From contig JAFQEL010000037.1 of NCBI GenBank assembly GCA_017399065.1, forward strand, positions 1 to 64,000: a stretch of 64,000 bases of DNA, read 5' to 3'. The notes under the pieces are model-generated. The model worked only from the letters and a program-made list of their open reading frames with translations, was not told the DNA's origin and ran no database searches. Made by a program: the position numbers and the translations under genes. Of this stretch, positions 1-64,000 are shown one piece after another. This DNA comes from Clostridia bacterium (GTDB taxonomy: Bacteria > Bacillota > Clostridia > Oscillospirales > Acutalibacteraceae). Numbering within the stretch: position 1 is the stretch's first letter; every line of letters begins with the position of its first letter.

Positions 1-102
1 GATGTAATTGATCAAGCTATTCACTACTTTAATTACATCAAGCCTTTGCGTAAACTGAATAGAAAAACGCCAGTCCAATACAGGATCGAACTGGCTACTT
101 AA
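1..102 (+). CDS. IS3-family transposase, C-terminal end only (cut by window edge)
   Basis: The first 33 codons read in frame to a TAA at 100-102 and encode the end of a DDE integrase-type transposase. The segment YFNYIKPLRKLN followed by TPVQYR matches the pattern at the C-terminus of IS3-family OrfB proteins (YN..R....L...TP..Y). The catalytic DDE residues lie outside the window, so activity cannot be judged. The IS right end should lie in the following ~60 bases, but I could not identify an inverted repeat without the left end. Confidence 0.72.
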   Translation, partial: DVIDQAIHYFNYIKPLRKLNRKTPVQYRIELAT

Positions 103-161
103 CTGATTCTTTTTTGTGTCTACAAAGTATTGACTATTTCAGTTCCTAAGAACACCCGGCA

Positions 162-243
162 GTTTTATTCGCTTATGGCGAGTTTTATTGCTACGCAGTG
201 GTATTATGCTTTGCATAGTGATATTCGACAATGCCGAGTTTAT
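162..243. repeat. Array of four mini-hairpins with GTTTTAT/GTGATAT-type linkers
   Basis: Four very short hairpins follow one another: TCGC/GCGA (169-181), TGC/GCA (189-197), TATGC/GCATA (205-217) and TCG/CGA (225-237). They are separated by linkers GTTTTAT, GTGGTAT, GTGATAT and GTTTAT. No reading frame of interest covers it. The architecture matches the larger array near 53.9 kb. Confidence 0.55.
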
Positions 244-264
244 CGGTTAATAAAATTGCATTAG

Positions 265-306
265 AAAGAGGTAACACAGTTTTATCCGTATTACCTCTTT
301 TAAATT
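265..306. terminator. Hairpin terminator AAAGAGGTAA/TTACCTCTTT
   Basis: A 10-bp perfect stem (265-274 with 291-300) lies just past the end of the minus-strand gene at 308. A-rich and T-rich flanks make it usable in either direction. The GAGGTAACAC core recurs in the terminator at 17027-17058. Confidence 0.6.
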
Positions 307-307
307 T

Positions 308-520
308 TTAACAACTATTCTTTTTATTTACATAGACTTTGTATTCGTAGGCATTTTCTGTCTGAATGCCGGGCAAGCCGTGATATCTGTCGGGACTGCC
401 TGGAGAATTTGTAACGACCTTGTATTCAATTCCCTTTGCAGTAAGGTCATCGGTGCATTTTCTGAGTGCTGTCAGGTCGCGGGTAACAAGGATTTCTTTA
501 CGGTTAAAAATAGTAATCAT
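308..520 (-). CDS. Small conserved protein of unknown function (70 aa)
   Basis: A 70-residue protein beginning MITIFNRKEILVT. It has a predicted beta-alpha-beta character, with a strand (EILVT), a helix (DLTALRKCTDDLTAKG) and a strand (IEYKVVTN), then a polar tail rich in Gly, Pro and Tyr. The start at 520 is well supported by an AGGAGA Shine-Dalgarno about 9 bases upstream. Small proteins with this NRKE opening and a central G-I-x-Y-K-V element are, to my memory, common in Clostridia; I know no function. It lies next to a broken RAYT and is followed by a hairpin terminator. It has no membrane segment, and its two cysteines do not form a motif. Confidence 0.6.
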   Translation of the reverse strand: MITIFNRKEILVTRDLTALRKCTDDLTAKGIEYKVVTNSPGSPDRYHGLPGIQTENAYEYKVYVNKKNSC

Positions 521-710
521 AAAACATTTCTCCTGTTTATTCTACATAGAAACAATCCGTTGTCCATTTGAGGTGGTTATACTTGATGTAATCGTAAATT
601 TTGTTATAGTCGTAATCGTCACGGATAATATGGTCGTGAAAGGAGCGTTGCCACAAACAACCGCCATAAAGTTTGGTTGTGTATGATTTTAAGTAACCAA
701 TCACATCTTA

Positions 711-737
711 TAGGGGAGGGTTTCCACGCCCTCCCGA
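711..737 (+). repeat. REP-like 27-nt palindrome, copy 1
   Basis: Reads TAGGGGAGGG, a 6-base centre and GCCCTCCCGA; the stem is GGGAGGG/CCCTCCC-like. It differs from the copy at 874-900 (read on the opposite strand) at 3 of 27 positions. It lies within the 3' half of the RAYT pseudogene. Confidence 0.7.
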
Positions 738-873
738 TTCATTGCTGATAACTACAAGTAAATGAATATGATCGGCATTATTATGTAATTATCTACGGTT
801 ATGTGTGCATAATTATCCTGCATATACTCAATGGCTGATTTTACATGATAACCTATTTCTGTAAGTTGTATTG

Positions 874-900
874 TCGGGAGGGCAAGGAGACCCTCCCCTA
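874..900 (-). repeat. REP-like 27-nt palindrome, copy 2 (inside RAYT coding frame)
   Basis: On the minus strand this reads TAGGGGAGGGTCTCC then TTGCCCTCCCGA. It is translated as part of the transposase (V-G-E-G-L-L-A-L-P-T). It forms an inverted pair with the copy at 711-737. Confidence 0.7.
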
Positions 901-1191
901 CAATTTCGGATAACAGCTTCTTTCGGTTATGGGTGCATATAGTTATAAAGTATGCACCGTTACTGCCATAATCATAATTTTTCAAACGGGTTGGTTTTCG
1001 TTTGGGATATGTATTATTCATAATTGATTTTTAATTTCAAATGAGCAAAATACAACATATCGCTGTTTTGTCCGCTTCTTTTTAAATTTGCGAGAAAATT
1101 GATGAGATGGCGTTTTCTTTGCCCCGAAGGAATATCGAGATATTTCGAGCGGACGAAAAAACATCAAATCACGATTTTATCCGCAATATTT

Positions 1192-1842
1192 TTATTTTGT
1201 CATTTTTTCCTGCTTAACCTTATGGTCGATTACGTGACGGGAAGAAAGCTCTTTGAGGATATCCTCGGTTGTGATGCCCATTTCTACCATCATAACCATT
1301 ACGTGGTATGCAAGGTCAGCAACCTCATAGATGGTTTCTTTCTTATCGTCTGCCTTAGCGGCGATGATAACCTCGGTAGACTCCTCGCCGACCTTTTTGA
1401 GGATTTTATCAATACCCTTTTCGAAGAGGTAGCTTGTGTATGAGCCTGCAGGCGGATTTGCCTTACGGGATTTGAGAAGCTCCTCAAGATTCTGAATCGA
1501 GAAATCCTGATAGCCTTCCTTACAGTAGACGGGCTTTGTGAAGCAGGAGTCTGTGCCCTTATGGCAGGCAGGGCCATCCTTTTTAACCTTAATAACGAGA
1601 GCATCCTTATCACAGTCTGCAGTGATGCTCATAACGTGCTGGTAGTTGCCCGAGGTCTCACCCTTTCTCCAGAGCTTCTGACGGGAGCGTGACCAGAAGC
1701 AGGTAGTGCCCTCTTCAATTGTAATTTCAAGGCTCTCTCTGTTCATATAAGCAACAGTGAGCACCTTCTTGCTCATATAGTCAACAACAACGGCAGGGAT
1801 AAGACCCTTTGAATCAAACTTAAGTTCATCAATATTAAGCAT
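1192..1842 (-). CDS. hisI: Bifunctional phosphoribosyl-AMP cyclohydrolase / phosphoribosyl-ATP pyrophosphatase
   Basis: HisIE fusion of 216 aa covering steps 2 and 3 of histidine biosynthesis. Residues 1-115 form the HisI cyclohydrolase, with [19 protein letters not shown], the zinc site DCDKDA and CHKGTDSCF. Residues about 120-210 form the HisE pyrophosphohydrolase, with [14 protein letters not shown] and [13 protein letters not shown], its acidic metal-binding helices. The length is normal for fused forms. It is the last gene of the histidine run, 2 bases after hisF, with a GAGGAT Shine-Dalgarno. A separate hisE would be redundant. The downstream 1064-1163 stretch holds a long-range inverted repeat but no clear U-tailed terminator. 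Confidence 0.95.
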
Positions 1843-1844
1843 TT

Positions 1845-2603
1845 TTATATCCTCACATTTATATCATTTTTGTTAAGCTCACGCTTGAGCTCATCTATTG
1901 TAACTTCACCGAAGTGGAAAATAGAAGCGGCAAGGCCCGCATCCACACCGGGGAGAGTTTTAAACAGCTTTTTAAAGTCATCAATACAGCCTGCACCGCC
2001 TGAAGCTATAACTGGTACGGAAACGATATTGCAGACAGCCTTGAGCATTTCAAGGTCGAAGCCCTGCTTGACACCGTCGGTATCGATACTGTTGACAACG
2101 ATTTCGCCTGCGCCGCTGTCAACACCGAATTTGATCCACTCGAGAGCATCAAGCTCGGTATTGACTCTGCCGCCGTTTTTGAAAACTTTGAACTTGCCGT
2201 CAACACGCTTGATATCCGCAGAAAGTACGACGCACTGGTCGCCGTATTTTTTTGCAGCTTCTCCGATAATTGACGGATTTTTGATTGCGCCCGAATTGAC
2301 GCTGACCTTATCGGCACCGCACTTGAGCACACGCTCAAAATCGTCTAACGTAGAAATACCGCCGCCGACTGTAAGCGGAATAAAAATCTTGGAAGCGGCT
2401 TCTTTGAGTATATCGGTGAAAATCTGTCTGCCCTCGACAGAAGCTGTTATATCGTAGAAAACAAGCTCATCCGCACCTGCACGGCTGTAATAATCAGCAA
2501 GCTCAACAGGTGAAGAAACATCGCTTAAGCCTTCAAAATTAACACCTTTTACTACCCTGCCGTTTTTGACATCAAGGCAGGGAATTATTCTTTTTGTAAT
2601 CAT
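1845..2603 (-). CDS. hisF: Imidazole glycerol phosphate synthase, cyclase subunit
   Basis: A 252-aa (beta/alpha)8 barrel. The start [16 protein letters not shown] carries the catalytic Asp of His[29 protein letters not shown] and VIASGGAG are the barrel phosphate-binding and catalytic elements. With HisH it turns PRFAR plus glutamine-derived ammonia into IGP and AICAR. It starts directly after the hisA stop codon with no spacer, which suggests coupled translation. Full length, nothing odd. Confidence 0.96.
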
Positions 2604-3326
2604 TTATCTGTCCCCCGCTGTTATCTTAACTGCATCGGCAAGGTCAATTGCACCGGTATAGAGTGCCTTGCCGAGAATTGCACCGTAGACGTTCATTTCG
2701 TTAAGCGCCTTGACATCGTCAAGAGTTGACACACCGCCCGAAGCTACGGTATCAAACTTAAAGCGTGTTGCCATTTCACGGTAAAGCTCACGGTTTGTGC
2801 CCTGCATTGCACCGTCCTTTGAAATATCGGTACAAATTACGGTAGCAACGCCCATTGCATCGAGCTTTTCGCAGAAATCAAAGCCGTCAACCTCGGAAAC
2901 ATTAGTCCAGCCGTGGGTCGCAACCTTACCGTCAAGCATATCGACACCGACAGCAATTTTATCGCCGTATTTTTCTACCATTTCGGCAACAAAATCGGGA
3001 TTAGAAATAGCAACCGTACCGAGGATGACACGCATTACGCCTGCGTCAATATATTTCTTTATTATCTCTTCGTTGCGGATACCGCCGCCGATTTCAACCT
3101 TAAGGCCGCTGTTTTTTGCAAGATCGGCAACAATATCAAAATTAGGGTTATCGCCATCCTTAGCGCCGTCGAGATCAACAACGTGAAGATACTCGGCACC
3201 TGCCGCCTTGAAGCCCTTTGCGGTTTCAAGAGGATTTGTACCGTAAACTGTCATCTGATTATAGTCGCCCTTATAAAGACGGACGACCTGCTTATCTTTC
3301 AGATCAATTGCAGGAAAAAGTTTCAT
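2604..3326 (-). CDS. hisA: ProFAR isomerase
   Basis: A 240-aa barrel isomerase for the Amadori rearrangement of ProFAR to PRFAR. The start MKLFPAIDLKDKQVVRLYKG has the catalytic Asp in PAIDL. Further motifs are EIGGGIRNEE, RVILGT, ICTDISKDGAMQG (the second Asp) and ASGGVS. It is paralogous to HisF next to it, with the internal half-barrel repeat visible in the two GG(I/V) loops. It lies 14 bases after hisH. Its length is standard. Confidence 0.96.
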   Translation of the reverse strand: MKLFPAIDLKDKQVVRLYKGDYNQMTVYGTNPLETAKGFKAAGAEYLHVVDLDGAKDGDNPNFDIVADLAKNSGLKVEIGGGIRNEEIIKKYIDAGVMRVILGTVAISNPDFVAEMVEKYGDKIAVGVDMLDGKVATHGWTNVSEVDGFDFCEKLDAMGVATVICTDISKDGAMQGTNRELYREMATRFKFDTVASGGVSTLDDVKALNEMNVYGAILGKALYTGAIDLADAVKITAGDR

Positions 3327-3340
3327 ATTTCATTCACCTC

Positions 3341-3949
3341 TTATAACTCACAGAATGCTTTGAGGATGTTGAGACCTACCTCGCCGCTTTTCTCGGGGTG
3401 GAACTGACAGCCGTAGACGTTATCCTTGGCAACAGCCGCAGTAAGCGGTGCACCGTATTTGGACACGGCAACAGTATCCTTCTCACAGTCCGCCGCATAA
3501 AAAGAGTGGACAAAATAGACGTGGTCGCCGTTATTTATATATTTGAACAGCTTGCTCTCACGAGTAAAATCAAGTGAATTCCAACCGATATGCGGAATCT
3601 TGAGGTCAGACGGGATAACATCGGAAATCGGCATAACACTGCCGCCGATAAGACCGAGGCCGGGATGCTCGCCGTATTCAAGACTTTTATCGAAAAGCAT
3701 CTGCATACCGAGGCATATACCCATAAGGGGCTTACCTGTTTTAACCTGCTCTTTTACAACATCTGCCATACCGCTTTCGTCGAGCTTACGCTTTGCATCG
3801 GCAAAGGCACCGACACCGGGCAGAATAATATGCGAGCAGGAATCTATAATCTTTTTATCGTTAGTCAGAACAACATCTTCGCCGATAAACTTGAAAGAAG
3901 AATAGAGCGAAAAAATATTGCCGACACCGTAATCAATAATTGCAAGCAA
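3341..3949 (-). CDS. hisH: Imidazole glycerol phosphate synthase, glutamine amidotransferase subunit
   Basis: A 202-aa class I glutaminase that feeds ammonia to HisF. It shows IIDYGVGNIFS at the N-terminus, the oxyanion strand ILPGVGAF, the nucleophile Cys in GICLGMQMLF, and the His-Glu pair in YGCQFHPEKSGE. It lies 2 bases downstream of hisB and 14 bases ahead of hisA. The canonical triad is complete. Confidence 0.96.
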   Translation of the reverse strand: MLAIIDYGVGNIFSLYSSFKFIGEDVVLTNDKKIIDSCSHIILPGVGAFADAKRKLDESGMADVVKEQVKTGKPLMGICLGMQMLFDKSLEYGEHPGLGLIGGSVMPISDVIPSDLKIPHIGWNSLDFTRESKLFKYINNGDHVYFVHSFYAADCEKDTVAVSKYGAPLTAAVAKDNVYGCQFHPEKSGEVGLNILKAFCEL

Positions 3950-3951
3950 AA

Positions 3952-4548
3952 TTAAAGCACTCCCTTAGTTGACGGAATTTCATTACTGTATTTTTCATCT
4001 ATGCTTACGGCATTACCGAGCACACGTGCGAGAGCCTTGAAGCTGCCCTCAATAATGTGGTGAGTATTTGAGCCGTAAAGCAGTTTTATATGAAGAGTCA
4101 TTTTTGCATTACGTACAAAGCCGAGAAGAAACTCGGAAACCAACTCGGTATCAAAATCGCCTACTGTAGGCTTGATATCACCGAGGTCAAGACTTAAGTG
4201 TGCTCTGCCCGAAATATCAACGGCACAAAGCACAAGCGACTCATCCATAGGAAGCATAATATCGCCGTAACGCTTTATACCTGCCATATTTCCCAGAGCC
4301 TGAGCGAAAGCCTGACCGAGGCATATACCGATATCTTCGGTAGTGTGGTGATAGTCAACCTGTGTATCACCATCGCAGGTAACGTCAAGGTCAAAACGGC
4401 CGTGTTTTGCAAAGAGTGTCAGCATATGGTCAAGGAAACCGCAGCCTGTATTTATATTGCTTTTGCCGCTTCCGTCAAGGTCAAGACTGAGCTGAATACG
4501 GGTTTCGGCTGTGTTTCTTGTAATTTCACTTTTACGCATATTTATCAT
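3952..4548 (-). CDS. hisB: Imidazoleglycerol-phosphate dehydratase
   Basis: A dehydratase with the dehydratase domain only (about 195 aa, no HAD phosphatase). The manganese-binding repeats appear as FLDHMLTLFAKHGRF, DYHHTTEDIGI and HIKLLYGSNTHHIIEGSFK. The first ATG (4548) overlaps the hisC stop as ATGA. A second ATG at 4539 (MRKSEITRN) has better spacing from the AAAGGG Shine-Dalgarno and may be the real start. Because the phosphatase half is missing, histidinol-phosphatase must be supplied by another gene, and none is visible in this operon. Confidence 0.95.
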   Translation of the reverse strand: MINMRKSEITRNTAETRIQLSLDLDGSGKSNINTGCGFLDHMLTLFAKHGRFDLDVTCDGDTQVDYHHTTEDIGICLGQAFAQALGNMAGIKRYGDIMLPMDESLVLCAVDISGRAHLSLDLGDIKPTVGDFDTELVSEFLLGFVRNAKMTLHIKLLYGSNTHHIIEGSFKALARVLGNAVSIDEKYSNEIPSTKGVL

Positions 4549-5612
4549 TCCCTTTCTGACAGAATTGCGTCTAATGTATTAAGCAAAGCATCCATCTGCT
4601 CTTTTGTACCGATTGTGATACGCAGGAAATCGGAAAGACGCTCTTTATTGAAATATCGCACAAGAATTCCTCTTTCCTTGAGCTTTGAGTAAAGCTCTTC
4701 ACCGCTCGCAGAATTATGTGCAGCAAAGACAAAATTGGTCTTTGACGGTAATACTCTGAAGCCTCGCTTTTCAAGCTCGGTAACAGTATACTCGCGGTTA
4801 GCGATTATCTGCTGACGTGTTGACTCAAAGTAAGCACTGTCTTTAATTGAAGCTTCACCTGCAAGCAGAGTAAGGCGGTTGATATTATAGGGATTAGTTG
4901 AAAAACGAACCGTATTGAGGTCGGTTATTATATCCTCATGAGCTATGGCAAAGCCGAGTCTTGCACCTGCAAGCTGACGTGACTTTGAGAAAGTCTGGAC
5001 AACTATGAGGTTAGAATATTTATTGGTAAGAGCAACTGCACTGTCCGCACCGAAATCGACGTAAGCCTCGTCGATAACAACAATATTATCGGGATTTGAG
5101 ACAAGAATCTTCTCAATATCCTCAAGGCTGACAGCCATACCCGTGGGTGCATTAGGATTGGCAATCACAACTGTTTTGCCTATACCGCAGTAGTCGTTTA
5201 CATCGAGCGAATAATCTTCTTTAAGCGGTACAACCTGCGAATCAATGCCGTAAAGGCGTGCAAAAACCGAATAGAAGCCGTAGCTTATATCGGGGAATGC
5301 AACAGGTGTATCACTGTCGCAATAAGCCTGGAAGATGAAAGAAAGAATTTCATCCGAGCCGTTACCGAGGACAACGTTTTTGCTGTCTACTCCGTAATAA
5401 TCGGCTATAGCCTGAACTGTACGTTTACACTCGGGGTCGGAATAAAGCCTGAGTTTTGCGACCTCGTCACTGTTCACAGCCTTTATCACTTTGGGTGAAG
5501 GCTCAAACGGCGACTCGTTTGTATTGAGTTTTATGTACTGCTGATCCTGCGGCTGTTCGCCCGGTGTATAAGCCGTAAGCGAATCAAATCTGCGGCTGAA
5601 AAATCTGCTCAT
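4545..5612 (-). CDS. hisC: Histidinol-phosphate aminotransferase
   Basis: A 355-aa PLP-dependent class I/II aminotransferase. Key parts are LNTNESPFEPSP near the start, LGNGSDEIL, NPNAPTG, DEAYVDFG and the lysine loop VQTFSKSRQLAGARLGFA. It converts imidazole-acetol phosphate to histidinol phosphate using glutamate. It lies between hisD (25-base gap) and hisB (4-base overlap). The context makes the assignment firm over other aminotransferases of the same fold. Confidence 0.95.
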   Translation of the reverse strand: MSRFFSRRFDSLTAYTPGEQPQDQQYIKLNTNESPFEPSPKVIKAVNSDEVAKLRLYSDPECKRTVQAIADYYGVDSKNVVLGNGSDEILSFIFQAYCDSDTPVAFPDISYGFYSVFARLYGIDSQVVPLKEDYSLDVNDYCGIGKTVVIANPNAPTGMAVSLEDIEKILVSNPDNIVVIDEAYVDFGADSAVALTNKYSNLIVVQTFSKSRQLAGARLGFAIAHEDIITDLNTVRFSTNPYNINRLTLLAGEASIKDSAYFESTRQQIIANREYTVTELEKRGFRVLPSKTNFVFAAHNSASGEELYSKLKERGILVRYFNKERLSDFLRITIGTKEQMDALLNTLDAILSERE

Positions 5613-5637
5613 AGTGTGTTACTCCGAAAAAAATCAA

Positions 5638-6909
5638 TTAGTCTTCAAATCTTACTGTGACGGACTTGCCGTGTGCCTGAAGTCCCTCTTTCTGTGCGAA
5701 TGCGTCAATCTTTTCATAAACAGACTCAAGTGCCTGCTGTGAATAGGACATAAAGGATGACTTCTTGACAAAATCATCGACTGAAAGCGGACTTGAGAAG
5801 CGTGCTGTGCCGCTTGTGGGAAGAGTGTGGTTGGGACCTGCAAAGTAGTCGCCGAGTGCCTCGGGACAGTTTTTGCCGAGGAATACGGAGCCTGCATTGC
5901 GTATGAGAGGAAGCAGGTCAAACGGACGGTCAACACACACCTCAAGATGCTCGGGAGCTATTGCGTTTGACATCTCGATTGCCTTTTTAAGGTCATCGAC
6001 AACGATAATCTTGCCGTTATTGTCGACTGAAACACGTGCAATTTCGGCACGTGAAAGCTGAGGAATCTGCACCTCAAGCTCAGCACTGACTGCCTTTGCA
6101 AGGTCGATACTGTCTGTTACAAGTACGGCACTTGCATTCTTATCGTGCTCAGCCTGAGAAAGCATATCGGCAGCGACAAACTTCGGGTTGCAGGTGCCGT
6201 CGGCAATAACGAGAATCTCACTAGGACCTGCAATCATATCGATTGCAACAGTGCCGAATACCTGACGCTTTGCCTCTGCAACAAAGACGTTACCGGGGCC
6301 GACAATCTTATCGACCTGAGGAATAGTTTCGGTAGAGTATGCAAGGGCTGCAACAGCCTGTGCACCGCCTACCTTGAAGATACGGTCAACACCTGCGATT
6401 TTAGCCGCAACGAGGATTGCAGGCTTGATACTGCCATCCTTTGAAGGAGGTGTAACCATAACAATTTCATCGCAACCTGCAAGCTTTGCAGGAATACAGT
6501 TCATAAGAACTGATGAAGGATAGCTAGCTGTACCGCCCGGTACATAAAGACCTACACGCTCAAGCGGAATCACACGCTGACCGAGCACAACACCGTCGCG
6601 CGGAGTGATTACAAAGCCTGTCCTTACCTGATGACGGTGAAACTCGCGGATATTCTCCGCAGCCTCTTCAATAATTGCAACAAACTCGGGCTCGAGTGCT
6701 GCAAAAGCCGCATCGATTTCCTCGGAGGAAACCTCAAGGCTCTCAAGCTCTGCACCGTCGAACTTTGCCGAATACTCTCTGAGTGCTTTGTCGCCGTTTT
6801 TGCGTACGTTTGCGATAATATCGGCAACTATCTCACCTACTGTATTTTTTTCTTCTGTGCGGTCAAAGATATCTTCCGCTTTGAAACTGCCTTCATAAAT
6901 CTTAATCAT
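5638..6909 (-). CDS. hisD: Histidinol dehydrogenase
   Basis: A 423-aa zinc and NAD-dependent enzyme that carries out the last two oxidations to histidine. Motifs include YVPGGTASYPSSVLMN, KVGGAQAVAALAYST, VGPGNVFVAEAKRQVFG, DMIAGPSEILV, DMLSQAEHD (Gln and His metal and catalytic residues) and APEHLEV. The start ATG at 6909 overlaps the hisG stop (ATGA). Length and order are standard. Confidence 0.96.
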   Translation of the reverse strand: MIKIYEGSFKAEDIFDRTEEKNTVGEIVADIIANVRKNGDKALREYSAKFDGAELESLEVSSEEIDAAFAALEPEFVAIIEEAAENIREFHRHQVRTGFVITPRDGVVLGQRVIPLERVGLYVPGGTASYPSSVLMNCIPAKLAGCDEIVMVTPPSKDGSIKPAILVAAKIAGVDRIFKVGGAQAVAALAYSTETIPQVDKIVGPGNVFVAEAKRQVFGTVAIDMIAGPSEILVIADGTCNPKFVAADMLSQAEHDKNASAVLVTDSIDLAKAVSAELEVQIPQLSRAEIARVSVDNNGKIIVVDDLKKAIEMSNAIAPEHLEVCVDRPFDLLPLIRNAGSVFLGKNCPEALGDYFAGPNHTLPTSGTARFSSPLSVDDFVKKSSFMSYSQQALESVYEKIDAFAQKEGLQAHGKSVTVRFED

Positions 6910-7535
6910 TTCTCAATTACCTCTTGAAGTCTTTTGCGTATATCTGCAATCTGCTCATTTTTAAACTTTGTGCTGGCTTTATTTGCAACAAGTCTTGCAC
7001 TTATCGGAATTATTGACTCGATAACCTCAAGGTTATTCTCCTTGAGAGTTGTACCCGTTTCAACGATGTCGACGATAACGTCCGTCATACCGAGAATCGG
7101 TGCGATCTCAATTGAGCCGTTGAGCTTACAGATTTCTATATCCCTGCCCTTTTTTGCATAGTGTGCACGGGCAATATTTACAAACTTTGTTGCGACTCTG
7201 AGAGTCTTCTCGGGGTTGTCACGGAAAATGTCGGGAGCGGCAACGCACATTCTGCATTTGCCGATATTCATATCGAGAAGCTCGTAGATATCGGGCTCAT
7301 ACTCGAGAAGAATATCCTTACCTACCACGCCGATATCTGCCGCACCGCGCTCGACGTAAATCGCAACGTCGGACGGTTTCGACCAGAAATAGCGGACTTT
7401 ATTCTCGTGGTTTTCGAATATAAGGCTTCTGTTTTTCTCACGGATCGCGGGGCAACCGTAGCCGATACGCTCAAACATATCGTATACCTTTTCGCCGAGT
7501 CTGCCTTTGGGCAGTGCTATATTAAGATAATCCAT
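6906..7535 (-). CDS. hisG: ATP phosphoribosyltransferase, catalytic subunit (short form)
   Basis: First enzyme of histidine synthesis, about 209 aa. The start at 7535 (MDYLNIALPKGRLGEK) is chosen because it opens the conserved fold and has a GGGAG Shine-Dalgarno; a longer in-frame reading would run back into hisZ. The PRPP-binding loop is seen in DVIVDIVETGTTLKENNL. The C-terminal regulatory domain of long HisG is absent, so it belongs to the short type that needs HisZ, which is the next gene upstream (7-base gap). Feedback control by histidine is expected to act through HisZ. Confidence 0.95.
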   Translation of the reverse strand: MDYLNIALPKGRLGEKVYDMFERIGYGCPAIREKNRSLIFENHENKVRYFWSKPSDVAIYVERGAADIGVVGKDILLEYEPDIYELLDMNIGKCRMCVAAPDIFRDNPEKTLRVATKFVNIARAHYAKKGRDIEICKLNGSIEIAPILGMTDVIVDIVETGTTLKENNLEVIESIIPISARLVANKASTKFKNEQIADIRKRLQEVIEK

Positions 7536-7542
7536 TATCGGC

Positions 7543-8631
7543 TCACTCCCCTTCCTCTGTGATTGTGACAAGCTGTTTGTACTTAAGACCTTCAGGTACG
7601 GTGTTGAGCACCTTAACTGATTTACCCTGAGCGGTAAACTCTGTAGCTTTTTCGGATATTTTTACGGGTGAAACCCCCTTATCGTAGCAAAGAAGCACAT
7701 CGACATCGTACTCTTTCTCATACTTTGCATAAAGCTCAAGAATATCGACATAGACGGCAAAACCGATTGCCTGACAGTCCTTACCGAGCTTTTTGAGAAG
7801 GTTATCGTATCTGCCGCCGCTGAGCACACTGCAAGGTACAGACTCAACATAGCCGCGGTAAATAACACCGTTGTAGTAGCTCATATCGTTGACGATAGAG
7901 AAGTCAAGATTGATATGCTCACCCTCACCCGAAGCCTTGAGGAAATCATAAAGAGCTTTAAGCTCCTCAGCCGCATCAACCATAGCCGGAGTTACCGCAA
8001 GCTCACGGATTTGGGGATAGGTTGACTCAAAATCGCCGTAGATTTCAGAGAGCATAGCAATACGCTGAGCTGTTTCAGGCTCGACACCGTAATGCTCACA
8101 GCTTGAAAGAAGCTCGTGTGTATCCTTCTTACCGAGGAAGCCGATTAATTTTTCCTTACGGCTGTCGCTGAGATCAGCTGTATCAAGCAGAGCGGAAACA
8201 AAGCCCATATGAGAAATATCAAGCACGTAATTACTGCTGACAGCCTTTAAGCTGCGGGCGGCAAGGAGCACAACCTCGCCGAGTGTATAGGCATCGATAT
8301 CGCCGATATACTCAAGGCCGAGCTGCGTGATTTCTTTATACTCCTTGGTTTCTCTTGAAGCTCTGTAGACATTTTCTTTGTAATACAGCTTCTGTGCTTC
8401 ACCGGGCTTTGCATTCTTTGCAATAGAAAGCGTTATATCGGGCTTGAGAGCAAAGAGCTTACCGTGAAGGTCGGTGAAAGTAATGATATTCTCTGTTGAG
8501 AGGAATTTTTTGTATTCAAGATAGAGGTCGTATTCCTCAAACTTGCTCATTTTGAAACGCTTATAACCCATCTGCTCATAGAGCATACGAAGGTTATACA
8601 GCGTTGTATCGTTGTAGTTGTATGTACCCAT
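7543..8631 (-). CDS. hisZ: ATP phosphoribosyltransferase regulatory subunit
   Basis: A 362-aa class II tRNA-synthetase-like protein, a paralogue of HisRS without aminoacylation. It shows FTDLHGKLFALKPDITLSIAK (motif 2-like), YKENVYRASRETKEY, QLGLEYIGD, and the histidine-binding segments MSYYNGVIYRGYVE and SGGRYDNLLKKLG. It pairs with the short HisG next to it. A true hisS would carry a C-terminal anticodon-binding domain with a longer chain. It lies 20 bases after the sialidase-like gene, with no room for a T-box or attenuator. Confidence 0.93.
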   Translation of the reverse strand: MGTYNYNDTTLYNLRMLYEQMGYKRFKMSKFEEYDLYLEYKKFLSTENIITFTDLHGKLFALKPDITLSIAKNAKPGEAQKLYYKENVYRASRETKEYKEITQLGLEYIGDIDAYTLGEVVLLAARSLKAVSSNYVLDISHMGFVSALLDTADLSDSRKEKLIGFLGKKDTHELLSSCEHYGVEPETAQRIAMLSEIYGDFESTYPQIRELAVTPAMVDAAEELKALYDFLKASGEGEHINLDFSIVNDMSYYNGVIYRGYVESVPCSVLSGGRYDNLLKKLGKDCQAIGFAVYVDILELYAKYEKEYDVDVLLCYDKGVSPVKISEKATEFTAQGKSVKVLNTVPEGLKYKQLVTITEEGE

Positions 8632-8651
8632 AAATAAATCTCCGCTGAAAA

Positions 8652-9887
8652 TTAAAGAAGTTTATCGGTATCCGAAAGTCGGATGCGTTTTGAAACGATA
8701 TATGTATGTCGCTTTTCGTCGGCAGTGAATATGCCGTAGGTCGAGGTGACAAATGTACCGTCCTCAAGTACTACATTACCGCAGTAGCCGCAGTCACCGT
8801 TGGCAACGATATCGGGCTCATTCTGATAATTCAGATATGTATGGGCAATCTTGATTCTGTACTGACCTTCTCTGCCATTTTTAAGGTCGTCGTAAGTACC
8901 TACCCAGGCGATCCAGCCTTCGCTGTACCAACCGCGTTTAGTATGACCCTTTTCAATGTTGATTTTATTCTTCTGCGGGTCACGCTCAATTGAGCGGAAA
9001 GTTATTATCAGTCTGCCGTCGGACAGATAGTCTGCCTTATGACGCTCACCGTTGAGTGCAGCAGGCAACTCAACAGGCTCAGACCATGTTTTACCCTCAT
9101 CATTTGAGAAAGTAATAAGCGAATTGATTTTTTTGGTGTTGCTTCGTGTCAGCAGGCAAAGCTCGTCACCCTTGCCGCCGTCGGAGCGTATACACTCAAC
9201 CTCACACATATTACTGCCCTTTTCGATACCGCGATAAGCGTTGAAGTATTTTTCGGGCTCGGACCAGTGCATTTTGCCGTCTTTATCAAAGCTGAGTATT
9301 GTTTTGTAGTTATGAAAATGCTTATCGTGGAAGAGTGCCATCCATTTATCTACAAACTCACCGTTTTCTTTAAGTCTTGTAAGAGATGCCATTGCAACAA
9401 TGGTATTCATACCCTTATAAAACAGCTCAAACTCGCTCCATGTCTCACCCTCATCGCAGGAAAGAGAGCAATTGAAGCCGCCCGTTGTAGGCTCTGTGCC
9501 CCATTTGGGATTGCCGCATACCAAAAGAAGCTTATCGGGAGTTGCAGGGTCATTGAACTCGAGTCGGTAAACCGTAGGTGTTTCGCGTGAGCCTTCCCAG
9601 GATTTGGGCGGATTCTTGATACCGTCGATAAAAGTTACACCGCCGTCAGTGCTTCTGCGTGAAAGTGCGGCACCCTTACCGTGACCCTTGGGAAAGAAAG
9701 TAAGTATATCACCGTTTTTGAGGAGCACCGAATCAGGATGGCCGAGATAGCCTTCGCCACGGTCAACAACAGTCTGCTCATAGAGATATTTAAGATCATC
9801 AGGTGTGCCCTCGGGCATAACGGAGAGATCTATCTGTTTAATTGAATAGTTACTTCCTTTGGATTTATATTTGTTAAACAAGCTCAT
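8652..9887 (-). CDS. Sialidase/BNR-repeat family protein, no signal peptide
   Basis: A 411-aa protein with three Asp-box-type turns, STDGGVTF (about residue 83), SCDEGETW (about 146) and SNDEGKTW (about 268), the hallmark of six-bladed sialidase propellers. Arg-rich positions such as SRETPTVYRLEF and LIITFRSIERDP could supply part of an arginine triad, but I cannot assign all three. It lacks a signal peptide and membrane segment, so it should act on imported sugars or a small molecule in the cytosol. Its ATG overlaps the metH stop (TAATG), with hisZ 20 bases downstream, so it sits inside a methionine-histidine run. It may be an exo-sialidase-like hydrolase of another specificity. Confidence 0.75.
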   Translation of the reverse strand: MSLFNKYKSKGSNYSIKQIDLSVMPEGTPDDLKYLYEQTVVDRGEGYLGHPDSVLLKNGDILTFFPKGHGKGAALSRRSTDGGVTFIDGIKNPPKSWEGSRETPTVYRLEFNDPATPDKLLLVCGNPKWGTEPTTGGFNCSLSCDEGETWSEFELFYKGMNTIVAMASLTRLKENGEFVDKWMALFHDKHFHNYKTILSFDKDGKMHWSEPEKYFNAYRGIEKGSNMCEVECIRSDGGKGDELCLLTRSNTKKINSLITFSNDEGKTWSEPVELPAALNGERHKADYLSDGRLIITFRSIERDPQKNKINIEKGHTKRGWYSEGWIAWVGTYDDLKNGREGQYRIKIAHTYLNYQNEPDIVANGDCGYCGNVVLEDGTFVTSTYGIFTADEKRHTYIVSKRIRLSDTDKLL

Positions 9888-12280
9888 TAAAGCTCACCTT
9901 CCTCGTATAATTTTTCTGCACAGCGTACAGACGCCATAGCATCTTTACAGTAAAAATCGGCACCGATTTCATCAGCATATTCGGCTGTAAGCACCGCACC
10001 GCCGACCATAACCTTACAGCTATACTCACTACTCAGCAATGCAATAGTCTGAGCCATATTCGGCACTGTTGTAGTCATCAGTGCACTTAAGCCCACAAGT
10101 CTGACATTATCAGCCTTTGCCCTTTCGAGAATAACCTCTGGCGGTACATCCTTGCCAAGGTCGATTACATCATAGCCGTAATTCTCAAGCAGGACTTTTA
10201 CGATATTCTTGCCGATATCGTGAACGTCGCCCTTAACGGTTGCAAGGATTATTTTGCCTTTTTTATTTTCTCTTTCGCCGCTTTGTGCGATTGCGGATTT
10301 TATTACGTCAAACGCCGCGGTAGCCGCCTTAGCGGAAAGCAGAAGCTGAGGTAAAAACAGCTTCTTTTCTTCAAACAGCCTTCCCGTTTCATCGAGTGCG
10401 GGAATAAGCATACCGTCGATTATTTCGAGCGGAGTTTTGTCACCCAACAGCAACTTTGTAATTGCCGCCGATTTTTCAGCAAGGCCGCTGACTACGGCAG
10501 ACCTGAGATTGTCGGTCAAAGAAGTTTCCGATTTATTTACAACCGTCGTCTGCTCACTATGCCCGATAACAGCATTGTTTGCAATATATTCAAGACAGCC
10601 GGCATCACGGGCAAAGAGTGCATTGAACGAATAATACGCATCCATCATCGCTGCATTGAGCGGATTGACAATTCCTGCACTCAGTCCGTTCTGCATAGCA
10701 AGTGAGAAAAATGTTGAATTGATTTTTTCTCTGTTCGGCAAGCCGAACGAAATATTTGACACACCGAGTACGGTATGCACACCTATCTCGTTTTTCAGCA
10801 CATCAAGTGCTTCAAGTGTCGGAAGTGCACCATTGTCAGCAGTGCTTATTGTCATTGTAAGCGGGTCAATAATTATATCACTTTTATCAATACCGTACTG
10901 TGCTGCACGGTCAATAATGCGTTTTGCAATTTCAATTCTGCCCTCGGCAGTTTCGGGGATACCCTTATCGTCAAGGGTAAGACCTACTACCATTGCGCCG
11001 TATTTAGCCGCAAGCGGAAGGACCGTACTCATTGATTCTTCGGAACCGTTGACCGAATTGATAAGAGGTTTACCAATATATACACGCAGTGCTTTTTCGA
11101 GTGCACGCACATCTGATGTATCAATCTGCAAAGGCAGAGTTGTCACCTGCTGTACGCACTTTACAGCCTCAGTAAGCACCTTCACTTCGTCAATCTGTGA
11201 AATGCCGACATTGACATCGAGGATATCCGCACCTGCCGCCTCCTGCGAGGTTGCTTCGCTGCATAGATACTCAAGGTTGCCATCCTGCAAAGCTGCTCTG
11301 AGCTTTGGCTTACCGGTAGGATTGATTCGCTCGCCGATAATAACTGTTTTTTCATCGAAGAAAACAGTTTTACAACGGGAAGAAACAAAGCTCTTACGTT
11401 TTGTTTCGGCTTTCTTACATATACCAACGGGAGAACAACGCTCAACCACTGCCAAAATATGGGCGGGAGTTGTACCGCAGCAACCGCCGACAGCCGCACA
11501 GCCAAGGCGCACAAGCTTTTCTGCACTTTCGGCAAACTGCAAGGAATTGACATCATATACTGTTTTGCCGTCAATCACACTTGGCATACCGGCATTTGAA
11601 TTGACAATCACCGGAAGAGTAGTAAACTCAAGAAGTTCGGGTACAAACTCAAGCATTTTTTCGGGACCGAAGCCGCAGTTGAGACCGACACCGTCAGCAC
11701 CGAGGCTCTCAATCAATGCGGCGGTTGTGATTATATCGGCACCGTTCATCAGTCTGCCGTCTTCATCAACAGTAAACGTAACCACAACGGGCAGTGAAGA
11801 ATTCTCTTTACAAGCAAGTACAGCCGCTTTGATTTCAGCCGTATCGGTCATAGTTTCGATAAGTATAAAGTCGGCACCCGCTGCCTCACCTGCTTTGACA
11901 GTACGGGCAAAGCCTTCGTAAGCATCATCAAAGCTGAGAGAGCCGAAAGGCTCAAGAAGTTCACCGGTAGAGGTCATATCAAGGGCGACAAAAGCCTGCT
12001 TACCGCTTTCGGCAACAGCTTGCTTTGCTACATTGACACCTGCCTCGGCAATCTGCTCCGGCGTATATTCACCGCCTGCAGGAGCAGAAAAAGTGTTTGC
12101 CGTAATAATGTTACAGCCGGACTCAAGGTATTTTAAATGGACACTCTTTACTTTATCGGGCTGTTCTATACTCCAATGGTCGGCACGTTTACCTGCAGGC
12201 AGACCGAGCGACTGGAGCATTGTGCCCATTGCACCGTCGCAAAAAAGCAGACGGGATCCGAATTGCTCTTTAAAGTTCAT
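9887..12280 (-). CDS. metH: Cobalamin-dependent methionine synthase, without the reactivation domain
   Basis: About 797 aa. Order of domains: homocysteine methyltransferase barrel (1-300; zinc cysteines in LNCGFGP and GGCCGTTPAHI), pterin-binding barrel for methyl-THF (320-580; GERINPTGKPKL, LDVNVG, INSVNG), helical cap, and B12-binding domain (680-797; DVHDIGKNIVKVLLENYGYD, the DxHxxG lower ligand). The C-terminal AdoMet-binding reactivation domain is missing, as in many Clostridia, so a separate activator is needed. The start at 12280 is set by GTGAGGTG ten bases upstream; a longer frame would overlap metF. It lies 13 bases after metF and shares one base with the next gene. Confidence 0.94.
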   Translation of the reverse strand: MNFKEQFGSRLLFCDGAMGTMLQSLGLPAGKRADHWSIEQPDKVKSVHLKYLESGCNIITANTFSAPAGGEYTPEQIAEAGVNVAKQAVAESGKQAFVALDMTSTGELLEPFGSLSFDDAYEGFARTVKAGEAAGADFILIETMTDTAEIKAAVLACKENSSLPVVVTFTVDEDGRLMNGADIITTAALIESLGADGVGLNCGFGPEKMLEFVPELLEFTTLPVIVNSNAGMPSVIDGKTVYDVNSLQFAESAEKLVRLGCAAVGGCCGTTPAHILAVVERCSPVGICKKAETKRKSFVSSRCKTVFFDEKTVIIGERINPTGKPKLRAALQDGNLEYLCSEATSQEAAGADILDVNVGISQIDEVKVLTEAVKCVQQVTTLPLQIDTSDVRALEKALRVYIGKPLINSVNGSEESMSTVLPLAAKYGAMVVGLTLDDKGIPETAEGRIEIAKRIIDRAAQYGIDKSDIIIDPLTMTISTADNGALPTLEALDVLKNEIGVHTVLGVSNISFGLPNREKINSTFFSLAMQNGLSAGIVNPLNAAMMDAYYSFNALFARDAGCLEYIANNAVIGHSEQTTVVNKSETSLTDNLRSAVVSGLAEKSAAITKLLLGDKTPLEIIDGMLIPALDETGRLFEEKKLFLPQLLLSAKAATAAFDVIKSAIAQSGERENKKGKIILATVKGDVHDIGKNIVKVLLENYGYDVIDLGKDVPPEVILERAKADNVRLVGLSALMTTTVPNMAQTIALLSSEYSCKVMVGGAVLTAEYADEIGADFYCKDAMASVRCAEKLYEEGEL

Positions 12281-12293
12281 CTTAAACGGCACC

Positions 12294-13169
12294 TCACTTT
12301 CCGATAATATCCGAGAGATTTGCCATAATGCCTGCGGCAATATCAGGCTTGTTCATCGTATAAATATGTATGTTATTGACTCCGCTTGCAACAAGGTCAA
12401 TGATCTGCTCAGTTGCATAGGCTATACCTGCCTGCTTCATAGCATCGGGGTCGGAAGCAAACCTGTCGGCAATTGCTTTGAACCGAAGCGGAATACCCGA
12501 GCCTGAAAGAGAAACGATACGCTCAAGCTGTGAGCTGTTGGTTACGGGCATAATACCTGCAACTACAGGCACGTTGATACCTGCCGCAAGAAGTCTGTAC
12601 ATAAACTTGTAAAAAACGTTGTTATCAAAAAACATCTGGGTCGTGAAAAACTGACATCCGCTTTCAGCCTTAATCTTAAGACCATCAAGGTCTGCCGCAA
12701 CACTTGCCGACTCAGGATGACACTCGGGATAGCAGGCGCCGCCGATACAGAAATCGCCGTGCTTGCGGATAAGCGAAATAAGGTCACTCGCATGGGCAAA
12801 AGCACCCTGCACTGCGAGCTCACCCTTATCACCTCTCAAAGCGAGAATATTTTCGACATTGTCGGCTTTTAGCTGCTCGATAACCGAAATAAGCTTGGCT
12901 TCATCGGTTGAAAGGCAGGTAAGGTGAGCAAGAGCGGTAACGCCGCAAACCTGCACCTCACGACTCAAGTCAACAGTATGTTCACTTGTGCCGCCGCCTG
13001 CACCGTATGTAACGCTCATAAAAGACGGAGAAAGCTTTGCAATATCACGAACGACCTGCTTGACACCCGAAAGCTGAGACCATACCTTGGGCGGAAAAAG
13101 CTCGCAGGAAACATTGACCTTGCCGTTATTGAGAATATCGATAACCTTCACCGAAAAACACCAACCCAT
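12294..13169 (-). CDS. metF: 5,10-methylenetetrahydrofolate reductase
   Basis: A 285-291 aa FAD barrel enzyme that makes methyl-THF for MetH next door. It shows SCELFPPK, FMSVTYGAGGG, AHLTCL, NILALRGDKG and TQMFFDNNVFYKFM. The ATG at 13169 is taken as the start; family alignment favours a GTG six codons later (13151, VKVIDILNNG). Neither has a strong Shine-Dalgarno, and a promoter lies only about 15 bases upstream of the ATG, so the transcript would be almost leaderless. It is the first gene of the metF-to-hisIE run. I see no riboswitch. Confidence 0.92.
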   Translation of the reverse strand: MGWCFSVKVIDILNNGKVNVSCELFPPKVWSQLSGVKQVVRDIAKLSPSFMSVTYGAGGGTSEHTVDLSREVQVCGVTALAHLTCLSTDEAKLISVIEQLKADNVENILALRGDKGELAVQGAFAHASDLISLIRKHGDFCIGGACYPECHPESASVAADLDGLKIKAESGCQFFTTQMFFDNNVFYKFMYRLLAAGINVPVVAGIMPVTNSSQLERIVSLSGSGIPLRFKAIADRFASDPDAMKQAGIAYATEQIIDLVASGVNNIHIYTMNKPDIAAGIMANLSDIIGK

Positions 13170-13183
13170 AATAAAATAAGTAT

Positions 13184-13217
13184 ATTATAATATAGCACAA
13201 TACGAGTATATATGCAA
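13184..13217 (-). promoter_or_regulatory. Promoter for the metF-metH-his run
   Basis: On the minus strand, -35 TTGCAT (13212-13217), 17-base spacer, -10 TATATT (13189-13194), with an alternative TATAAT at 13184-13189. The predicted start of transcription lies about 10-15 bases before the metF ATG, leaving no space for a SAM or B12 riboswitch. Confidence 0.55.
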
Positions 13218-13354
13218 ACAAAAATTGGATTAAAATCATATTTCGTCACATAGTAGAAATTTACCGCTCTCAGCTTAAGTTTTATGTACACTTTAACAAT
13301 TTACTTCATTAAAGCACACTAATTTCATTTATCGTATTAACAAAAAATTTACAT

Positions 13355-13383
13355 TTGTGCATTGTACTGATACACCGTATAAT
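13355..13383 (+). promoter_or_regulatory. Promoter for the ABC exporter operon
   Basis: -35 TTGTGC (13355-13360), 17-base spacer, -10 TATAAT (13378-13383), 45 bases ahead of the start codon at 13428, which has the very strong AAGGAGGAGG site. The rest of the 13218-13354 gap is AT-rich and shows nothing else. Confidence 0.5.
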
Positions 13384-13427
13384 GTAAAATAAGAAAGATA
13401 ATGTTTAATATAAGGAGGAGGATAAAA

Positions 13428-15167
13428 ATGACAAAAGTACTCAGCTACCTGAAATATGCTGCAGGTTATGCTATACTCAGCCTCGTATTTCTGATAGTAC
13501 AGGCATTTACAGAGCTGCTTTTACCTTCAATGATGGCAACTCTTGTAGATGACGGAATCATAGCCCTAAACGGTCAGAACGAGCAGATGACTTTCATACT
13601 GACCGAAGGAGCAAAAATGCTCGCAATGGCACTCGTCTGCGTTGCCGCAGCGATAGGAGTAAGCTACTTTTCTACAAAAACTTCATCCATAATTTCACGC
13701 AGAATGCGTCACGATGTATTTGAACGTGTACTTAAATTTTCTAATAACGAAATGGATGAATTTTCTACCGCTTCGCTTATCACAAGGACCACAAACGATA
13801 TTCAGCAGGTGCAGGGAATACTCAGCGGCGGTATAAGAATGGTGTTTTTTGCACCAACGATGGCTGTAGGCAGTATAGTATTAGCGCTGAGCAAAAGTAA
13901 GGGTATGAGCTGGATATTGCTTGTTGCCGTTGCAATTCTGCTGAGCATTATCGCTGTCGGCCTTATTGCGGCAATGCCCAAAATCAAGGCACTGCAAAAG
14001 CTCATAGACAAGCTCAACCTTGTCAGCCGTGAAAACCTTTCGGGTCTTATGGTTATACGTGCATTCGGCAATGAAAAGCACGAGGAAGAAAGATTTGAAA
14101 AATCTAACAAAGACCTTCGCATGACTAACAGGTTTGTGCAGAGAACTATAGCAATCGTTATGCCTGCAATGACGATAATAATGAACTTTTCAACTATCGC
14201 TATCGTATGGTTCGGTGCAGGTGCAATCAAAGACGGCACACTTGAGATCGGTGATATGATGGCGTACATTCAGTATGCAATGCACGTAATTATGTCTTTC
14301 CTTTTTATAGCAATGATTTTTGTAAGTATTCCGCGTGCTATGGTTTCAGTAAACCGTCTTGCGGAGGTGCTTAAGGCTGAACCTTCTATCAATAACTCCG
14401 CAAAGCCGCAGACACTCACAGATGTAAAAGGTATCATCAAATTTGAAAATGTTTCTTTCAAATACAGTAATGCCGATGACTGTGTGCTCAGTAATATTTC
14501 ATTCACTGCCCTGCCCGGTCAGACAACGGCATTTATCGGCTCAACAGGCTCGGGCAAATCTACACTGATTAACCTTATCCCCCGTTTTTATGACATAACG
14601 GAAGGCTCAATTACCTATGACGGTATTGATATACGCGAACTGTCAATGCACTCTCTTCGCGAAAATATCGGTTACGTTCCGCAGAAAGGTTTGCTTTTCT
14701 CGGGCACTGTAAAGAGCAATATGCTCATTTCAAACCCCGAAGCAGATGATGAGCTTATCAAAAGTGCTCTTGAAACGGCACAAGCAAAATTCGTTTACGA
14801 TATGCCGGAAGGTCTTGACTCCGATATATCTCAGGGCGGCACAAATGTCAGCGGCGGCCAGAGACAGCGTCTTTCTATAGCAAGAGCACTTGTCAAGCAG
14901 GCTCCCGTATATATCTTTGACGACAGCTTCTCCGCACTAGACCTCAAGACGGATGCGGCACTGCGTAAGGCACTTAAAGCTTACACCTCGGATGCGACAG
15001 TGCTCATAGTGGCACAGAGAGTAAGCACAATAATGAATGCAGAGCAGATAATCGTGCTTGACGAAGGCAGAATAGTCGGCAAAGGCACTCATAAGGAGCT
15101 TCTTAAAACCTGTGAGGAATACCGCGAAATTGCCGAATCACAGCTTGCAAAGGAGGAGTTGGAATGA
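13428..15167 (+). CDS. ABC exporter subunit with degenerate catalytic site
   Basis: A 579-aa half-transporter: six membrane helices (1-310) then a nucleotide-binding domain. Walker A is GSTGSGKSTL and the signature is VSGGQRQRLSIARAL. The Walker B end reads IFDDSFSALD, with Asp instead of the catalytic Glu. The start at 13428 (MTKVLSYLKY) follows AAGGAGGAGG. It overlaps the next gene by 4 bases. The pair resembles heterodimeric exporters such as TM287/288, LmrCD and BmrCD, where one site is hydrolysis-poor. The substrate (drug, peptide or lipid) cannot be told. A TetR gene lies convergently downstream and might control it in trans. Confidence 0.88.
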   Translation: MTKVLSYLKYAAGYAILSLVFLIVQAFTELLLPSMMATLVDDGIIALNGQNEQMTFILTEGAKMLAMALVCVAAAIGVSYFSTKTSSIISRRMRHDVFERVLKFSNNEMDEFSTASLITRTTNDIQQVQGILSGGIRMVFFAPTMAVGSIVLALSKSKGMSWILLVAVAILLSIIAVGLIAAMPKIKALQKLIDKLNLVSRENLSGLMVIRAFGNEKHEEERFEKSNKDLRMTNRFVQRTIAIVMPAMTIIMNFSTIAIVWFGAGAIKDGTLEIGDMMAYIQYAMHVIMSFLFIAMIFVSIPRAMVSVNRLAEVLKAEPSINNSAKPQTLTDVKGIIKFENVSFKYSNADDCVLSNISFTALPGQTTAFIGSTGSGKSTLINLIPRFYDITEGSITYDGIDIRELSMHSLRENIGYVPQKGLLFSGTVKSNMLISNPEADDELIKSALETAQAKFVYDMPEGLDSDISQGGTNVSGGQRQRLSIARALVKQAPVYIFDDSFSALDLKTDAALRKALKAYTSDATVLIVAQRVSTIMNAEQIIVLDEGRIVGKGTHKELLKTCEEYREIAESQLAKEELE

Positions 15168-17020
15168 ACAAGAATAAAAAGAAATTCCCATCACCTCACG
15201 GCAAAGCTACCGGCAAAGTTCCAGGCAGACCGCATGAAAAGCCTAAGGATTTCAAAGGTACCGTAAAGAAAATTCTCAGACTTATTGCTCCGTTCAAATT
15301 AAGATTTATTGCTGTAGTAATATTTGCAGCAGGCGGCTCACTGTTTAACGTTATAGGTCCGAGAATACTTGCAAATGCAACAAATGAGGTTGCGGCAGGT
15401 GTACGCAGGATGATAGACTCAACCGGTACAATTAACCTTGTAAAAGTCGGACAGATACTGACGATTCTTGTTGCAGTTTATGCAGTAAGTGCGGCATTCA
15501 GCTACCTTCAGTCATTTATTATGGCAGGTGTTACGACAAGGCTTTCATTCAACCTGCGTAACGACATAATGAAGAAGATCAACAGAATCCCGCTCAGCTT
15601 CTTCCATAAACAGAGCCAGGGCGATGTACTCTCACGAATCACAAACGACGTTGATACACTTGAACAGGCACTGACACAGAGCATCACACAGGCGGCAACC
15701 TCCGTCACCTCACTTATAGGTATACTGGCAATGATGCTGCTGACAAGTCCCCTGCTGACACTGATAATAGTACTGACCGTACCCGTATCACTGATAGTTG
15801 TACGCAACATTGTAAAACTTTCACAGCCGCATTTCCGCAAACAGCAGAAATTCTTAGGTGCTGTAAACGGACACATTGAAGAGATGTACGGCGCACACCT
15901 CGTAGTTAAGGCTTTCAACGGTGAAGAACGCTCACTTGAAGAATTTGACGAGCTCAATGATGAGCTTGCGGAAAACGCAAGAAAAGCCGAATTCCTTTCG
16001 GGTCTTATGATGCCTCTTATGGGCTTTGTAGGCAACCTCGGATACGTAATGGTTTGCGTGGTAGGTGCAATACTTGCTTCAAAAGGTCAGCTCGACATCG
16101 GTGGAATTCAGGCTATGCTTCAGTACGTCAGAAACTTCAACCAGCCCATCAATCAGCTTGCAAACATCTCAGCTCAGCTTCAGCGAATGGCTGCTGCGGC
16201 AGAGCGTGTATTTGAATTCCTTGAAGAGCCTGAAGAGGATGACTCCAAGGCAACACGCAAGCTTTCAGACGTCGAAATACACGGCGACATAACATTTGAC
16301 CACGTAAAATTCGGATATGAAGATACCGATAAAATAGTAATAAGCGACTTTTCTGCAAAGGTTAAGAGCGGACAGAAAATTGCGATTGTAGGCCCGACGG
16401 GTGCAGGCAAAACAACAATGGTAAAGCTGCTTATGCGATTCCACGAGCTGACCGACGGTGCAATATACGTTGACGGATACAATCTCACCGATTTTGACAG
16501 ACACGACCTGAGAAGCGAATTCGGTATGGTACTTCAGGACACGTGGCTGTACTGCGGAAGCATTATGGACAACATCCGCTATGGCAAGCTCGACGCAACA
16601 GACGAAGAGGTCATAAAAGCTGCAAAATTGGCTCAGGTTGACCATTTTGTACGCACGCTGCCTGACGGATATCAGATGGAGCTGAACGAAGAGGTAACGA
16701 ATATTTCGCAGGGTCAGAAGCAGCTTCTGACAATCGCGAGAGCAATCCTTGCCGACCCGAAAATACTCATCCTCGACGAGGCAACAAGCTCGGTTGACAC
16801 ACGCACAGAAATACTCATTCAGCGTGCTATGGATAACCTTATGAAAGGCAGAACAAGCTTTATTATAGCTCACCGTCTTTCAACAATACGCAACGCTGAC
16901 CTTATACTCTGTATGAACAACGGCGACATTGTTGAGCAAGGCAGCCACGACGAGCTTATGGCTCTTGACGGATTCTACGCTAACCTTTACAACAGCCAGT
17001 TTGAAAAGGTAAGTGAATAA
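15164..17020 (+). CDS. ABC exporter subunit with canonical ATPase site
   Basis: A 618-aa half-transporter and partner of the previous gene. A basic, glycine- and lysine-rich N-terminal tail of about 35 residues precedes the six membrane helices. The NBD has Walker A GPTGAGKTTM, Walker B ILILDEATSSVD with the catalytic Glu, and a signature altered to ISQGQKQLLTIARAI (SQGQ for SGGQ). This complements the first subunit, whose Walker B is degenerate, giving one good and one poor composite site. Its ATG overlaps the upstream stop (ATGA). It ends 6 bases before a strong bidirectional terminator. Confidence 0.88.
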   Translation: MNKNKKKFPSPHGKATGKVPGRPHEKPKDFKGTVKKILRLIAPFKLRFIAVVIFAAGGSLFNVIGPRILANATNEVAAGVRRMIDSTGTINLVKVGQILTILVAVYAVSAAFSYLQSFIMAGVTTRLSFNLRNDIMKKINRIPLSFFHKQSQGDVLSRITNDVDTLEQALTQSITQAATSVTSLIGILAMMLLTSPLLTLIIVLTVPVSLIVVRNIVKLSQPHFRKQQKFLGAVNGHIEEMYGAHLVVKAFNGEERSLEEFDELNDELAENARKAEFLSGLMMPLMGFVGNLGYVMVCVVGAILASKGQLDIGGIQAMLQYVRNFNQPINQLANISAQLQRMAAAAERVFEFLEEPEEDDSKATRKLSDVEIHGDITFDHVKFGYEDTDKIVISDFSAKVKSGQKIAIVGPTGAGKTTMVKLLMRFHELTDGAIYVDGYNLTDFDRHDLRSEFGMVLQDTWLYCGSIMDNIRYGKLDATDEEVIKAAKLAQVDHFVRTLPDGYQMELNEEVTNISQGQKQLLTIARAILADPKILILDEATSSVDTRTEILIQRAMDNLMKGRTSFIIAHRLSTIRNADLILCMNNGDIVEQGSHDELMALDGFYANLYNSQFEKVSE

Positions 17021-17026
17021 AAAAGC

Positions 17027-17062
17027 AGAGGTAACACGATTGTTTTCGTGTTACCTCTTTCT
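17027..17062. terminator. Bidirectional terminator between ABC exporter and TetR gene
   Basis: A perfect 13-bp stem, AGAGGTAACACGA (17027-17039) with TCGTGTTACCTCT (17046-17058), flanked by A-rich and T-rich tracts. It serves both convergent genes. The same GAGGTAACAC core occurs at 268-277. Confidence 0.85.
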
Positions 17063-17652
17063 TATCTTTCATATAAACCGTAAATACATATTGAAATAAT
17101 TTGCGAAACCTCTTCTATAGGTTTGGCACAGTCTTCTTTGAGCCACTCGGAAATAATTGCATTTATGCCTTTCATATAATACATCATAGCATACTTTCTG
17201 TAGCTTTCAGGGTATTTGAACCTATCCAGAATAGGATTGAAAATATGTTTAAACATATTTTCGTATACGCCATCAAAGCCCAAAACATGATTATTAGGCA
17301 GAACCGCTTTGAAAATCTCTCTGTTATCTTTTATGTAATTCAAGTATGGTGACATATACTTATCGCATATAAACTCAAGCTCATCAAGGCTGCAGGTTTC
17401 AAGGTTTAAAGAAACCGATTGCAAATCCAGCGAAAAATATGAAAGGAAATCATTCAGCAAATATCTTGTTGTTTCGTTGAGTAAATCGCCTATGTTTTCG
17501 TAATGCAAATAAAAAGTTGAACGGTTTACACCTGCTGTTTTGCATATCTCACTTACACTGATATACTCAAGCGGCTTCTTTTTCAGCAGAGATATCAGCG
17601 CAAGATCCATTTTTCTGGCAGTATTGAAATATTTACTCTCAGATTTATTCAT
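17062..17652 (-). CDS. TetR/AcrR-family transcriptional regulator
   Basis: A 196-aa regulator. The N-terminal helix-turn-helix is seen in YISVSEICKTAGVNRSTFY followed by LHYENIGDLL, the usual TetR recognition region. The C-terminal helical domain would bind ligand and dimerize. The start at 17652 (MNKSESKYF) is chosen because TAGGAGG lies 5 bases upstream; a longer frame reaches into the stop codon of the upstream gene. It follows the small membrane protein gene by 17 bases, so both share a transcript. A palindrome over that promoter is a possible binding site. The convergent ABC exporter is another plausible target. Confidence 0.85.
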   Translation of the reverse strand: MNKSESKYFNTARKMDLALISLLKKKPLEYISVSEICKTAGVNRSTFYLHYENIGDLLNETTRYLLNDFLSYFSLDLQSVSLNLETCSLDELEFICDKYMSPYLNYIKDNREIFKAVLPNNHVLGFDGVYENMFKHIFNPILDRFKYPESYRKYAMMYYMKGINAIISEWLKEDCAKPIEEVSQIISICIYGLYER

Positions 17653-17669
17653 ACTACCTCCTACACTAC

Positions 17670-18020
17670 TCATTTATCCGCAATTTCACGTGCAAGCTTA
17701 ACTATCTCGTATGCATATTTAGCCTTGCCCTTTTCGAGAAGCTTTTTATAAAGCGGATAATTTACGGCACAACCTGCAAAGCCGATAATTCCGACGATAA
17801 TACCAAGCACAAAAGAAGCAGTACCGCTGCCGATAACCTGCATCGACAAACACATTCCCGTGCCTGCAACAAGTGCTGAAATAATGCCGAAAGTGTATGC
17901 AAAAATATTGGCGGGCAGCTTTGCCTTATTATCGAGCTTTTTTAAAGCAATGATTTTTGAATTTTCTTTCGGTGCATACTCTTTTGCGATTGATTCTGCT
18001 AAAATTTTGTCTGTGTTCAT
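17670..18020 (-). CDS. Small membrane protein with two transmembrane helices (116 aa)
   Basis: A 116-aa protein with a charged N-terminal third (KILAESIAKEYAPKENSK), then two hydrophobic helices (about residues 37-60 and 65-90), and a basic C-terminal tail (KKLLEKGKAKYAYEIVKLAREIADK). A strong GAAGGAGGA precedes the ATG at 18020. It is first in a two-gene unit with the TetR regulator, a common arrangement where the regulator controls its own neighbour. Similar Firmicutes proteins carry a doubtful 'dihydropteridine reductase' label; nothing in the sequence supports an enzyme. The function is unknown. Confidence 0.7.
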   Translation of the reverse strand: MNTDKILAESIAKEYAPKENSKIIALKKLDNKAKLPANIFAYTFGIISALVAGTGMCLSMQVIGSGTASFVLGIIVGIIGFAGCAVNYPLYKKLLEKGKAKYAYEIVKLAREIADK

Positions 18021-18066
18021 TATATATTCCTCCTTCGTTCTAATTTGATTTTACATCGACGAAAGA

Positions 18067-18094
18067 ATTATATGAACAACATCAAATAACACAA
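18067..18094 (-). promoter_or_regulatory. Promoter with overlapping inverted repeat (candidate TetR operator)
   Basis: Minus strand: -35 TTGTGT (18089-18094), 16-base spacer, -10 TATAAT (18067-18072). The 22-bp imperfect palindrome TTATATGA-6-TCAAATAA (18068-18089; 7 of 8 arm positions pair) fills the space between the boxes, where a repressor would block RNA polymerase. Confidence 0.45.
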
Positions 18095-18107
18095 ATGTTT
18101 ATTTAAG

Positions 18108-18138
18108 AAGCCGCTTTGATTATAACACAAAGCGGCTT
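18108..18138. terminator. Terminator after the GH29 gene
   Basis: An 11-bp perfect stem, AAGCCGCTTTG (18108-18118) with CAAAGCGGCTT (18128-18138), 9 bases past the fucosidase stop on the minus strand. Confidence 0.7.
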
Positions 18139-18146
18139 TAATATTT

Positions 18147-19553
18147 TTAATATACCGAAAACTCTTTGATTGTGGCGAATTTTCTTGTTTTAAGTATTAC
18201 GAGCTTTACACGGCGTGTACGGATTGAAAGATCAAGCTCGCATATATGCTTACGGCCTATAACCGTACCTGTTTCAACCTTTTTCCATTTGCCGTCTTTT
18301 TCGACATAGAGTACAAATTTTTCAATCTGCTGACCTGTTTCGATGTTTTCACAAAGAACAATACGGTCAACATCGTATTCATCACCCATATCAAGGATAA
18401 GCTCAGCATCCTTCGGGTTATTGCCCGAATGCCAATAACCCGGTTTATCGGGCAAAGCCCTCGACGGAGCGTGAAGGTCATCAAGCTTACAGTTACCCTG
18501 CATTGTTGAATCATTTGCAAGGTTATCCTCAAAATGAAGCGAAAGCACTGCACCAAAGGTTACGAGCGTTTCGATATCCTTCTCGCTTATAAGACCGTCG
18601 GGATGAGGAGCAATACCGAGAAGCATTGAGGCATTGCCGCCGACAGAGTCTTCATAAATCTTCTGAAGCTTTGAAAGCGGCTTTATGGAAAGCACATTGC
18701 CTTTTTTATAAAACCAATCATCACGCAAAGGGAAAGTAACCTCTGCAGGATACCAGATAAAATCGTCGCAACGCTTGATTTTTCGTCTGCTAGCAATATC
18801 TGTCTGAGTAAAGTTGACATTACCCTTGGGCACAGATATTTTCTTATCAGAGTCAACATCTACAGCTCTGTAATATGCAGGCACAACGCTCCATTCACTT
18901 ACACGGCAGACACCCGAATTGTTACCGCACCAGCGGACATCGGGGCCGCAGTTGGTGATAGCGGCATTCGGCTGAAGCTCACGGATAAGCTTGAAATAGC
19001 TGACCCAATCGTAAGCCTGAGTTTTGGCATTTTTTCTGCTGTCGGAAGCACCGTCAAGACTGACACAGAAAACATCGCCATAGTTGGTAAGAAGCTCCCT
19101 GAGCAGATTCATAAAGAATATATCGTACTCCTTGCCCTTACCGAAGCTCGGCTCGTGATAATCGAGCGGAGAAAGCGCAATACCGAATTTCATATCGTAT
19201 TTACGGCAGGCATCACTGACCGCCTTAACAACGTCGCCCTCACCGTCGAGCCATTTGCTTGACTTGACTGAATAATCGGTGTATTCGCTTGGCCATAGGC
19301 AGAAGCCGTCGTAATGCTTACAGTTGAGCACAAGACCGTTCATACCTGAACGCTTTGCAACCTTGACCCACTGCTCTGCAGAGAATGATGTCGGGTTAAA
19401 AAGGTCTGGCTCCTCGAAGCCTGTACCCTCTTTACGGCCGGTGAACGTATTCATACCGAAATATATTATGCCGCTGTATTCAACATCCATCCAATCAAGC
19501 TGACGCTTGGTAGGCACCGTTGAAACGGCTTTTTCAAGAAAATCTGTAGCCAT
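18147..19553 (-). CDS. GH29 alpha-L-fucosidase
   Basis: A 468-aa retaining fucosidase. The GH29 barrel shows YFGMNTFTGR, GLVLNCKHYDGFCLWPS, SPLDYHEPSFG and the nucleophile segment VFCVSLDGASD. The C-terminal 130 residues look like a beta-sandwich of the F5/8 type (DAELILDMGDEYDVDRIVL, RTRRVKLVIL). No signal peptide is present, so it is likely intracellular. The start at 19553 (MATDFLEK) has AAAGG upstream; an in-frame GTG at 19568 overlaps the racemase stop. It is last in a run behind a FemAB protein and an alanine racemase, an unusual set of neighbours for a fucosidase. Confidence 0.85.
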   Translation of the reverse strand: MATDFLEKAVSTVPTKRQLDWMDVEYSGIIYFGMNTFTGRKEGTGFEEPDLFNPTSFSAEQWVKVAKRSGMNGLVLNCKHYDGFCLWPSEYTDYSVKSSKWLDGEGDVVKAVSDACRKYDMKFGIALSPLDYHEPSFGKGKEYDIFFMNLLRELLTNYGDVFCVSLDGASDSRKNAKTQAYDWVSYFKLIRELQPNAAITNCGPDVRWCGNNSGVCRVSEWSVVPAYYRAVDVDSDKKISVPKGNVNFTQTDIASRRKIKRCDDFIWYPAEVTFPLRDDWFYKKGNVLSIKPLSKLQKIYEDSVGGNASMLLGIAPHPDGLISEKDIETLVTFGAVLSLHFEDNLANDSTMQGNCKLDDLHAPSRALPDKPGYWHSGNNPKDAELILDMGDEYDVDRIVLCENIETGQQIEKFVLYVEKDGKWKKVETGTVIGRKHICELDLSIRTRRVKLVILKTRKFATIKEFSVY

Positions 19554-19564
19554 AGCCAAACCTT

Positions 19565-20650
19565 TCACACAAAATCTTTTTTAACAAGTGCATCGACAAG
19601 AGTAGGATTAAACTCAAACGCTGCAACGTCACCGACCTTACAGTCGATACCCGTAACGTCAATAATAAGGTCAGTAAGACCGACCTTGCCGATTACCTGA
19701 GCTTTTTTGCCGCAGATAACACAGCTCAGTGTCTGGTCAACACCGAAACGCTTGACCTTACGAAGCAGAGAATTGACCTTATCGCCGCTTGTAAAAGCAA
19801 CCTCGGTTTTGCTCAGACCGTAGCCGTCACAAACACCGAGAGGCACAACAGCTGCCTTGGTTTCTTTTGTAGTTTTATACGCTTCACCGTAGCCGACAAA
19901 ATGACCTGCAGGAAGAGTTTTGATTGAAATTACCTCACACTCCATAAAACCGACCTTTTCGAGACCGGGCTTATTGGGCACAGCAATTCTGCCGAGCAAC
20001 GCAGAGCCGAGACGCACTGCATCAAAATGATACTCGGGATATTTTACGGCAGCAGCCGAGGAGCAGATATGCTTTTTGAGCCCCGTAAAGCCTGCTGCTT
20101 CAACAGCGGCAACAGCCGTATTGAAACGGCTGACCTGCAGCTTTACGGACGTAGAGTCTGATGAAAATGCGTTGTAAAAATGAGAATAAATACCCTCAAA
20201 AATAATATTATCGCAAGTTGTAAGTGCAGCGATAATATCGTTTTCTTCACCCGGCATAAAGCCGAAACGTGCAAAACCCGTATCAAGCATAATGTGCGCT
20301 TTTGCCTTTTTATCCGTAGCGGCAGAGTTGAGAAGCTTTGCGGTAGCAAGACTGTCAACCGTAGCGGTAATATCAAGGTCAACGCAAATCTTCGCAGACT
20401 CGGTATCAAAAGGAGGACTGAGCAGAAGAATAGCTGTATCAATACCGTTTTCACGAAGCGAAACAGCCTCGTCAAGCCTTGAAACAGCAAGGGTCTGCAC
20501 ACCGTTTTCGCAAAGGAGCTTTGCCATAGGAATAAGACCCAGACCGTAGCCGTTGCCCTTGATAACGCCTACAACCTCTGCCGTAGGACAGTGAGCACGC
20601 ATTTTATTGAGATTTGCAATTATATTTTCCTTTTGTACAACGTATCTCAT
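19565..20650 (-). CDS. Alanine racemase family PLP enzyme
   Basis: A 361-aa fold-type III PLP barrel with a C-terminal beta domain. The lysine motif reads VGVIKGNGYGLG rather than the common VVKADAYGHG. DTGFARFGF, SHFYNAFSSDS and HICSSAAAVKYPE are typical, and the second catalytic base is probably Tyr in FVGYGEAYK. It would supply D-alanine or another D-amino acid for peptidoglycan. It lies 8 bases after a FemAB ligase, which supports a cell-wall role. The altered lysine loop leaves open a different amino-acid substrate, so I give no gene symbol. Confidence 0.85.
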   Translation of the reverse strand: MRYVVQKENIIANLNKMRAHCPTAEVVGVIKGNGYGLGLIPMAKLLCENGVQTLAVSRLDEAVSLRENGIDTAILLLSPPFDTESAKICVDLDITATVDSLATAKLLNSAATDKKAKAHIMLDTGFARFGFMPGEENDIIAALTTCDNIIFEGIYSHFYNAFSSDSTSVKLQVSRFNTAVAAVEAAGFTGLKKHICSSAAAVKYPEYHFDAVRLGSALLGRIAVPNKPGLEKVGFMECEVISIKTLPAGHFVGYGEAYKTTKETKAAVVPLGVCDGYGLSKTEVAFTSGDKVNSLLRKVKRFGVDQTLSCVICGKKAQVIGKVGLTDLIIDVTGIDCKVGDVAAFEFNPTLVDALVKKDFV

Positions 20651-20658
20651 TATATAAA

Positions 20659-21699
20659 TCAGTGACCCTTTCTTAACTTTTTACGGAGCTTCTGTGCAAG
20701 CTCCATTCCGTTATAAACAAGGGGCTTATAAACATAGTAGAAGTCGCCGATAAACTCAGTGATTTCGGGGCAGAAGCCCTTCTTGAAACGATAGAGTCCA
20801 TAGAGAGGATTATTCTCGTCAAGGTCGCCCGAAATACCGCGGAAGTCATAAAGACGGCAACCGTTTTCGACCGACCAGCGAATCATCTCCCATTGGAGCA
20901 GATAGTTGGGCATTTTGTTACGCTCCTCGTTTGAGGATGCGCCGTAGAGATACCAGACCTTATCACCGCAGAGGATAGCAAGAGTACCTGCGATAGCCTT
21001 ACCCTCGCTGTATGCCATATAGATACGGGCATTTTCGCCATAGGCCTCAACCATACGGCGGAAATAATCTGCAGGGCGGATTGAGAAATTATCTCTCTCG
21101 CCTGTTTCAATCATTATCTTGTGAAATTCTTCTGCAGCCTCAGCGCCCTTGATTACAACCTCGACATTGTTCTTTTTGGCAACGCGCACCTTATAGCGGT
21201 GACGTGAATGGAATGAAGCAAAGACCTCATCCTCTGTTTTGCCTTCTACATCAAGACGTATAACAAACCGAGGCTGAATACCCTCAAAATTCTTTGAGCG
21301 GGGACCAACCTTGAAGCCGTAATCAACGGCAATTTTTTCGTACTCGGTATCGTCAATTTTGGTATCTGTATCGACCTGGAGCACATAGCCGCCAAACTCC
21401 TTGGAGAGCTGCTTTGCGGCATCCATAAGCTCAGCAAATACAGCTTTGTCGTGAAGGTCACAAACGGGACCTCTGGGAGCATAGAGCATACTGAAAGGCA
21501 GACCACCGGGCAGACGGCGGATAATGACCGCCATCGTACCCTTGATATTACCCTGCTCATCACGGCAGATTATACCGCGCCAGATCCAATTATTCTTAAC
21601 CTTTGCCCATGCGCTCTGCTGCATAAAGTGACCCTTGGGATGACTTGCAACAAACGCATCAAATTCTTCAGCCGCATCGGCTTTAATAATCTCTGTCAA
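20659..21699 (-). CDS. FemAB/FemX-type peptidoglycan interpeptide aminoacyltransferase
   Basis: A 346-aa protein made of two GNAT-like domains. Conserved stretches are HFMQQSAWAKVKNNW, GLPFSMLYAPRGPV, FHSRHRYKVRVAKKNNVEV and YDFRGISGDLDENNPLYGLY then FKKGF. The family moves amino acids from aminoacyl-tRNA to the lipid II stem peptide. The helical coiled-coil insert of staphylococcal FemA appears absent. It lies 25 bases after the alkaline phosphatase and 8 bases before the racemase. Which residue (Gly, Ala, Ser) is transferred cannot be told. Confidence 0.9.
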   Translation of the reverse strand: MTEIIKADAAEEFDAFVASHPKGHFMQQSAWAKVKNNWIWRGIICRDEQGNIKGTMAVIIRRLPGGLPFSMLYAPRGPVCDLHDKAVFAELMDAAKQLSKEFGGYVLQVDTDTKIDDTEYEKIAVDYGFKVGPRSKNFEGIQPRFVIRLDVEGKTEDEVFASFHSRHRYKVRVAKKNNVEVVIKGAEAAEEFHKIMIETGERDNFSIRPADYFRRMVEAYGENARIYMAYSEGKAIAGTLAILCGDKVWYLYGASSNEERNKMPNYLLQWEMIRWSVENGCRLYDFRGISGDLDENNPLYGLYRFKKGFCPEITEFIGDFYYVYKPLVYNGMELAQKLRKKLRKGH

Positions 21700-21724
21700 T
21701 TTAAAAATCCAACCTTATAAATTA

Positions 21725-22876
21725 TTAGTTAACTGCTTTTACTGCTGCAGGGAATTCATCGGGAGCAGCGCCCATTGCCATTGCAAGGCGGCGTGAAACT
21801 TCCTTATTCTTGATAGCTTCGCCTGTTACAACAAAGTTATCGCTGCCGTATACAAGGAGCGGAACATCCGCTGCGGAGTGTGAGCCGGATGTAAACTTAA
21901 AGCTGTCGCCGTCGGGCTTGATAGCACCTGTTTCATGGTCAGCTGTGATAACAACGAGTGTATTACCATCTGCCTTTGCAAACTCGATAGCAGCCTTTAC
22001 AGCCATATCAAATTCCTTAGCGGCAATCTTCATATTCTTTTCTTCATTGCTGTGTGAATGCTTGTCGATGTGAGCACCTTCAACCATAAGGAAGAAGCCG
22101 TCCTCATCATCGTCGAGCATATCGATAGCTTTTGCTGTGAGTGTAGAAAGGTTGGGAGAATCGGCACCTGTGTTTTCGTTCCAGATCTCACCTGCAAACT
22201 GGCCGAAAGAACGTGTACCTTCTTCAAGAGCCTCAAACTCAGCAAGTGTATCAACAAGAGTCCAGCCATATTCATTTGCGTAAGCATCGTCAACAAGACC
22301 GCTTGAAGCAGACCAGATAAGGTCGAGATCAGACTCTTCAATCTGCTGTCTTGTAATTTCCTCGCCCTCGTCACGATCGTAAACATGAGCGGAGAAGCCG
22401 CCGGGTGTTGCACCGTGGTTTGTGTCAGATGTAACAATACCTGTCATCTTACCGTAAGAGTGAGCAAGCTCGCTGAGATTCATAGGAACATAAGCAACAC
22501 CGAAAGCATCCTGAGCGAACACGCCTATAGCACCGTTATTTGTACGGACTGCACAGGAAAGAGCGGTTGCACCTGCAGCAGAATCTGTAACGACATTATT
22601 GGATGATCTTGTCTGTGACTTGCCGTGAGACTCAGTCATAGAAAACATATAAGCTTCGTCAATTCCGTATTCTTTTTCCATCCAGTCGATATGGTTGAAG
22701 CCCATACCGTCACCTATCATAAGAATAACGTTATCATAATCGCCCGGGTCAAGCTCAGTCTTGCCGCCGTTAAGTGCGGTGTTGACCGAAAGATTGAACG
22801 TGAGAAGTGATACCATAATTGCGGCAACTATCTTCTGGAGAAAAGAGCCTTTAATGAAATTTGCAAACTGTAACAT
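21725..22876 (-). CDS. Alkaline phosphatase, membrane-anchored or secreted
   Basis: A 383-aa metal-dependent phosphomonoesterase. An N-terminal hydrophobic segment (about residues 15-32, IVAAIMVSLLTFNLSV) acts as signal or anchor. Active-site blocks are LMIGDGMG, VTDSAAGATAL with the Ser nucleophile, TNHGATPGGFSAH, EGAHIDKHSH, TADHETGA and SGSHSAADVPLLVYG, covering both zinc sites. It should scavenge phosphate outside the cell. A near-perfect promoter lies upstream and ACGGAGG is the ribosome site. No pho box could be defined by eye. Confidence 0.93.
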   Translation of the reverse strand: MLQFANFIKGSFLQKIVAAIMVSLLTFNLSVNTALNGGKTELDPGDYDNVILMIGDGMGFNHIDWMEKEYGIDEAYMFSMTESHGKSQTRSSNNVVTDSAAGATALSCAVRTNNGAIGVFAQDAFGVAYVPMNLSELAHSYGKMTGIVTSDTNHGATPGGFSAHVYDRDEGEEITRQQIEESDLDLIWSASSGLVDDAYANEYGWTLVDTLAEFEALEEGTRSFGQFAGEIWNENTGADSPNLSTLTAKAIDMLDDDEDGFFLMVEGAHIDKHSHSNEEKNMKIAAKEFDMAVKAAIEFAKADGNTLVVITADHETGAIKPDGDSFKFTSGSHSAADVPLLVYGSDNFVVTGEAIKNKEVSRRLAMAMGAAPDEFPAAVKAVN

Positions 22877-22913
22877 TTTTATACCTCCGTAAAATTAAAT
22901 TTTTTACCAATAA

Positions 22914-22942
22914 ATTATAATATTATTTATTTCGTATGTCAA
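22914..22942 (-). promoter_or_regulatory. Near-consensus promoter for alkaline phosphatase
   Basis: Minus strand: TTGACA (22937-22942), 17-base spacer, TATAAT (22914-22919). Both hexamers are exact consensus, about 40 bases ahead of the ATG. Confidence 0.75.
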
Positions 22943-22979
22943 TAAATAAAGAATATATTTTATTTTGATGTTGCCGATT

Positions 22980-23200
22980 TCAGCAGGCAGCAAACATAGG
23001 CAAAGGTCAGAAACGGCCGCCTGATGGATGCTACTACGGCTTTGGTAACGCCATACTAAAGCAACTAAAACTTACAAAATAAACTTTAGAATTGGCAATC
23101 CTCAGTCTCACATACGCTCGACAGCTCCTTTAGAAAGGAGCCTTTGGCAAAGCAATTCACACAGATATTGCAGTTAGAAGCGGACACCCGTTGGTTGCCA
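22980..23200. repeat. Degenerate repeat region with duplicated 31-mer and GCTCC hairpin
   Basis: A 31-base segment at 23012-23042 recurs at 23179-23209 with 24 of 31 bases identical; both end CTACGGCTT. Between them is a hairpin GCTCCTTT/AAAGGAGC (23124-23141) preceded by CCTCAGTCTCACA and followed by CTTTGGCAAA, a sequence style I have seen between genes of Ruminococcaceae. No intact gene lies here. The second 31-mer marks the break point of the prophage remnant. Confidence 0.5.
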
Positions 23201-23296
23201 CTACGGCTTATTGAAAGCTGTCAACAAGCAAAAAACGCCTTCGGTACCGCCTCCCGGCTCCTGACCGTCAAGTACTGTGTTGTTTTCTTCTGCCAT
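23201..23296 (-). pseudogene. 5' fragment of a phage scaffold-like protein gene
   Basis: A GGAG Shine-Dalgarno and ATG at 23296 start MAEENNTVLDGQEPGGGTEG, an acidic, Gly/Pro-rich opening of the sort seen in phage scaffold proteins. The frame then enters the repeat at 23179-23209 and stops after 31 codons. Its place after a minor head protein fits phage gene order. Identification rests on context and is tentative. Confidence 0.4.
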
Positions 23297-23410
23297 TTTG
23301 TCTCCTTTTTACGGATAAGGTCATCTGTTACCCCGTTTATACGCACACGGGCAAACGTATTTTTGATATGAAAAAAGACACCCTGCATAATGCAGAGTGT
23401 CTGAATTCAA

Positions 23411-23617
23411 CTATTTTGTTTTCTTTGCCGGCTCTATGATTTCTCCGGTATTCATATTTATCAACGGATAATAATCATATAGAGGATCCTCCGGAGAAAT
23501 CCTTCTCATATTCTCTAAATCATATTTAGGTGGCCTATCATCAAGAACAAAAACTGTGTCTTCCGGATAGTTATCCAACTCTTCATCTATCGGAATATCG
23601 CCAATATTTATTTCCAT
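23411..23617 (-). CDS. Small acidic protein coupled to the phage head/JAMM-like gene
   Basis: A 68-aa acidic protein (MEINIGDIPIDEELDNYPED..., ending EIIEPAKKTK). The start at 23617 is chosen because GGGAG lies 8 bases upstream and the ATG shares its A with the upstream TAA (TAATG), so the two genes are translationally coupled. It has no membrane segment or known motif. It lies where an immunity gene would lie behind a MuF-type toxin, and its acidity fits a binding partner, but it could equally be a small phage structural accessory. The function is unknown. Confidence 0.6.
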   Translation of the reverse strand: MEINIGDIPIDEELDNYPEDTVFVLDDRPPKYDLENMRRISPEDPLYDYYPLINMNTGEIIEPAKKTK

Positions 23618-24690
23618 TATTTTTTCTCCCATCTAAATTCAAAACCATATTTTTTGCTAAATTCTTCAAAAGTTTCTATCTCTATATCATTAAGATATGC
23701 TATTGGAGATATTCCATTTTGTGCTGCAATATCTCTGTATTTACTTCCAACATTTGCGTATATACTATTTATTGCTTTGTCTACAGCATCCGCTGATGTG
23801 AATTCAGCAGGCCATTTTTTAGGCGGTTTAATAACAAACGCACCTCGGCCCTCACAAGCTCGCATCTCCGTGATTTTATATTTCTTAGCAAAATATATAT
23901 CGGCACCTGAAAATCCGCCACCATTTGGATGATTATGCGTGACGACACAGCCTTTCATTTTCTTGCATTCTTCCGCCGTGAATTTGACCTCATCAGCGGT
24001 GCCTTTCTTCTTGAAAACAACATTGCCATCAGCATCGTAAACAATAGCGGTTTCGTATCTATTGCCAGCAAGGATACGTTCATCTCTGTACAGCTTTTCT
24101 TTAGCTTTATCAGAGAACAAATCAGAACCTGTTTTTGCTTTCTGTGTATCTTTTGATGGAGATTTATCAGCTGTAGATTTTGACTTGGTTTCAGGCTTTC
24201 GCTTCGTTTCTTTCAGTATATCATTTTCGCTCGATTTGTCAACATTTCGACTGTAATCATTCAGCCTGTTATCCTCAGTTGCATAGCCGTTTATTTCCTC
24301 TAACTCGGGGTAATATGTACCAAGTCCGTGGCGGCAACGGGGATGATAAAGTCCCTGCTCCATAGCCTGCGATAACAGCATATAATCGCCGTCTTCCTGA
24401 CTGCCGCCGGAATAGACATCATCAATCAGCACTTTGCCCTCAAATGGCTTGCACAGCTCGCATGAGGTTGAGTGGCGAGAGATTATAACAAGTGTTTCCC
24501 CTATAGCCTTACGGAACTCGCCCTCACCTACCATATAGGCACGTTGGTTGGCTGTACGTACCGCCATCGAAGCGTAATCTGCAATATTTACGCGCCTGCC
24601 GTCCTTATACTCGATGCAGTTGAGACCTTTTTTCTCAAATTCCTCAACAGCCTTTTTAACAGCCTGCTCTTCGGTGTAAACACCGTTTAA
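23617..24690 (-). pseudogene. Phage minor capsid protein with C-terminal JAMM-like domain, 5' truncated
   Basis: The frame reads upstream of the first ATG (24567) as TEEQAVKKAVEEFEKKGLN and on to GRRVNIADYASMAVRTANQ, the usual body of SPP1-like minor head proteins (Phage_min_cap2/MuF group). The zinc-like CELC and HPRCRHG motifs of that family follow at about residues 36-85 after the ATG. The true N-terminus is lost; the frame dissolves near 24690 into the metG promoter. After a low-complexity Lys/Ser/Thr linker (residues 120-150) comes a second domain with VVTHNHPNGGGFSGAD, an H-x-H-x6-S-x2-D pattern close to JAMM/MPN proteases but one residue short. Such tails on head proteins are often effectors. 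Confidence 0.7.
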
Positions 24691-24710
24691 AATAATATAA
24701 AATATAGGTG

Positions 24711-24738
24711 TTGTATTTTTTATAAATTATGTTATACT
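24711..24738 (+). promoter_or_regulatory. Promoter for metG-tatD
   Basis: TTGTAT (24711-24716), 16-base spacer, TATACT (24733-24738), 45 bases ahead of the metG ATG. It abuts the broken end of the prophage remnant. No T-box leader is present. Confidence 0.55.
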
Positions 24739-24783
24739 AATATGGATAATGTTTACAGTTAAGGCTTAAGGAGGTAAAACACT

Positions 24784-26718
24784 ATGTCAAAAAAGCCATA
24801 CTATATCACAACCGCCATTGCTTACACTTCACGTAAGCCGCACATCGGCAACTCTTATGAGATTGTCTTAACCGATGCTATCGCACGCTTCAAGCGAATG
24901 CAGGGCTATGATGTATTCTTCCAGACCGGTACAGACGAGCACGGCCAGAAGATTGAGGAATACGCAAAGGATGCAGGTATTTCCCCAAAGGAATATGTTG
25001 ACAAGGTTGCAGGCGAAATCAAGGACATCTGCGACAGACTCAACACAACATACGATAAGTTTATCCGCACAACGGACGATTATCACGAAAAGTGCGTACA
25101 GAAGATTTTTAAGAAGCTGTACGATCAAGGTGATGTCTATAAGAGCGAATACGAAGGCTGGTACTGCGTACCCTGCGAAAGCTTCTTTACAGACAGTCAG
25201 CTTGTTGACGGCAAGTGCCCCGACTGCGGCAGAGAGGTAAGAAGAGAAAAAGAAGAAGCATATTTCTTCAAGATGAGCAAATATCAAAAGCAGCTTGAAG
25301 AATATATTGAGTCTAATCCCAATTTCATTTATCCCGAAGCCCGTAAAAAGGAAATGATAAACAACTTTATCAAGCCCGGTCTTCAGGATTTGTGCATTTC
25401 ACGTTCTACATTTAAATGGGGTATTCCTTTCCCCGGTGATGAAAAACACGTAATTTATGTCTGGGTTGATGCTTTGCTCAACTACATCACCGGTCTCGGT
25501 TATGATCCTGACGGCAGCAGTGACCTTTACAAAAAGTACTGGCCTGCAGATGTTCACATCATCGGTAAGGACATTGTACGTTTCCACACAATCTACTGGC
25601 CGATTATGCTTATGGCACTCGGTGAGCCGCTTCCCAAGCAGGTTTACGGTCACCCGTGGCTGATGGTCGGTGCTGACAAGATGAGTAAATCAAGAGGCAA
25701 CGTTATCTATGCAGATGACCTTGCAGACCGCTTCGGCGTTGACGCAGTAAGATACTATCTGCTTGCAGAAATGCCCCACGCATCAGACGGCTCACTCACA
25801 TATGAGACACTTATTGAGCGTTACAATTCTGACCTTGCAAACACACTCGGCAACCTTGTAAACCGCTGTGTTGCTATGGTTAAGAAATATTTCGACGGTG
25901 TACTCCCCGCTCCTACAACTCCCGAAGCACTTGACGATGAGCTTAAGGCAGTCGCACTTGAATCCGTCGGCAAATGTGCAGCAAAAATGGACAGCTTCTG
26001 CATTGCAGACGCAGTAAACGAAGTAATGGCTGTTGCAAAGCGCTCCAACAAATACATCGACGAAACAATGCCCTGGGCACTTGCCAAGGACGAAGAAAAG
26101 AAAGAGCGTCTGGGCACAGTAATGTATAACCTTATTGAGAGCATACGCTTTATTGCTGTACAGCTCAAGCCCTATATGCCCGAAACTGCAGAAAAGATTT
26201 TTGCACAGATCGGCTGCAACATTGACAGCTACGAGAGCCTTAACACTTTCGGTGCAACACCTGCAGGCACGGTTATGGGTGAGTCCGCTCCCCTCTTCAG
26301 CAGAATTGATGCAGAAAAGCTGCTTGCTGAAATCGAAGCAGAAAACGCTGCAAAGGCTGCTAAGGAAGAAGAGAAAAAACCCGCTTTTGAAGAAATGCCG
26401 CAGATTCCGATTGACGATTTTGCAAAGGTTGACCTTCGCGTAGCAAAGGTTGTTGACTGCAAGCCCGTCAAGAAGGCAAAGAAGCTGCTTGAGCTCACCC
26501 TTGATGACGGCACAGGCACACCGCGTACGGTTGCAAGCGGCATTGCGCTCTACTACAAGCCCGAAGAGCTTATAGGTCACAACGTAATTGTTGTTGCAAA
26601 CCTCAAACCTGCAACACTCTGCGGTGTTGAAAGCAGAGGTATGATTCTCGCAGGCGGCGAAGACGACGTTAAGGTAGTATTTGTCGACTACCTTGAGCCG
26701 GGTACAAAAATCAGATGA
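24784..26718 (+). CDS. metG: Methionyl-tRNA synthetase
   Basis: A 644-aa class I synthetase. HIGN of KPHIGNSYE is the HIGH motif, and DKMSKSRGN is KMSKS. A zinc knob has four cysteines (CVPC ... CPDC, residues 126-148). An anticodon helical domain follows, and residues 540-644 form the EMAP/Trbp tRNA-binding domain (FAKVDLRVAKVVDCKPVKKA), joined by an Ala/Glu/Lys-rich linker (about 515-535). AAGGAGG lies 8 bases before the ATG. It overlaps tatD by 4 bases. Confidence 0.96.
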   Translation: MSKKPYYITTAIAYTSRKPHIGNSYEIVLTDAIARFKRMQGYDVFFQTGTDEHGQKIEEYAKDAGISPKEYVDKVAGEIKDICDRLNTTYDKFIRTTDDYHEKCVQKIFKKLYDQGDVYKSEYEGWYCVPCESFFTDSQLVDGKCPDCGREVRREKEEAYFFKMSKYQKQLEEYIESNPNFIYPEARKKEMINNFIKPGLQDLCISRSTFKWGIPFPGDEKHVIYVWVDALLNYITGLGYDPDGSSDLYKKYWPADVHIIGKDIVRFHTIYWPIMLMALGEPLPKQVYGHPWLMVGADKMSKSRGNVIYADDLADRFGVDAVRYYLLAEMPHASDGSLTYETLIERYNSDLANTLGNLVNRCVAMVKKYFDGVLPAPTTPEALDDELKAVALESVGKCAAKMDSFCIADAVNEVMAVAKRSNKYIDETMPWALAKDEEKKERLGTVMYNLIESIRFIAVQLKPYMPETAEKIFAQIGCNIDSYESLNTFGATPAGTVMGESAPLFSRIDAEKLLAEIEAENAAKAAKEEEKKPAFEEMPQIPIDDFAKVDLRVAKVVDCKPVKKAKKLLELTLDDGTGTPRTVASGIALYYKPEELIGHNVIVVANLKPATLCGVESRGMILAGGEDDVKVVFVDYLEPGTKIR

Positions 26719-27485
26719 TGTACACAGGTATCGTTGACACACACGCACACTATGATGACGAGTGTTTTGACGAGGACAGATTTGAGTTGCTCGACGAAAT
26801 GCTCGCATCTGGTGTTTGCGGCATTATAAACTGCGGCTGTACTGCAAAGAGCAGTGAAACAAGCATTGACTTTGCCGAAAAATACGCTCAGATGTATGCG
26901 GCGGTCGGTATTCATCCGCAGAATGCGGCAGAGGAAAGTGCATACGCACTACAGAAAATTGAGCAGCTTGCAAAGCACGAAAGAGTAGTTGCAATCGGCG
27001 AGATAGGTCTTGATTACCACTATGATTACACACCGAAAGATATGCAGATTGAGTATTTCGAGAAACAGATTCTGCTTGCCAAAAAGCTTGATTTGCCTGT
27101 AATTGTGCACGACAGAGAGGCTCATCAGGACTGCGTTGAAATGCTGCTCAGACACAAGCCCCGCGGTGTTATGCACTGCTTTTCGGGCAGTGTTGAAACC
27201 GCAAAGCAGCTTACCGATATCGGATTTTACATCGGTCTCGGCGGCAGTGTTACGTTCAAAAACGCAAAAAAGCCTGCCGAGGTTGCGGCAAGCATTGACC
27301 TTAGCAGACTTTTACTTGAAACAGACTGTCCGTATATGACCCCCGTACCATTCAGAGGCAGAAGAAATAACTCTGCACTGATTGCACACACAGCTGAAAA
27401 AATCGCAGAACTGCGCGGAATTACGGCACAGGAAATTATAGACGTTGCCCGGGAAAACGCACACAGATTGTTTAATATTAAATGA
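26715..27485 (+). CDS. tatD: TatD-family metal-dependent DNase/hydrolase
   Basis: A 256-aa amidohydrolase-type barrel. Metal ligands are visible in DTHAHYDDECF, GEIGLDYHY, VHDREAHQD, HCFSGS and LLLETDCPYMTP. Bacterial TatD proteins are 3'-5' exonucleases with a role in DNA repair or RNA trimming. The pairing metG-tatD (YabD) is common in Firmicutes. The ATG overlaps the metG stop; a second ATG three bases on (26718) is equally usable. It is followed by a strong terminator. Confidence 0.92.
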   Translation: MMYTGIVDTHAHYDDECFDEDRFELLDEMLASGVCGIINCGCTAKSSETSIDFAEKYAQMYAAVGIHPQNAAEESAYALQKIEQLAKHERVVAIGEIGLDYHYDYTPKDMQIEYFEKQILLAKKLDLPVIVHDREAHQDCVEMLLRHKPRGVMHCFSGSVETAKQLTDIGFYIGLGGSVTFKNAKKPAEVAASIDLSRLLLETDCPYMTPVPFRGRRNNSALIAHTAEKIAELRGITAQEIIDVARENAHRLFNIK

Positions 27486-27486
27486 C

Positions 27487-27526
27487 AAAAGCAGAGTTGA
27501 TTTTTACGTCAACTCTGCTTTTTGGG
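27487..27526 (+). terminator. Terminator after tatD
   Basis: A 14-bp perfect stem, AAAAGCAGAGTTGA (27487-27500) with TCAACTCTGCTTTT (27509-27522), followed by a T-rich tail. It may also act for the opposing gene. Confidence 0.85.
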
Positions 27527-27532
27527 TTTTAT

Positions 27533-27559
27533 TCGGGCGACCACGCAGGGTCGCCCCTA
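27533..27559 (-). repeat. REP-like 27-nt palindrome, copy 3
   Basis: Plus-strand reading TCGGGCGACC-ACGCA-GGGTCGCCCCTA. It has the same length and end sequences (TCGGG...CCCCTA) as the palindromes in the RAYT pseudogene, with compensating changes in the stem. It sits between the tatD terminator and the end of the ECF-partner gene. Confidence 0.6.
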
Positions 27560-27567
27560 CGGAAACT

Positions 27568-28863
27568 TTACAGGTTTACTATACCGATTAATATTTCACA
27601 GAATTTATCAAACTCTAAATACTCTGCTTCTAATCTGTAATATATACCATCCTTTTCAAAATCAGCAACACAAAGAGGCAGAACTGTATCTTTATTATGC
27701 GCATACATATAGTAGCTCACGTCAACACCGGGCGTGATATGCCGGGACGTGCCAACCTCATCCTCCGTAGCATAAACATAGTCGTAGGGTGCACCTTTTT
27801 TTGACACAGATAAGGTTACAACGCATCCGCCATAGCCCTTGTCATACCTGAAATAACACCAATCCTTTTCAATATTACCGTTTTTGTCAAATATAACCTC
27901 ATGCTTATTATCGCCATTAAATGAAAAATCGTCCGGCATAAAAGAAAGAGCAGAAAAATCCTTGCCGAAATACTCGGCCGCCTGCGCGTCAGTCCAAGTT
28001 ATATTGTCATATAGCTCGGGAGAATAATACTTCGGTGACGGCTTATTTGTGGGTTCAATCGTTCCGCCCCCGAAATAAGTTTTAAAAGTCCCATATCTCA
28101 TTTGACTGCCTGAAGAATTGCACACATAAGAAACCGCTCTGTCCGTCACCTCTTTACGTGTTATTCCGTAGCGTGCAAGTTCTTCGTCGGTTGCATTGAA
28201 ATACCACAAAGGTGCAAACGCCTTCCCGTTATGAATTATTGCGTTTTCAGCAGGAAAAACTCTGCTCAATTCATCGAGATCACCGTTATAAAGAACATCT
28301 ATTTCCTCAGAAGTAAAAGTGGTGCTTTTTATATACTCATCAGTTTCTTCAAGCTCAACGTAAAACGCAATTCTTTCACTGTTGATTTTTTCTATAACTG
28401 ATCTTGGTATGTCAAATTTTTTTATCGTCTCAACAAGATAAGGTATATATTCGGGGTCGGAAATATCGTATTTTGATGCACGAAGCATATCTGTTCTTGA
28501 TTCGCTCCACGCTGTCCAATTTATTTTGAGCGTTTCTTTAATATAATCTATGAGCTCTCCCGGAACACTGTAAACCTTTTCGCTATAAGCATTGGACCAG
28601 CCGTAATCATCACCGCCTTTTGCAATGGGATTATCGGGGTCAGCAGGTGTAAGTGTCGGCTCAACAGTTGTGGGGGCTGATGTTTCTTCGCCCTGAATCG
28701 GATGAGCTTCAAAAAATCCGCTTTTCCATAAGCCCAAGCCTGCAAGTGCAACAAAAACAATACAGCACGCACAGGCGGTTATTTTAATCCTCTTCCTTTT
28801 AATTTTTATGTACTCATCGCGTCTGTCAAGTGCGTTTTTGGCAATCTCATCATATGTTTTCAT
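27568..28863 (-). CDS. Membrane-anchored partner of the ECF sigma factor, large extracytoplasmic domain
   Basis: A 431-aa protein. The first ~28 residues are cytosolic and charged (MKTYDEIAKNALDRRDEYIK), followed by one membrane helix (about 31-46, ACACCIVFVALAGLGLW), a Pro/Thr-rich linker (62-80), and a long extracytoplasmic part with no family I recognise. It starts at 28863, where AAGGAGG lies within the end of the sigma gene, and overlaps it by 14 bases. By position and topology it is a candidate anti-sigma factor or sensor, but it lacks a zinc-type HxxxCxxC anti-sigma motif. The outer domain contains repeated acidic and Tyr-rich stretches. Confidence 0.65.
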   Translation of the reverse strand: MKTYDEIAKNALDRRDEYIKIKRKRIKITACACCIVFVALAGLGLWKSGFFEAHPIQGEETSAPTTVEPTLTPADPDNPIAKGGDDYGWSNAYSEKVYSVPGELIDYIKETLKINWTAWSESRTDMLRASKYDISDPEYIPYLVETIKKFDIPRSVIEKINSERIAFYVELEETDEYIKSTTFTSEEIDVLYNGDLDELSRVFPAENAIIHNGKAFAPLWYFNATDEELARYGITRKEVTDRAVSYVCNSSGSQMRYGTFKTYFGGGTIEPTNKPSPKYYSPELYDNITWTDAQAAEYFGKDFSALSFMPDDFSFNGDNKHEVIFDKNGNIEKDWCYFRYDKGYGGCVVTLSVSKKGAPYDYVYATEDEVGTSRHITPGVDVSYYMYAHNKDTVLPLCVADFEKDGIYYRLEAEYLEFDKFCEILIGIVNL

Positions 28864-29407
28864 ATTCAAATCCCTCCTTTTCAAGCTTTGATTTCAGTGC
28901 CGCCTTGGCACGGTAGATAAGATTTTCCGTCTGCCTTTTGGTCTTTTTCATTATCTGTGCCGTCTGTGCATTGTCAAACTCTTCAAAAAATACAAGATAC
29001 AAAACCTGCGCATATTCGGGTTTGAGAGACTTCAAGCAGATATGCAGCTTAAACTTTTGTTCTTCTTTAAGATAGAGCAACTCTATACTTTCTTCTTCCT
29101 TTTGCGTATCCTTATGCTCTTCGATGCTTGTTTTTGCATAACGTGACTCTTTCCGAAGGTAATCAAGTGCCGTGTTGCGACCTATGGAATAAAGCCAGGT
29201 CTTGAAGCTGCTTTGCTTTCTGAAATGCGGTTTTTTAACAGCAAGCTTAAAGAACACCTCTTCCGTCAGCTCTTCGGCAATATGGATATTACGTGTGAAG
29301 CTGTTGATATACAGCATCAATCCGTCGGCATATTCGCGCACTATATCCGCAAAAGCAGAGTCATCTCCATTTAGATAACGCTCGTAACTGTTGATATCAA
29401 CCTCCAT
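28850..29407 (-). CDS. ECF-type RNA polymerase sigma factor
   Basis: A 185-aa sigma-70 family protein. Region 2 (about 10-85) shows YADGLMLYINSFTRN, AEELTEEVFFKLAVKKP and FKTWLYSIGRNTALDYLRK, the -10 reading helix. Region 4 (125-180) shows LKPEYAQVLYLVFFEEFDNA and IMKKTKRQTENLIYRAKAAL, the -35 reading HTH. A basic and acidic loop joins them. It is followed directly by its membrane partner, so the signal is probably at the cell surface. The target promoters are unknown. Confidence 0.9.
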   Translation of the reverse strand: MEVDINSYERYLNGDDSAFADIVREYADGLMLYINSFTRNIHIAEELTEEVFFKLAVKKPHFRKQSSFKTWLYSIGRNTALDYLRKESRYAKTSIEEHKDTQKEEESIELLYLKEEQKFKLHICLKSLKPEYAQVLYLVFFEEFDNAQTAQIMKKTKRQTENLIYRAKAALKSKLEKEGFEYENI

Positions 29408-29495
29408 ATTTTTACCCTCCTTTGAAAAAGCTTTTTCATCTGTTTGACGGATAAAAATGCCAAAACTCTCACATAAAATTCAAATAATAAATTTA

Positions 29496-29523
29496 CAGGC
29501 TTCCGCTAACGCAGAAGCCTGTT
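29496..29523 (-). terminator. Terminator after GH95
   Basis: Stem ACAGGCTTCCGC (29496-29507) with GCAGAAGCCTGT (29512-29523), one mismatch, 19 bases past the GH95 stop. The T-tail is short and mixed. Confidence 0.55.
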
Positions 29524-29541
29524 GTGTTATTTATTGAATTA

Positions 29542-31752
29542 TTATTCTACTGTTACGTTTGCACCAATTTCGCAGTTTTCTGCGAGGTTTTTATTCATAA
29601 CGGTGATAGGCTTATCGGCTGAGACTGATACGATATTACCGTTTTCCCACTTGAAGGAAAGCTGAATACCGCCTGTTACGATATTCTTGATTTCGCCGTT
29701 TTTCCAATCAGACGGAAGAGCGGGAAGAAGCTCTGCCTTGCCGTTTTCGGTGTAGAGAAGGAGTGAATTGACTCCTGCTACAAAGCCGAAGTTGCCGTCA
29801 ATCTGGAAAAGGAATGGCGGATGAGTATCGAAAAGGTTGGAGAATACGGAGTGAGTAAGCATATTTGCGATAATCTCCTGAGCAGTATCGGGCTCGTGGA
29901 GTGTACCTGCAAGGCAGATTGCCCATGCAGCAGACCAGCCTATATAATGCGCCCAATTCTTTTTACGGAAGTGATACAGCTCACGCACCCACTCACGCTC
30001 TGTTTCATTCTCGTAATACTTGATTGTATTTGAGGGATAAAGACCGTAGAGCGGTGAGAAATGTCTGTGACCGGGCTCATGAAGCTCATGCTCCTCAGAC
30101 CACTCCATAATGCCGTAGCTGTCACGCTTGTTGGGCCGAAGCTTTGCAAGCTTATCTTTAATCTGCTCCGCAAGCTCACCTTCTGACTCAAAGTCGAGAT
30201 ATGCGAGCATACCTGCCTTTGCAACAGCCATATCAAACGCACAGGCATAATCGACAGCAACAGCTCTGCCGTTGTATGTATACTCGTTTTCGGGTGAGGT
30301 TGAGGGAGCAATTACATATTCGCCGTTATGTTCAACAAGATAATCGTTGATAAACTCGGCAGAAGCCTTGACGGAATAGAAAATCTTATCCTTATATTCA
30401 TCAAGACCGCCGTTTTTGTAGTGTGTATAGACCTCATTTACAAGCCATGCACCGCAGAGAGGAGCATACATAAAGCAAGGACCGCCCTGTACGGGTGAGG
30501 TTTTACGCCAGAGGTCGGAATTGTGGTTACAGCAGGCACCCTTACAGCCGTAGTTGACCTTTGCGGTCTCCCTGCCCTGCTGCATAAGCTCGTAAACCAT
30601 ATTTACAAGCGGCTCCGCACACTCCGTCATATTGCTTGATGTTGCAGGCCAGTAGTTCATTTCGGTATTGATATTGACGGTATAATTACTGCTCCACGGC
30701 GGACGCACCCTTGCATTCCAGATACCCTGAAGATTTAGAGGCTGACCGCCCTTACGGCTGCCTGCAATCATAAGATACTTGCCGAAATTGTAGAAAAGCT
30801 CGACAAGCTTCGGGTCGGGCTTACCCTTCTTAGCTGTTTTAAGCAGCTCGACAGTGCTGATTTCGCTCTCGCCGCCGATTGAGAAAGTCTGTCTCTCAAA
30901 AATCGACTTATAGTCTGCGATATGACGGCTGAGAAGCTCGTCATAATCAGTTTTAACAGCATTAAGTGCGGCTACACACTGAGAAACAACCTTTTCTCTG
31001 TCGGTCTCGGGCATCTTGTCGTAGCCGAGGAAGCCTGTTCTGGTTGTGGCATAAACGGTGATATTTTTAGCTTTTTTAACAGTGATTTTCTTGCCTTCAT
31101 CAGTTACCTTACCGTCGGTAACAACCTTGACAGCAAGGCAGAAAGCCATAGCCTTACCCTGATCGTACATAACGGCGTTGGGAACTTTGCCGAGATAGCT
31201 GGGCATAGCAACATCGGGAGCATTACCTGCAAGACAGAGGATACCGTCCTTTACGAAGCTGACAGTTCTGAGCTTTGACTTGACCTCAAGCACAGCGTCT
31301 GTAGCCTTGTCCGCCTTCATTCTATACACAACAACGTCATCGGGATTTGAAGCAAAGGCTGTACGAACTTCACCGTTCATTGATACAGTATGTACGGCAT
31401 TGTCGATATCGAGCTCTCGGCGATAACCTCTTGTACACTTTGTGCCGAACTTTATTTTAAGATCACCAAGGGGCATATAAGCCTCGCTATAGCCGCCGTC
31501 CATCTCGTTTTCGACTATATCGTGAGCCTCATCCTGCTTGCCTGCGAAAATAAGCTCGCGTACTTTTTCAAGTCTTTCAAGGCTCTTGGGATTGTTCTGA
31601 TCCTGCGGATAGCCTGACCAGAGTGTTACGTCGTTAAAGCAGAGAGTTTCATTCTTCCTGCCGCCGTAAATCATTACACCTGTGTGGCCGTTACCGATAG
31701 GCAGTGCTTCATTCCACAGACCTGCTTGTTTTTTATACCAGAGTTTATTCAT
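29542..31752 (-). CDS. GH95 alpha-L-fucosidase (1,2-alpha-fucosidase type)
   Basis: A 736-aa inverting glycosidase. It has an N-terminal beta domain (LWYKKQAGLWNEALPIGNGH, NDVTLWSGYP) and a helical barrel with VNINTEMNYWPA, where the paired Asn residues activate water. APSTSPENEY probably holds the acid Glu, and FQIDGNFGFVAG completes the site. There is no signal peptide, so the enzyme is cytosolic and would act on imported fucosyl-oligosaccharides such as 2'-fucosyllactose or xyloglucan fragments. It starts one base after the histidine kinase stop, with AGGAGA upstream. A few GH95 members act on galactose instead. Confidence 0.88.
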   Translation of the reverse strand: MNKLWYKKQAGLWNEALPIGNGHTGVMIYGGRKNETLCFNDVTLWSGYPQDQNNPKSLERLEKVRELIFAGKQDEAHDIVENEMDGGYSEAYMPLGDLKIKFGTKCTRGYRRELDIDNAVHTVSMNGEVRTAFASNPDDVVVYRMKADKATDAVLEVKSKLRTVSFVKDGILCLAGNAPDVAMPSYLGKVPNAVMYDQGKAMAFCLAVKVVTDGKVTDEGKKITVKKAKNITVYATTRTGFLGYDKMPETDREKVVSQCVAALNAVKTDYDELLSRHIADYKSIFERQTFSIGGESEISTVELLKTAKKGKPDPKLVELFYNFGKYLMIAGSRKGGQPLNLQGIWNARVRPPWSSNYTVNINTEMNYWPATSSNMTECAEPLVNMVYELMQQGRETAKVNYGCKGACCNHNSDLWRKTSPVQGGPCFMYAPLCGAWLVNEVYTHYKNGGLDEYKDKIFYSVKASAEFINDYLVEHNGEYVIAPSTSPENEYTYNGRAVAVDYACAFDMAVAKAGMLAYLDFESEGELAEQIKDKLAKLRPNKRDSYGIMEWSEEHELHEPGHRHFSPLYGLYPSNTIKYYENETEREWVRELYHFRKKNWAHYIGWSAAWAICLAGTLHEPDTAQEIIANMLTHSVFSNLFDTHPPFLFQIDGNFGFVAGVNSLLLYTENGKAELLPALPSDWKNGEIKNIVTGGIQLSFKWENGNIVSVSADKPITVMNKNLAENCEIGANVTVE

Positions 31753-31753
31753 T

Positions 31754-33013
31754 TCATATATCTCCTGTTTTCTTTATATTGAATGTTACGGTAAACTTGA
31801 TTTTATTTCCCGCAGACTCAGCATGAAGCGTTGCTTTATGAGAATCTGCAATTGCCTTTGCGATAGAAAGACCTATTCCGTAACCGCCCGTTTCACGTGA
31901 GCGGGATTTATCCGAGCGATAGAAGCGGTCAAAAAGACGGTCGGTATTAACAGTTGTGCCTTTTTCAAGCACATTTTCCGTCTGCAGAATTATCTGCCTG
32001 CCTTTTTTATAAAGATTCAACTCTATTTTAGAGCCGTCTGCCGCATATTTAACGGCATTATCAAGCAGTACACTTGTGAGCTCTGCTATTGCTTTTTCGT
32101 TACCCCAGAGAGTAAGAGTCGGCTGCACCTCGGCAAAAAGACGCTTGCCGTTACGGTAAGCAACAGCCGAAAACGAAGCAACGGTAGCCGAAACAATATC
32201 ACTAATTGCAACCTCAGAGAAAGACTCATTCTTTGATTTCTCCTCAGCCTTTGAAAGCACAAGAAGGTTTTTGATAAGGTCAGACAAACGGTTTGTCTGG
32301 TGCTTGATCGAGGTTATCCATTCGTTTTCACCGTTCATCATTTCGAGCACCTCAGCATTTGCTGAAATAATCGCAATAGGCGTTTTGAGCTCGTGACCCG
32401 CATCGGTAATAAACTGCTTCTGACGTACGCTATTCTCAACCCAGGGGCGCACTGCTCTGCCTGACACAAGTACAACTATAACAAACAGCAATGCATAGAC
32501 CAACAAGCCTGTAGCTACCGAAACAGTTATTATAAAACCTATCGATTCAAGCTCACGGCTAAGATTCATAAAGTAAACCGTAGAGCCGTAATTTTCCGAA
32601 TAATCGATAACATATTTATATGAATGCTTCATATATCCCGTATCTTTATCGGAATCAATCGCCTGCTCAGCCATTTCCTTGGCATTTTGGTCATTTATCA
32701 TATCAAAATGATCAGTATTGACCGCCTGCACTTCTCCCTCAGGAGTAAAACGGACATAGAAAAAACGAGCTGTATAAACCCCGTTATTCGCAAGGTGACT
32801 TGCAGGATTGAAATAATCGAATATATCGACATCCGATTCAGTCATATAATTGATTACACCGTGGTTATCTTTGATAACCTTAAGCATTTCGGTCGCCTGC
32901 ATATCCATATTTATAATTACAATAATATTGACTGCACTCAGCACAACCACAAGCAAGGCAAATGCAGCAGACATAATAGCTGTAATAAAACGTTTCTTAA
33001 GCTGTTTTATCAT
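31754..33013 (-). CDS. Sensor histidine kinase
   Basis: A 419-aa membrane kinase. TM1 lies at about 12-34 and TM2 at about 155-178, enclosing a ~120-residue extracytoplasmic sensor. HisKA has the phosphoacceptor in DAGHELKTPIAIISANAEV (about 207-225). HATPase boxes are LLDNAVKYAADGS (N), FYRSDKSRSRETGGYGIGLSIA (F/G, split here as FYRSDKSRSRE and GGYGIGLSIA) and a C-terminal strand. It overlaps the response regulator by 4 bases and ends one base before GH95. No clear HAMP domain is seen. The ligand is unknown; the operon suggests a fucosylated glycan or envelope cue. Confidence 0.92.
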   Translation of the reverse strand: MIKQLKKRFITAIMSAAFALLVVVLSAVNIIVIINMDMQATEMLKVIKDNHGVINYMTESDVDIFDYFNPASHLANNGVYTARFFYVRFTPEGEVQAVNTDHFDMINDQNAKEMAEQAIDSDKDTGYMKHSYKYVIDYSENYGSTVYFMNLSRELESIGFIITVSVATGLLVYALLFVIVVLVSGRAVRPWVENSVRQKQFITDAGHELKTPIAIISANAEVLEMMNGENEWITSIKHQTNRLSDLIKNLLVLSKAEEKSKNESFSEVAISDIVSATVASFSAVAYRNGKRLFAEVQPTLTLWGNEKAIAELTSVLLDNAVKYAADGSKIELNLYKKGRQIILQTENVLEKGTTVNTDRLFDRFYRSDKSRSRETGGYGIGLSIAKAIADSHKATLHAESAGNKIKFTVTFNIKKTGDI

Positions 33014-33696
33014 TGTTCGCTACCTCTTGTGTCATCGAGATAGTAGCCTGCGTTACGGGTCGCTTTAATTTCTACATAGGTGCCGAGAGAAGCTAATTTT
33101 TTTCGCAGATTGGATATATAAACCCAAACAACACTGCTTTCAGTTTCGGAATCGTATCCCCATACTTTTTCCATAAACTGGTCAACGGAAACAAGTCGGT
33201 TGGGATTTGACATAAGCATCTCAACCATCTGATATTCTTTACCTGCAAGACGTATGGAATTTTCGCCACAGCTGAGTTCATACGTTTCACGGTTGAAGCT
33301 CAGGTCACCTACGGTAAGAGTATTAGGCTTAAAATCCGCCTTACGTCGAGTCATTGCACGCACACGCGCAAGAAGCTCACCCATAGCAAAGGGCTTTGGC
33401 AGATAATCGTCGGCACCTGCATCGAGGCCTGTTATTCTGTCTTCGACTTCAGACCTTGCACTTAGAATTATAACGGGTGTATCAACACCCTTAGACCTGA
33501 GCAGAGCAAGCACATCAAGTCCGTTCATTTCGGGCATCATAAGGTCAAGCAGAATACCGTCGTAATTACCGGTAAGTGCCCAATCGAGAGCAGACCTACC
33601 GTCATAAACGGTATCGACCGTATAATTATTGTGTTTAAGTATAGCCGCTATAGCATTGGAAAGCTCTTTTTCGTCATCTGCAAGAAGCAGACGCAT
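33010..33696 (-). CDS. OmpR/PhoB-type response regulator
   Basis: A 228-aa regulator. The receiver domain (1-115) has the acidic pair ADDE, phosphoacceptor Asp in GILLDLMMPEMNG, and the switch Thr/Lys region VIILSA and YLPKPF. The winged-helix DNA-binding domain (130-225) has LAGKEYQMVEMLMSNPNRLV and VWVYISNLRKKL. The start at 33696 (MRLLLADDE) has AAGGGTGG upstream. It forms one unit with the kinase and GH95. A -10 TATAAT lies at 33728-33733 on this strand. Confidence 0.93.
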   Translation of the reverse strand: MRLLLADDEKELSNAIAAILKHNNYTVDTVYDGRSALDWALTGNYDGILLDLMMPEMNGLDVLALLRSKGVDTPVIILSARSEVEDRITGLDAGADDYLPKPFAMGELLARVRAMTRRKADFKPNTLTVGDLSFNRETYELSCGENSIRLAGKEYQMVEMLMSNPNRLVSVDQFMEKVWGYDSETESSVVWVYISNLRKKLASLGTYVEIKATRNAGYYLDDTRGSEQ

Positions 33697-33783
33697 ATGC
33701 ACACCACCCTTCAAGCCATATAGCGTTATTATAACACAAAACACTATAGATTGTATATATTTTTATAAAAATAATAAAACTTA

Positions 33784-33812
33784 TTGATAGAGCAAAAAAT
33801 CTATGATACAAT
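33784..33812 (+). promoter_or_regulatory. Promoter for the flavin reductase-rubredoxin gene
   Basis: TTGATA (33784-33789), 17-base spacer, TACAAT (33807-33812), 28 bases before the ATG with TGGAGG as Shine-Dalgarno. Confidence 0.65.
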
Positions 33813-33840
33813 AAAAAAAAGAAAAATGGAGGTAATTTAT

Positions 33841-34455
33841 ATGCCCGGTATTGACAACACAGCTATGTTCAAGCTCTCCTACGGACTTTTTGTGCTCACG
33901 ACAAAGTATTCCGATAAAACAAACGGATGTATAATCAACACCTGTATGCAGGTAACAGACAGCCCAAAGCAGATTTGTGTATGCGTAAACAAGGCAAATT
34001 ACACCGCGGAGCTCATCAGCAAGAGCAAAAAACTCTGCGTAAGCATCCTTACAACAAGCGCACCCTTTGCTGTATTTGAGCGTTTCGGTTTCCAGAGCGG
34101 AAGAAATGTTGACAAATTTGACTCATTTGAAGACTACGCTCTTACAGAAAGCGGTCTCCCCTATCTCACCAAAAACTGCAACGCATATCTTGTTGCAACC
34201 GTAAAGCAGGAAATTGACTGCGGCTCACACCTTATGTTTATCGCAGAGGTAAACGAAGCAGTAAAACTCAGCGATGAAACAAGTGTAACTTATGAGTATT
34301 ATTTTGCAAACATCAAGCCCAAGCCTCAGCCCGAAAAGAAAAAAGGCTATGTATGTAAAATATGCGGCTATGTACACGAAGGTGAAGAATTACCGCCCGA
34401 CTTTGTCTGCCCGTGGTGCAAGCACCCTGCATCGGATTTTGAGCCGCTAAAATAA
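33841..34455 (+). CDS. Flavin reductase-like protein with C-terminal rubredoxin domain (Hrb type)
   Basis: A 204-aa protein. Residues 1-155 form an FMN-binding split barrel (NNTAMFKLSYGLFV-type opening; SILTTSAPFAVFERFGFQSG). Residues 165-204 are a rubredoxin with two CxxC knuckles, VCKICGYVHEGE and FVCPWCKHPASDFE. This matches high-molecular-weight rubredoxins that pass electrons from NADH or flavin to the FprA nitric oxide/oxygen reductase in anaerobes. No fprA lies nearby. The start at 33841 (MPGIDNTAMFK) has TGGAGG upstream. A role in O2 or NO defence is an inference from the family. Confidence 0.87.
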   Translation: MPGIDNTAMFKLSYGLFVLTTKYSDKTNGCIINTCMQVTDSPKQICVCVNKANYTAELISKSKKLCVSILTTSAPFAVFERFGFQSGRNVDKFDSFEDYALTESGLPYLTKNCNAYLVATVKQEIDCGSHLMFIAEVNEAVKLSDETSVTYEYYFANIKPKPQPEKKKGYVCKICGYVHEGEELPPDFVCPWCKHPASDFEPLK

Positions 34456-34471
34456 TATAATAAAGACATAA

Positions 34472-34515
34472 AATATCGCCCTGCCTGAGAAATTTCAGAC
34501 AGGGCGATATTAATT
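34472..34515. terminator. Bidirectional terminator
   Basis: A 12-bp perfect stem, AATATCGCCCTG (34472-34483) with CAGGGCGATATT (34500-34511), with an inner TGA/TCA pairing. It lies between two convergent genes. Confidence 0.8.
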
Positions 34516-34522
34516 TAAAGTA

Positions 34523-36031
34523 TTAACCAAAGATTGTTGCAATAAGATCTAACGGAATAATGCCGAGAAGAAACTTGACAAGATTATCGCAGATAAAGCT
34601 TGCAATGACACCCCAGTCGAAGAAGAAGCCCATATCCTGTGCTTCGGGAGCACCGTCATAATCGAGCACGAATGCCTGTGAGTAGCAGACACCGCCTGTA
34701 CCGTATGCTTCTGCACGAACATAACTGCCGATTTCATCGGAGTAATCGTCAAGGTCGATTGTATCGCCAACGTGGATAACTTTGCCGTCTGCAATCCAGT
34801 GAATAACAAGTGCATTGTCAGCTTCCATAGCGATTGTATCTTCTGCTTCGTCAACAGTTACATTTGTGAAAAGAGGTCTTGCAGCACCCTGAGGAGCTTC
34901 ATACTTCTGACCGCTGTCACCCTCTGCCATTTCAGCCTCACTCTGAGCAATAATGCCGTCGAGCTGAGTTGCGAAAGCCAGTGCTTCCTCACCGCCGATT
35001 GCTTTAAGCTCATCGCGGAGTGTTACAAGCTCATCAAAGTTGCCAACGTACTTACTTGCAGCAAAGAATGCGCCTTCCTGCATATTCTTCTTAAGGTTTT
35101 CGGAAGTAAGAGACTCCATATAATGCATTGTATAGCCGGAATCAACGATATCGAGATTGTGAGCATCCGATGTAGCAATAGCAAATACGTTTCTGCCTTG
35201 AGGAATTATATCTGCCAGCATAATATCCCAAAGTTTTCTGTCAAAACGGGTTCTGCCGTCGCCCTTACTGTTGATATCTATACCGATGCAGGAATCGTAC
35301 TTGAGGAGAAGATTTTCAAACTTCTTGATTTTGTAGTTGTACATAAAGTCATCTTTGTTATATGCATCTGCTGTGTAAACTTCGTCACGTGCATTTGTAT
35401 ACTCACCGGGATGATTGATTACGGAAAGACCGCCAAGCTCATGTACATCTTTAATAACACTCTCATATTCTGCAGTGCCGCCGAGTCTGCCGTTGCCGTA
35501 GTCAACAAACCATGTGTTTACATGTGAATTTGTGAAAGAAGTACCGTTCTGCTCGTTGCCGAAAGGAACGGAAAGCATCTGCTGACCGCCTGCCTGAGCA
35601 TAGAACTCGTCACCTGCATCGGACGTTGTAACGGTATATGCCTTGCCGTTTGCGGCAACACCGCTTGTTGCAAGCACTTCACCGCCGAGAACACCGTTCT
35701 TGATAAGACCGAGCACCTTCATTGCAGGCACATAATCGTGAGCCATATAACCGTATGAGGTTGTGCTGTGGTCTGTTCTTGCGTAGATATCAAAACCAAG
35801 CTCATAGTGTCTTTCAACCTGCTCGGGCAAAGAATCGTGGCCGTCGCTGAAGGTCGTATGGCTGTGAAGGTCAGCCTTATAAGCTTTGTACGTGTCGAAA
35901 TCGACACTTGCATACGGATTGGTTATTTTGTAATCTACATCTGTATCAGCTGCAAAACCGACAACGCAAAATGAAAACAGCATAACCACACTCATTGCAA
36001 TACAAGAGAGTTTTTTTACAGTATTTTTCAT
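34523..36031 (-). CDS. Secreted PHP-domain phosphoesterase
   Basis: A 502-aa protein. A signal peptide (1-28, SCIAMSVVMLFSFCVVGFAA) and a hydrophobic C-terminal segment (about 470-502) suggest a surface protein. The PHP metal ligands are ADLHSHTTFSDG, ARTDHST, VINHPGEYT and IATSDAHN. A helical insert (360-400) and a small C-terminal beta domain (LVIHWIADGKVIHVGDTI) follow. The class hydrolyses phosphoesters; the substrate outside the cell is unknown. It is single-gene, with its own promoter and terminator. A histidinol-phosphatase role is unlikely because it is exported. Confidence 0.85.
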   Translation of the reverse strand: MKNTVKKLSCIAMSVVMLFSFCVVGFAADTDVDYKITNPYASVDFDTYKAYKADLHSHTTFSDGHDSLPEQVERHYELGFDIYARTDHSTTSYGYMAHDYVPAMKVLGLIKNGVLGGEVLATSGVAANGKAYTVTTSDAGDEFYAQAGGQQMLSVPFGNEQNGTSFTNSHVNTWFVDYGNGRLGGTAEYESVIKDVHELGGLSVINHPGEYTNARDEVYTADAYNKDDFMYNYKIKKFENLLLKYDSCIGIDINSKGDGRTRFDRKLWDIMLADIIPQGRNVFAIATSDAHNLDIVDSGYTMHYMESLTSENLKKNMQEGAFFAASKYVGNFDELVTLRDELKAIGGEEALAFATQLDGIIAQSEAEMAEGDSGQKYEAPQGAARPLFTNVTVDEAEDTIAMEADNALVIHWIADGKVIHVGDTIDLDDYSDEIGSYVRAEAYGTGGVCYSQAFVLDYDGAPEAQDMGFFFDWGVIASFICDNLVKFLLGIIPLDLIATIFG

Positions 36032-36063
36032 AATAAAATCCTCCTTTATGAACTATAATTGTT

Positions 36064-36092
36064 ATATTAGCACAATATTCAGGTTGAGTCAA
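36064..36092 (-). promoter_or_regulatory. Promoter for the secreted PHP gene
   Basis: Minus strand: TTGACT (36087-36092), 17-base spacer, TAATAT (36064-36069), about 33 bases ahead of the ATG, with AAAGGAGG as ribosome site. Confidence 0.65.
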
Positions 36093-36100
36093 TAAAATAA

Positions 36101-36796
36101 TTATGCCTGCTCCGCAGAATATTTTATTGCAACATCGAGCAAAAAATCGTACATCGGCTTGAAAGAAGCATAAATCGGTCGGATTTTTTCAATAAAATCG
36201 GCATTTTCAAGCTCATTGAGATTAGGAAAATCAAACATAAAGCCAAGGCTCTTACAGTTGTAATAAGGCTCGAGCACAGGCATAGGACAACCGTCTTTCG
36301 GACGCTTGTAAAAATCACCGAAGAAAGCTGCACCGCCACGCTCGGCAACGATAACAGCATCGTAAAAATCATCGGGTCTTGCGGATATTTCCTGACGGAA
36401 AAGCTCCATCATACGCGCAGGTGCATAGTAAGTACCAACACCGCCCGAGTAACCGTTTTGTGCCACCTCAAACCACATACAAGGAAAATGAGGCAAGCCG
36501 TGCTTATCACGGGTAAACATAGTCCAGAGATTCTCGCGGTAGAGATGCTTATCCTTGGTATAGCGTGTATCACGCCTGATACGTGATACCATTTTCTGCG
36601 GAATTATCGGTATATCCTCATCAATCTCAATTATCGTATCAGACAGTGCACATATCACCTGCTGAAGCGGAATAGTTATACCCTCTTTGAGCTTTTTCTT
36701 ATTCTCTTCGTAAAAATCCCTGCTGTTGCGAAAGCGATTTTCACTGAGAAGCATTAATGTTTCCGGCGTTATACCGTCATATCTGTAAGTGCTCAT
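36101..36796 (-). CDS. DUF2461 family protein
   Basis: A 231-aa protein with the DUF2461 pattern: NRFRNSRDFYEENKKKLKEG near the start, RIRRDTRYTKDKHLYREN (the central basic stretch), and CMWFEVAQNGYSGGVGTYYA. No catalytic role is known for the family and no motif here suggests one. It overlaps the upstream PLP enzyme gene by 4 bases (ATGA) and is the last gene of the run that starts at 42931. A soluble cytosolic protein. Confidence 0.85.
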   Translation of the reverse strand: MSTYRYDGITPETLMLLSENRFRNSRDFYEENKKKLKEGITIPLQQVICALSDTIIEIDEDIPIIPQKMVSRIRRDTRYTKDKHLYRENLWTMFTRDKHGLPHFPCMWFEVAQNGYSGGVGTYYAPARMMELFRQEISARPDDFYDAVIVAERGGAAFFGDFYKRPKDGCPMPVLEPYYNCKSLGFMFDFPNLNELENADFIEKIRPIYASFKPMYDFLLDVAIKYSAEQA

Positions 36797-38055
36797 TTAA
36801 GCAGACCTCTCTTATAAATCTCCTGTGCGGCAAGCATTACGCCAACCTTGCCGCTGTCAAAATTGAGGGAGCCTTGCATCCATACGGCAAACGGCTCACG
36901 CAGCGGAGCATCGGACGACAGCTCAATAGATGAGCCGCCCGTAAACGCACCTGCCGACATAATAACCTGATTATCATAACCCGGCATATCCCACGGCTCG
37001 GGACAGACATTTGAGTCAATCGGAGCACCCTTCTGCATACCCTGGCAGAATGCAACAAGAGTTTCGCTGTTGCAGAGCTTGAGTGCCTGAATGATATCCA
37101 CACGCTTTTCACTGCTGTGCGGTGTTGTTTCGTAGCCGAGCTGCTCAAAAAGGCTTGCGGCAAAAACAGCGGTTTTGAGAGCTTCACCGACAATATGCGG
37201 TGCATTGAAAAGGCCCATAAACAGTCCTCTTGTCTGACCGAGTGACGGACCAACCTCTCTGCCGAGACCCGGAGTAGTCATACGGTATGCACATTTTTCA
37301 ACAAGGTCAGCTCTGCCTGCAATATAGCCGCCGCACTTTGCAATACCGCCACCGGGGTTTTTGATAAGCGATCCTGCGATAATGTCTGCGCCGTGAGAAA
37401 CAGGCTCAGTACGCTCAACAAACTCACCGTAGCAGTTATCGACCATAATTATTGCATCACTCTTATTGCGGACAATTTTTGATATTTTTTCAATATCCTC
37501 AACACCGAGACTGGTTCTGAGAGAATAGCCTCTTGAACGTTGGATATATACCATCGCAATTTTTTCATCGAGTGCTTTTTCGATACCCTCATAGTCAATG
37601 GTGCCGTCCTCAAGCAAATCAACCTGCTTGTATGTAACACCGAAATCCTTGAGTGAGCCCATACCGCTGCCCTTTATACCGATAACGGAGTGGATTGTAT
37701 CGTAGGGTGTGCCCGTAACACAGAGCATTGTATCGCCCGGACGGAGCATACCGAAAAGAGCAACACCGAGAGTATGAGTGCCGCAGGTTAAGCTGTGACG
37801 GATAAGTGAATCCTCAGCACCGACACAGTCGGCAAGCACATTGTCGAGCACGTCACGGCCTCTGTCACCGTAACCGTAGCCCGTAGACTCGGTAAAATGG
37901 CTCTCATTAACGCTGTTTTTGATAAAGGCGGCAAGCACCTTTTCCTGATTATATGCACGAATTTCGTCAATTCTTGCAAAGGAAGCAGAAGCGGCTTCAA
38001 GTGCTTTTTCGCCTGCCTTTGCAATTACATCATCATATTTAAAAAAGCTGTTCAT
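36793..38055 (-). CDS. Methionine gamma-lyase family PLP protein (aluminium-resistance/YnbB type)
   Basis: A 420-aa fold-type I PLP enzyme. DNCYGEFVE carries the cofactor Asp and GSLIKNPGGGIAKCGGY the Schiff-base Lys. The N-terminal signature TESTGYGYGDRGRDVLD then HSLTCGTHTLGVALFGML is specific to the YnbB-like group, often called aluminium resistance protein or methionine gamma-lyase family. The true substrate of this group is not settled, though C-S lyase activity is likely. It lies 16 bases after the acetyltransferase gene and overlaps DUF2461. Confidence 0.88.
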   Translation of the reverse strand: MNSFFKYDDVIAKAGEKALEAASASFARIDEIRAYNQEKVLAAFIKNSVNESHFTESTGYGYGDRGRDVLDNVLADCVGAEDSLIRHSLTCGTHTLGVALFGMLRPGDTMLCVTGTPYDTIHSVIGIKGSGMGSLKDFGVTYKQVDLLEDGTIDYEGIEKALDEKIAMVYIQRSRGYSLRTSLGVEDIEKISKIVRNKSDAIIMVDNCYGEFVERTEPVSHGADIIAGSLIKNPGGGIAKCGGYIAGRADLVEKCAYRMTTPGLGREVGPSLGQTRGLFMGLFNAPHIVGEALKTAVFAASLFEQLGYETTPHSSEKRVDIIQALKLCNSETLVAFCQGMQKGAPIDSNVCPEPWDMPGYDNQVIMSAGAFTGGSSIELSSDAPLREPFAVWMQGSLNFDSGKVGVMLAAQEIYKRGLLK

Positions 38056-38071
38056 TGTATTTTTCCCTATC

Positions 38072-38803
38072 TTATCTGTTCTTTATTTCTGCCCATACAT
38101 CAACGCATTTGTAGCCAAGTCGCTCATAAAAGGAATTGAGCGAAGGCAGACAGCGAAGATATACTGTGTAACCGCCAAATGAATTTACAAGGCTCGTCGC
38201 AAGACCTTGACCGCGGTACTGATTATCGGTTGCAACCGCACCGAGCACTGCTCTGTCGCCTGCTATATGAAGAAGAGAAGCTGTAGAAACTATCTTACCG
38301 TTGCGGCGGATAATTCTCATATCTGCAGTGCCTTTATTGATTCTGCGGCTGATATCTGCAAACCAATCGGCAAACTCACCTTTTATACCGAGAAGATTAT
38401 ATACTGCCTCATAATCGGCTGTTGTTTCGGGTCGCTCAAAATCGCAAGACACAGCGTCTGTATTCTCTTTACGGAGCACCTGACCGCAACCGCAGGCAAA
38501 CATTTCAAGGCTGACAACGTCCCTTGCCTGACAGAGAATGTCACTGTAACCCGAAGCCTCAAGAAACTCTCGAAGCTCTTCAAAATCAGCCTTGAGAGTA
38601 GTGCTGATAACAACCTCACCGTTATAGTTACAAACAGCCGCGGTTAGGTAATCGCCTGTAATCTGTATCCAATAGCGGCAGATATCTTCTTCGGGAGGAT
38701 ATGCACGAAGCATTGATACGATATTTATACCGAAGCTGTCTGTGCAGAATTCTTCGAGAAGCTCTGCCTCTTCTTTATTTTCAATAAGCTTAAGCATTTG
38801 CAA
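38072..38803 (-). CDS. GNAT-family N-acetyltransferase
   Basis: A 243-aa protein with the GNAT acetyl-CoA site in the second half: AVLGAVATDNQYRGQGLATS (motif A, Q/RxxGxG/A) and LPSLNSFYERLGYKC (motif B). The N-terminal 120 residues form a degenerate domain with two cysteines (FACGCGQVL) of unknown use. It overlaps the upstream M42 peptidase gene by 14 bases. The acceptor substrate is unknown; neighbours handle amino acids and peptides. Confidence 0.87.
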   Translation of the reverse strand: MQMLKLIENKEEAELLEEFCTDSFGINIVSMLRAYPPEEDICRYWIQITGDYLTAAVCNYNGEVVISTTLKADFEELREFLEASGYSDILCQARDVVSLEMFACGCGQVLRKENTDAVSCDFERPETTADYEAVYNLLGIKGEFADWFADISRRINKGTADMRIIRRNGKIVSTASLLHIAGDRAVLGAVATDNQYRGQGLATSLVNSFGGYTVYLRCLPSLNSFYERLGYKCVDVWAEIKNR

Positions 38804-39806
38804 ATTCCTCTGAAATATATTTTACCGCAAGGCTCATCTGAGCAATATCATCTTTATTTATAACACAGGAAGCGGAATGAAGATATCTTGTAGCAAAGGA
38901 AACGGTAAGAGTTTTTACACCGCCCGTGCTGTTTGATATAGCTCTCGCATCGTTGCCGCCTGCAACAACAGTTTTGGTCTGCATTTTAAAGCCTTTTTCT
39001 TCGGCAAGTGAGCCTGCAAGCTTATAAAGGTCGAGGTTATAAACGCTTGCACCGTCCATAAACGGAATTACGGCACCCTCACCGAGCTTACATACCTGCT
39101 TTTCACCGCTGACTCCTGAGATATCTGCGGCAGTTGTTGTTTCGATAACTACGGCATAGTCGGGATTAATATTGTATGCAGCCGCAGCCGCACCGCGGCA
39201 GCCTACCTCCTCCTGCACAGTGAAGGCAAACCATGTATCGTACTCAATACCGCCGATTATCATATCAAGCATAACCGCACAGCCTGCTCTGTCATCGAGT
39301 GCTTTACCTTTAAGCAGAGAGCCGAATTTGACACAGTCGCTGTCAAAAACAACCTTATCGCCGAGAGAAACAACACCGTCAAGCTCTTCTTTTTTGTCGG
39401 CACCGACGTCGATATAAAGAGCATCCTTTTCTGGAATTTTAAGTTCATCGTCACCGCGTCTGAGATGAATCGGCACAACGCCGATTACACCGCTGATTTC
39501 GCTCTCGCCTACTTTGACACGCTTACCGAGCAGAGCCGCGGTTTCGATACCGCCGACGTTACTGAATTTGATAAGACCGTCGTCGGTTATATAGGTTACA
39601 ATCATACCGACTTCATCCATATGAGCGGCAAGCATAACCTTATTCTTCGCAGGCTTTTTACCTTTTAAAAATACAAGAAGATTACCCATTGCGTCAACGG
39701 AATATTCGGCTGATTCGGGAAGCTTTGAAATTATATAGCTTCTTACGTTTTCTTCTCTGCCGGAGGAACCGCCGATAAGGCTGAGCTCTTTAATCATTTC
39801 AAGCAT
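38790..39806 (-). CDS. M42-family metallo-aminopeptidase, first of a pair
   Basis: A 338-aa cocatalytic metallopeptidase of the tetrahedral aminopeptidase type. Metal ligands and catalytic residues are in LAAHMDEVGM, KALDDRAGCAVML, FTVQEEVGCRGA, VVIETTTAAD and RYLHSASCV. An inserted beta-barrel domain (about 70-170) is typical. The start at 39806 (MLEMIKELSLIGG) has GGGAGGG upstream and overlaps the stop of the second M42 gene. These enzymes trim peptides in the cytosol. It is paralogous to its neighbour. Confidence 0.92.
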   Translation of the reverse strand: MLEMIKELSLIGGSSGREENVRSYIISKLPESAEYSVDAMGNLLVFLKGKKPAKNKVMLAAHMDEVGMIVTYITDDGLIKFSNVGGIETAALLGKRVKVGESEISGVIGVVPIHLRRGDDELKIPEKDALYIDVGADKKEELDGVVSLGDKVVFDSDCVKFGSLLKGKALDDRAGCAVMLDMIIGGIEYDTWFAFTVQEEVGCRGAAAAAYNINPDYAVVIETTTAADISGVSGEKQVCKLGEGAVIPFMDGASVYNLDLYKLAGSLAEEKGFKMQTKTVVAGGNDARAISNSTGGVKTLTVSFATRYLHSASCVINKDDIAQMSLAVKYISEEFANA

Positions 39807-40821
39807 CTGCTTCACCCTCCCTGCTGAGAATATATGCCGCCATAAGCTGAGCTGTGCTCTCGATATCGTCAAGGTCAATTATCTCGACAGCTGTGTGCAT
39901 ATTGCGCTGAGGAATTGAAAGCAGTGCGGTTTTTTTGCCGCCTCTTGACATAGCGATATCGTCTGCATTGGTGCCGGTCCTTGAGCCCATTACCTCAACC
40001 TGATATTTTATTGAGTCACGTTTTGCAAGCTCCTCGAGCTTACGTGACATTTCAAAATTAAGTGACGGAGCATAGCCGATAAGTGTACCTTTACCGAGCT
40101 CTGCTTTAATACTGCTGTCTGTACCCGGAGATTTTGCAAAGCTGACATCAACGGCAATCGCCTCGTCTGCCTCGGCATTAAAGCCGCCTGCAACGGCACC
40201 TGCGGCACCCGTCTCTTCGCAAGTGGAGAACATTACTCTGATTGGCAAAAAAGCTACCTTATCACCGAGAATTTCGAGACAGCGAAGAATTGAAGCTACA
40301 CCACTTCGGTCATCAAGAGCGGCACCGCATACACGCTTGCCGAGCATCATTTTAAGGTCACCGTTCATCGTAATTCTGTCGCCTAAAGATATTATCTTTT
40401 CGGCTTCTTCTTTAGTCATACCGATATCGATTGCGATTTCGTCAATCTTCGGTGCTTTCTTTTCACCTTTATCGGCAAGGTGCGGAGGAGTCGAAGTGAC
40501 AACACCGTACACCTCTTGCTTGCCGTGTACGGTTACCTCTGCGCAAGAGAGCACAATAGGGTCGATACCGCCGACTCTTGCAACTTTAAGAAAGCCCTTT
40601 TCATCAATAGCGGTAACAGCAAAACCTATACGGTCGATATGCGCATCAAGCAGAATCTTACTGCCCTCAACACCTGTATCGCCTATAAGATTGCCCATAG
40701 CATCGGTATGGACAGGCATATATCTGCCGAGCAACTCTGCCGCAACCGAAACAGTATCGTTTTCGTTGCCCGATGTGCCGTTTGCGTGGCAGAGAGCGCA
40801 AAGCATATCAAACATTTCCAA
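39799..40821 (-). CDS. M42-family metallo-aminopeptidase, second of a pair
   Basis: A 340-aa paralogue of the downstream gene. Ligands are in LDAHIDRIGF, AALDDRSGVASIL, STCEETGAAGAV, IAVDVSFAKSPG and RNMHTAVEII. The Met-Asp-Glu context of the first metal site differs from its partner (HIDRIG against HMDEVG), so specificity may differ. The best start is a TTG at 40821, 7 bases after GAGGTG; an ATG at 40815 is the alternative. Paired M42 genes may form mixed assemblies, though that is a guess. Confidence 0.9.
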   Translation of the reverse strand: MEMFDMLCALCHANGTSGNENDTVSVAAELLGRYMPVHTDAMGNLIGDTGVEGSKILLDAHIDRIGFAVTAIDEKGFLKVARVGGIDPIVLSCAEVTVHGKQEVYGVVTSTPPHLADKGEKKAPKIDEIAIDIGMTKEEAEKIISLGDRITMNGDLKMMLGKRVCGAALDDRSGVASILRCLEILGDKVAFLPIRVMFSTCEETGAAGAVAGGFNAEADEAIAVDVSFAKSPGTDSSIKAELGKGTLIGYAPSLNFEMSRKLEELAKRDSIKYQVEVMGSRTGTNADDIAMSRGGKKTALLSIPQRNMHTAVEIIDLDDIESTAQLMAAYILSREGEADA

Positions 40822-40849
40822 GTAAATTCACCTCAGTAACAATGGTAAA

Positions 40850-40866
40850 GGGCGGCTATGCCGCCC
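40850..40866. repeat. 17-base GC-rich palindrome between galK and the M42 gene
   Basis: GGGCGGCTATGCCGCCC forms a 7-bp stem with a 3-base loop. No T-run follows on the minus strand, so it may moderate transcription or RNA processing between galK and the peptidase genes rather than stop it. Confidence 0.5.
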
Positions 40867-40875
40867 AATAATTTT

Positions 40876-42153
40876 TCAGATTACATTCACGCCGCCGACA
40901 GGTCTGATTGAGAGCACGTAGCAGTTACCCTCGCCGAAGACAAGCTCCATACGGCGCTTGAAATCAGCCAACATATCTATCGGAACAAAAGCCTGAATTG
41001 TGCCGGCAAAGCCGCCGCCGTGTACACGCCATGCACCCTTGCCGTCAAGAAGCTCTTCACAAAGGCAAAGGCCAAGCGAAACAGGCTGTGAAATGGGATC
41101 TTTGACAGAAAATACATTCTGGTTGTACATATATGATGACTGACCACTCTTGACAACCAGCTTCTTGAATTCGCCGAACTCTTTGTTTTCAAGTGCGGAA
41201 ACTTCCTTGTCAACTCTTGCATTCTCAGCAAAGAAATGTTTTGCACGAAGGATTGCTCTGTCGCCTACAACACCTCTCATAAGGTCGATCGAATTGAGGA
41301 ACTGAGCCTCGTCAACCTCACGGAGATAGTCGTGACCGAGACGCTGAGCTACGGAAATCATTTCATTTTTAACTGCGGCATATTCATCGGTAAGATCGGA
41401 ATGGCTGCCGCCTGTGTTGACAATGCAAAGAGCATGACCGCAGGACTCAAACTCAAACTTAACTGGCTTGATAATCGGCTTTGAAGGGTCATTGAAATCC
41501 ATAAATACGAAGCCACCGACCGAGCAGGTCATCTGGTCAAGCAGACCGCAAGGCTTGCCGAAGAACTCGTTTTCGGCATACTGAGCAATCTGAGCAATTT
41601 CGACAGGAGAAACCTTGCCGTCGTTATAAAGGTGGTTGAGGATCGTACCGACAAGCACCTCGAATGATGCAGAGGATGAGAGACCTGAGCCTGAAACAAC
41701 ATCGTTAGCTGTTGCAGCATCGAAACCGCCTATCTCGTAACCTCTTGCAACAAAGCCTGCACAGACACCTCTGATAAGACCTTTGGATTTTGAATATTCT
41801 GACTCTTTAGGCTCAAGGTCGGTGATATCGACCATATCCATATCGTAGCCCTCGGACTTAAGGCGGATTACATCCTTGCCGTTTTTGGAAACTGCGGCAA
41901 TAGCGTCGAGGTTGATCGCAGCAGCGAGCACCTTGCCGTGGTTATGGTCGGTATGGTTACCGCCTACTTCACTTCTGCCGGGTGCTGAGAAAAAAGCAAT
42001 CACATCCTGTTCGCCGAAAAGCTCGGCAAAAGAGTTAAGCACACGCATATAGCGGGGCTTCTGTGCGGCAGCACCTGTGCCGTAGAGAGAGGTAAAAGCA
42101 GAGTCAAACTCTACACCCTCAAGACCTTTTTTTACAACATCATAGCTGAACAT
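40876..42153 (-). CDS. galK: Galactokinase
   Basis: A 425-aa GHMP kinase. APGRSEVGGNHTDHNHG is the galactokinase signature, SGSGLSSSASFEVL the phosphate-binding motif 2, and WRVHGGGFAGTIQAFV motif 3. FDSAFTSLYG and the long N-terminal region make it larger than E. coli GalK (382 aa) and like Clostridia versions. No galT, galE or mutarotase lies beside it. It follows the TVP38 gene by 31 bases. It would phosphorylate galactose freed by alpha-galactosidases such as the GH36 at 54 kb. Confidence 0.92.
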   Translation of the reverse strand: MFSYDVVKKGLEGVEFDSAFTSLYGTGAAAQKPRYMRVLNSFAELFGEQDVIAFFSAPGRSEVGGNHTDHNHGKVLAAAINLDAIAAVSKNGKDVIRLKSEGYDMDMVDITDLEPKESEYSKSKGLIRGVCAGFVARGYEIGGFDAATANDVVSGSGLSSSASFEVLVGTILNHLYNDGKVSPVEIAQIAQYAENEFFGKPCGLLDQMTCSVGGFVFMDFNDPSKPIIKPVKFEFESCGHALCIVNTGGSHSDLTDEYAAVKNEMISVAQRLGHDYLREVDEAQFLNSIDLMRGVVGDRAILRAKHFFAENARVDKEVSALENKEFGEFKKLVVKSGQSSYMYNQNVFSVKDPISQPVSLGLCLCEELLDGKGAWRVHGGGFAGTIQAFVPIDMLADFKRRMELVFGEGNCYVLSIRPVGGVNVI

Positions 42154-42184
42154 AATTATGTTACACCCTTTCGAGAAATTTAAA

Positions 42185-42931
42185 CTAACTATTTTTTTCT
42201 ATTTTATTGAGAATAGCGTTAAGAATAAGTATCGAAGTACCGGAAACCGCAAAAAGAATAATAAACGGAAGGAAGAATTTAAGAGACAGCGGATCAAACG
42301 CATAAACACCGATAAACGTATATGATAAAAGCTTGGGCATAAAACCTATGATGGATATAACGAGATATTTCCATAAATCGTAGCCCATTGCACCGTACAT
42401 CTGACTGACAGGATTTATAGGAAAACACGGGATAAAACGGAAAATAAACAAAACCCAGGGATTGCCCGAGCCCTTACGTTCGATAAGCATACGGCTTACA
42501 GAATTTTTACGAAGCAATCTGTATGCGTTTCCTCCGCCAAAACGGACACCGAATTTATACTTGACAGTCAGCATAATAACACAGCCGATAATATTTACAA
42601 ACATTGCTTCCGTAGTCGGGAAAACCATACCGGACAGCACGCAAAGAGCAGGCACGGTAATAACCGGAATAAAGCAACGCATAACGTAAAGAGCAAAAAT
42701 CACAAAAACGATTATACCGTTGTCACCTATAGAAAGGATAGCCATATCTATATCATATAACAGCTTTTCGTACATAGCGTACCAACGCTGTATATTTTCA
42801 TCGGTAGTAACAAAATACACACCAATCAGCACAGCCGCAAGAATCAGCAGCAGCACACCGGTAAACGAAAGAGCTGAGCTTCGTTTTACCTCTTTTTTAC
42901 CCAAACCGATTCTCACCGCCTTTCTTTGCAC
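42185..42931 (-). CDS. TVP38/TMEM64 (DedA-like) membrane protein
   Basis: A protein of about 248 aa with five or six hydrophobic helices. The SNARE-associated (VTT) core is VMRCFIPVITVPALCVLSGM with the following FPTTEA, and the later FIFRFIPCFPINPVSQMYGA carries the conserved FxxRFxPxxP reentrant loop. Such proteins are thought to move or flip lipids. The start is uncertain: GTG at 42931 has no good Shine-Dalgarno, and another GTG follows five codons later. The gene leads the minus run towards galK. Confidence 0.83.
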   Translation of the reverse strand: MQRKAVRIGLGKKEVKRSSALSFTGVLLLILAAVLIGVYFVTTDENIQRWYAMYEKLLYDIDMAILSIGDNGIIVFVIFALYVMRCFIPVITVPALCVLSGMVFPTTEAMFVNIIGCVIMLTVKYKFGVRFGGGNAYRLLRKNSVSRMLIERKGSGNPWVLFIFRFIPCFPINPVSQMYGAMGYDLWKYLVISIIGFMPKLLSYTFIGVYAFDPLSLKFFLPFIILFAVSGTSILILNAILNKIEKNS

Positions 42932-42936
42932 AGTTA

Positions 42937-42964
42937 TTGCATTTTACAAAAATATATGTATAAT
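42937..42964 (+). promoter_or_regulatory. Promoter for the D-2-hydroxyacid dehydrogenase
   Basis: TTGCAT (42937-42942), 16-base spacer, TATAAT (42959-42964) in a very AT-rich divergent region that must also hold the promoter for the minus-strand TVP38 gene. Confidence 0.55.
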
Positions 42965-43012
42965 TATATATAAAAATTGTCGTCAGGTCAACTAAAACGG
43001 AGTGATTTTTTT

Positions 43013-43972
43013 ATGAAAGCAGTTATTTTGGACGGTTACACAACAAATCCGGGTGATCTGAGCTGGGATTGGCTCAGAGAAAAGTGCTCTCTTACGGTTT
43101 ACGACAGGACTCCTTTTGAAGAAACCGCAGAGCGCTGTAAGGGTTATGATATAATAATCACAAACAAAACACCTCTCAGCAAAGAAATACTCGAGCAGCT
43201 TCCCGATTGCAAATTTATAGCACTGCTGAGTACGGGTTATAACATAATAGACTGCGAGTATGCTGCATCAAGAGGTATACCCGTATCAAACATACCCGCA
43301 TACAGCACAAGTGCTGTCGCACAGCTCACCTTTGCATTTATCCTTGAGCTTTGCAACAAGGTTGCAATTCATAACAGCGAGGTTAAAAAAGGCAAATGGA
43401 GCGAGTGCAAGGATTTCTGTTTCTGGAGAAGCCCCTTGCAGGAGCTTGGCGGCAAAACGCTTGGTATCGTAGGCTTCGGCAGTATAGGCAGAGCTGTTGC
43501 AAAAATCGGCAGTGCATTCGGTATGAATGTGGTTACTCACACAGCTAACCCCGACAAATATAAGGATATTACAGACGTCAGCTTTGTTTCACTTGACGAG
43601 CTTCTCGGCAAATCCGATATCGTCACTCTTCACTGTCCGCTCACACCTGCAACAACAGGCATGGTAAATGCTGAATTTATAAGCAAAATGAAGAGCAGCG
43701 CTTATCTTATCAATACGTCACGCGGTCCTGTACTCAACGAAGCAGATGTAGCAGACGCACTTAAGAGCGGCAGACTTGCCGGCGCAGGTGTTGATGTGCT
43801 CTCTACCGAGCCGCCTGCATCAGATAATCCCCTTCTCGGCTGTGAAAACTGTCTTATAACGCCGCATATAGCTTGGGCGGCATTTGAAACAAGACAGCGT
43901 CTTATCAGCATACTCGAACAGAATGTAAATGAATTCCTCGCAGGCAAGCCGATTAATACGGTAAATATGTAA
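43013..43972 (+). CDS. D-isomer 2-hydroxyacid dehydrogenase (hydroxypyruvate/glycerate type)
   Basis: A 319-aa NAD-dependent enzyme. The Rossmann motif is LGIVGFGSIGRAVAKIGSAF; substrate and catalytic residues appear in LINTSRGPVLNE (Arg), GAGVDVLSTEPP (Glu) and LITPHIAWA (His). VALLSTGYN-like LLSTGYNIID is typical of the glycerate dehydrogenase branch. It is a single-gene unit with a good promoter and terminator. The start at 43013 (MKAVILDG) has GGAGTG upstream. Phosphoglycerate or lactate as substrate cannot be excluded. Confidence 0.9.
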   Translation: MKAVILDGYTTNPGDLSWDWLREKCSLTVYDRTPFEETAERCKGYDIIITNKTPLSKEILEQLPDCKFIALLSTGYNIIDCEYAASRGIPVSNIPAYSTSAVAQLTFAFILELCNKVAIHNSEVKKGKWSECKDFCFWRSPLQELGGKTLGIVGFGSIGRAVAKIGSAFGMNVVTHTANPDKYKDITDVSFVSLDELLGKSDIVTLHCPLTPATTGMVNAEFISKMKSSAYLINTSRGPVLNEADVADALKSGRLAGAGVDVLSTEPPASDNPLLGCENCLITPHIAWAAFETRQRLISILEQNVNEFLAGKPINTVNM

Positions 43973-43973
43973 A

Positions 43974-44010
43974 AGAAAAGTCATTCCGCTTTGTACGGAA
44001 TGACTTTTCT
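43974..44010. terminator. Bidirectional terminator
   Basis: A 15-bp perfect stem, AGAAAAGTCATTCCG (43974-43988) with CGGAATGACTTTTCT (43996-44010), between convergent genes. Confidence 0.88.
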
Positions 44011-44015
44011 ATATA

Positions 44016-44783
44016 TTATTCTTTTGACTCGGGACAATCCTTGCAGTTTTCGGGCGGAGGGTCGTTTGTTATATCGAACATAGCAAGTCTGAGGTCTCTT
44101 ATCTGAAGTTTGCGTGCAACGATATCGACGTATGATTTTTCCTCTACCTCGCCGCCGTTTGCATATTTCTCGGCTGATATCGGGCAACGGAATATTTTGC
44201 CCTCGACAAAAAGAGTGTGGGTAGTCTTGCAGTATTTGCATGAGCTTTCTCTGTCTCTGATTTCGTAGTTGACCTCTTTCTCCTCAAACAGAGCTTTTAT
44301 TTCGTCAATCTTTTCACCGTCACTGTAAATAACGGCTGTCATACCGGGGTTGCGGAGAATATTGATAATATCTTCATCAGGCACGATATTACCTGAGCTC
44401 ACTACTTCAATAAGCTTGATTTTCGGCATTTCACGCATAACAACTTTGACTATATCAATAAGCTTACTGTAAGCCAACGGGTCATCACCAACAAAGCGGA
44501 GCTTAGCCATTGTATAGTTAAGCTCATAGAAAACATGAAGTGTATACTCAAGATTTTCGTAATTCGCCTCATAGCTGCCGCCTGCGGTTTTTGTTGTAAG
44601 CACGACATCGGTACATTCGGGAGTGAGATTCTGAATATTATAAAGCTCGCTGTTTGCAAGAATACTCAGCCACAAGCCCGGATAACGCAGAATATTTATC
44701 TGCTTGAATGCCTCGGGCAGCTTTGCGTAATGTGCCGAATAGCAACGGTTGACTATATATCTTTTTCTTTCTTTATTGGTCAT
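44016..44783 (-). CDS. Radical-SAM-like barrel protein without the N-terminal cluster motif
   Basis: A 255-aa protein. The middle (about 90-165) reads like a radical SAM half-barrel: AKLRFVGDDPLAYSKLIDI in the place of the usual F-x-GGEP strand, KIKLIEVVSSGNIVPDEDI in the place of the TNG strand, and MTAVIYSDGE like the ISxDG strand. The expected CxxxCxxC near the start is missing; only one Cys (LTPECTD) is there. The C-terminal part has CKYCKTTHTLFVEGKIFRCP and a final CKDC, a SPASM-like set of five cysteines. It is the last gene after recO (15-base gap). It may be a non-catalytic paralogue or an Fe-S/zinc protein; function unknown. Confidence 0.55.
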   Translation of the reverse strand: MTNKERKRYIVNRCYSAHYAKLPEAFKQINILRYPGLWLSILANSELYNIQNLTPECTDVVLTTKTAGGSYEANYENLEYTLHVFYELNYTMAKLRFVGDDPLAYSKLIDIVKVVMREMPKIKLIEVVSSGNIVPDEDIINILRNPGMTAVIYSDGEKIDEIKALFEEKEVNYEIRDRESSCKYCKTTHTLFVEGKIFRCPISAEKYANGGEVEEKSYVDIVARKLQIRDLRLAMFDITNDPPPENCKDCPESKE

Positions 44784-44798
44784 AGTTCAAAATTTCCT

Positions 44799-45536
44799 TT
44801 ATGTAAATGATTTATAGAATTCAAGCGATCTGTACCTGCGCTGCGTGCGTGCAAGCAGATAAGTTTCGGATATATCAGCAAGGCTTTTAAGTCCTGTATT
44901 AGACAGAGTAAAAGAAAAAATCTTTTCGGGGTCTGACAGGCAGATATGCCTCATTGCGGCGACAACGCCTGCGGTAACAGGTACTGTATGATGACTCGGT
45001 CTGTGAGCTTCGCAGTAAAGCTGAGAATGCTCGATATCAAAGAGCATCGTATCATCAGAATACTTGGCACACTCAGCACAACCTATAAGGTCGGGCATAT
45101 AGCCCGTAAGGCTGAGTATTCGAAGCTCAAAAATAGCCTTGAGCTGATGAATCGGTAGCTTGTTATTTGACAGCTTATAAAGCGTATTGAGCACAAGGGA
45201 GAGCAACTCCTGAGAATCGGTGCCCTCAGGTGCAAGCTCGCACACAAGCTCACAAAAATACATCGCAAGCGAAGTACGTGCAAAGTCACCGCGGATACCG
45301 AAAAAAACCTCAATAGGCTCAGCCTCATCTATAGTATAGACATCGCGGCTCATATAAATTGAAAGACGGGAGTAACCCAGAAGCTGTGTGGCAGAGAGCG
45401 AGCGGCTTTTTATGCTCCTCGCTCCCCTTACAAACGCCTTGATAACACCCATATCACGGGTAAGGACAGTAACAAGTCTGTCCGCCTCACCCGTCTGAAT
45501 TTCGCGTATTATCAGTCCGTCTGTGTTGAGCCTCAT
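44799..45536 (-). CDS. recO: DNA repair protein RecO
   Basis: A 245-aa recombination mediator. The N-terminal OB fold is GLIIREIQTGEADRLVTVLT then GVIKAFVRGARSIKSRS. A helical domain follows, then a zinc site with GCAECAKYSDD and LYCEAHRP (Cys/Cys...Cys/His). It loads RecA with RecR. It lies after yqzL and overlaps it by 50 bases. The length is standard for Firmicutes. Confidence 0.94.
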   Translation of the reverse strand: MRLNTDGLIIREIQTGEADRLVTVLTRDMGVIKAFVRGARSIKSRSLSATQLLGYSRLSIYMSRDVYTIDEAEPIEVFFGIRGDFARTSLAMYFCELVCELAPEGTDSQELLSLVLNTLYKLSNNKLPIHQLKAIFELRILSLTGYMPDLIGCAECAKYSDDTMLFDIEHSQLYCEAHRPSHHTVPVTAGVVAAMRHICLSDPEKIFSFTLSNTGLKSLADISETYLLARTQRRYRSLEFYKSFT

Positions 45537-45615
45537 TGGCTATCTCCCTGTATTTCAAATAATCTTTAATTTTTCCGCTCTTTGTGAATTTTTCCCAGGC
45601 TTCGTTTTTATCCAT
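45487..45615 (-). CDS. yqzL: YqzL-like small protein (42 aa)
   Basis: A 42-codon frame from ATG 45615 to TGA 45487 encodes MDKNEAWEKFTKSGKIKDYL then KYREIANEAQ. The opening (W..F..tG.i..Yl.y) matches the tiny YqzL proteins that sit between era and recO in Bacillus and Clostridia, and the gene is in exactly that place. AAAGGATG lies about 8 bases before the ATG. Its last 50 bases overlap the start of recO in another frame, which may couple the two. Function unknown. Confidence 0.75.
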   Translation of the reverse strand: MDKNEAWEKFTKSGKIKDYLKYREIANEAQHRRTDNTRNSDG

Positions 45616-45680
45616 TACACATTCATCCTTTCTGTTTATAAAGTATGAATGTACAGTGTTTTTATGAATGGAAATTAATA

Positions 45681-46574
45681 TCAGTCAAGACCGAAATTAT
45701 GAATCAGGCCCTCTCTGTTTCGCCAGTCTTCCTTGACCTTTACCCAGCATTTGAGATTGACTTTACAGTCAAAAAACCTCTCCATATCTTCACGGGCACG
45801 CGTTGAGATACGCTTGAGCATAGCGCCTTGTTTGCCAATAATTATGCCCTTGTGGCTCTCTTTTTCGCAGTAGATAATTGCCTCTATATCGAGAATATCG
45901 GCATCGTCACGCTCACGCATACGCTCAATGCTGACTGCTGTGCCGTGAGGAATTTCCTTATCGAGATTGCGGAGCAGTTTCTCACGAATCATCTCTGCGG
46001 CGAGCACACGCTCGGGCTGGTCGGTAAGTGTGTCCTCAGGGAAGAAGTGATAGCCTTCCTCGGCAAGCTTCATAAGCTCGTCAAGCAAAGGCTCCATATT
46101 GTCACCTTTGACTGCAGAAACGGGCACGATCGCCTCGAAATTATATAGCTGTGAAAACTCAAGAATACGCTTCATAAGGTTTCCTTTTTCGGGTATTGTA
46201 TCCACCTTATTGATCGCAAGCACTACCCTTGCCTTCTGCTGTGCAAATTTCTTGAGAAGCTCCTCTTCTGTCGGGCGAAGCTCACCCATCGGCTCAACAA
46301 CAAAAAGGCAGGCATCAACACCCGAAATTGTTTCGTCAACAGCCTTTATCATTTTTTCGCCGAGCTTTGTCTTAGGTCTGTGGAAGCCCGGTGTATCGGT
46401 AAAGACAAGCTGAGTTTCATCAACAGTAAGCACACCCATAATGCGGGTACGTGTTGTCTGCGGCTTATCGGAAACAATAGCGATTTTTTCACCGAGAAGC
46501 CTATTGAGAATTGAAGATTTGCCGACATTTGGACAGCCGACAATAGCTATAAACGCAGTTTTCTGCTCATTCAT
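45681..46574 (-). CDS. era: GTPase Era
   Basis: A 297-aa ribosome-assembly GTPase. G1 is GCPNVGKSS, G2 region TTRTRIMGV, G3 FTDTPGFHRPK, G4 NKVD and G5 PVSAVKGDN. The C-terminal KH domain (about 205-297) has KESHKGIIIGKQGAMLKRIS for 16S rRNA binding. It lies 4 bases after dgkA. Every motif is canonical. Confidence 0.97.
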   Translation of the reverse strand: MNEQKTAFIAIVGCPNVGKSSILNRLLGEKIAIVSDKPQTTRTRIMGVLTVDETQLVFTDTPGFHRPKTKLGEKMIKAVDETISGVDACLFVVEPMGELRPTEEELLKKFAQQKARVVLAINKVDTIPEKGNLMKRILEFSQLYNFEAIVPVSAVKGDNMEPLLDELMKLAEEGYHFFPEDTLTDQPERVLAAEMIREKLLRNLDKEIPHGTAVSIERMRERDDADILDIEAIIYCEKESHKGIIIGKQGAMLKRISTRAREDMERFFDCKVNLKCWVKVKEDWRNREGLIHNFGLD

Positions 46575-46578
46575 AAAT

Positions 46579-47067
46579 TTACTTTCTCCTGAATATTTTG
46601 AGATAACTTTTGGGATTTACAAACATAAACAGCACGGCAACAATAAAACTGAGCACAAAGAGCACTAAGCTGAGAGGATTTGCCGCATAATAAGCAAACA
46701 TAGCCCTGAAAGCATCGGGCTGATAGAGAATTATAAAACCTACAGCAACGGCAAACAAAGTTGCTACAAGCACTGCACCTGCAGCAGTATCCTTTGCGAT
46801 ACGTGCCGTGTCGCTTATTTCACCCTTTGATGCAGTATCTACCGCACGCTCAACAGCTGTATTGATGTACTCCGCAGCAATAACAAGTGCCGCAGCAAGT
46901 GCAAGTACAGCCGCCTGAGTACGGCTTACGGTAAAGAAATCGTAACGCAACAGGAAGAAAGCCATATAAGCAAGACAGCAAAAATGCACACGCATATTAC
47001 GCTCACTTAAAATTCCGTAGGCTACACCTCTGAATGCATAGACAAAGCTTTTAAGAAAAGAAAGCAT
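46579..47067 (-). CDS. dgkA: Diacylglycerol/undecaprenol kinase (DgkA family)
   Basis: A 162-aa membrane kinase. The conserved segment EYINTAVERAVDTASKGE plus ARIAKDTAAGAVLVA is the DgkA active site with its Glu and Asp ligands. Three membrane helices form the core; a fourth at the C-terminus (PLSLVLFVLSFIVAVLFMFV) extends it beyond the usual ~125 aa. Gram-positive members phosphorylate undecaprenol to keep the cell-wall carrier pool. Standard place between ybeY and era. Confidence 0.93.
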   Translation of the reverse strand: MLSFLKSFVYAFRGVAYGILSERNMRVHFCCLAYMAFFLLRYDFFTVSRTQAAVLALAAALVIAAEYINTAVERAVDTASKGEISDTARIAKDTAAGAVLVATLFAVAVGFIILYQPDAFRAMFAYYAANPLSLVLFVLSFIVAVLFMFVNPKSYLKIFRRK

Positions 47068-47070
47068 AAA

Positions 47071-47580
47071 TTAACCCTCTTCATCCTCACCGAGATAATA
47101 ACTGCTTGTACGGTGAAGACCGAGCTTTACAAGTACTTCTTCCTCTTTTTCACGCATCCGCACACGCTCAAGGCCTCCGTTAACATGATCATAACCGAGC
47201 AAATGAAGCATTGAATGTACAGTGAGGAAAGCAACCTCACGCTGAAGTGTATGTTCGTAGAGCTTTGCCTGTGCAACGGCGTGCTCCATTGATATAACTA
47301 TATCACCAAGCATTTTTGCACCGGTTTCGGGATTCTCATCGTAAACGCCGTTTTCGCCGAGCGGAAAAGAGAGAACATCGGTAGATGAATCAATATTACG
47401 GAACTCTTTATTAAGCTCCTGTATACGCTCATCATCGACAAAAGTTACGCTTACCTCTGCCGAGCCCTCAAAGTTCTCGCTGACAAGCACAGCCGTACAG
47501 CTTCGCCTTACAAGCAGGCGTAAGCCCGTAGGGATTTTCACCTTTGTCTGTTCGTCTGAAATAATTACCTTGTTTTTCAC
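47071..47580 (-). CDS. ybeY: Endoribonuclease YbeY
   Basis: A 169-aa zinc-dependent RNase for 16S rRNA 3'-end maturation and ribosome quality control. The metal site HSMLHLLGYDH (H-x3-H-x5-H) is intact, with NIDSSTDVLSFPLGE and LGDIVISMEHA as further family blocks. It lies 18 bases after phoH and 3 bases before dgkA, the classical Firmicutes order. Confidence 0.96.
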   Translation of the reverse strand: MKNKVIISDEQTKVKIPTGLRLLVRRSCTAVLVSENFEGSAEVSVTFVDDERIQELNKEFRNIDSSTDVLSFPLGENGVYDENPETGAKMLGDIVISMEHAVAQAKLYEHTLQREVAFLTVHSMLHLLGYDHVNGGLERVRMREKEEEVLVKLGLHRTSSYYLGEDEEG

Positions 47581-47598
47581 TTCTCTTTTCTCCTCTCT

Positions 47599-48582
47599 TT
47601 ATTTTTTCTTTCGTTCTTCGTATTTTGCGTATGCCTTGACAATATCCTGAACCAGTCTGTGACGCACAACATCCTTATCGTTGAACGCTACCGTTTCGAT
47701 ATCGTCAACACCTTTGAGTATTCTTATTACCTCTACAAGACCCGATCGCTTACCGTCCGGAAGGTCAATCTGTGTAACGTCACCTGTGATTACCATTTTT
47801 GAATTAAAACCAAGACGGGTAAGAAACATTTTCATCTGCTCGGGAGTTGTATTCTGAGCTTCGTCGAGGATTACAAAGCTGTCGTCAAGCGTACGGCCTC
47901 GCATATAGGCAAGCGGAGCAACCTCAATGCTTCCCCTCTCCTGATACTTCTGGAAATTCTCCGCGCCGAGCATATCGAAAAGCGCATCATACAGCGGGCG
48001 AAGATAAGGGTCAACCTTCTGCTGAAGGTCACCGGGAAGGAAGCCGAGCTTCTCACCTGCTTCAACAGCAGGTCTTGTAAGGATGATACGGTTGACCTCT
48101 TTGGCACGGAAAGCATTGACAGCCATCGCAACGGCAAGGTAAGTTTTACCTGTACCTGCAGGACCTACACCAAAGACGATAGTATTGTTGCGTATTGCCT
48201 CGATATAGGTTTTCTGACCTAAAGTCTTGGGTTTGACGGGTCTGCCCTTGGCGGTAATGCAAACGCAGTCGTTACCCATTGAAGAAATCTGTGTTTCATT
48301 GCCCTCGCCGACAAGAGTCATAACATAGCGTACATTCTGCTCAGTCAGCGCCTCGCCTTTATTAATAAGAGTCAGCAATCCGTTAATTGCACGCACAGCC
48401 TTTGATACACCGTCTGCCTCACCTGTAACTTTAAGCTCAGAGCCGCGGCTGACAACAGCAACGCCGTACTCGTGCTCAATCTTTCTGATATTTTCATCAA
48501 AGCTGCCGAAAAGACTAACGGCATGCTCCATTCTGTCAATATTTACCGTCTGCTCAAACAAAAGGCTACTCTCCTTACGCAT
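47599..48582 (-). CDS. phoH: PhoH-like ATPase
   Basis: A 327-aa protein. An N-terminal KH-like RNA-binding part (to about 115) is followed by a RecA-type ATPase with Walker A FGVGPAGTGKTYLA, Walker B SFVILDEAQNTTPEQMKMF and the sensor MVITGDVTQIDLP. RPAVEAGEKLGFLPGDLQQK is the PhoH signature. It opens the phoH-ybeY-dgkA-era-yqzL-recO run. The exact role is unsettled; RNA helicase or nuclease partner of YbeY is proposed. Confidence 0.94.
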   Translation of the reverse strand: MRKESSLLFEQTVNIDRMEHAVSLFGSFDENIRKIEHEYGVAVVSRGSELKVTGEADGVSKAVRAINGLLTLINKGEALTEQNVRYVMTLVGEGNETQISSMGNDCVCITAKGRPVKPKTLGQKTYIEAIRNNTIVFGVGPAGTGKTYLAVAMAVNAFRAKEVNRIILTRPAVEAGEKLGFLPGDLQQKVDPYLRPLYDALFDMLGAENFQKYQERGSIEVAPLAYMRGRTLDDSFVILDEAQNTTPEQMKMFLTRLGFNSKMVITGDVTQIDLPDGKRSGLVEVIRILKGVDDIETVAFNDKDVVRHRLVQDIVKAYAKYEERKKK

Positions 48583-48715
48583 AAAACAAATAAAAATAGT
48601 ATAAACTTACAGAATTATAACACGCTTTTTGTGAAATGTCACTACTTTTTTTGTTATTTTATCCAAATAACAGAATAAATTTTAGCTTTGCATACTTTTT
48701 CCGTATGTATAACTA

Positions 48716-48744
48716 TTGCGTTTTTTATTCCGTTAAGATATAAT
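48716..48744 (+). promoter_or_regulatory. Promoter for the GPH sugar symporter
   Basis: TTGCGT (48716-48721), 17-base spacer, TATAAT (48739-48744). The transcript would begin just ahead of the hairpin at 48758. Confidence 0.65.
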
Positions 48745-48757
48745 TGTGAAAAAACAA

Positions 48758-48794
48758 GTGTATTACAGTTTTGGTTATGCAAACTATAATACAC
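48758..48794 (+). promoter_or_regulatory. Strong leader hairpin/palindrome abutting the Shine-Dalgarno
   Basis: Arms GTGTATTA-C-AGTTT (48758-48771) and AAACT-A-TAATACAC (48781-48794) pair over 14 positions with a single C/A mismatch, around a 9-base loop. The next base starts AGGAGGG (48795-48801), the ribosome site of the symporter. It may act as a DNA operator or as an RNA structure that controls translation. Confidence 0.6.
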
Positions 48795-48808
48795 AGGAGG
48801 GAAAGAAG

Positions 48809-50215
48809 ATGAGTACCAAAAACAACCTTCGCCCGTTCGGTTGGCGTGATAAGCTCGGTTATGCTATGGGTGATATGGGCTGTGGATTTTCATTCCAGCT
48901 CGTAGCAACATTCATGCAGCTTTTCTATATGCAATATATAGGTGTATCGGAAGAAGCATATGCAATCATTATTATTTTGTCCAAAGTATTCGATGCAATT
49001 AATGACATTGTCATAGGTAACCTTGTAGACACAAAAAAGATCGGAAAAAAAAGTAAATATATGCCATGGATTCTGATAGGTGCTGTTACACTTGTTATAT
49101 TCAACGTTATGATATTTGCACCGGTGCAGAGCTTCTCAACATGGGGCAAATATGCATGGTGCCTCGGCTCATACTGTCTGTGGTCAATTGCATATACAAT
49201 GGTAAACGTGCCGTACGGCTCACTCCATTCAGTTATTACCGACGACCCGCAGCAAAAGGTTTCGCTTTCAACCTTCCGCAGCATCGGTGCCGCTCTGCCC
49301 GCGATAGTAATTATGATAGTGCTCCCCAATATAGTATACGATAAGAAGCTTAATGCTGCAGGAGAAGAGATCGAAGTACTCAAGGGCAGCTCACTTCTGC
49401 CCGTTGCCATTGTTCTCTCGGTTGTGGCAATGGTAGTGCTTTGGGGAACAACAAAGCTCGTTACAGAACGTGTCAGCCACACTTCAAGTGATAATGCAGT
49501 AGGCTTCAAAGCAATGATATCCTCTACAAAATCATTCTTTACAAACCGTGCTATGGTCGGTGCAACAATCGCATCTGTCGCTTCTGTTGCTCTCTTCAAC
49601 TCGACAATGGCACTCAACAATATGGTTTTCCAGTATTTCTTCCACGCTACCGATAAGATAAGTATAGCTATGGTCGGCAGCTATGCACCGATGATTCTGT
49701 TTATGGCATTCATCGGCAAGCTTACAAAGAAATTCGGTAAAAAAACAGTAATTGTAACATCAATGCTTGTAGGTGCGATTTCGGGTTTAGTTGCACTGTT
49801 TGTGCCTATTTCTCCTGACACAACAGGCATGATAATTTACGTCGTTTGTCTTATGGGTCTTAACCTCGGTAACGCAGGCTTCCAGATTTCCGTATGGGCA
49901 ATTGTTGCAGACTGTATCGAAGTCAGCTACAGAAAGACAGGCAAGAGCGAAGAAGGCTCACTGTATGCAATTTACTCATTCTTCCGCAAGCTCGCTCAGG
50001 GCATCGGCCAGGCAGTTGTAGCGCTCGGCCTCGGTGCAATCGGCTTTGTAGAGGGTGAAACCGCTGTACAGCCCGAAGGCTTTGGCGAAGACGTCAAGAA
50101 TCTTTACTTCATCGTGCTTGCAATCGGCTCACTTATCGCTTTCCTTGCCATGAAGTTTATCTACAACATCGGCAAGAAGGAAGAAGAAGAATTTGCCGCA
50201 CAAAGCAAGGCTTAA
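48809..50215 (+). CDS. GPH-family sugar:cation symporter (MFS)
   Basis: A 468-aa transporter with about 12 membrane helices. Features of the glycoside-pentoside-hexuronide group are DKLGYAMGDMGCGFSFQLV at the start, KVFDAINDIVIGNLVDTKKIG (the conserved D-D motif after helix 2) and KSKYMPWILIG. KLTKKFGKKTVIV marks the loop between helices 8 and 9. The start at 48809 (MSTKNNLRPFGWRDK) has AGGAGGG upstream. It precedes a secreted GH3 and probably imports its product, but a terminator and new promoter separate them. The exact sugar is unknown. Confidence 0.9.
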   Translation: MSTKNNLRPFGWRDKLGYAMGDMGCGFSFQLVATFMQLFYMQYIGVSEEAYAIIIILSKVFDAINDIVIGNLVDTKKIGKKSKYMPWILIGAVTLVIFNVMIFAPVQSFSTWGKYAWCLGSYCLWSIAYTMVNVPYGSLHSVITDDPQQKVSLSTFRSIGAALPAIVIMIVLPNIVYDKKLNAAGEEIEVLKGSSLLPVAIVLSVVAMVVLWGTTKLVTERVSHTSSDNAVGFKAMISSTKSFFTNRAMVGATIASVASVALFNSTMALNNMVFQYFFHATDKISIAMVGSYAPMILFMAFIGKLTKKFGKKTVIVTSMLVGAISGLVALFVPISPDTTGMIIYVVCLMGLNLGNAGFQISVWAIVADCIEVSYRKTGKSEEGSLYAIYSFFRKLAQGIGQAVVALGLGAIGFVEGETAVQPEGFGEDVKNLYFIVLAIGSLIAFLAMKFIYNIGKKEEEEFAAQSKA

Positions 50216-50229
50216 ACACAATCGTTCTT

Positions 50230-50265
50230 ACAGACTCTTTCATTTCGAAGGGGTCTGTTTTTTTC
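50230..50265 (+). terminator. Terminator after the symporter
   Basis: Stem ACAGACTC (50230-50237) with GGGTCTGT (50251-50258), extended by TTTC/GAAG inside, followed by seven Ts. Confidence 0.75.
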
Positions 50266-50270
50266 TTCCG

Positions 50271-50299
50271 TTGCAAATAACAATACGGTATGATATAAT
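50271..50299 (+). promoter_or_regulatory. Promoter for the GH3 gene
   Basis: TTGCAA (50271-50276), 17-base spacer, TATAAT (50294-50299), 31 bases before the ATG with AAGGAGG between. Confidence 0.7.
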
Positions 50300-50330
50300 A
50301 CAGTTATCTTCTGCAAGGAGGCTTACCCGT

Positions 50331-52826
50331 ATGAAAAAAACAAAACTGTTTTTCAGACGCACTCTTTCCCTTATTATCGTTACAGCTATGCTTGTCTCTA
50401 TGTCAGTCTGTGCCTTTGCGGCATCGGATATGATAAGCGATGAAACGAGAGCAAAATCAATCGAAATCGCTAATCAGATTGAATCAGAAGGTATCGTATT
50501 ACTCAAGAATGATGACGGTACACTGCCCCTCGAAACACGCAGGGTCAACGTTTTCGGTGCCGCCTCTTGTTCAATCGCTTTTGCGGGTGCAGCAGGCTCG
50601 GGTGCCGTACGTTCATCCGATGCCATAGGTTTTTACGATGCCCTTACAAATGCAGGCATAGAGTATAACGAGTCCCTTTACAACGCTTATGCGGGCTTCG
50701 CAGGCACTAAATACGATCTTGGTTTCTTAGGCTACATAATAACTGTACTCAAGCAGTTTTTCGGCGGCGGTCAATCCGAAATGCCGATAAGCAGAATCAG
50801 CGAATCGGTATGGGAAGACGCACGCGAATTCTCCGACACTGCAATCATTGTCATCGGCAGAGTCGGCACGGAAATGAAGGACCTCAGCATTAAAACGCTC
50901 AACCTTACCGCTGAAGAAGAGCAGATGATTGAAAAGGTTTGTGAAAACTTCTCCGATGTTATAGTTGTATTCAACATATCAAATATAATGGATATGTCCT
51001 GGCTTAAGGATTACGACAGCATTAAGGCCGCTATGATCATGTGGCTGCCCGGTGAAGTCGGTACCGACAGCGTAGGTAAGGTGCTTACAGGTAAAGTCAA
51101 TCCTTCAGGTAAGCTTGTCGATACGGTTTCATATGATATTGAAGACCACCCGGCCTCAGAAAACTTCGGCAACTACATGTATAAGGGTATTTTCGGAATC
51201 CCGAAGTATTTTGTTAACTACAGCGAAGGTATTTACGTCGGCTACAGATATTTTGAAACTTTCGCACCCGAAAAGGTACAATATCCTTTTGGTTACGGTC
51301 TGTCATACACGGATTTTGAGTGGGAAGTTACCGATTTCATGACTGACAGCGAAGAAATAACGGCAACTGTCAACGTCACCAACACAGGCGACGTTGCAGG
51401 TAAAGATATAGTACAGACGTATTTCTCCGCACCTTACTATGAGGGCGGAATTGAAAAGAGTGCAATCGAGCTTGCCGCATACGCTAAAACAGAGCTGCTT
51501 GCACCCGGTGAAAGCCAGACTCTGACTTTGACTTTCAAAACAGAAGATATGGCATCCTACGACTCAAAAACAGAAGAAGCGTGGGTGCTTGACGAAGGCG
51601 AATATAAAATCCATATCGCACACGATATAAGGACGTTTGAAGAATCGTTCACATACACGGTTGATGAAAAAGTTGTTTATAAAACCGATAACAATTCGGG
51701 TAACGAAATCGGTAATCTCTTTGAACAGGCAGAGGGTGACCTGACCTATCTCTCACGCAGTGATGCAAAAGGCACCTACCCTGCTCCTCCGACAGATTAC
51801 AGTGCACCCGACATCGTCAAAAACAGTGACCAAAGACCTGCCCCGACTACAGAAGGTACCGCACCGAAAACAGGCGTAAAATATGCTGACGGTGTTATTA
51901 CACTCAGTGATGTTGCAAAGGACGAATCTCTGTGGGATGCATTCCTTGACCAGCTTACCGTAGATGAGATGATTACCCTCATTACCGACTGCGGCTACGA
52001 AACAGAGGCTATCGACAGACTCGGTATCCCCTCAACCTCCGACAATGACGGTCCTTCCTGCGTTAAGGGCTCGGGCGGCTTGCTTTACTCAGACTGCGGT
52101 CTCGCCTTCCCTGTTGCGACAGCACTTGCCTGCACGTGGAACGATGAGCTTGCGGAAGATTTCGGCGAAATAATCGGTGAAGAAGCGAATCAGCTGGGCA
52201 CTCACGTTTGGTATGCACCCGGCTGTAACATTCACCGCAGCCCTCAGGGTGGCAGAAACAACGAGTATTACTCCGAAGACCCGTTACTTTCGGGCAGAAT
52301 GTCTGCCGCCGTCACAAGAGGTGCACAGTCTAAGGGCATTGTTGTTACCGTCAAGCATTTTGCCGCAAATGAGCAGGAAACCAACAGACAATCTAATGGA
52401 CTGTACACATGGCTGAGTGAGCAATCTCTCCGCGAAATATACCTTGAGCCGTTTGAAATATCCGTCAAAGAAGGCGGCGCAAAAGGTATTATGTCGGCAT
52501 ATAACAGAATCGGTGCAGAATGGTGCGGCGGCAGCAAGGCACTTATCACAGACCTGTTAAGAAACGAGTGGGGCTTCGACGGATTTGTTATAACAGATGC
52601 CAGCATCGACCTTACGGGAGACGGATATCTTGACCCCGTGCTTGCCGTATACGCACGCAACGACGGTATTCTTACAATGCTTTATGTTATATCGGCACCG
52701 CAGACAATACTTTCGCTCAAATATGCATACAAAAAAGACCCTATAGGAATGGGCAACGCAATGCGTCTTTGCGTTTACGACATATGCCGTATGAAAATGC
52801 AGACAGCTGCTTTTGAAGCAGAATAA
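50331..52826 (+). CDS. Exported GH3 beta-glycosidase with swapped domain order
   Basis: An 831-aa protein. A signal peptide or anchor is at residues 1-35 (LSLIIVTAMLVSMSVCAFAA). The usual C-terminal alpha/beta sandwich comes first (ESEGIVLLKNDDGTLPL, about 50-350), then a fibronectin-III-like domain (about 365-470, GDVAGKDIVQTYFSAPYYEG). The catalytic barrel is last (about 540-831), with RLGIPSTSDNDGPSC, VVTVKHFAANEQETNRQ and WGFDGFVITDAS, where Asp is the expected nucleophile. This inverted order is known in some rumen and gut Clostridia beta-glucosidases. Start set by AAGGAGG. Substrate could be beta-glucoside or beta-xyloside. Confidence 0.9.
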   Translation: MKKTKLFFRRTLSLIIVTAMLVSMSVCAFAASDMISDETRAKSIEIANQIESEGIVLLKNDDGTLPLETRRVNVFGAASCSIAFAGAAGSGAVRSSDAIGFYDALTNAGIEYNESLYNAYAGFAGTKYDLGFLGYIITVLKQFFGGGQSEMPISRISESVWEDAREFSDTAIIVIGRVGTEMKDLSIKTLNLTAEEEQMIEKVCENFSDVIVVFNISNIMDMSWLKDYDSIKAAMIMWLPGEVGTDSVGKVLTGKVNPSGKLVDTVSYDIEDHPASENFGNYMYKGIFGIPKYFVNYSEGIYVGYRYFETFAPEKVQYPFGYGLSYTDFEWEVTDFMTDSEEITATVNVTNTGDVAGKDIVQTYFSAPYYEGGIEKSAIELAAYAKTELLAPGESQTLTLTFKTEDMASYDSKTEEAWVLDEGEYKIHIAHDIRTFEESFTYTVDEKVVYKTDNNSGNEIGNLFEQAEGDLTYLSRSDAKGTYPAPPTDYSAPDIVKNSDQRPAPTTEGTAPKTGVKYADGVITLSDVAKDESLWDAFLDQLTVDEMITLITDCGYETEAIDRLGIPSTSDNDGPSCVKGSGGLLYSDCGLAFPVATALACTWNDELAEDFGEIIGEEANQLGTHVWYAPGCNIHRSPQGGRNNEYYSEDPLLSGRMSAAVTRGAQSKGIVVTVKHFAANEQETNRQSNGLYTWLSEQSLREIYLEPFEISVKEGGAKGIMSAYNRIGAEWCGGSKALITDLLRNEWGFDGFVITDASIDLTGDGYLDPVLAVYARNDGILTMLYVISAPQTILSLKYAYKKDPIGMGNAMRLCVYDICRMKMQTAAFEAE

Positions 52827-52848
52827 ATATCGAAAGGAATAACCAACT

Positions 52849-53136
52849 ATGGTTACACATATCGTATTCTGGAAAGTAAGAGATGACGAAAAGAAGCAAG
52901 CTAATATGGAGCATATGAGAGAAATCCTCACTGCTCTTGTGGGCAAAGTTGACGGCCTTATTTCGGCAGAAGTCGGATTTAACTTTAATCCCAAGGGTTA
53001 TGACCTCGCACTGTACAGTAAATTTGAAAGCAAAGAGGCACTTGAGGGCTATCAGGTACACCCTGAGCACCTCAAAGTAAAAGAGTTTGTACACTCCGTA
53101 ATTACCGACAGATGTGTAGTTGACTACGAAAACTAA
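52849..53136 (+). CDS. Dabb (stress-responsive A/B barrel) protein
   Basis: A 95-aa dimeric ferredoxin-like barrel. The family opening MVTHIVFWKVRDD and the core LYSKFESKEALEGYQVHPEH match Dabb proteins, found in plants and bacteria. Some relatives are cyclases or bind small aromatic ligands; here no function can be assigned. AAAGGAA lies ahead of the ATG, 22 bases after GH3, so it is probably cotranscribed with it. No terminator is seen before the tRNA promoter. Confidence 0.88.
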   Translation: MVTHIVFWKVRDDEKKQANMEHMREILTALVGKVDGLISAEVGFNFNPKGYDLALYSKFESKEALEGYQVHPEHLKVKEFVHSVITDRCVVDYEN

Positions 53137-53163
53137 AAATAAGCAAAAAAATTTAAAATTGTA

Positions 53164-53192
53164 TTGACAATCTGCACTTAATTTGCTAAAAT
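53164..53192 (+). promoter_or_regulatory. tRNA cluster promoter
   Basis: TTGACA (53164-53169, exact consensus), 17-base spacer, TAAAAT (53187-53192), 41 bases before the first tRNA. Confidence 0.8.
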
Positions 53193-53233
53193 GTTCCCGT
53201 TGTCAATTTTGTGGGTGTCAGGTTGTCAAACAT

Positions 53234-53307
<74 letters not shown>

Positions 53308-53311
53308 TTGT

Positions 53312-53388
53312 GCGCTGGTAGCTCAGCTGGATAGAGCAACTGCCTTCTAAGCAGTAGGCCAGGGGTTCGAGTCCCTTCCAGCGCGCCA
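53312..53388 (+). tRNA. tRNA-Arg (anticodon TCT)
   Basis: 77 nt with encoded CCA. Acceptor GCGCTGG/CCAGCGC; anticodon stem ACTGC/GCAGT around CTTCTAA; T-loop TTCGAGT. It starts 4 bases after the Gly tRNA. Confidence 0.95.
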
Positions 53389-53394
53389 TTTATG

Positions 53395-53471
53395 GTGGAC
53401 ATAGCTCAGTTGGTTAGAGTGCCAGGTTGTGGCCCTGGAGGTCGTGGGTTCGACTCCCATTGTCCACCCCA
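53395..53471 (+). tRNA. tRNA-His (anticodon GTG)
   Basis: 77 nt with encoded CCA. Acceptor GTGGACA/TGTCCAC, with a G at 53394 able to serve as the extra G-1 of tRNA-His opposite C; anticodon stem CCAGG/CCTGG around TTGTGGC. Confidence 0.95.
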
Positions 53472-53484
53472 TAAAACAAAATGC

Positions 53485-53516
53485 GCACAAAGTCGTCTCG
53501 GCTTTGTGCATTTTTT
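53485..53516 (+). terminator. Terminator after the Gly-Arg-His tRNAs
   Basis: Stem GCACAAAG (53485-53492) with CTTTGTGC (53502-53509), then A and six Ts (53511-53516). Confidence 0.8.
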
Positions 53517-53531
53517 GAATAAACTGAATAT

Positions 53532-53606
53532 TGGGGCGTCGTCAAGCGGTAAGACAACAGACTTTGACTCTGTCATTCGCTGGTTCGAATCCAGCCGTCC
53601 CAGCCA
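53532..53606 (+). tRNA. tRNA-Gln (anticodon TTG)
   Basis: 75 nt with encoded CCA. Acceptor TGGGGCG/CGTCCCA (one G-T wobble); anticodon stem ACAGA/TCTGT around CTTTGAC; T-arm GCTGGTTCGAATCCAGC. It lies after a terminator and no separate promoter is obvious, so it may depend on read-through. Confidence 0.94.
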
Positions 53607-53645
53607 AAAATCGACAAGTTTCGACAGAGACTTGTCGATTTTACT
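53607..53645 (+). terminator. Terminator after tRNA-Gln
   Basis: A 13-bp perfect stem, AAAATCGACAAGT (53607-53619) with ACTTGTCGATTTT (53630-53642), beginning directly at the CCA end. Confidence 0.82.
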
Positions 53646-53824
53646 TTTTCACTATTAACTCTTCACTTTTCACTCTTCTCTTTCAAAACTTGTCGATTAG
53701 GTAATAAGTAATAGTGAATAGTGAAGAAGTAAAGGTATCCGCTTTGCGGATGATTTGAAATTTTGCAAGGGTTCGAAGTCATACGCAAAACTGCCGAAAA
53801 TATCTTTTTCGTAGCCCATAGCCA

Positions 53825-53860
53825 GAAAAAAGCACTTGCAATACTGCAAGTGCTTTTTTC
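53825..53860. terminator. Long terminator-like hairpin with AGCACTTGC stem
   Basis: A 16-bp perfect stem, GAAAAAAGCACTTGCA (53825-53840) with TGCAAGTGCTTTTTTC (53845-53860), 4-base loop. No gene ends nearby on either strand, so it may be a relic or belong to an RNA in 53645-53825. The 53645-53824 stretch itself holds only TCACTATT-type simple repeats and no gene. Confidence 0.6.
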
Positions 53861-53865
53861 AACTA

Positions 53866-54036
53866 AGTTTGCCCTTACGGGCAAGTGAAGTTGCTTTGCA
53901 AGTTTTTTCAGGCAAACTTAACTTCACGTTGTGCAAATGCACAACACTTCATTATACCGACAGGTATAACTTCACTTGTCGCAGACAAACTTCACTAAAT
54001 TTTGTATATAACATACTGTTTGCGATAAGCAAACTA
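53866..54036. repeat. Array of six mini-hairpins with GTGAAGT/ACTTCAC linkers
   Basis: Hairpins: TTGCCC/GGGCAA (53869-53884), TTGC/GCAA (53891-53901), GTTGTGC/GCACAAC (53928-53945), TATACC/GGTATA (53953-53968), TTGTC/GACAA (53976-53988) and TTTGC/GCAAA (54019-54033). Linkers are GTGAAGT on the left and AACTTCAC on the right (53920-53927, 53968-53975, 53988-53995), so the array is itself folded around its middle. Stem sequences differ from unit to unit while linkers are kept. No open frame or promoter fits it. Confidence 0.7.
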
Positions 54037-54067
54037 AATTTTACTTTTAAGCAAACTCCATATAACT

Positions 54068-54096
54068 TTGACATTGTTTTTTCTGCGTGATATACT
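54068..54096 (+). promoter_or_regulatory. Promoter ahead of GH36, with ~200-base leader
   Basis: TTGACA (54068-54073), 17-base spacer, TATACT (54091-54096). The GH36 ATG is 205 bases further on. The leader (54100-54300) has no frame of note. Confidence 0.6.
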
Positions 54097-54301
54097 GTAA
54101 TCAAAGAAAAAATTCAAAAAAGCAGAGGGTCATACAATATAAAAATATCAGTTACATACCCATTCCTCTCCGGCGAGCCATTGCAGTAAAACCTCCCCTG
54201 AAGATTTTGCACACACTCAGAAGCGGTGCTTACACACTGCTTTAAACTAACAAAGCAAAACCGTAAATATATATTAAAGAATTAAACACCGAGGTGATTT
54301 T

Positions 54302-56026
54302 ATGTATAATTTTGCTTTTGATATTATCTGCGAAAATGATAACTGCAAGGTTACATTGAACAAAACCGTTGAAAACGATATTCTGTTTGTTGACGTAAAA
54401 ATGGTGCAGAACGAAACCGCAGTGCCTGAGCAATTTTCGGTTATATGGAGAATCGACGGTACAGATTGCTGCGGTGTATGGAATTCCTTTGTGCGTAACC
54501 ATACGATCCGTCCAGATTGGGGAAGCGTTGAAGCAATTTCAAGGCTGGCTTCAGGTATGCCGATTCAGCAGATTACAGCCTTTGACGGCAAAAACAAAAT
54601 CTGCGTTTCGATTTCCGATGTTGATACACCGTCAAAAATCTCGATGGGTTACTGTGAGGAAACTGCTGAAATACTCTGTGAAGCAGTATTTTTCACTCTG
54701 CCTACAAATGCCGTAGAAAGCTACTGTGCGAAGCTTAGAATAGATATGAGGGACATTCCTTTTTATGACAGCATTTATGAAACAGCCGACTGGTGGGAAA
54801 ACGAATGCGGATACAAATCGGCTTATGTACCCGAAAGTGCAAAAATGCCTATGGATTCACTCTGGTACAGCTTCCACCAGAATCTGCAAAGAGATAAGAT
54901 TCTCGAAGAATGCCGTCTTTCAAAAGAGCTCGGTATGGAAACCGTTATAATCGACGACGGTTGGCAGACTGAAAACAACAGCCGCGGTTACGCCTACTGC
55001 GGTGACTGGAATGTTTCAAAGAACAAAATCGGAGATATGGCATCTCTCGTTGATGAAATACATAGAATCGGTCAAAAGGTAATCCTCTGGTATTCCGTGC
55101 CGTTTGTCGGTCTTTATTCAGAGAAGTACAAAGAATTCAAAGATTATCTTCTTGATAAATCAGGTAACAAAAAGGACTTCTGGGCACTTGACCCGAGATA
55201 CAAAAAGGTAAGAGAATACCTTTGCGAAGTTTACAAAAAAGCGATAACCGACTGGAAGCTTGACGGATTGAAGCTTGATTTCATTGACAACTTTGTTTTA
55301 AAGGGCAAGTCATTGGAATATGATGAAAGACGCGATTATCAGTCACTTGAAGACGGAATACATGCACTTATGTCTGAAATCAAGGCTGAGCTTACAGCAA
55401 TCAACAGCGATATTTTAATTGAATTCCGCCAGTCGTACATAGGTCCATCGATCAGAAAATACGGCAATATGTTAAGAGTCGGAGACTGCCCGGGTGATGT
55501 TCTTTCAAATCGCAGTCAGATAGTCAACCTTAGAATGACATCGGGCAAGACCGCGGTACATTCGGATATGATAATGTGGCATGAAAATGACAGTGCAGAA
55601 AATGCCGCTATGCAGTTTGCAAATGTTATTTTTGCCGTACCGCAGATTTCAATGCTTATAAAGGATTTACCGCAAGAGCATGTCGAAATGCTGAGATTTT
55701 ATATTTCATTCTGGAAGGAATACAGAGATGTTCTTCTTGACGGTAAATTAACGGCAAAAAATCCCGAAAACGATTATTCGCAAGCATCATCAACCCTTGA
55801 TAATACTACGGTTACGGCGGTTTATACCAACAACGTTGTTGATACAAAAAGTGATAAAACGGTTGTTGTAAACGCTTCGGGCTTTGATTCGGTTATAGTC
55901 AAAAATGCGGCAGGTAAAAATTTCACCGCAAAAAATTGCAAGGGTGAAATTACAGACAGCGGAGTTATTAAAAATAACCTTGAAGAGATAGCAGTAGCAA
56001 AAGCAGGAGTTATTATTATTGAATAA
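54302..56026 (+). CDS. GH36-like alpha-galactosidase
   Basis: A 574-aa clan GH-D enzyme. A shortened N-terminal beta domain (1-150) precedes the barrel: ADWWENECGY, METVIIDDGWQTE, QKVILWYSVPFVG, DGLKLDFIDNFV with the nucleophile Asp, and MLRVGDCPGDVLSN with the acid/base Asp. A C-terminal beta domain follows (from about 500). It is shorter than classic GH36 (about 700 aa) but all catalytic parts are present. No signal peptide, hence intracellular. The ATG has GAGGTG upstream. Convergent with GH125 across a shared terminator. Confidence 0.87.
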   Translation: MYNFAFDIICENDNCKVTLNKTVENDILFVDVKMVQNETAVPEQFSVIWRIDGTDCCGVWNSFVRNHTIRPDWGSVEAISRLASGMPIQQITAFDGKNKICVSISDVDTPSKISMGYCEETAEILCEAVFFTLPTNAVESYCAKLRIDMRDIPFYDSIYETADWWENECGYKSAYVPESAKMPMDSLWYSFHQNLQRDKILEECRLSKELGMETVIIDDGWQTENNSRGYAYCGDWNVSKNKIGDMASLVDEIHRIGQKVILWYSVPFVGLYSEKYKEFKDYLLDKSGNKKDFWALDPRYKKVREYLCEVYKKAITDWKLDGLKLDFIDNFVLKGKSLEYDERRDYQSLEDGIHALMSEIKAELTAINSDILIEFRQSYIGPSIRKYGNMLRVGDCPGDVLSNRSQIVNLRMTSGKTAVHSDMIMWHENDSAENAAMQFANVIFAVPQISMLIKDLPQEHVEMLRFYISFWKEYRDVLLDGKLTAKNPENDYSQASSTLDNTTVTAVYTNNVVDTKSDKTVVVNASGFDSVIVKNAAGKNFTAKNCKGEITDSGVIKNNLEEIAVAKAGVIIIE

Positions 56027-56035
56027 ATGACACAT

Positions 56036-56067
56036 AAAAAGCACTTGCGTTTTGCAAGTGCTTTTTT
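56036..56067. terminator. Bidirectional terminator between GH36 and GH125
   Basis: A 13-bp perfect stem, AAAAAGCACTTGC (56036-56048) with GCAAGTGCTTTTT (56054-56066). Its arms are the same as those of the hairpin at 53825-53860. Confidence 0.85.
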
Positions 56068-56074
56068 ACTGCTA

Positions 56075-57343
56075 TTATTCTTCCAGTCCCTCAAGCATCT
56101 GGGCAAAGAGTGTATTTGCCCAGGCAAACCATACTCTAGTGAAGTTTGCAGGGTCATCTACGTGAAATGATTCGTGCATAAAGTTAGTGCCTGCGTGGGT
56201 ACGGCTCAGCATATCAAGGCACTCGTTGATTTCTGCTTTATCACTGCTTGTTATAATCTGCATTGTAAGTGCGATATGCCAGATATGGTCTTTGGGTGTA
56301 TGGGGGCTGCCAACACCCTTTGCAGCCTTGCCCTCGAAGTAATAGGGATTATCCTTTGAAAGGATGAAGCGTCTTGTATTCTGATAGATTTCATCGTCCT
56401 TACTGCAATAGCCGAGATAAGGTGCGGCAAGAAGACTCGGAGAATTAGCATCGTCCATAAGGTTGTAGTTGCCGAAGCCGTCGGTTTCGTATGCGTAAAT
56501 TCTGCCGTATTTCGGGTGATTTACAATACCGTAAGTCTTGATACCGTTATCAATCTCGTAAGAAAGCTTTCTGCATTTCTCAGCAAGGGGCTCGTTATCA
56601 AATGCTTCACGTGCAAGCTCTGCGGCATTACGCATTGCGACAACAGCCATCATATTTGACGGCACGAGGTAATTAAAAACACACGCATCGTCTGACGGAC
56701 GGAAGCCCGACCAGGTCATACCCGTAAAATTGACAGGTCTGCCGTAGCCGCCGAAAGGCAGAGTGTCTGACTCGGGACAGTTCTTTCTGTCGAAGAAGTA
56801 AGTCGAGTTTTCTTTATGGTGCTGTTCTTTTATGAAATGGTCCGCAATTGTTTCAAGCATTTTTTCGGTTTCGGGTGTAAGCACCTTACGGTCGCCTGTT
56901 ACCTTATAATATTCGTACAAAAGATAAACCGATGCACAAAGGGAGTCGACCTCATACTTTCTTTCCCATATAAGCTCGTGGTCAAAATCCGACGGGTCTT
57001 TCCATTTTTCGGGATTAGGCTCTGCATTGAAAGCATTTGAGTACGGGTCAAGGTTGACATACACAGCATGCCTTGCGATAACACCGCGCAGAATCTCTTT
57101 TAAATTCTCGTCCTGCGGTGCATATTTGATATAGGGCTTAAGCTGTGCGGCACTGTCACGAAGCCACATAGCAGGTATATCGCCAGTAATAACAAAGTAG
57201 CTGCCGTCATCAAGCTGTTTTGTCGTTGTTTCTATTGTGTTGAGAAAGCACTGCTTTGCAAGCGGTGCAAGTGCAGGAAAAATACGCTGCATTTTTTCTT
57301 CAAGCTCTTCAGCTTTTTTAATAAGTATATCCGGTGTTTTCAT
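56075..57343 (-). CDS. GH125 exo-alpha-1,6-mannosidase
   Basis: A 422-aa (alpha/alpha)6 inverting mannosidase. The family blocks are YFVITGDIPAMWLRDSAAQL, NAFNAEPN, WERKYEVDSLCASVYLLY, TGMTWSGFRPSDDACVFNYL, NLMDDANSPSLLAAPYLGY and HAGTNFMHESFHVDDP. GH125 enzymes remove non-reducing alpha-1,6-mannose from N-glycans or mannan. No signal peptide. It has its own promoter and faces the divergent XRE regulator, which may control it. Confidence 0.92.
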   Translation of the reverse strand: MKTPDILIKKAEELEEKMQRIFPALAPLAKQCFLNTIETTTKQLDDGSYFVITGDIPAMWLRDSAAQLKPYIKYAPQDENLKEILRGVIARHAVYVNLDPYSNAFNAEPNPEKWKDPSDFDHELIWERKYEVDSLCASVYLLYEYYKVTGDRKVLTPETEKMLETIADHFIKEQHHKENSTYFFDRKNCPESDTLPFGGYGRPVNFTGMTWSGFRPSDDACVFNYLVPSNMMAVVAMRNAAELAREAFDNEPLAEKCRKLSYEIDNGIKTYGIVNHPKYGRIYAYETDGFGNYNLMDDANSPSLLAAPYLGYCSKDDEIYQNTRRFILSKDNPYYFEGKAAKGVGSPHTPKDHIWHIALTMQIITSSDKAEINECLDMLSRTHAGTNFMHESFHVDDPANFTRVWFAWANTLFAQMLEGLEE

Positions 57344-57377
57344 ACTGAATCTCCTATAAAAATTTCTGTTTACAAGT

Positions 57378-57406
57378 ACTATACAACATTGGTATACCTT
57401 TTACAA
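57378..57406 (-). promoter_or_regulatory. Promoter for GH125
   Basis: Minus strand: TTGTAA (57401-57406), 17-base spacer, TATAGT (57378-57383), with GTATAC/GTATAG half-sites inside the spacer and -10. Confidence 0.6.
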
Positions 57407-57497
57407 ATATTTTATATAAACATTATCTGTCTCAAATTCTCTAATCGGTTTGTTGATTTTTTCTATCATCAGTAGAATCAGCTAAACAATCGCTTTA

Positions 57498-57526
57498 TTG
57501 TATTTCTTTTTGGGGTCTGTTATTAT
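57498..57526 (+). promoter_or_regulatory. Promoter for the XRE regulator, with 12-bp palindrome downstream
   Basis: TTGTAT (57498-57503), 17-base spacer, TATTAT (57521-57526). A perfect palindrome AACAGCGCTGTT at 57536-57547 lies just after the expected transcription start and could be an autoregulatory operator. Confidence 0.55.
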
Positions 57527-57581
57527 CAGACTGTAAACAGCGCTGTTAAACACAATAAACACTCAGAAAGGTTGTGCAGTT

Positions 57582-58670
57582 ATGAATTTACACTTCGGAG
57601 AAACATTGAAGGCACTACGCAAGGAGAAAAATTTTACGCAGGAGAATCTCGCAAATTTTCTCGGAGTTTCCTTTCAGGCGGTAAGCAAATGGGAAAGAAA
57701 CGAAAGCTACCCCGATATAACAATGCTGCCGTCAATAGCATCGTTATTCGGTGTATCGGTTGACAAGCTGCTCGGTATTGACCTTATTGAAAAGGATAAA
57801 AAAATCGAAGAATACATCAACGAATACTCTCGACTTTGGAATCTCGGAAAAATCGACGAAGTAAAAGCCCTGATGAAGCAGGCTACCGAAGAATTCCCCG
57901 GCAATTATGCATTGCTTGTACGCTATTTCAATGCTCTTATTTCAACAGAAGACACAGATGAATATCTTATAGGCATACGTAATGAAGCTCAGACGATTTA
58001 TGAAACCATTCAAAATCACTGCACTGTTGACAGCATACGTATCTGGGCTAAAAAGCTTATGTGCCGATATTTACGCGATCTGAGTCTTATTGAAGGAAGC
58101 GGCTGCAGCATTGAAGAGGCGGAAAGAATACTTGATACAATGCCTATAATGCAAAACACACGCGATTACTATGCAATGTATATGTACCCAAACGATGATA
58201 AGAAGCGTTCGGAAGCCTGTGCAAACGGAATTTCAGAAATGCTCAGACTCTTCGGTGAAATAATGAACAGAAAGTACAAAAGCTTCCTTGATGCTGACGA
58301 TAAAATTTCGCAGGCGTATATCAACCTGCTTGAGGCAGTTATGCCCGACGAAGACTACGGCAAAAGCTATTACCTTATGGTCATATATCAGCAAAGACTC
58401 GGCGTTAAAAAATATATCAGTGGCGATGAAAACGGAGCACTTGAGCACTTTGAAAAAACCGTAACGCTTGCAAAAAAATATGACCTTATGCCCGATATCA
58501 GCTATCATACCTCGCCTGCCGTTGAAGGGCTTGTGTTTGATAAAGTCAAAGCATACCGATTCTGGGAAGGCTCCTTTGCTGACAACGTAAAAGACGGCTT
58601 AAAAAACAGGCCTCAGCTCTCCGATGAATTTAAAAAAAGCGAAAAGTTTCTGAAGATATTAGAGCTGTAA
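57582..58670 (+). CDS. XRE-family regulator with C-terminal helical (TPR-like) domain
   Basis: A 362-aa protein. The XRE helix-turn-helix at 5-60 is GETLKALRKEKNFTQENLAN then VSFQAVSKWERNESYPDITM. The remaining 300 residues are helical, with a repeated E/Y/A pattern (VKALMKQATEEFPGNYALLV and YISGDENGALEHFEKTVTLA) that suggests TPR-like repeats for peptide or protein binding. AAAGG precedes the ATG. It is divergent from GH125 and followed by a terminator. Targets unknown. Confidence 0.85.
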   Translation: MNLHFGETLKALRKEKNFTQENLANFLGVSFQAVSKWERNESYPDITMLPSIASLFGVSVDKLLGIDLIEKDKKIEEYINEYSRLWNLGKIDEVKALMKQATEEFPGNYALLVRYFNALISTEDTDEYLIGIRNEAQTIYETIQNHCTVDSIRIWAKKLMCRYLRDLSLIEGSGCSIEEAERILDTMPIMQNTRDYYAMYMYPNDDKKRSEACANGISEMLRLFGEIMNRKYKSFLDADDKISQAYINLLEAVMPDEDYGKSYYLMVIYQQRLGVKKYISGDENGALEHFEKTVTLAKKYDLMPDISYHTSPAVEGLVFDKVKAYRFWEGSFADNVKDGLKNRPQLSDEFKKSEKFLKILEL

Positions 58671-58679
58671 CGCTCACCC

Positions 58680-58719
58680 AAAGCATGGCTGTAAGACAAA
58701 ATTACAGCCATGCTTTTAT
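58680..58719. terminator. Bidirectional terminator overlapping the end of the WYL-like gene
   Basis: A 15-bp perfect stem, AAAGCATGGCTGTAA (58680-58694) with TTACAGCCATGCTTT (58702-58716). On the minus strand the upstream arm encodes the last codons K-A-W-L and the stop of the next gene. Confidence 0.85.
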
Positions 58720-58899
58720 ATCTTTAATCGCAAATGTTCTTTCTGCCTGTTTACCTATATCAAATGCGCGGAGCAACCACTGGTCCTCCTTGTGCCAGTC
58801 GGTATGACCGAAAAGCATCTCGATGGGCAGTATCTCTCTGGTGGCAGTGACACCTTTGTAATTTGTATATACGATCGTTACAATTTTTTCAGAGTCCAT
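58702..58899 (-). CDS. Minimal WYL-like domain protein (65 aa)
   Basis: A 65-residue protein, MDSEKIVTIVYTNYKGVTATRE then ILPIEMLFGHTDWHKEDQWLLRAFDIGKQAERTFAIKDI (given in parts; the core blocks are EILPIEMLFG and EDQWLLRAFDIGK). This resembles the Sm-like beta fold of WYL ligand-binding domains (strand, R-x-I-x-P, W-x-L-x-A-x-D), but no DNA-binding part is attached. AAGGGAG lies 7 bases before the ATG. Its stop codon is inside the terminator stem. It may bind nucleotides or ssDNA as an orphan domain; function not known. Confidence 0.65.
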   Translation of the reverse strand: MDSEKIVTIVYTNYKGVTATREILPIEMLFGHTDWHKEDQWLLRAFDIGKQAERTFAIKDIKAWL

Positions 58900-59047
58900 A
58901 TGGATTCTCCCTTCAGATTTTACATTAATATTTTAAAATCACATCACAGGCAATGTCAATAGTTGTCATCTATATGTTTTTATTATAGTTTGTGTATTGT
59001 GACGGAATACTCAAAAACACACCTGCATTACGCCGTAAGTTTGATAC

Positions 59048-59293
59048 TCACAAATGTCGGGAGACCACATAGGGTCTCCCGACTGCAGTGTAGAAATATT
59101 CACCGTCTGTTGTAATGCCCTGGCTCATAAGAAGTGCCTGATCAAGCGTAAATGTGTCAGTCTTGACAAGCTCTGCATTGGGTGAACAGGTAATTTCACC
59201 GCCGTTAATAACACCCGAAAGCATAATTATGAAAGCGCTGAAAAGTGCCCAACCGGGATAAAGTACGGACTTGATTATTTTCCAGATAAACAT
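59048..59293 (-). pseudogene. 5' fragment of a membrane-anchored gene, ending in a palindrome
   Basis: The frame opens with MFIWKIIKSVLYPGWALFSA (a membrane anchor at about 8-28) and continues to QGITTDGEYFYTA, which looks like the first strand of a secreted propeller or YncE-like protein. At that point it runs into the palindrome at 59057-59082, adds about ten unrelated residues and stops. No continuation is found in 58900-59047. It lies 68 bases after the phosphoesterase gene. Probably the remains of a longer protein cut by insertion or deletion at the repeat. Confidence 0.6.
59057..59082. repeat. REP-like palindrome, copy 4
   Basis: TCGGGAGACC-ACATA-GGGTCTCCCGA, a 10-bp stem with a short loop, related in its TCGGG end to the RAYT-associated elements. 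It forms the break point of the gene fragment at 59048-59293. The 58900-59047 stretch has nothing else. Confidence 0.6.
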
Positions 59294-59361
59294 TGTGTAA
59301 CATCCAATTTACAGATAGATTAATTTCAGTATATTACTTTATCAAAAACAATGCAATATTT

Positions 59362-60477
59362 TTATGCAGTTATTTCTTTATCAATAAGGACATTTCCGTT
59401 GTTATCTACTGTATACATACTGATTGTACCATCTTTAAGAGTAAGCATTGATGCCGCCCAGACCTTATCACCCAGCTTACCTCCGTCGATAAACACGGGG
59501 ACTGTTTCCTCAATAAACCTGGACTGATGATGATGACCGCCTACGATGAGGTCAACACCTAAAGTATTGAGTGGAGCGGTCCAATCCTTACCGAAATGAT
59601 CTGTAAGAGTCGGATCGTGGCTGATAGCAAGCTTATACTTTGCACCCTCAAATTTGCTTGCGTCAAGTGAACAAAGCCAATTATATTCCTGCTCACGGTA
59701 GGTTGCAAAATCGACAAGGCCGCTGTATTCCTTGTGGTCATCTTCTTTATCTTCGCCCGAATCAATAACCACTGCGGAAAGCGAACCGAAATCAAAGGTG
59801 AAATAGTATTCGCCGGTTTCACTCGGCATATATTTAATCGCCTGGGCACCGAACTCGCCGCGTGTTTCGTGGTTACCCCTTACGTAAACAACAGGAATTT
59901 CACCGCCGCTGAGGTTATGTGCATTACCGAGCACGTATTTGACAAAATCGCTCTTATACTCCATCTGTGACATAAAGTCGCCGAGCATAACAACGATATC
60001 AGGCTTTTCGGTAATATAAGAAAGGGCCTTGTTCATTTTCTTTTCCATATAGTGAACATCTGAGATTGAAAGAATTTTTATATCATCCTGCTTAGGTGTA
60101 CCGTTGAAATTATATTCTTTGCTTTCAACTGTTCTGCGTTTGAAAGCGTTATAGCCGAATTTGAAGCCGACACGCTGTGAGCCAACCTTGTAGGTATTAC
60201 CCTGAAGCTCCGATTTGGGAATCTGTACACTGTGAATCGTATCGTCGGTCTTGATTAAACCGCCGGAGGTTTCCCATACGGTTTTTTCTTTGCCTTCATA
60301 TGTATAAGTGACATAACCGCTGCCCTTACCCGATGTAACCCACACAACAGAATAGTATTCGCCGCCGCAATCAAAAACAGCAGGTTCAACCTTGATATCA
60401 AAGTTAACAGGCATATATGCGCCTACCGTTGAGAAAACAGCGACAAACATAGCATAAATCAAAGAGAAAATTGTCAT
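59362..60477 (-). CDS. Exported metallophosphoesterase (purple acid phosphatase-like)
   Basis: A 371-aa protein. The N-terminus (1-20, FSLIYAMFVAVFSTVGAY) is a signal or anchor. A beta-sandwich (30-135) of the PAP/FN3 type precedes the calcineurin-like domain with all metal motifs: SISDVHY, VVMLGDFMS, YVRGNHETRG, LAISHDP and VGGHHHQ. It should hydrolyse phosphomonoesters or diesters outside the cell. It lies 24 bases after the FtsX-like permease gene, so it may be cotranscribed. Confidence 0.88.
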   Translation of the reverse strand: MTIFSLIYAMFVAVFSTVGAYMPVNFDIKVEPAVFDCGGEYYSVVWVTSGKGSGYVTYTYEGKEKTVWETSGGLIKTDDTIHSVQIPKSELQGNTYKVGSQRVGFKFGYNAFKRRTVESKEYNFNGTPKQDDIKILSISDVHYMEKKMNKALSYITEKPDIVVMLGDFMSQMEYKSDFVKYVLGNAHNLSGGEIPVVYVRGNHETRGEFGAQAIKYMPSETGEYYFTFDFGSLSAVVIDSGEDKEDDHKEYSGLVDFATYREQEYNWLCSLDASKFEGAKYKLAISHDPTLTDHFGKDWTAPLNTLGVDLIVGGHHHQSRFIEETVPVFIDGGKLGDKVWAASMLTLKDGTISMYTVDNNGNVLIDKEITA

Positions 60478-60501
60478 TATAAAACCTCCTGATAAATGGA
60501 A

Positions 60502-61923
60502 TCAATAAAGCAATTCTTTAAGTACTACAACAATATCGAGCTTTTTCATTTTCTTAACTGCAACTACCACACTTACTACTACAGACAGAATAAATATCAG
60601 ACAAAAAGCAGCACCTATAATAATAGGCAATTCCGGCTCACCGAGTGATACCGCCGGATCTTCTCTGTAAATTTCAGAAACCTCTCTGTAGAAATGAATA
60701 ACCGCATAAACACTCAGACATGAACCGATAATATTACACAATCCGCCTTCCAGACGGACACATCTGAGTATTGATTTTATCGGGGAGCCTGCCGAGCGCA
60801 TAATTGTAAACACACCGATATTTGAATTTACGTTTGCACAAAGTGCATTGAATGTACTGAATACGGTTATCACTGCCATAACAAGTGACAAAGCACAAAA
60901 ATAAACCTGAAAAGCATAACTGAAATTGACAAGTGCATCCGCTTGATTTATAAGCTGATAGCTGTTGTAATTCCTGATTGCACTGAACACCATAAAAGAT
61001 ATTCCCATCATTGAAACATACATTATGCTCATTGTAATTATCCGCAGATACTTACCGACATTGTTGGTGAAGTTTCTGAATGATATGTAATATTCAACAC
61101 CCGGGAACAAATATTTTTTAGGTGACTCGGTAAATGTACACAGACCGATTTCAGTTACAATTTTTTGTTTTATTTCGGTTGCGGCGTTTTTTACAGACAG
61201 CTTTTTGGCAGCTGACCTTGACAGCATACAGACTACAGCAAACACAAACAACGCCGATGCAATATAAGACAAAAACGAAAATCTGATATCAACAGGCATA
61301 CCGCCTATTCCGCTGTATCTTTGCCGAAGTTCGGCAAAAACCTTGGCTGCTGCCGCTTTTACAATATATGTTTCAGCAATACCAAGCACAAGCCCCGGCA
61401 AAAACGCTGCCGCACAGAAATACACCGCATCATAAAAAGCACAGGCTTTTACCATTTTATTGGATGCACCCGAAATCATAAGTGTAGCCAAAAAACTACG
61501 CCTTGATCTCTTAGTTACGGAAAAAATTACAGAAAGCGAAATATATACTGAAAAAACAACAATCGGAATAAGCACTGCAACTGCAACAGGCAAATTTGCG
61601 ACCGATGCCTGAGGCGAAAATACAGCTTCGGAATTATGAGCCGCAGGAGGCAAGGGCCCACCGCCTGCCCTGAAATATTCCAGGTATTCATCCATATATT
61701 CCAGCATTTCACGGGAATTACTTTTTCCCGCCTCTTTAATTTCCTGTGCTGTCATACCGAGAAGTTCAGGTGCGTCATTGATATAGAAACATATAAAACT
61801 GAGACTCATCGACAGCGCAGAAGTAAGGGTAGCAACTGCAAGAACAATAGTGATAATAATAACCAGCGATTGAGATCTGTTAGAGAGAACCCTTTTCTTC
61901 GAAATTGTTCTGATTTCGTTCAT
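60502..61923 (-). CDS. FtsX-like ABC transporter permease
   Basis: A 473-aa membrane protein. It has an N-terminal helix (about 17-40), a ~60-residue outside loop ([20 protein letters not shown]...), then three helices (about 110-260) of an FtsX-type module and a second set at the C-terminus (about 320-460), with [11 protein letters not shown] at the end. This is the MacB/BceB-like layout. The start at 61923 ([15 protein letters not shown]) is taken because it directly follows the ATPase stop (1-base gap). With the ATPase it would form an antimicrobial-peptide or lipid-handling transporter. Confidence 0.85.
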
Positions 61924-61924
61924 A

Positions 61925-62653
61925 TCACACCGCCGTTTCTTTCCTCGTGTCAGATACAATTTTTCCGTCTTCTATACGGATAATTCTGTCTGCACGCTCA
62001 GCTATCCTCTCGTCGTGTGTGACAATAATAAGTGTTCTGTTCATTGTCTTACAGAGACTCTCAAGAAGGTCAATAACCTCCTTGCTGTTTTTGGAATCGA
62101 GGTTACCCGTAGGCTCATCTGCAAGTATCAGTGAAGGCTCATTGGCAATAGCCCTGCCTATTGCTACACGCTGCTGCATACCTCCCGAAAGCGTACCCGG
62201 ATACATATCACCCTTTTTTCCGAGATTTAGCTTTTGGAGAATTTGAGCAGACTTTTCAAAATCAGGCTTCTCACCTGCCGCAATCTGAGGGAAGGCAATA
62301 TTCTCTTCAAGATTAAGGACAGGAATAAGATTGAAGAACTGATAAACCATACCTATTTCTCTGCACCTGAAGGCAGATAAAGTATTATCGTCCATCTCAT
62401 AAATATCGTGCCCGCATATGCGTATTTTACCCGATGTAGGTTTTTCTACACCGCCTATCATATGCATTAAGGTGGATTTTCCCGAACCGCTTGTACCGAC
62501 AATTGCCGCAAATTCACCTTTTTTGATTGTGAGAGAAACCCCATCAACCGCAGTAACACTGTTTGCAAATCCTTTTCCGTAACGCTTTGTAACATTTTCG
62601 ATTTTAACCGTTTCGTCAGTGTCAATAATAGGGATCGCAATCTTTTTTCTCAT
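61925..62653 (-). CDS. ABC transporter ATP-binding protein (LolD/MacB/BceA type)
   Basis: A 242-aa ATPase. Walker A is [19 protein letters not shown]-loop [12 protein letters not shown], signature [16 protein letters not shown], Walker [14 protein letters not shown] and H-loop IIVTHD. These match the MacB/LolD subfamily. The start at 62653 ([11 protein letters not shown]) has AGGAGT upstream. It is followed by its permease after 1 base. No kinase/regulator pair lies next to it, unlike many Bce systems. Confidence 0.9.
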
Positions 62654-62882
62654 ACTTTTCACTCCTTTGATTATAACAAACAAGCCTTTGCTTTTTTCTT
62701 TTGTCATAACGTAAATTTGCAGAGATTAAGTATTTTGTCGGTATTTACGATTACAGAAATATTATAGTATTTATTTGCTGATTATGCAATATGATTGAAT
62801 ATCAAATTTATAAATTTTCATTTATATTTGTCGTAGACAAAGTTGTCAAGCAGCTTTTTATATGTTATATTAGAAAGAACTA

Positions 62883-62939
62883 TAGGGAACGGTCTCTACC
62901 GTTCAGTCAAGTATTCGGAGCAGTCAAGACTGTTCCCTA
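62883..62939. repeat. Inverted pair of REP-like elements
   Basis: Outer arms TAGGGAAC (62883-62890) and GTTCCCTA (62932-62939) enclose two inner hairpins, GAACGGT/ACCGTTC and GAGCAGTC/GACTGTTC. The right unit has the TCGG...CCCTA ends of the 27-nt family. Another weak relative (AGACC/GGTCT) lies at 62976-62993. The rest of 62708-63063 holds no gene. Confidence 0.6.
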
Positions 62940-63063
62940 CGCTACTCCGTAAAATGATATTTCTTAACAACGGCAGACCACACAAGGTCTCCCTCCTGCG
63001 GTAACCAACCGCATAAATCTCAAAAACAAAGTTGCTCTATACAACAGAGGTGAATGTCAGACG

Positions 63064-64000
63064 ATGATTAATTTAACCACAAAGATTAAAGAGATGACCG
63101 TAGAATCGGGGAAAAGGATACTTGTAACAAGTGATATTCACGGAAATCTTAAATATTTCAAGAATGTTCTGACTAAAGCCTCCTTTTCCGATAACGACAT
63201 TCTGTTTATTGTCGGTGACATAATTGAAAAAGGATCCGAAAATTTAAAAACTCTTCGCTACGTTATGGAGCTTTGTAAAAAAGGTAATGTCATACCCTTG
63301 ATAGGTAACGTGGATGCGTATAGGATAAAGCTTATATACGGATTATCTGAAGAAAACGTAAACGGATTCTACAATTATATTCTATCTTTAAGAGAATGGG
63401 CAGGTACAAGCTTTTATGAAGAGCTTGCCAATGAATGCGGATACACAATAAACTCACCCGATGATATCCTTGCATCCAAACAAGATGTTATAGCTCATTT
63501 TGAAAGTGAATTCAACTTTATTGCAAGCCTTCCGACTATTGTAAAAACGCAGAACTATGTTTTTGTACACGGCGGATTACGAGAAAAAGATATTGAAGAT
63601 AACATCAACAAAGGAGTTTTGGAGCTTACTAAATTTGATGCTTTTATGACTAATACTCCACATACCTTTGATAAGTTTGTTATAGTAGGACATTGGCCTG
63701 TTGTGCTGTACAGTAACTCTGTACAGCAAATGAATCCGATTATCAACCGTGACAAAAAAATTATTTCAACAGACGGCGGATGCGGAGTAAAAAAAGAAGG
63801 TCAATTAAACCTTCTGATTATTCCGGATATAAACTGCTCTGTTGACGATATAACTCACATAAGCTATGATGATATACCTACTGTAACTGCTATTGAAAGC
63901 CAAGATGCAAGCAGTAATTCGGTTTATATATCTTGGATTAACAGAGAAATACGCATAATAAGCAAAGGCGATGAGTTTTCTTACATTGAGCACATACAGA
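63064..64000 (+). CDS. PPP-type metallophosphatase-like protein (3' end beyond window)
   Basis: An open frame of 312 codons runs from ATG 63064 (GAGGTG about 11 bases upstream) past the window end. Motifs follow the serine/threonine phosphatase and ApaH order: LVTSDIHGNLKYF, IVGDIIEKG, IGNVDAYR, YVFVHGGLREKD, IVGHWPV and ISTDGGCGV. The usual GNH(E/D) is GNVD here, so the catalytic His is replaced. Codon use is more AT-rich than that of the neighbours. It might be a stand-alone protein phosphatase or diadenosine tetraphosphatase relative. It follows a repeat-rich gap. Confidence 0.75.
   Translation, partial: MINLTTKIKEMTVESGKRILVTSDIHGNLKYFKNVLTKASFSDNDILFIVGDIIEKGSENLKTLRYVMELCKKGNVIPLIGNVDAYRIKLIYGLSEENVNGFYNYILSLREWAGTSFYEELANECGYTINSPDDILASKQDVIAHFESEFNFIASLPTIVKTQNYVFVHGGLREKDIEDNINKGVLELTKFDAFMTNTPHTFDKFVIVGHWPVVLYSNSVQQMNPIINRDKKIISTDGGCGVKKEGQLNLLIIPDINCSVDDITHISYDDIPTVTAIESQDASSNSVYISWINREIRIISKGDEFSYIEHIQ

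Follow-up and report, generated by a model that had tools for sequence, protein, structure and literature searches.

A solo array of linked mini-hairpins behind a clostridial tRNA-Gln gene and its likely kinship with intervening-sequence elements

What kind of element is made of small palindromes with unlike stems, strung together by one short linker that reverses orientation halfway? Such a block lies in the 64,000-nt stretch of clostridial DNA analysed here (the window), where a first-pass annotation had counted six palindromes between 53866 and 54036. Three features beyond that annotation shape our answer: a link to genes for the 23S rRNA intervening-sequence (IVS) protein, a four-helix bundle (FHB); plain arrays of inverted heptanucleotides; and opposite strand polarity of the two arms.

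Anatomy of the window element

Sequence reading together with repeat finding confirmed that the palindromes are joined by a GTGAAGT/ACTTCAC linker that flips. The array is real and represents a single copy of a repeat built to a fixed grammar, in which AACTAAGTTTGCC is followed by (GTGAAGT-hairpin)n, a centre GGCAAACTTA and (ACTTCAC-hairpin)n. With bounds taken from 130 parsed copies, the whole element runs on the + strand from AACTAAGTTTGCC to the last ACTTCAC (53861–53995), is solo and contains no protein gene; these coordinates bound it better than those annotated. All six palindromes exist and five belong to the element, but the sixth (GTTTGCGATAAGCAAAC, about 54017–54033) lies past the last linker with none flanking it, and we place it outside.

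All parts of the element are on the + strand. The 5' end AACTAAGTTTGCC (53861–53873) combines a degenerate terminal linker with the arm of an outer stem, a 10-nt inverted repeat, and is able to pair with 53911–53920 or locally with 53879–53884; the outer-stem assignment is based on both sides of the pairing differing from one linker family to the next. Hairpin 0, TTGCCC-TTAC-GGGCAA (53869–53884), seen by reading and folding, is followed by the left linker GTGAAGT (53885–53891), the single one kept here where relatives usually have three, by the left arm/centre hairpin TTGCTTTGCAAG (53891–53902), and by the centre GGCAAACTTA (53911–53920), whose complementarity to the 5' end TAAGTTTGCC emerged from an inverted-repeat search and family comparison. 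The right arm then reads linker 1, ACTTCAC (53921–53927); hairpin GTTGTGCAAATGCACAAC (53928–53945), which was also folded; linker 2, the variant ACTTCAT (53946–53952); hairpin TTATACCGACAGGTATAA (53952–53969), likewise folded; linker 3, ACTTCAC (53969–53975); hairpin TTGTCGCAGACAA (53976–53988); and linker 4, ACTTCAC (53989–53995), where the element ends. Two left units have been lost from the window copy.

The inverted arms give the element terminal inverted repeats, and its complementary ends can form a stem from TAAGTTTGCC/GGCAAACTTA plus the linkers. The block also folds better than shuffled sequence, a comparison the annotation had proposed: measured against dinucleotide shuffles, the + strand has z = −7.0 and the − strand z = −4.6, and for neither strand did any of 200 shuffles fold as well. 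At the Rfam gathering score the window contains four tRNAs only, and the array matches no curated family. The contrast with CRISPR drawn by the annotation holds as well: conserved and variable parts alternate in both, but here the variable parts are self-complementary and the conserved linkers flip, and no cas gene was noticed among the ORFs near the array. BOX elements of pneumococcus are modular and foldable, with a variable number of internal units; compared by description only, they differ in having neither inverted linker arms nor FHB relatives.

Copies elsewhere and the polarity of their arms

The same genome carries the repeat at about five other places (the contig junction C43/C2, C24, C6 and twice on C10), and the linker-hairpin grammar, whose absence from other genomes would have counted against the annotation, recurs in several relatives. 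Matches to the centre motif, a few of them by chance inside genes, occur patchily in 10 of 59 related genomes, one of which, although incomplete, has eleven. A pattern scan of a species-level genome collection found at least 117 stretches with the grammar; among the 80 matches listed, the hosts are Clostridia, Clostridiales, Oscillospiraceae or Ruminococcus, mostly from ruminant gut. Viral contigs scanned for the GTGAAGT grammar gave no match.

From Clostridia, 130 distinct copies could be parsed, with a typical length near 165 bp. In the modal copy, three left linkers precede the centre GGCAAACTTAACTTCAC and three more linkers follow on the right, and 98 copies have three right-arm units; the parser often takes part of the central hairpin for a fourth left linker. 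In these copies and in the window, the left 7-nt unit is the reverse complement of the right one (GTGAAGT/ACTTCAC). As the annotation had proposed from a single copy, linkers are fixed and stems vary, and the stems covary: end-anchored pairs are Watson–Crick in 90% of cells in the right arm and 76% in the left, the latter lowered because central hairpins are mis-cut, compared with 61% and 50% when the 3' halves are re-dealt.

The loops are strand-specific: right-arm loops read GN(N)A when taken on the + strand, left-arm loops when taken on the − strand. If only C-G-closed hairpins whose loops are of the TN(N)C or GN(N)A type are counted (many other hairpins fit neither), cTN(N)Cg occurs 42 times in the left arm and never in the right, whereas cGN(N)Ag occurs 61 times in the right arm and never in the left. 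Mispairs lean the same way, G-T to A-C being 28:6 on the right and 4:8 on the left (Fisher p = 0.003). From this loop polarity and these mispairs, selection seems to act on the + strand of the right arm and on the − strand of the left arm, although the parsed copies share ancestry, so that the counts are non-independent events and the loop polarity could come down from few ancestral units. Loops of the d(cGNNAg) and d(GNA) types are unusually stable in DNA hairpins (Nakano 2002 and Yoshizawa 1997, as cited in PMC2984261 and PMC7432603). The annotation had offered a transposon end, a recombination target, a structured RNA or a replication-linked element, and a mobile element fits; the opposite polarity of the arms speaks against a folded + strand RNA being active on its own. 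The loop polarity likewise weakens the idea of a nested + strand RNA "fishbone" acting alone, although the linkers may still pair.

Arrays with other linkers follow the same plan. In every closely read hairpin family the right linker is the reverse complement of the left one, and the 5' end is complementary to the centre, in letters that differ by family; between families, outer stem and linkers change together on both sides. One locus (L019) is a chimera of the left arm of the GTGAAAT family and the right arm of the ACTTCAC family. Four others (L051, L144, L152 and L157) have a longer GGGGTTCCCCGAAG-type hairpin module in place of a small hairpin, as if another palindromic repeat had been inserted into the loop.

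FHB genes beside hairpin and heptad arrays

Sister arrays with about ten other linkers adjoin genes for the FHB protein (PF05635/TIGR02436, "S23", the 23S rRNA intervening-sequence protein), a relative of which has a solved structure (2rld). Five FHB genes are present in the window's own genome: four lie in hairpin arrays, with linkers GTGAAGT, GTGAAAT, GCGATAT and AGTTTTATT, and the fifth lies behind a plain heptad array. Across relatives, a hairpin array stands upstream of 28 of 66 FHB loci compared with 4 of 240 controls (p ~2e-17), and a plain period-7 array upstream of another 24 of the 66 compared with 2 of 546 controls. The two sets are disjoint and together account for 52 of 66 FHB genes; at the remaining 14 the detectors used found no array, and some of these have weak arrays on inspection. 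What defines the class in cis is its array of inverted 7-nt units, which takes two forms. In one, tandem units flank the FHB gene as plain heptads; in the other, to which the window copy belongs, a mini-hairpin follows each unit, its stem free to change while staying paired.

Two further arrays in the window bear on these forms. Directly behind the tRNA-Gln terminator is a second solo element of the plain type, TTCACTA TTAACTC TTCACTT TTCACTC ... AATAGTG AATAGTG AAGAAGT (53640–53733, no strand assigned), with 24-nt inverted arms and a period-7 score of 21 of 28; the window has no other period-7 hot spot. At L165, an FHB gene is preceded by an array of this family. A third array, a left arm only with linker AGTTTTATT (161–256, + strand), probably belongs to the type that adjoins FHB genes at L163 and L173, a placement that rests on reading its sequence against those two loci.

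One way to explain the association is that the arrays serve FHB genes as regulatory leaders, solo copies being what remained when the gene was lost. In about eleven loci, including the C6 copy in the same genome, the FHB start codon indeed lies 10–25 nt past the last ACTTCAC (about 60 nt in one more). However, elsewhere the gene lies between the arms (L163, L245 and L256) or has arrays on both sides, and most of the 130 parsed copies have no adjoining FHB gene, which makes the leader explanation very improbable. Some loci place the gene after both arms, and in others the left arm is repeated behind it (L070, L077, L079 and L167). The gene-site-gene layout of L079 raised a likeness to integron attC sites, which was dropped as a main reading; most copies are single. 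Heptads added in the manner of a telomerase would be pure speculation.

Protein and linker also go together by descent. On a tree of 39 FHB proteins, linker identity changes 13 times, whereas shuffled labels require 27.7 ± 1.4 changes with a minimum of 23; FHB clades go with their own heptads, a congruence that simple co-inheritance would produce too. Exchange does happen, since GTGAAGT is found with two FHB clades that are unrelated to each other.

Could the arrays be MITE- or REP-like, with movement supplied by an unlinked transposase (a Y1/HUH enzyme recognising hairpins in single-stranded DNA, for instance) and the FHB gene only a frequent passenger? There are two inverted arms, recognition of single-strand hairpins is plausible, and the window's own genome has three Y1_Tnp genes, one about 4 kb from the C6 copy. 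On the other hand, clustering of the genes that neighbour the copies returned FHB and a resident rumA-type gene as the two largest clusters, with a small cluster of three helix-turn-helix proteins, and no Y1 or other transposase recurred beside the arrays. FHB association, by contrast, extends across ten linker families and at least five phyla. We therefore regard the unlinked-transposase explanation as improbable, if clearly less so than the leader explanation. Known systems of this kind compare accordingly: MITEs share the terminal inverted repeats, but among the neighbours of the copies it is FHB genes, and no transposase, that recur; REP/BIME repeats with RAYT transposases are likewise intergenic hairpins, often inversely paired, but window-type arrays lack a conserved stem, a GTAG-type foot and an adjoining RAYT, the nearest Y1 being that 4 kb from one copy.

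The association with heptads reaches beyond Clostridia. Period-7 flanks are present at 15 of 15 annotated plasmid FHB genes from Cyanobacteriota, Spirochaetota, Chloroflexota, Bacteroidota and Bacillota; upstream and downstream flanks are inverted where readable, and the best score is 19–28 of 28 on at least one side, against a control maximum of 18 (n = 166 windows), which the upstream scores of L271 and L274 do not exceed and that of L273 barely does. Hairpin arrays also stand upstream of FHB on two gut phage contigs, and Nostoc FHB genes are bracketed by heptad arrays. In Azospirillum, an FHB frame lies inside the 23S rRNA gene (RF02541) with inverted heptads on both sides; this single example is a classical IVS. 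Some FHB genes with heptads lie in or beside defence operons (L277, L276, L273, L265, L274 and L280), namely cas2-cas1, hsdS-hsdR, DISARM/BREX and DUF1156-Swt1 HEPN, which suggests insertion rather than a role in defence. IVS-protein genes inside cas operons have been listed as a possible CRISPR-associated function (PMC3936711); a simple reading is that they may be there as inserted elements.

Two known groups of repeats come closest to the window array. IVSs with the S23/FHB protein, of the Salmonella, Leptospira, Coxiella and Azospirillum type, share inverted complementary arms, FHB in the coding members and patchy distribution, and the Azospirillum IVS also has inverted heptads; the window copy differs in lying outside rRNA (tRNAs are the only RNA genes found in the window), in being geneless and in having its heptads split by mini-hairpins. 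Heptanucleotide tandem repeats (cyanobacterial STRR, GGGAATC in Xanthomonas and Nostoc, TAACTGA in Beggiatoaceae) share an intergenic 7-nt unit of family-specific sequence, but in the window element at 53861–53995 the 7-mers are separated by hairpins, and it is the neighbour at 53640–53733 that has the period of seven.

Placement, turnover and a proposed mode of movement

Immediately before the window element stands a terminator-like 16-bp hairpin (53825–53860, + strand, found as an inverted repeat), a target-type sequence, and the insertion region is headed by tRNA-Gln (53532–53606, + strand, ARAGORN). This placement is general: a hairpin of at least 8 bp ends no more than 6 nt from the element start in 111 of 127 copies, compared with 98 of 359 control spots, and of 116 upstream genes 94 share the strand of the element and 22 do not, whereas downstream genes are unbiased. 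Group IIC introns also sit just behind terminator hairpins in one orientation, but the element has no Rfam ribozyme match and no RT.

Such an orientation bias is what an RNA element of 3' UTRs would show, one that protects, terminates or is processed by RNase III in transcripts, spread by duplication and was kept for its RNA function. The very stable fold of the + strand RNA agrees with this, as does the excision of IVS relatives from RNA by RNase III (PMC4990558). However, loops and mispairs of the left arm indicate the − strand, like arrays also precede FHB start codons and flank FHB genes on both sides, and occurrence is patchy at orthologous sites; on balance we find a primary RNA function unlikely, about as much so as an unlinked transposase or slightly less.

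That patchiness is visible at the tRNA-Gln 3' flank. Of the orthologous flanks in members of the genus, three (G000, G003 and G008) have GTGAAGT copies and three (G002, G004 and G006) have no array; in the remaining two (G001 and G005), arrays built on other linkers occupy the site in the same orientation. This amounts to turnover at a single site, which fits insertion, with loss also possible; the presence and absence here, with the copies scattered through the genome, fit a mobile element. The aligned flanks, among which no close strains form a clean empty/filled pair, reveal no target-site duplication, and comparison of near-identical genomes turned up no single-step insertion. The downstream galactosidase-like gene, taken as anchor for an empty site, had its sole other match in G010, where the upstream context is different. 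Upstream of the array at L201 (G003) the 3' end of tRNA-Gln occurs a second time in partial form, and the window keeps a degenerate trace of it at 53772–53860; it could be an old integration scar. A separate group of FHB-gene arrays, with two linker families (L029, L049, L080, L101, L146, L153 and L195), lies at the extreme 3' end of a rumA/RlmD-type 23S rRNA methyltransferase gene, possibly a preferred site.

Because no FHB gene is present at the window copy, its class membership rests on its relatives, and we call it a derivative and not a full member. Assignment of the array to the FHB element class is nonetheless highly likely. The best explanation, which we consider probable, is that it is a solo, protein-less derivative of an IVS-type (FHB) element that sits behind a terminator-like hairpin near a tRNA cluster. 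That the element is mobile is likely.

How such an element might move can be sketched from its relatives. FHB is related to Avd of diversity-generating retroelements (PMC10053308) and an IVS protein is a pentameric ring (PMC4990558), so nucleic-acid binding is plausible by analogy. The ring-shaped protein would recognise the heptads; whether FHB recognises the arrays at all strikes us as close to evenly balanced, tilting slightly against. Each arm would work while folded as a single strand (+ for the right arm, − for the left), and pairing between left and right linkers may join the ends; single-stranded DNA as the active form is a more tentative proposal. New copies would land 3' of genes, behind terminator-type hairpins, through strand exposure and host or other enzymes; the element encodes no known recombinase or mobilising enzyme, and Y1 and RT genes are present elsewhere in the window's own genome. 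Copies without FHB, such as the window's, would be mobilised in trans, and the same genome has an FHB gene beside a GTGAAGT array.

In the limited open-licence literature searched we found nothing that directly links FHB genes to heptad or hairpin arrays, and FHB/S23 genes did not come up in a term search of two papers on heptanucleotide repeats (PMC4679880 and PMC4692102). The window element is best regarded as a variant of the IVS/FHB kind that this literature does not describe. A unifying reading would be a larger discovery: FHB/S23 would define a pan-bacterial class of minimal mobile elements with a family-specific heptamer code; its members would appear as 23S rRNA IVSs, as STRR heptad repeats or as clostridial hairpin-heptad arrays, three states of one class, and would be moved by FHB alone with host enzymes via folded single-stranded ends. 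We offer it as a conjecture, held with less conviction than any of its parts above.

Function and origin of IVSs and the S23 protein were called unclear 25 years after their discovery (PMC4990558), and heptanucleotide repeats have no settled role (PMC4692102). A family-specific 7-nt code that travels with a protein ties the two together, and the window array may be a clue to how IVS-type elements and some bacterial 7-letter repeats connect.
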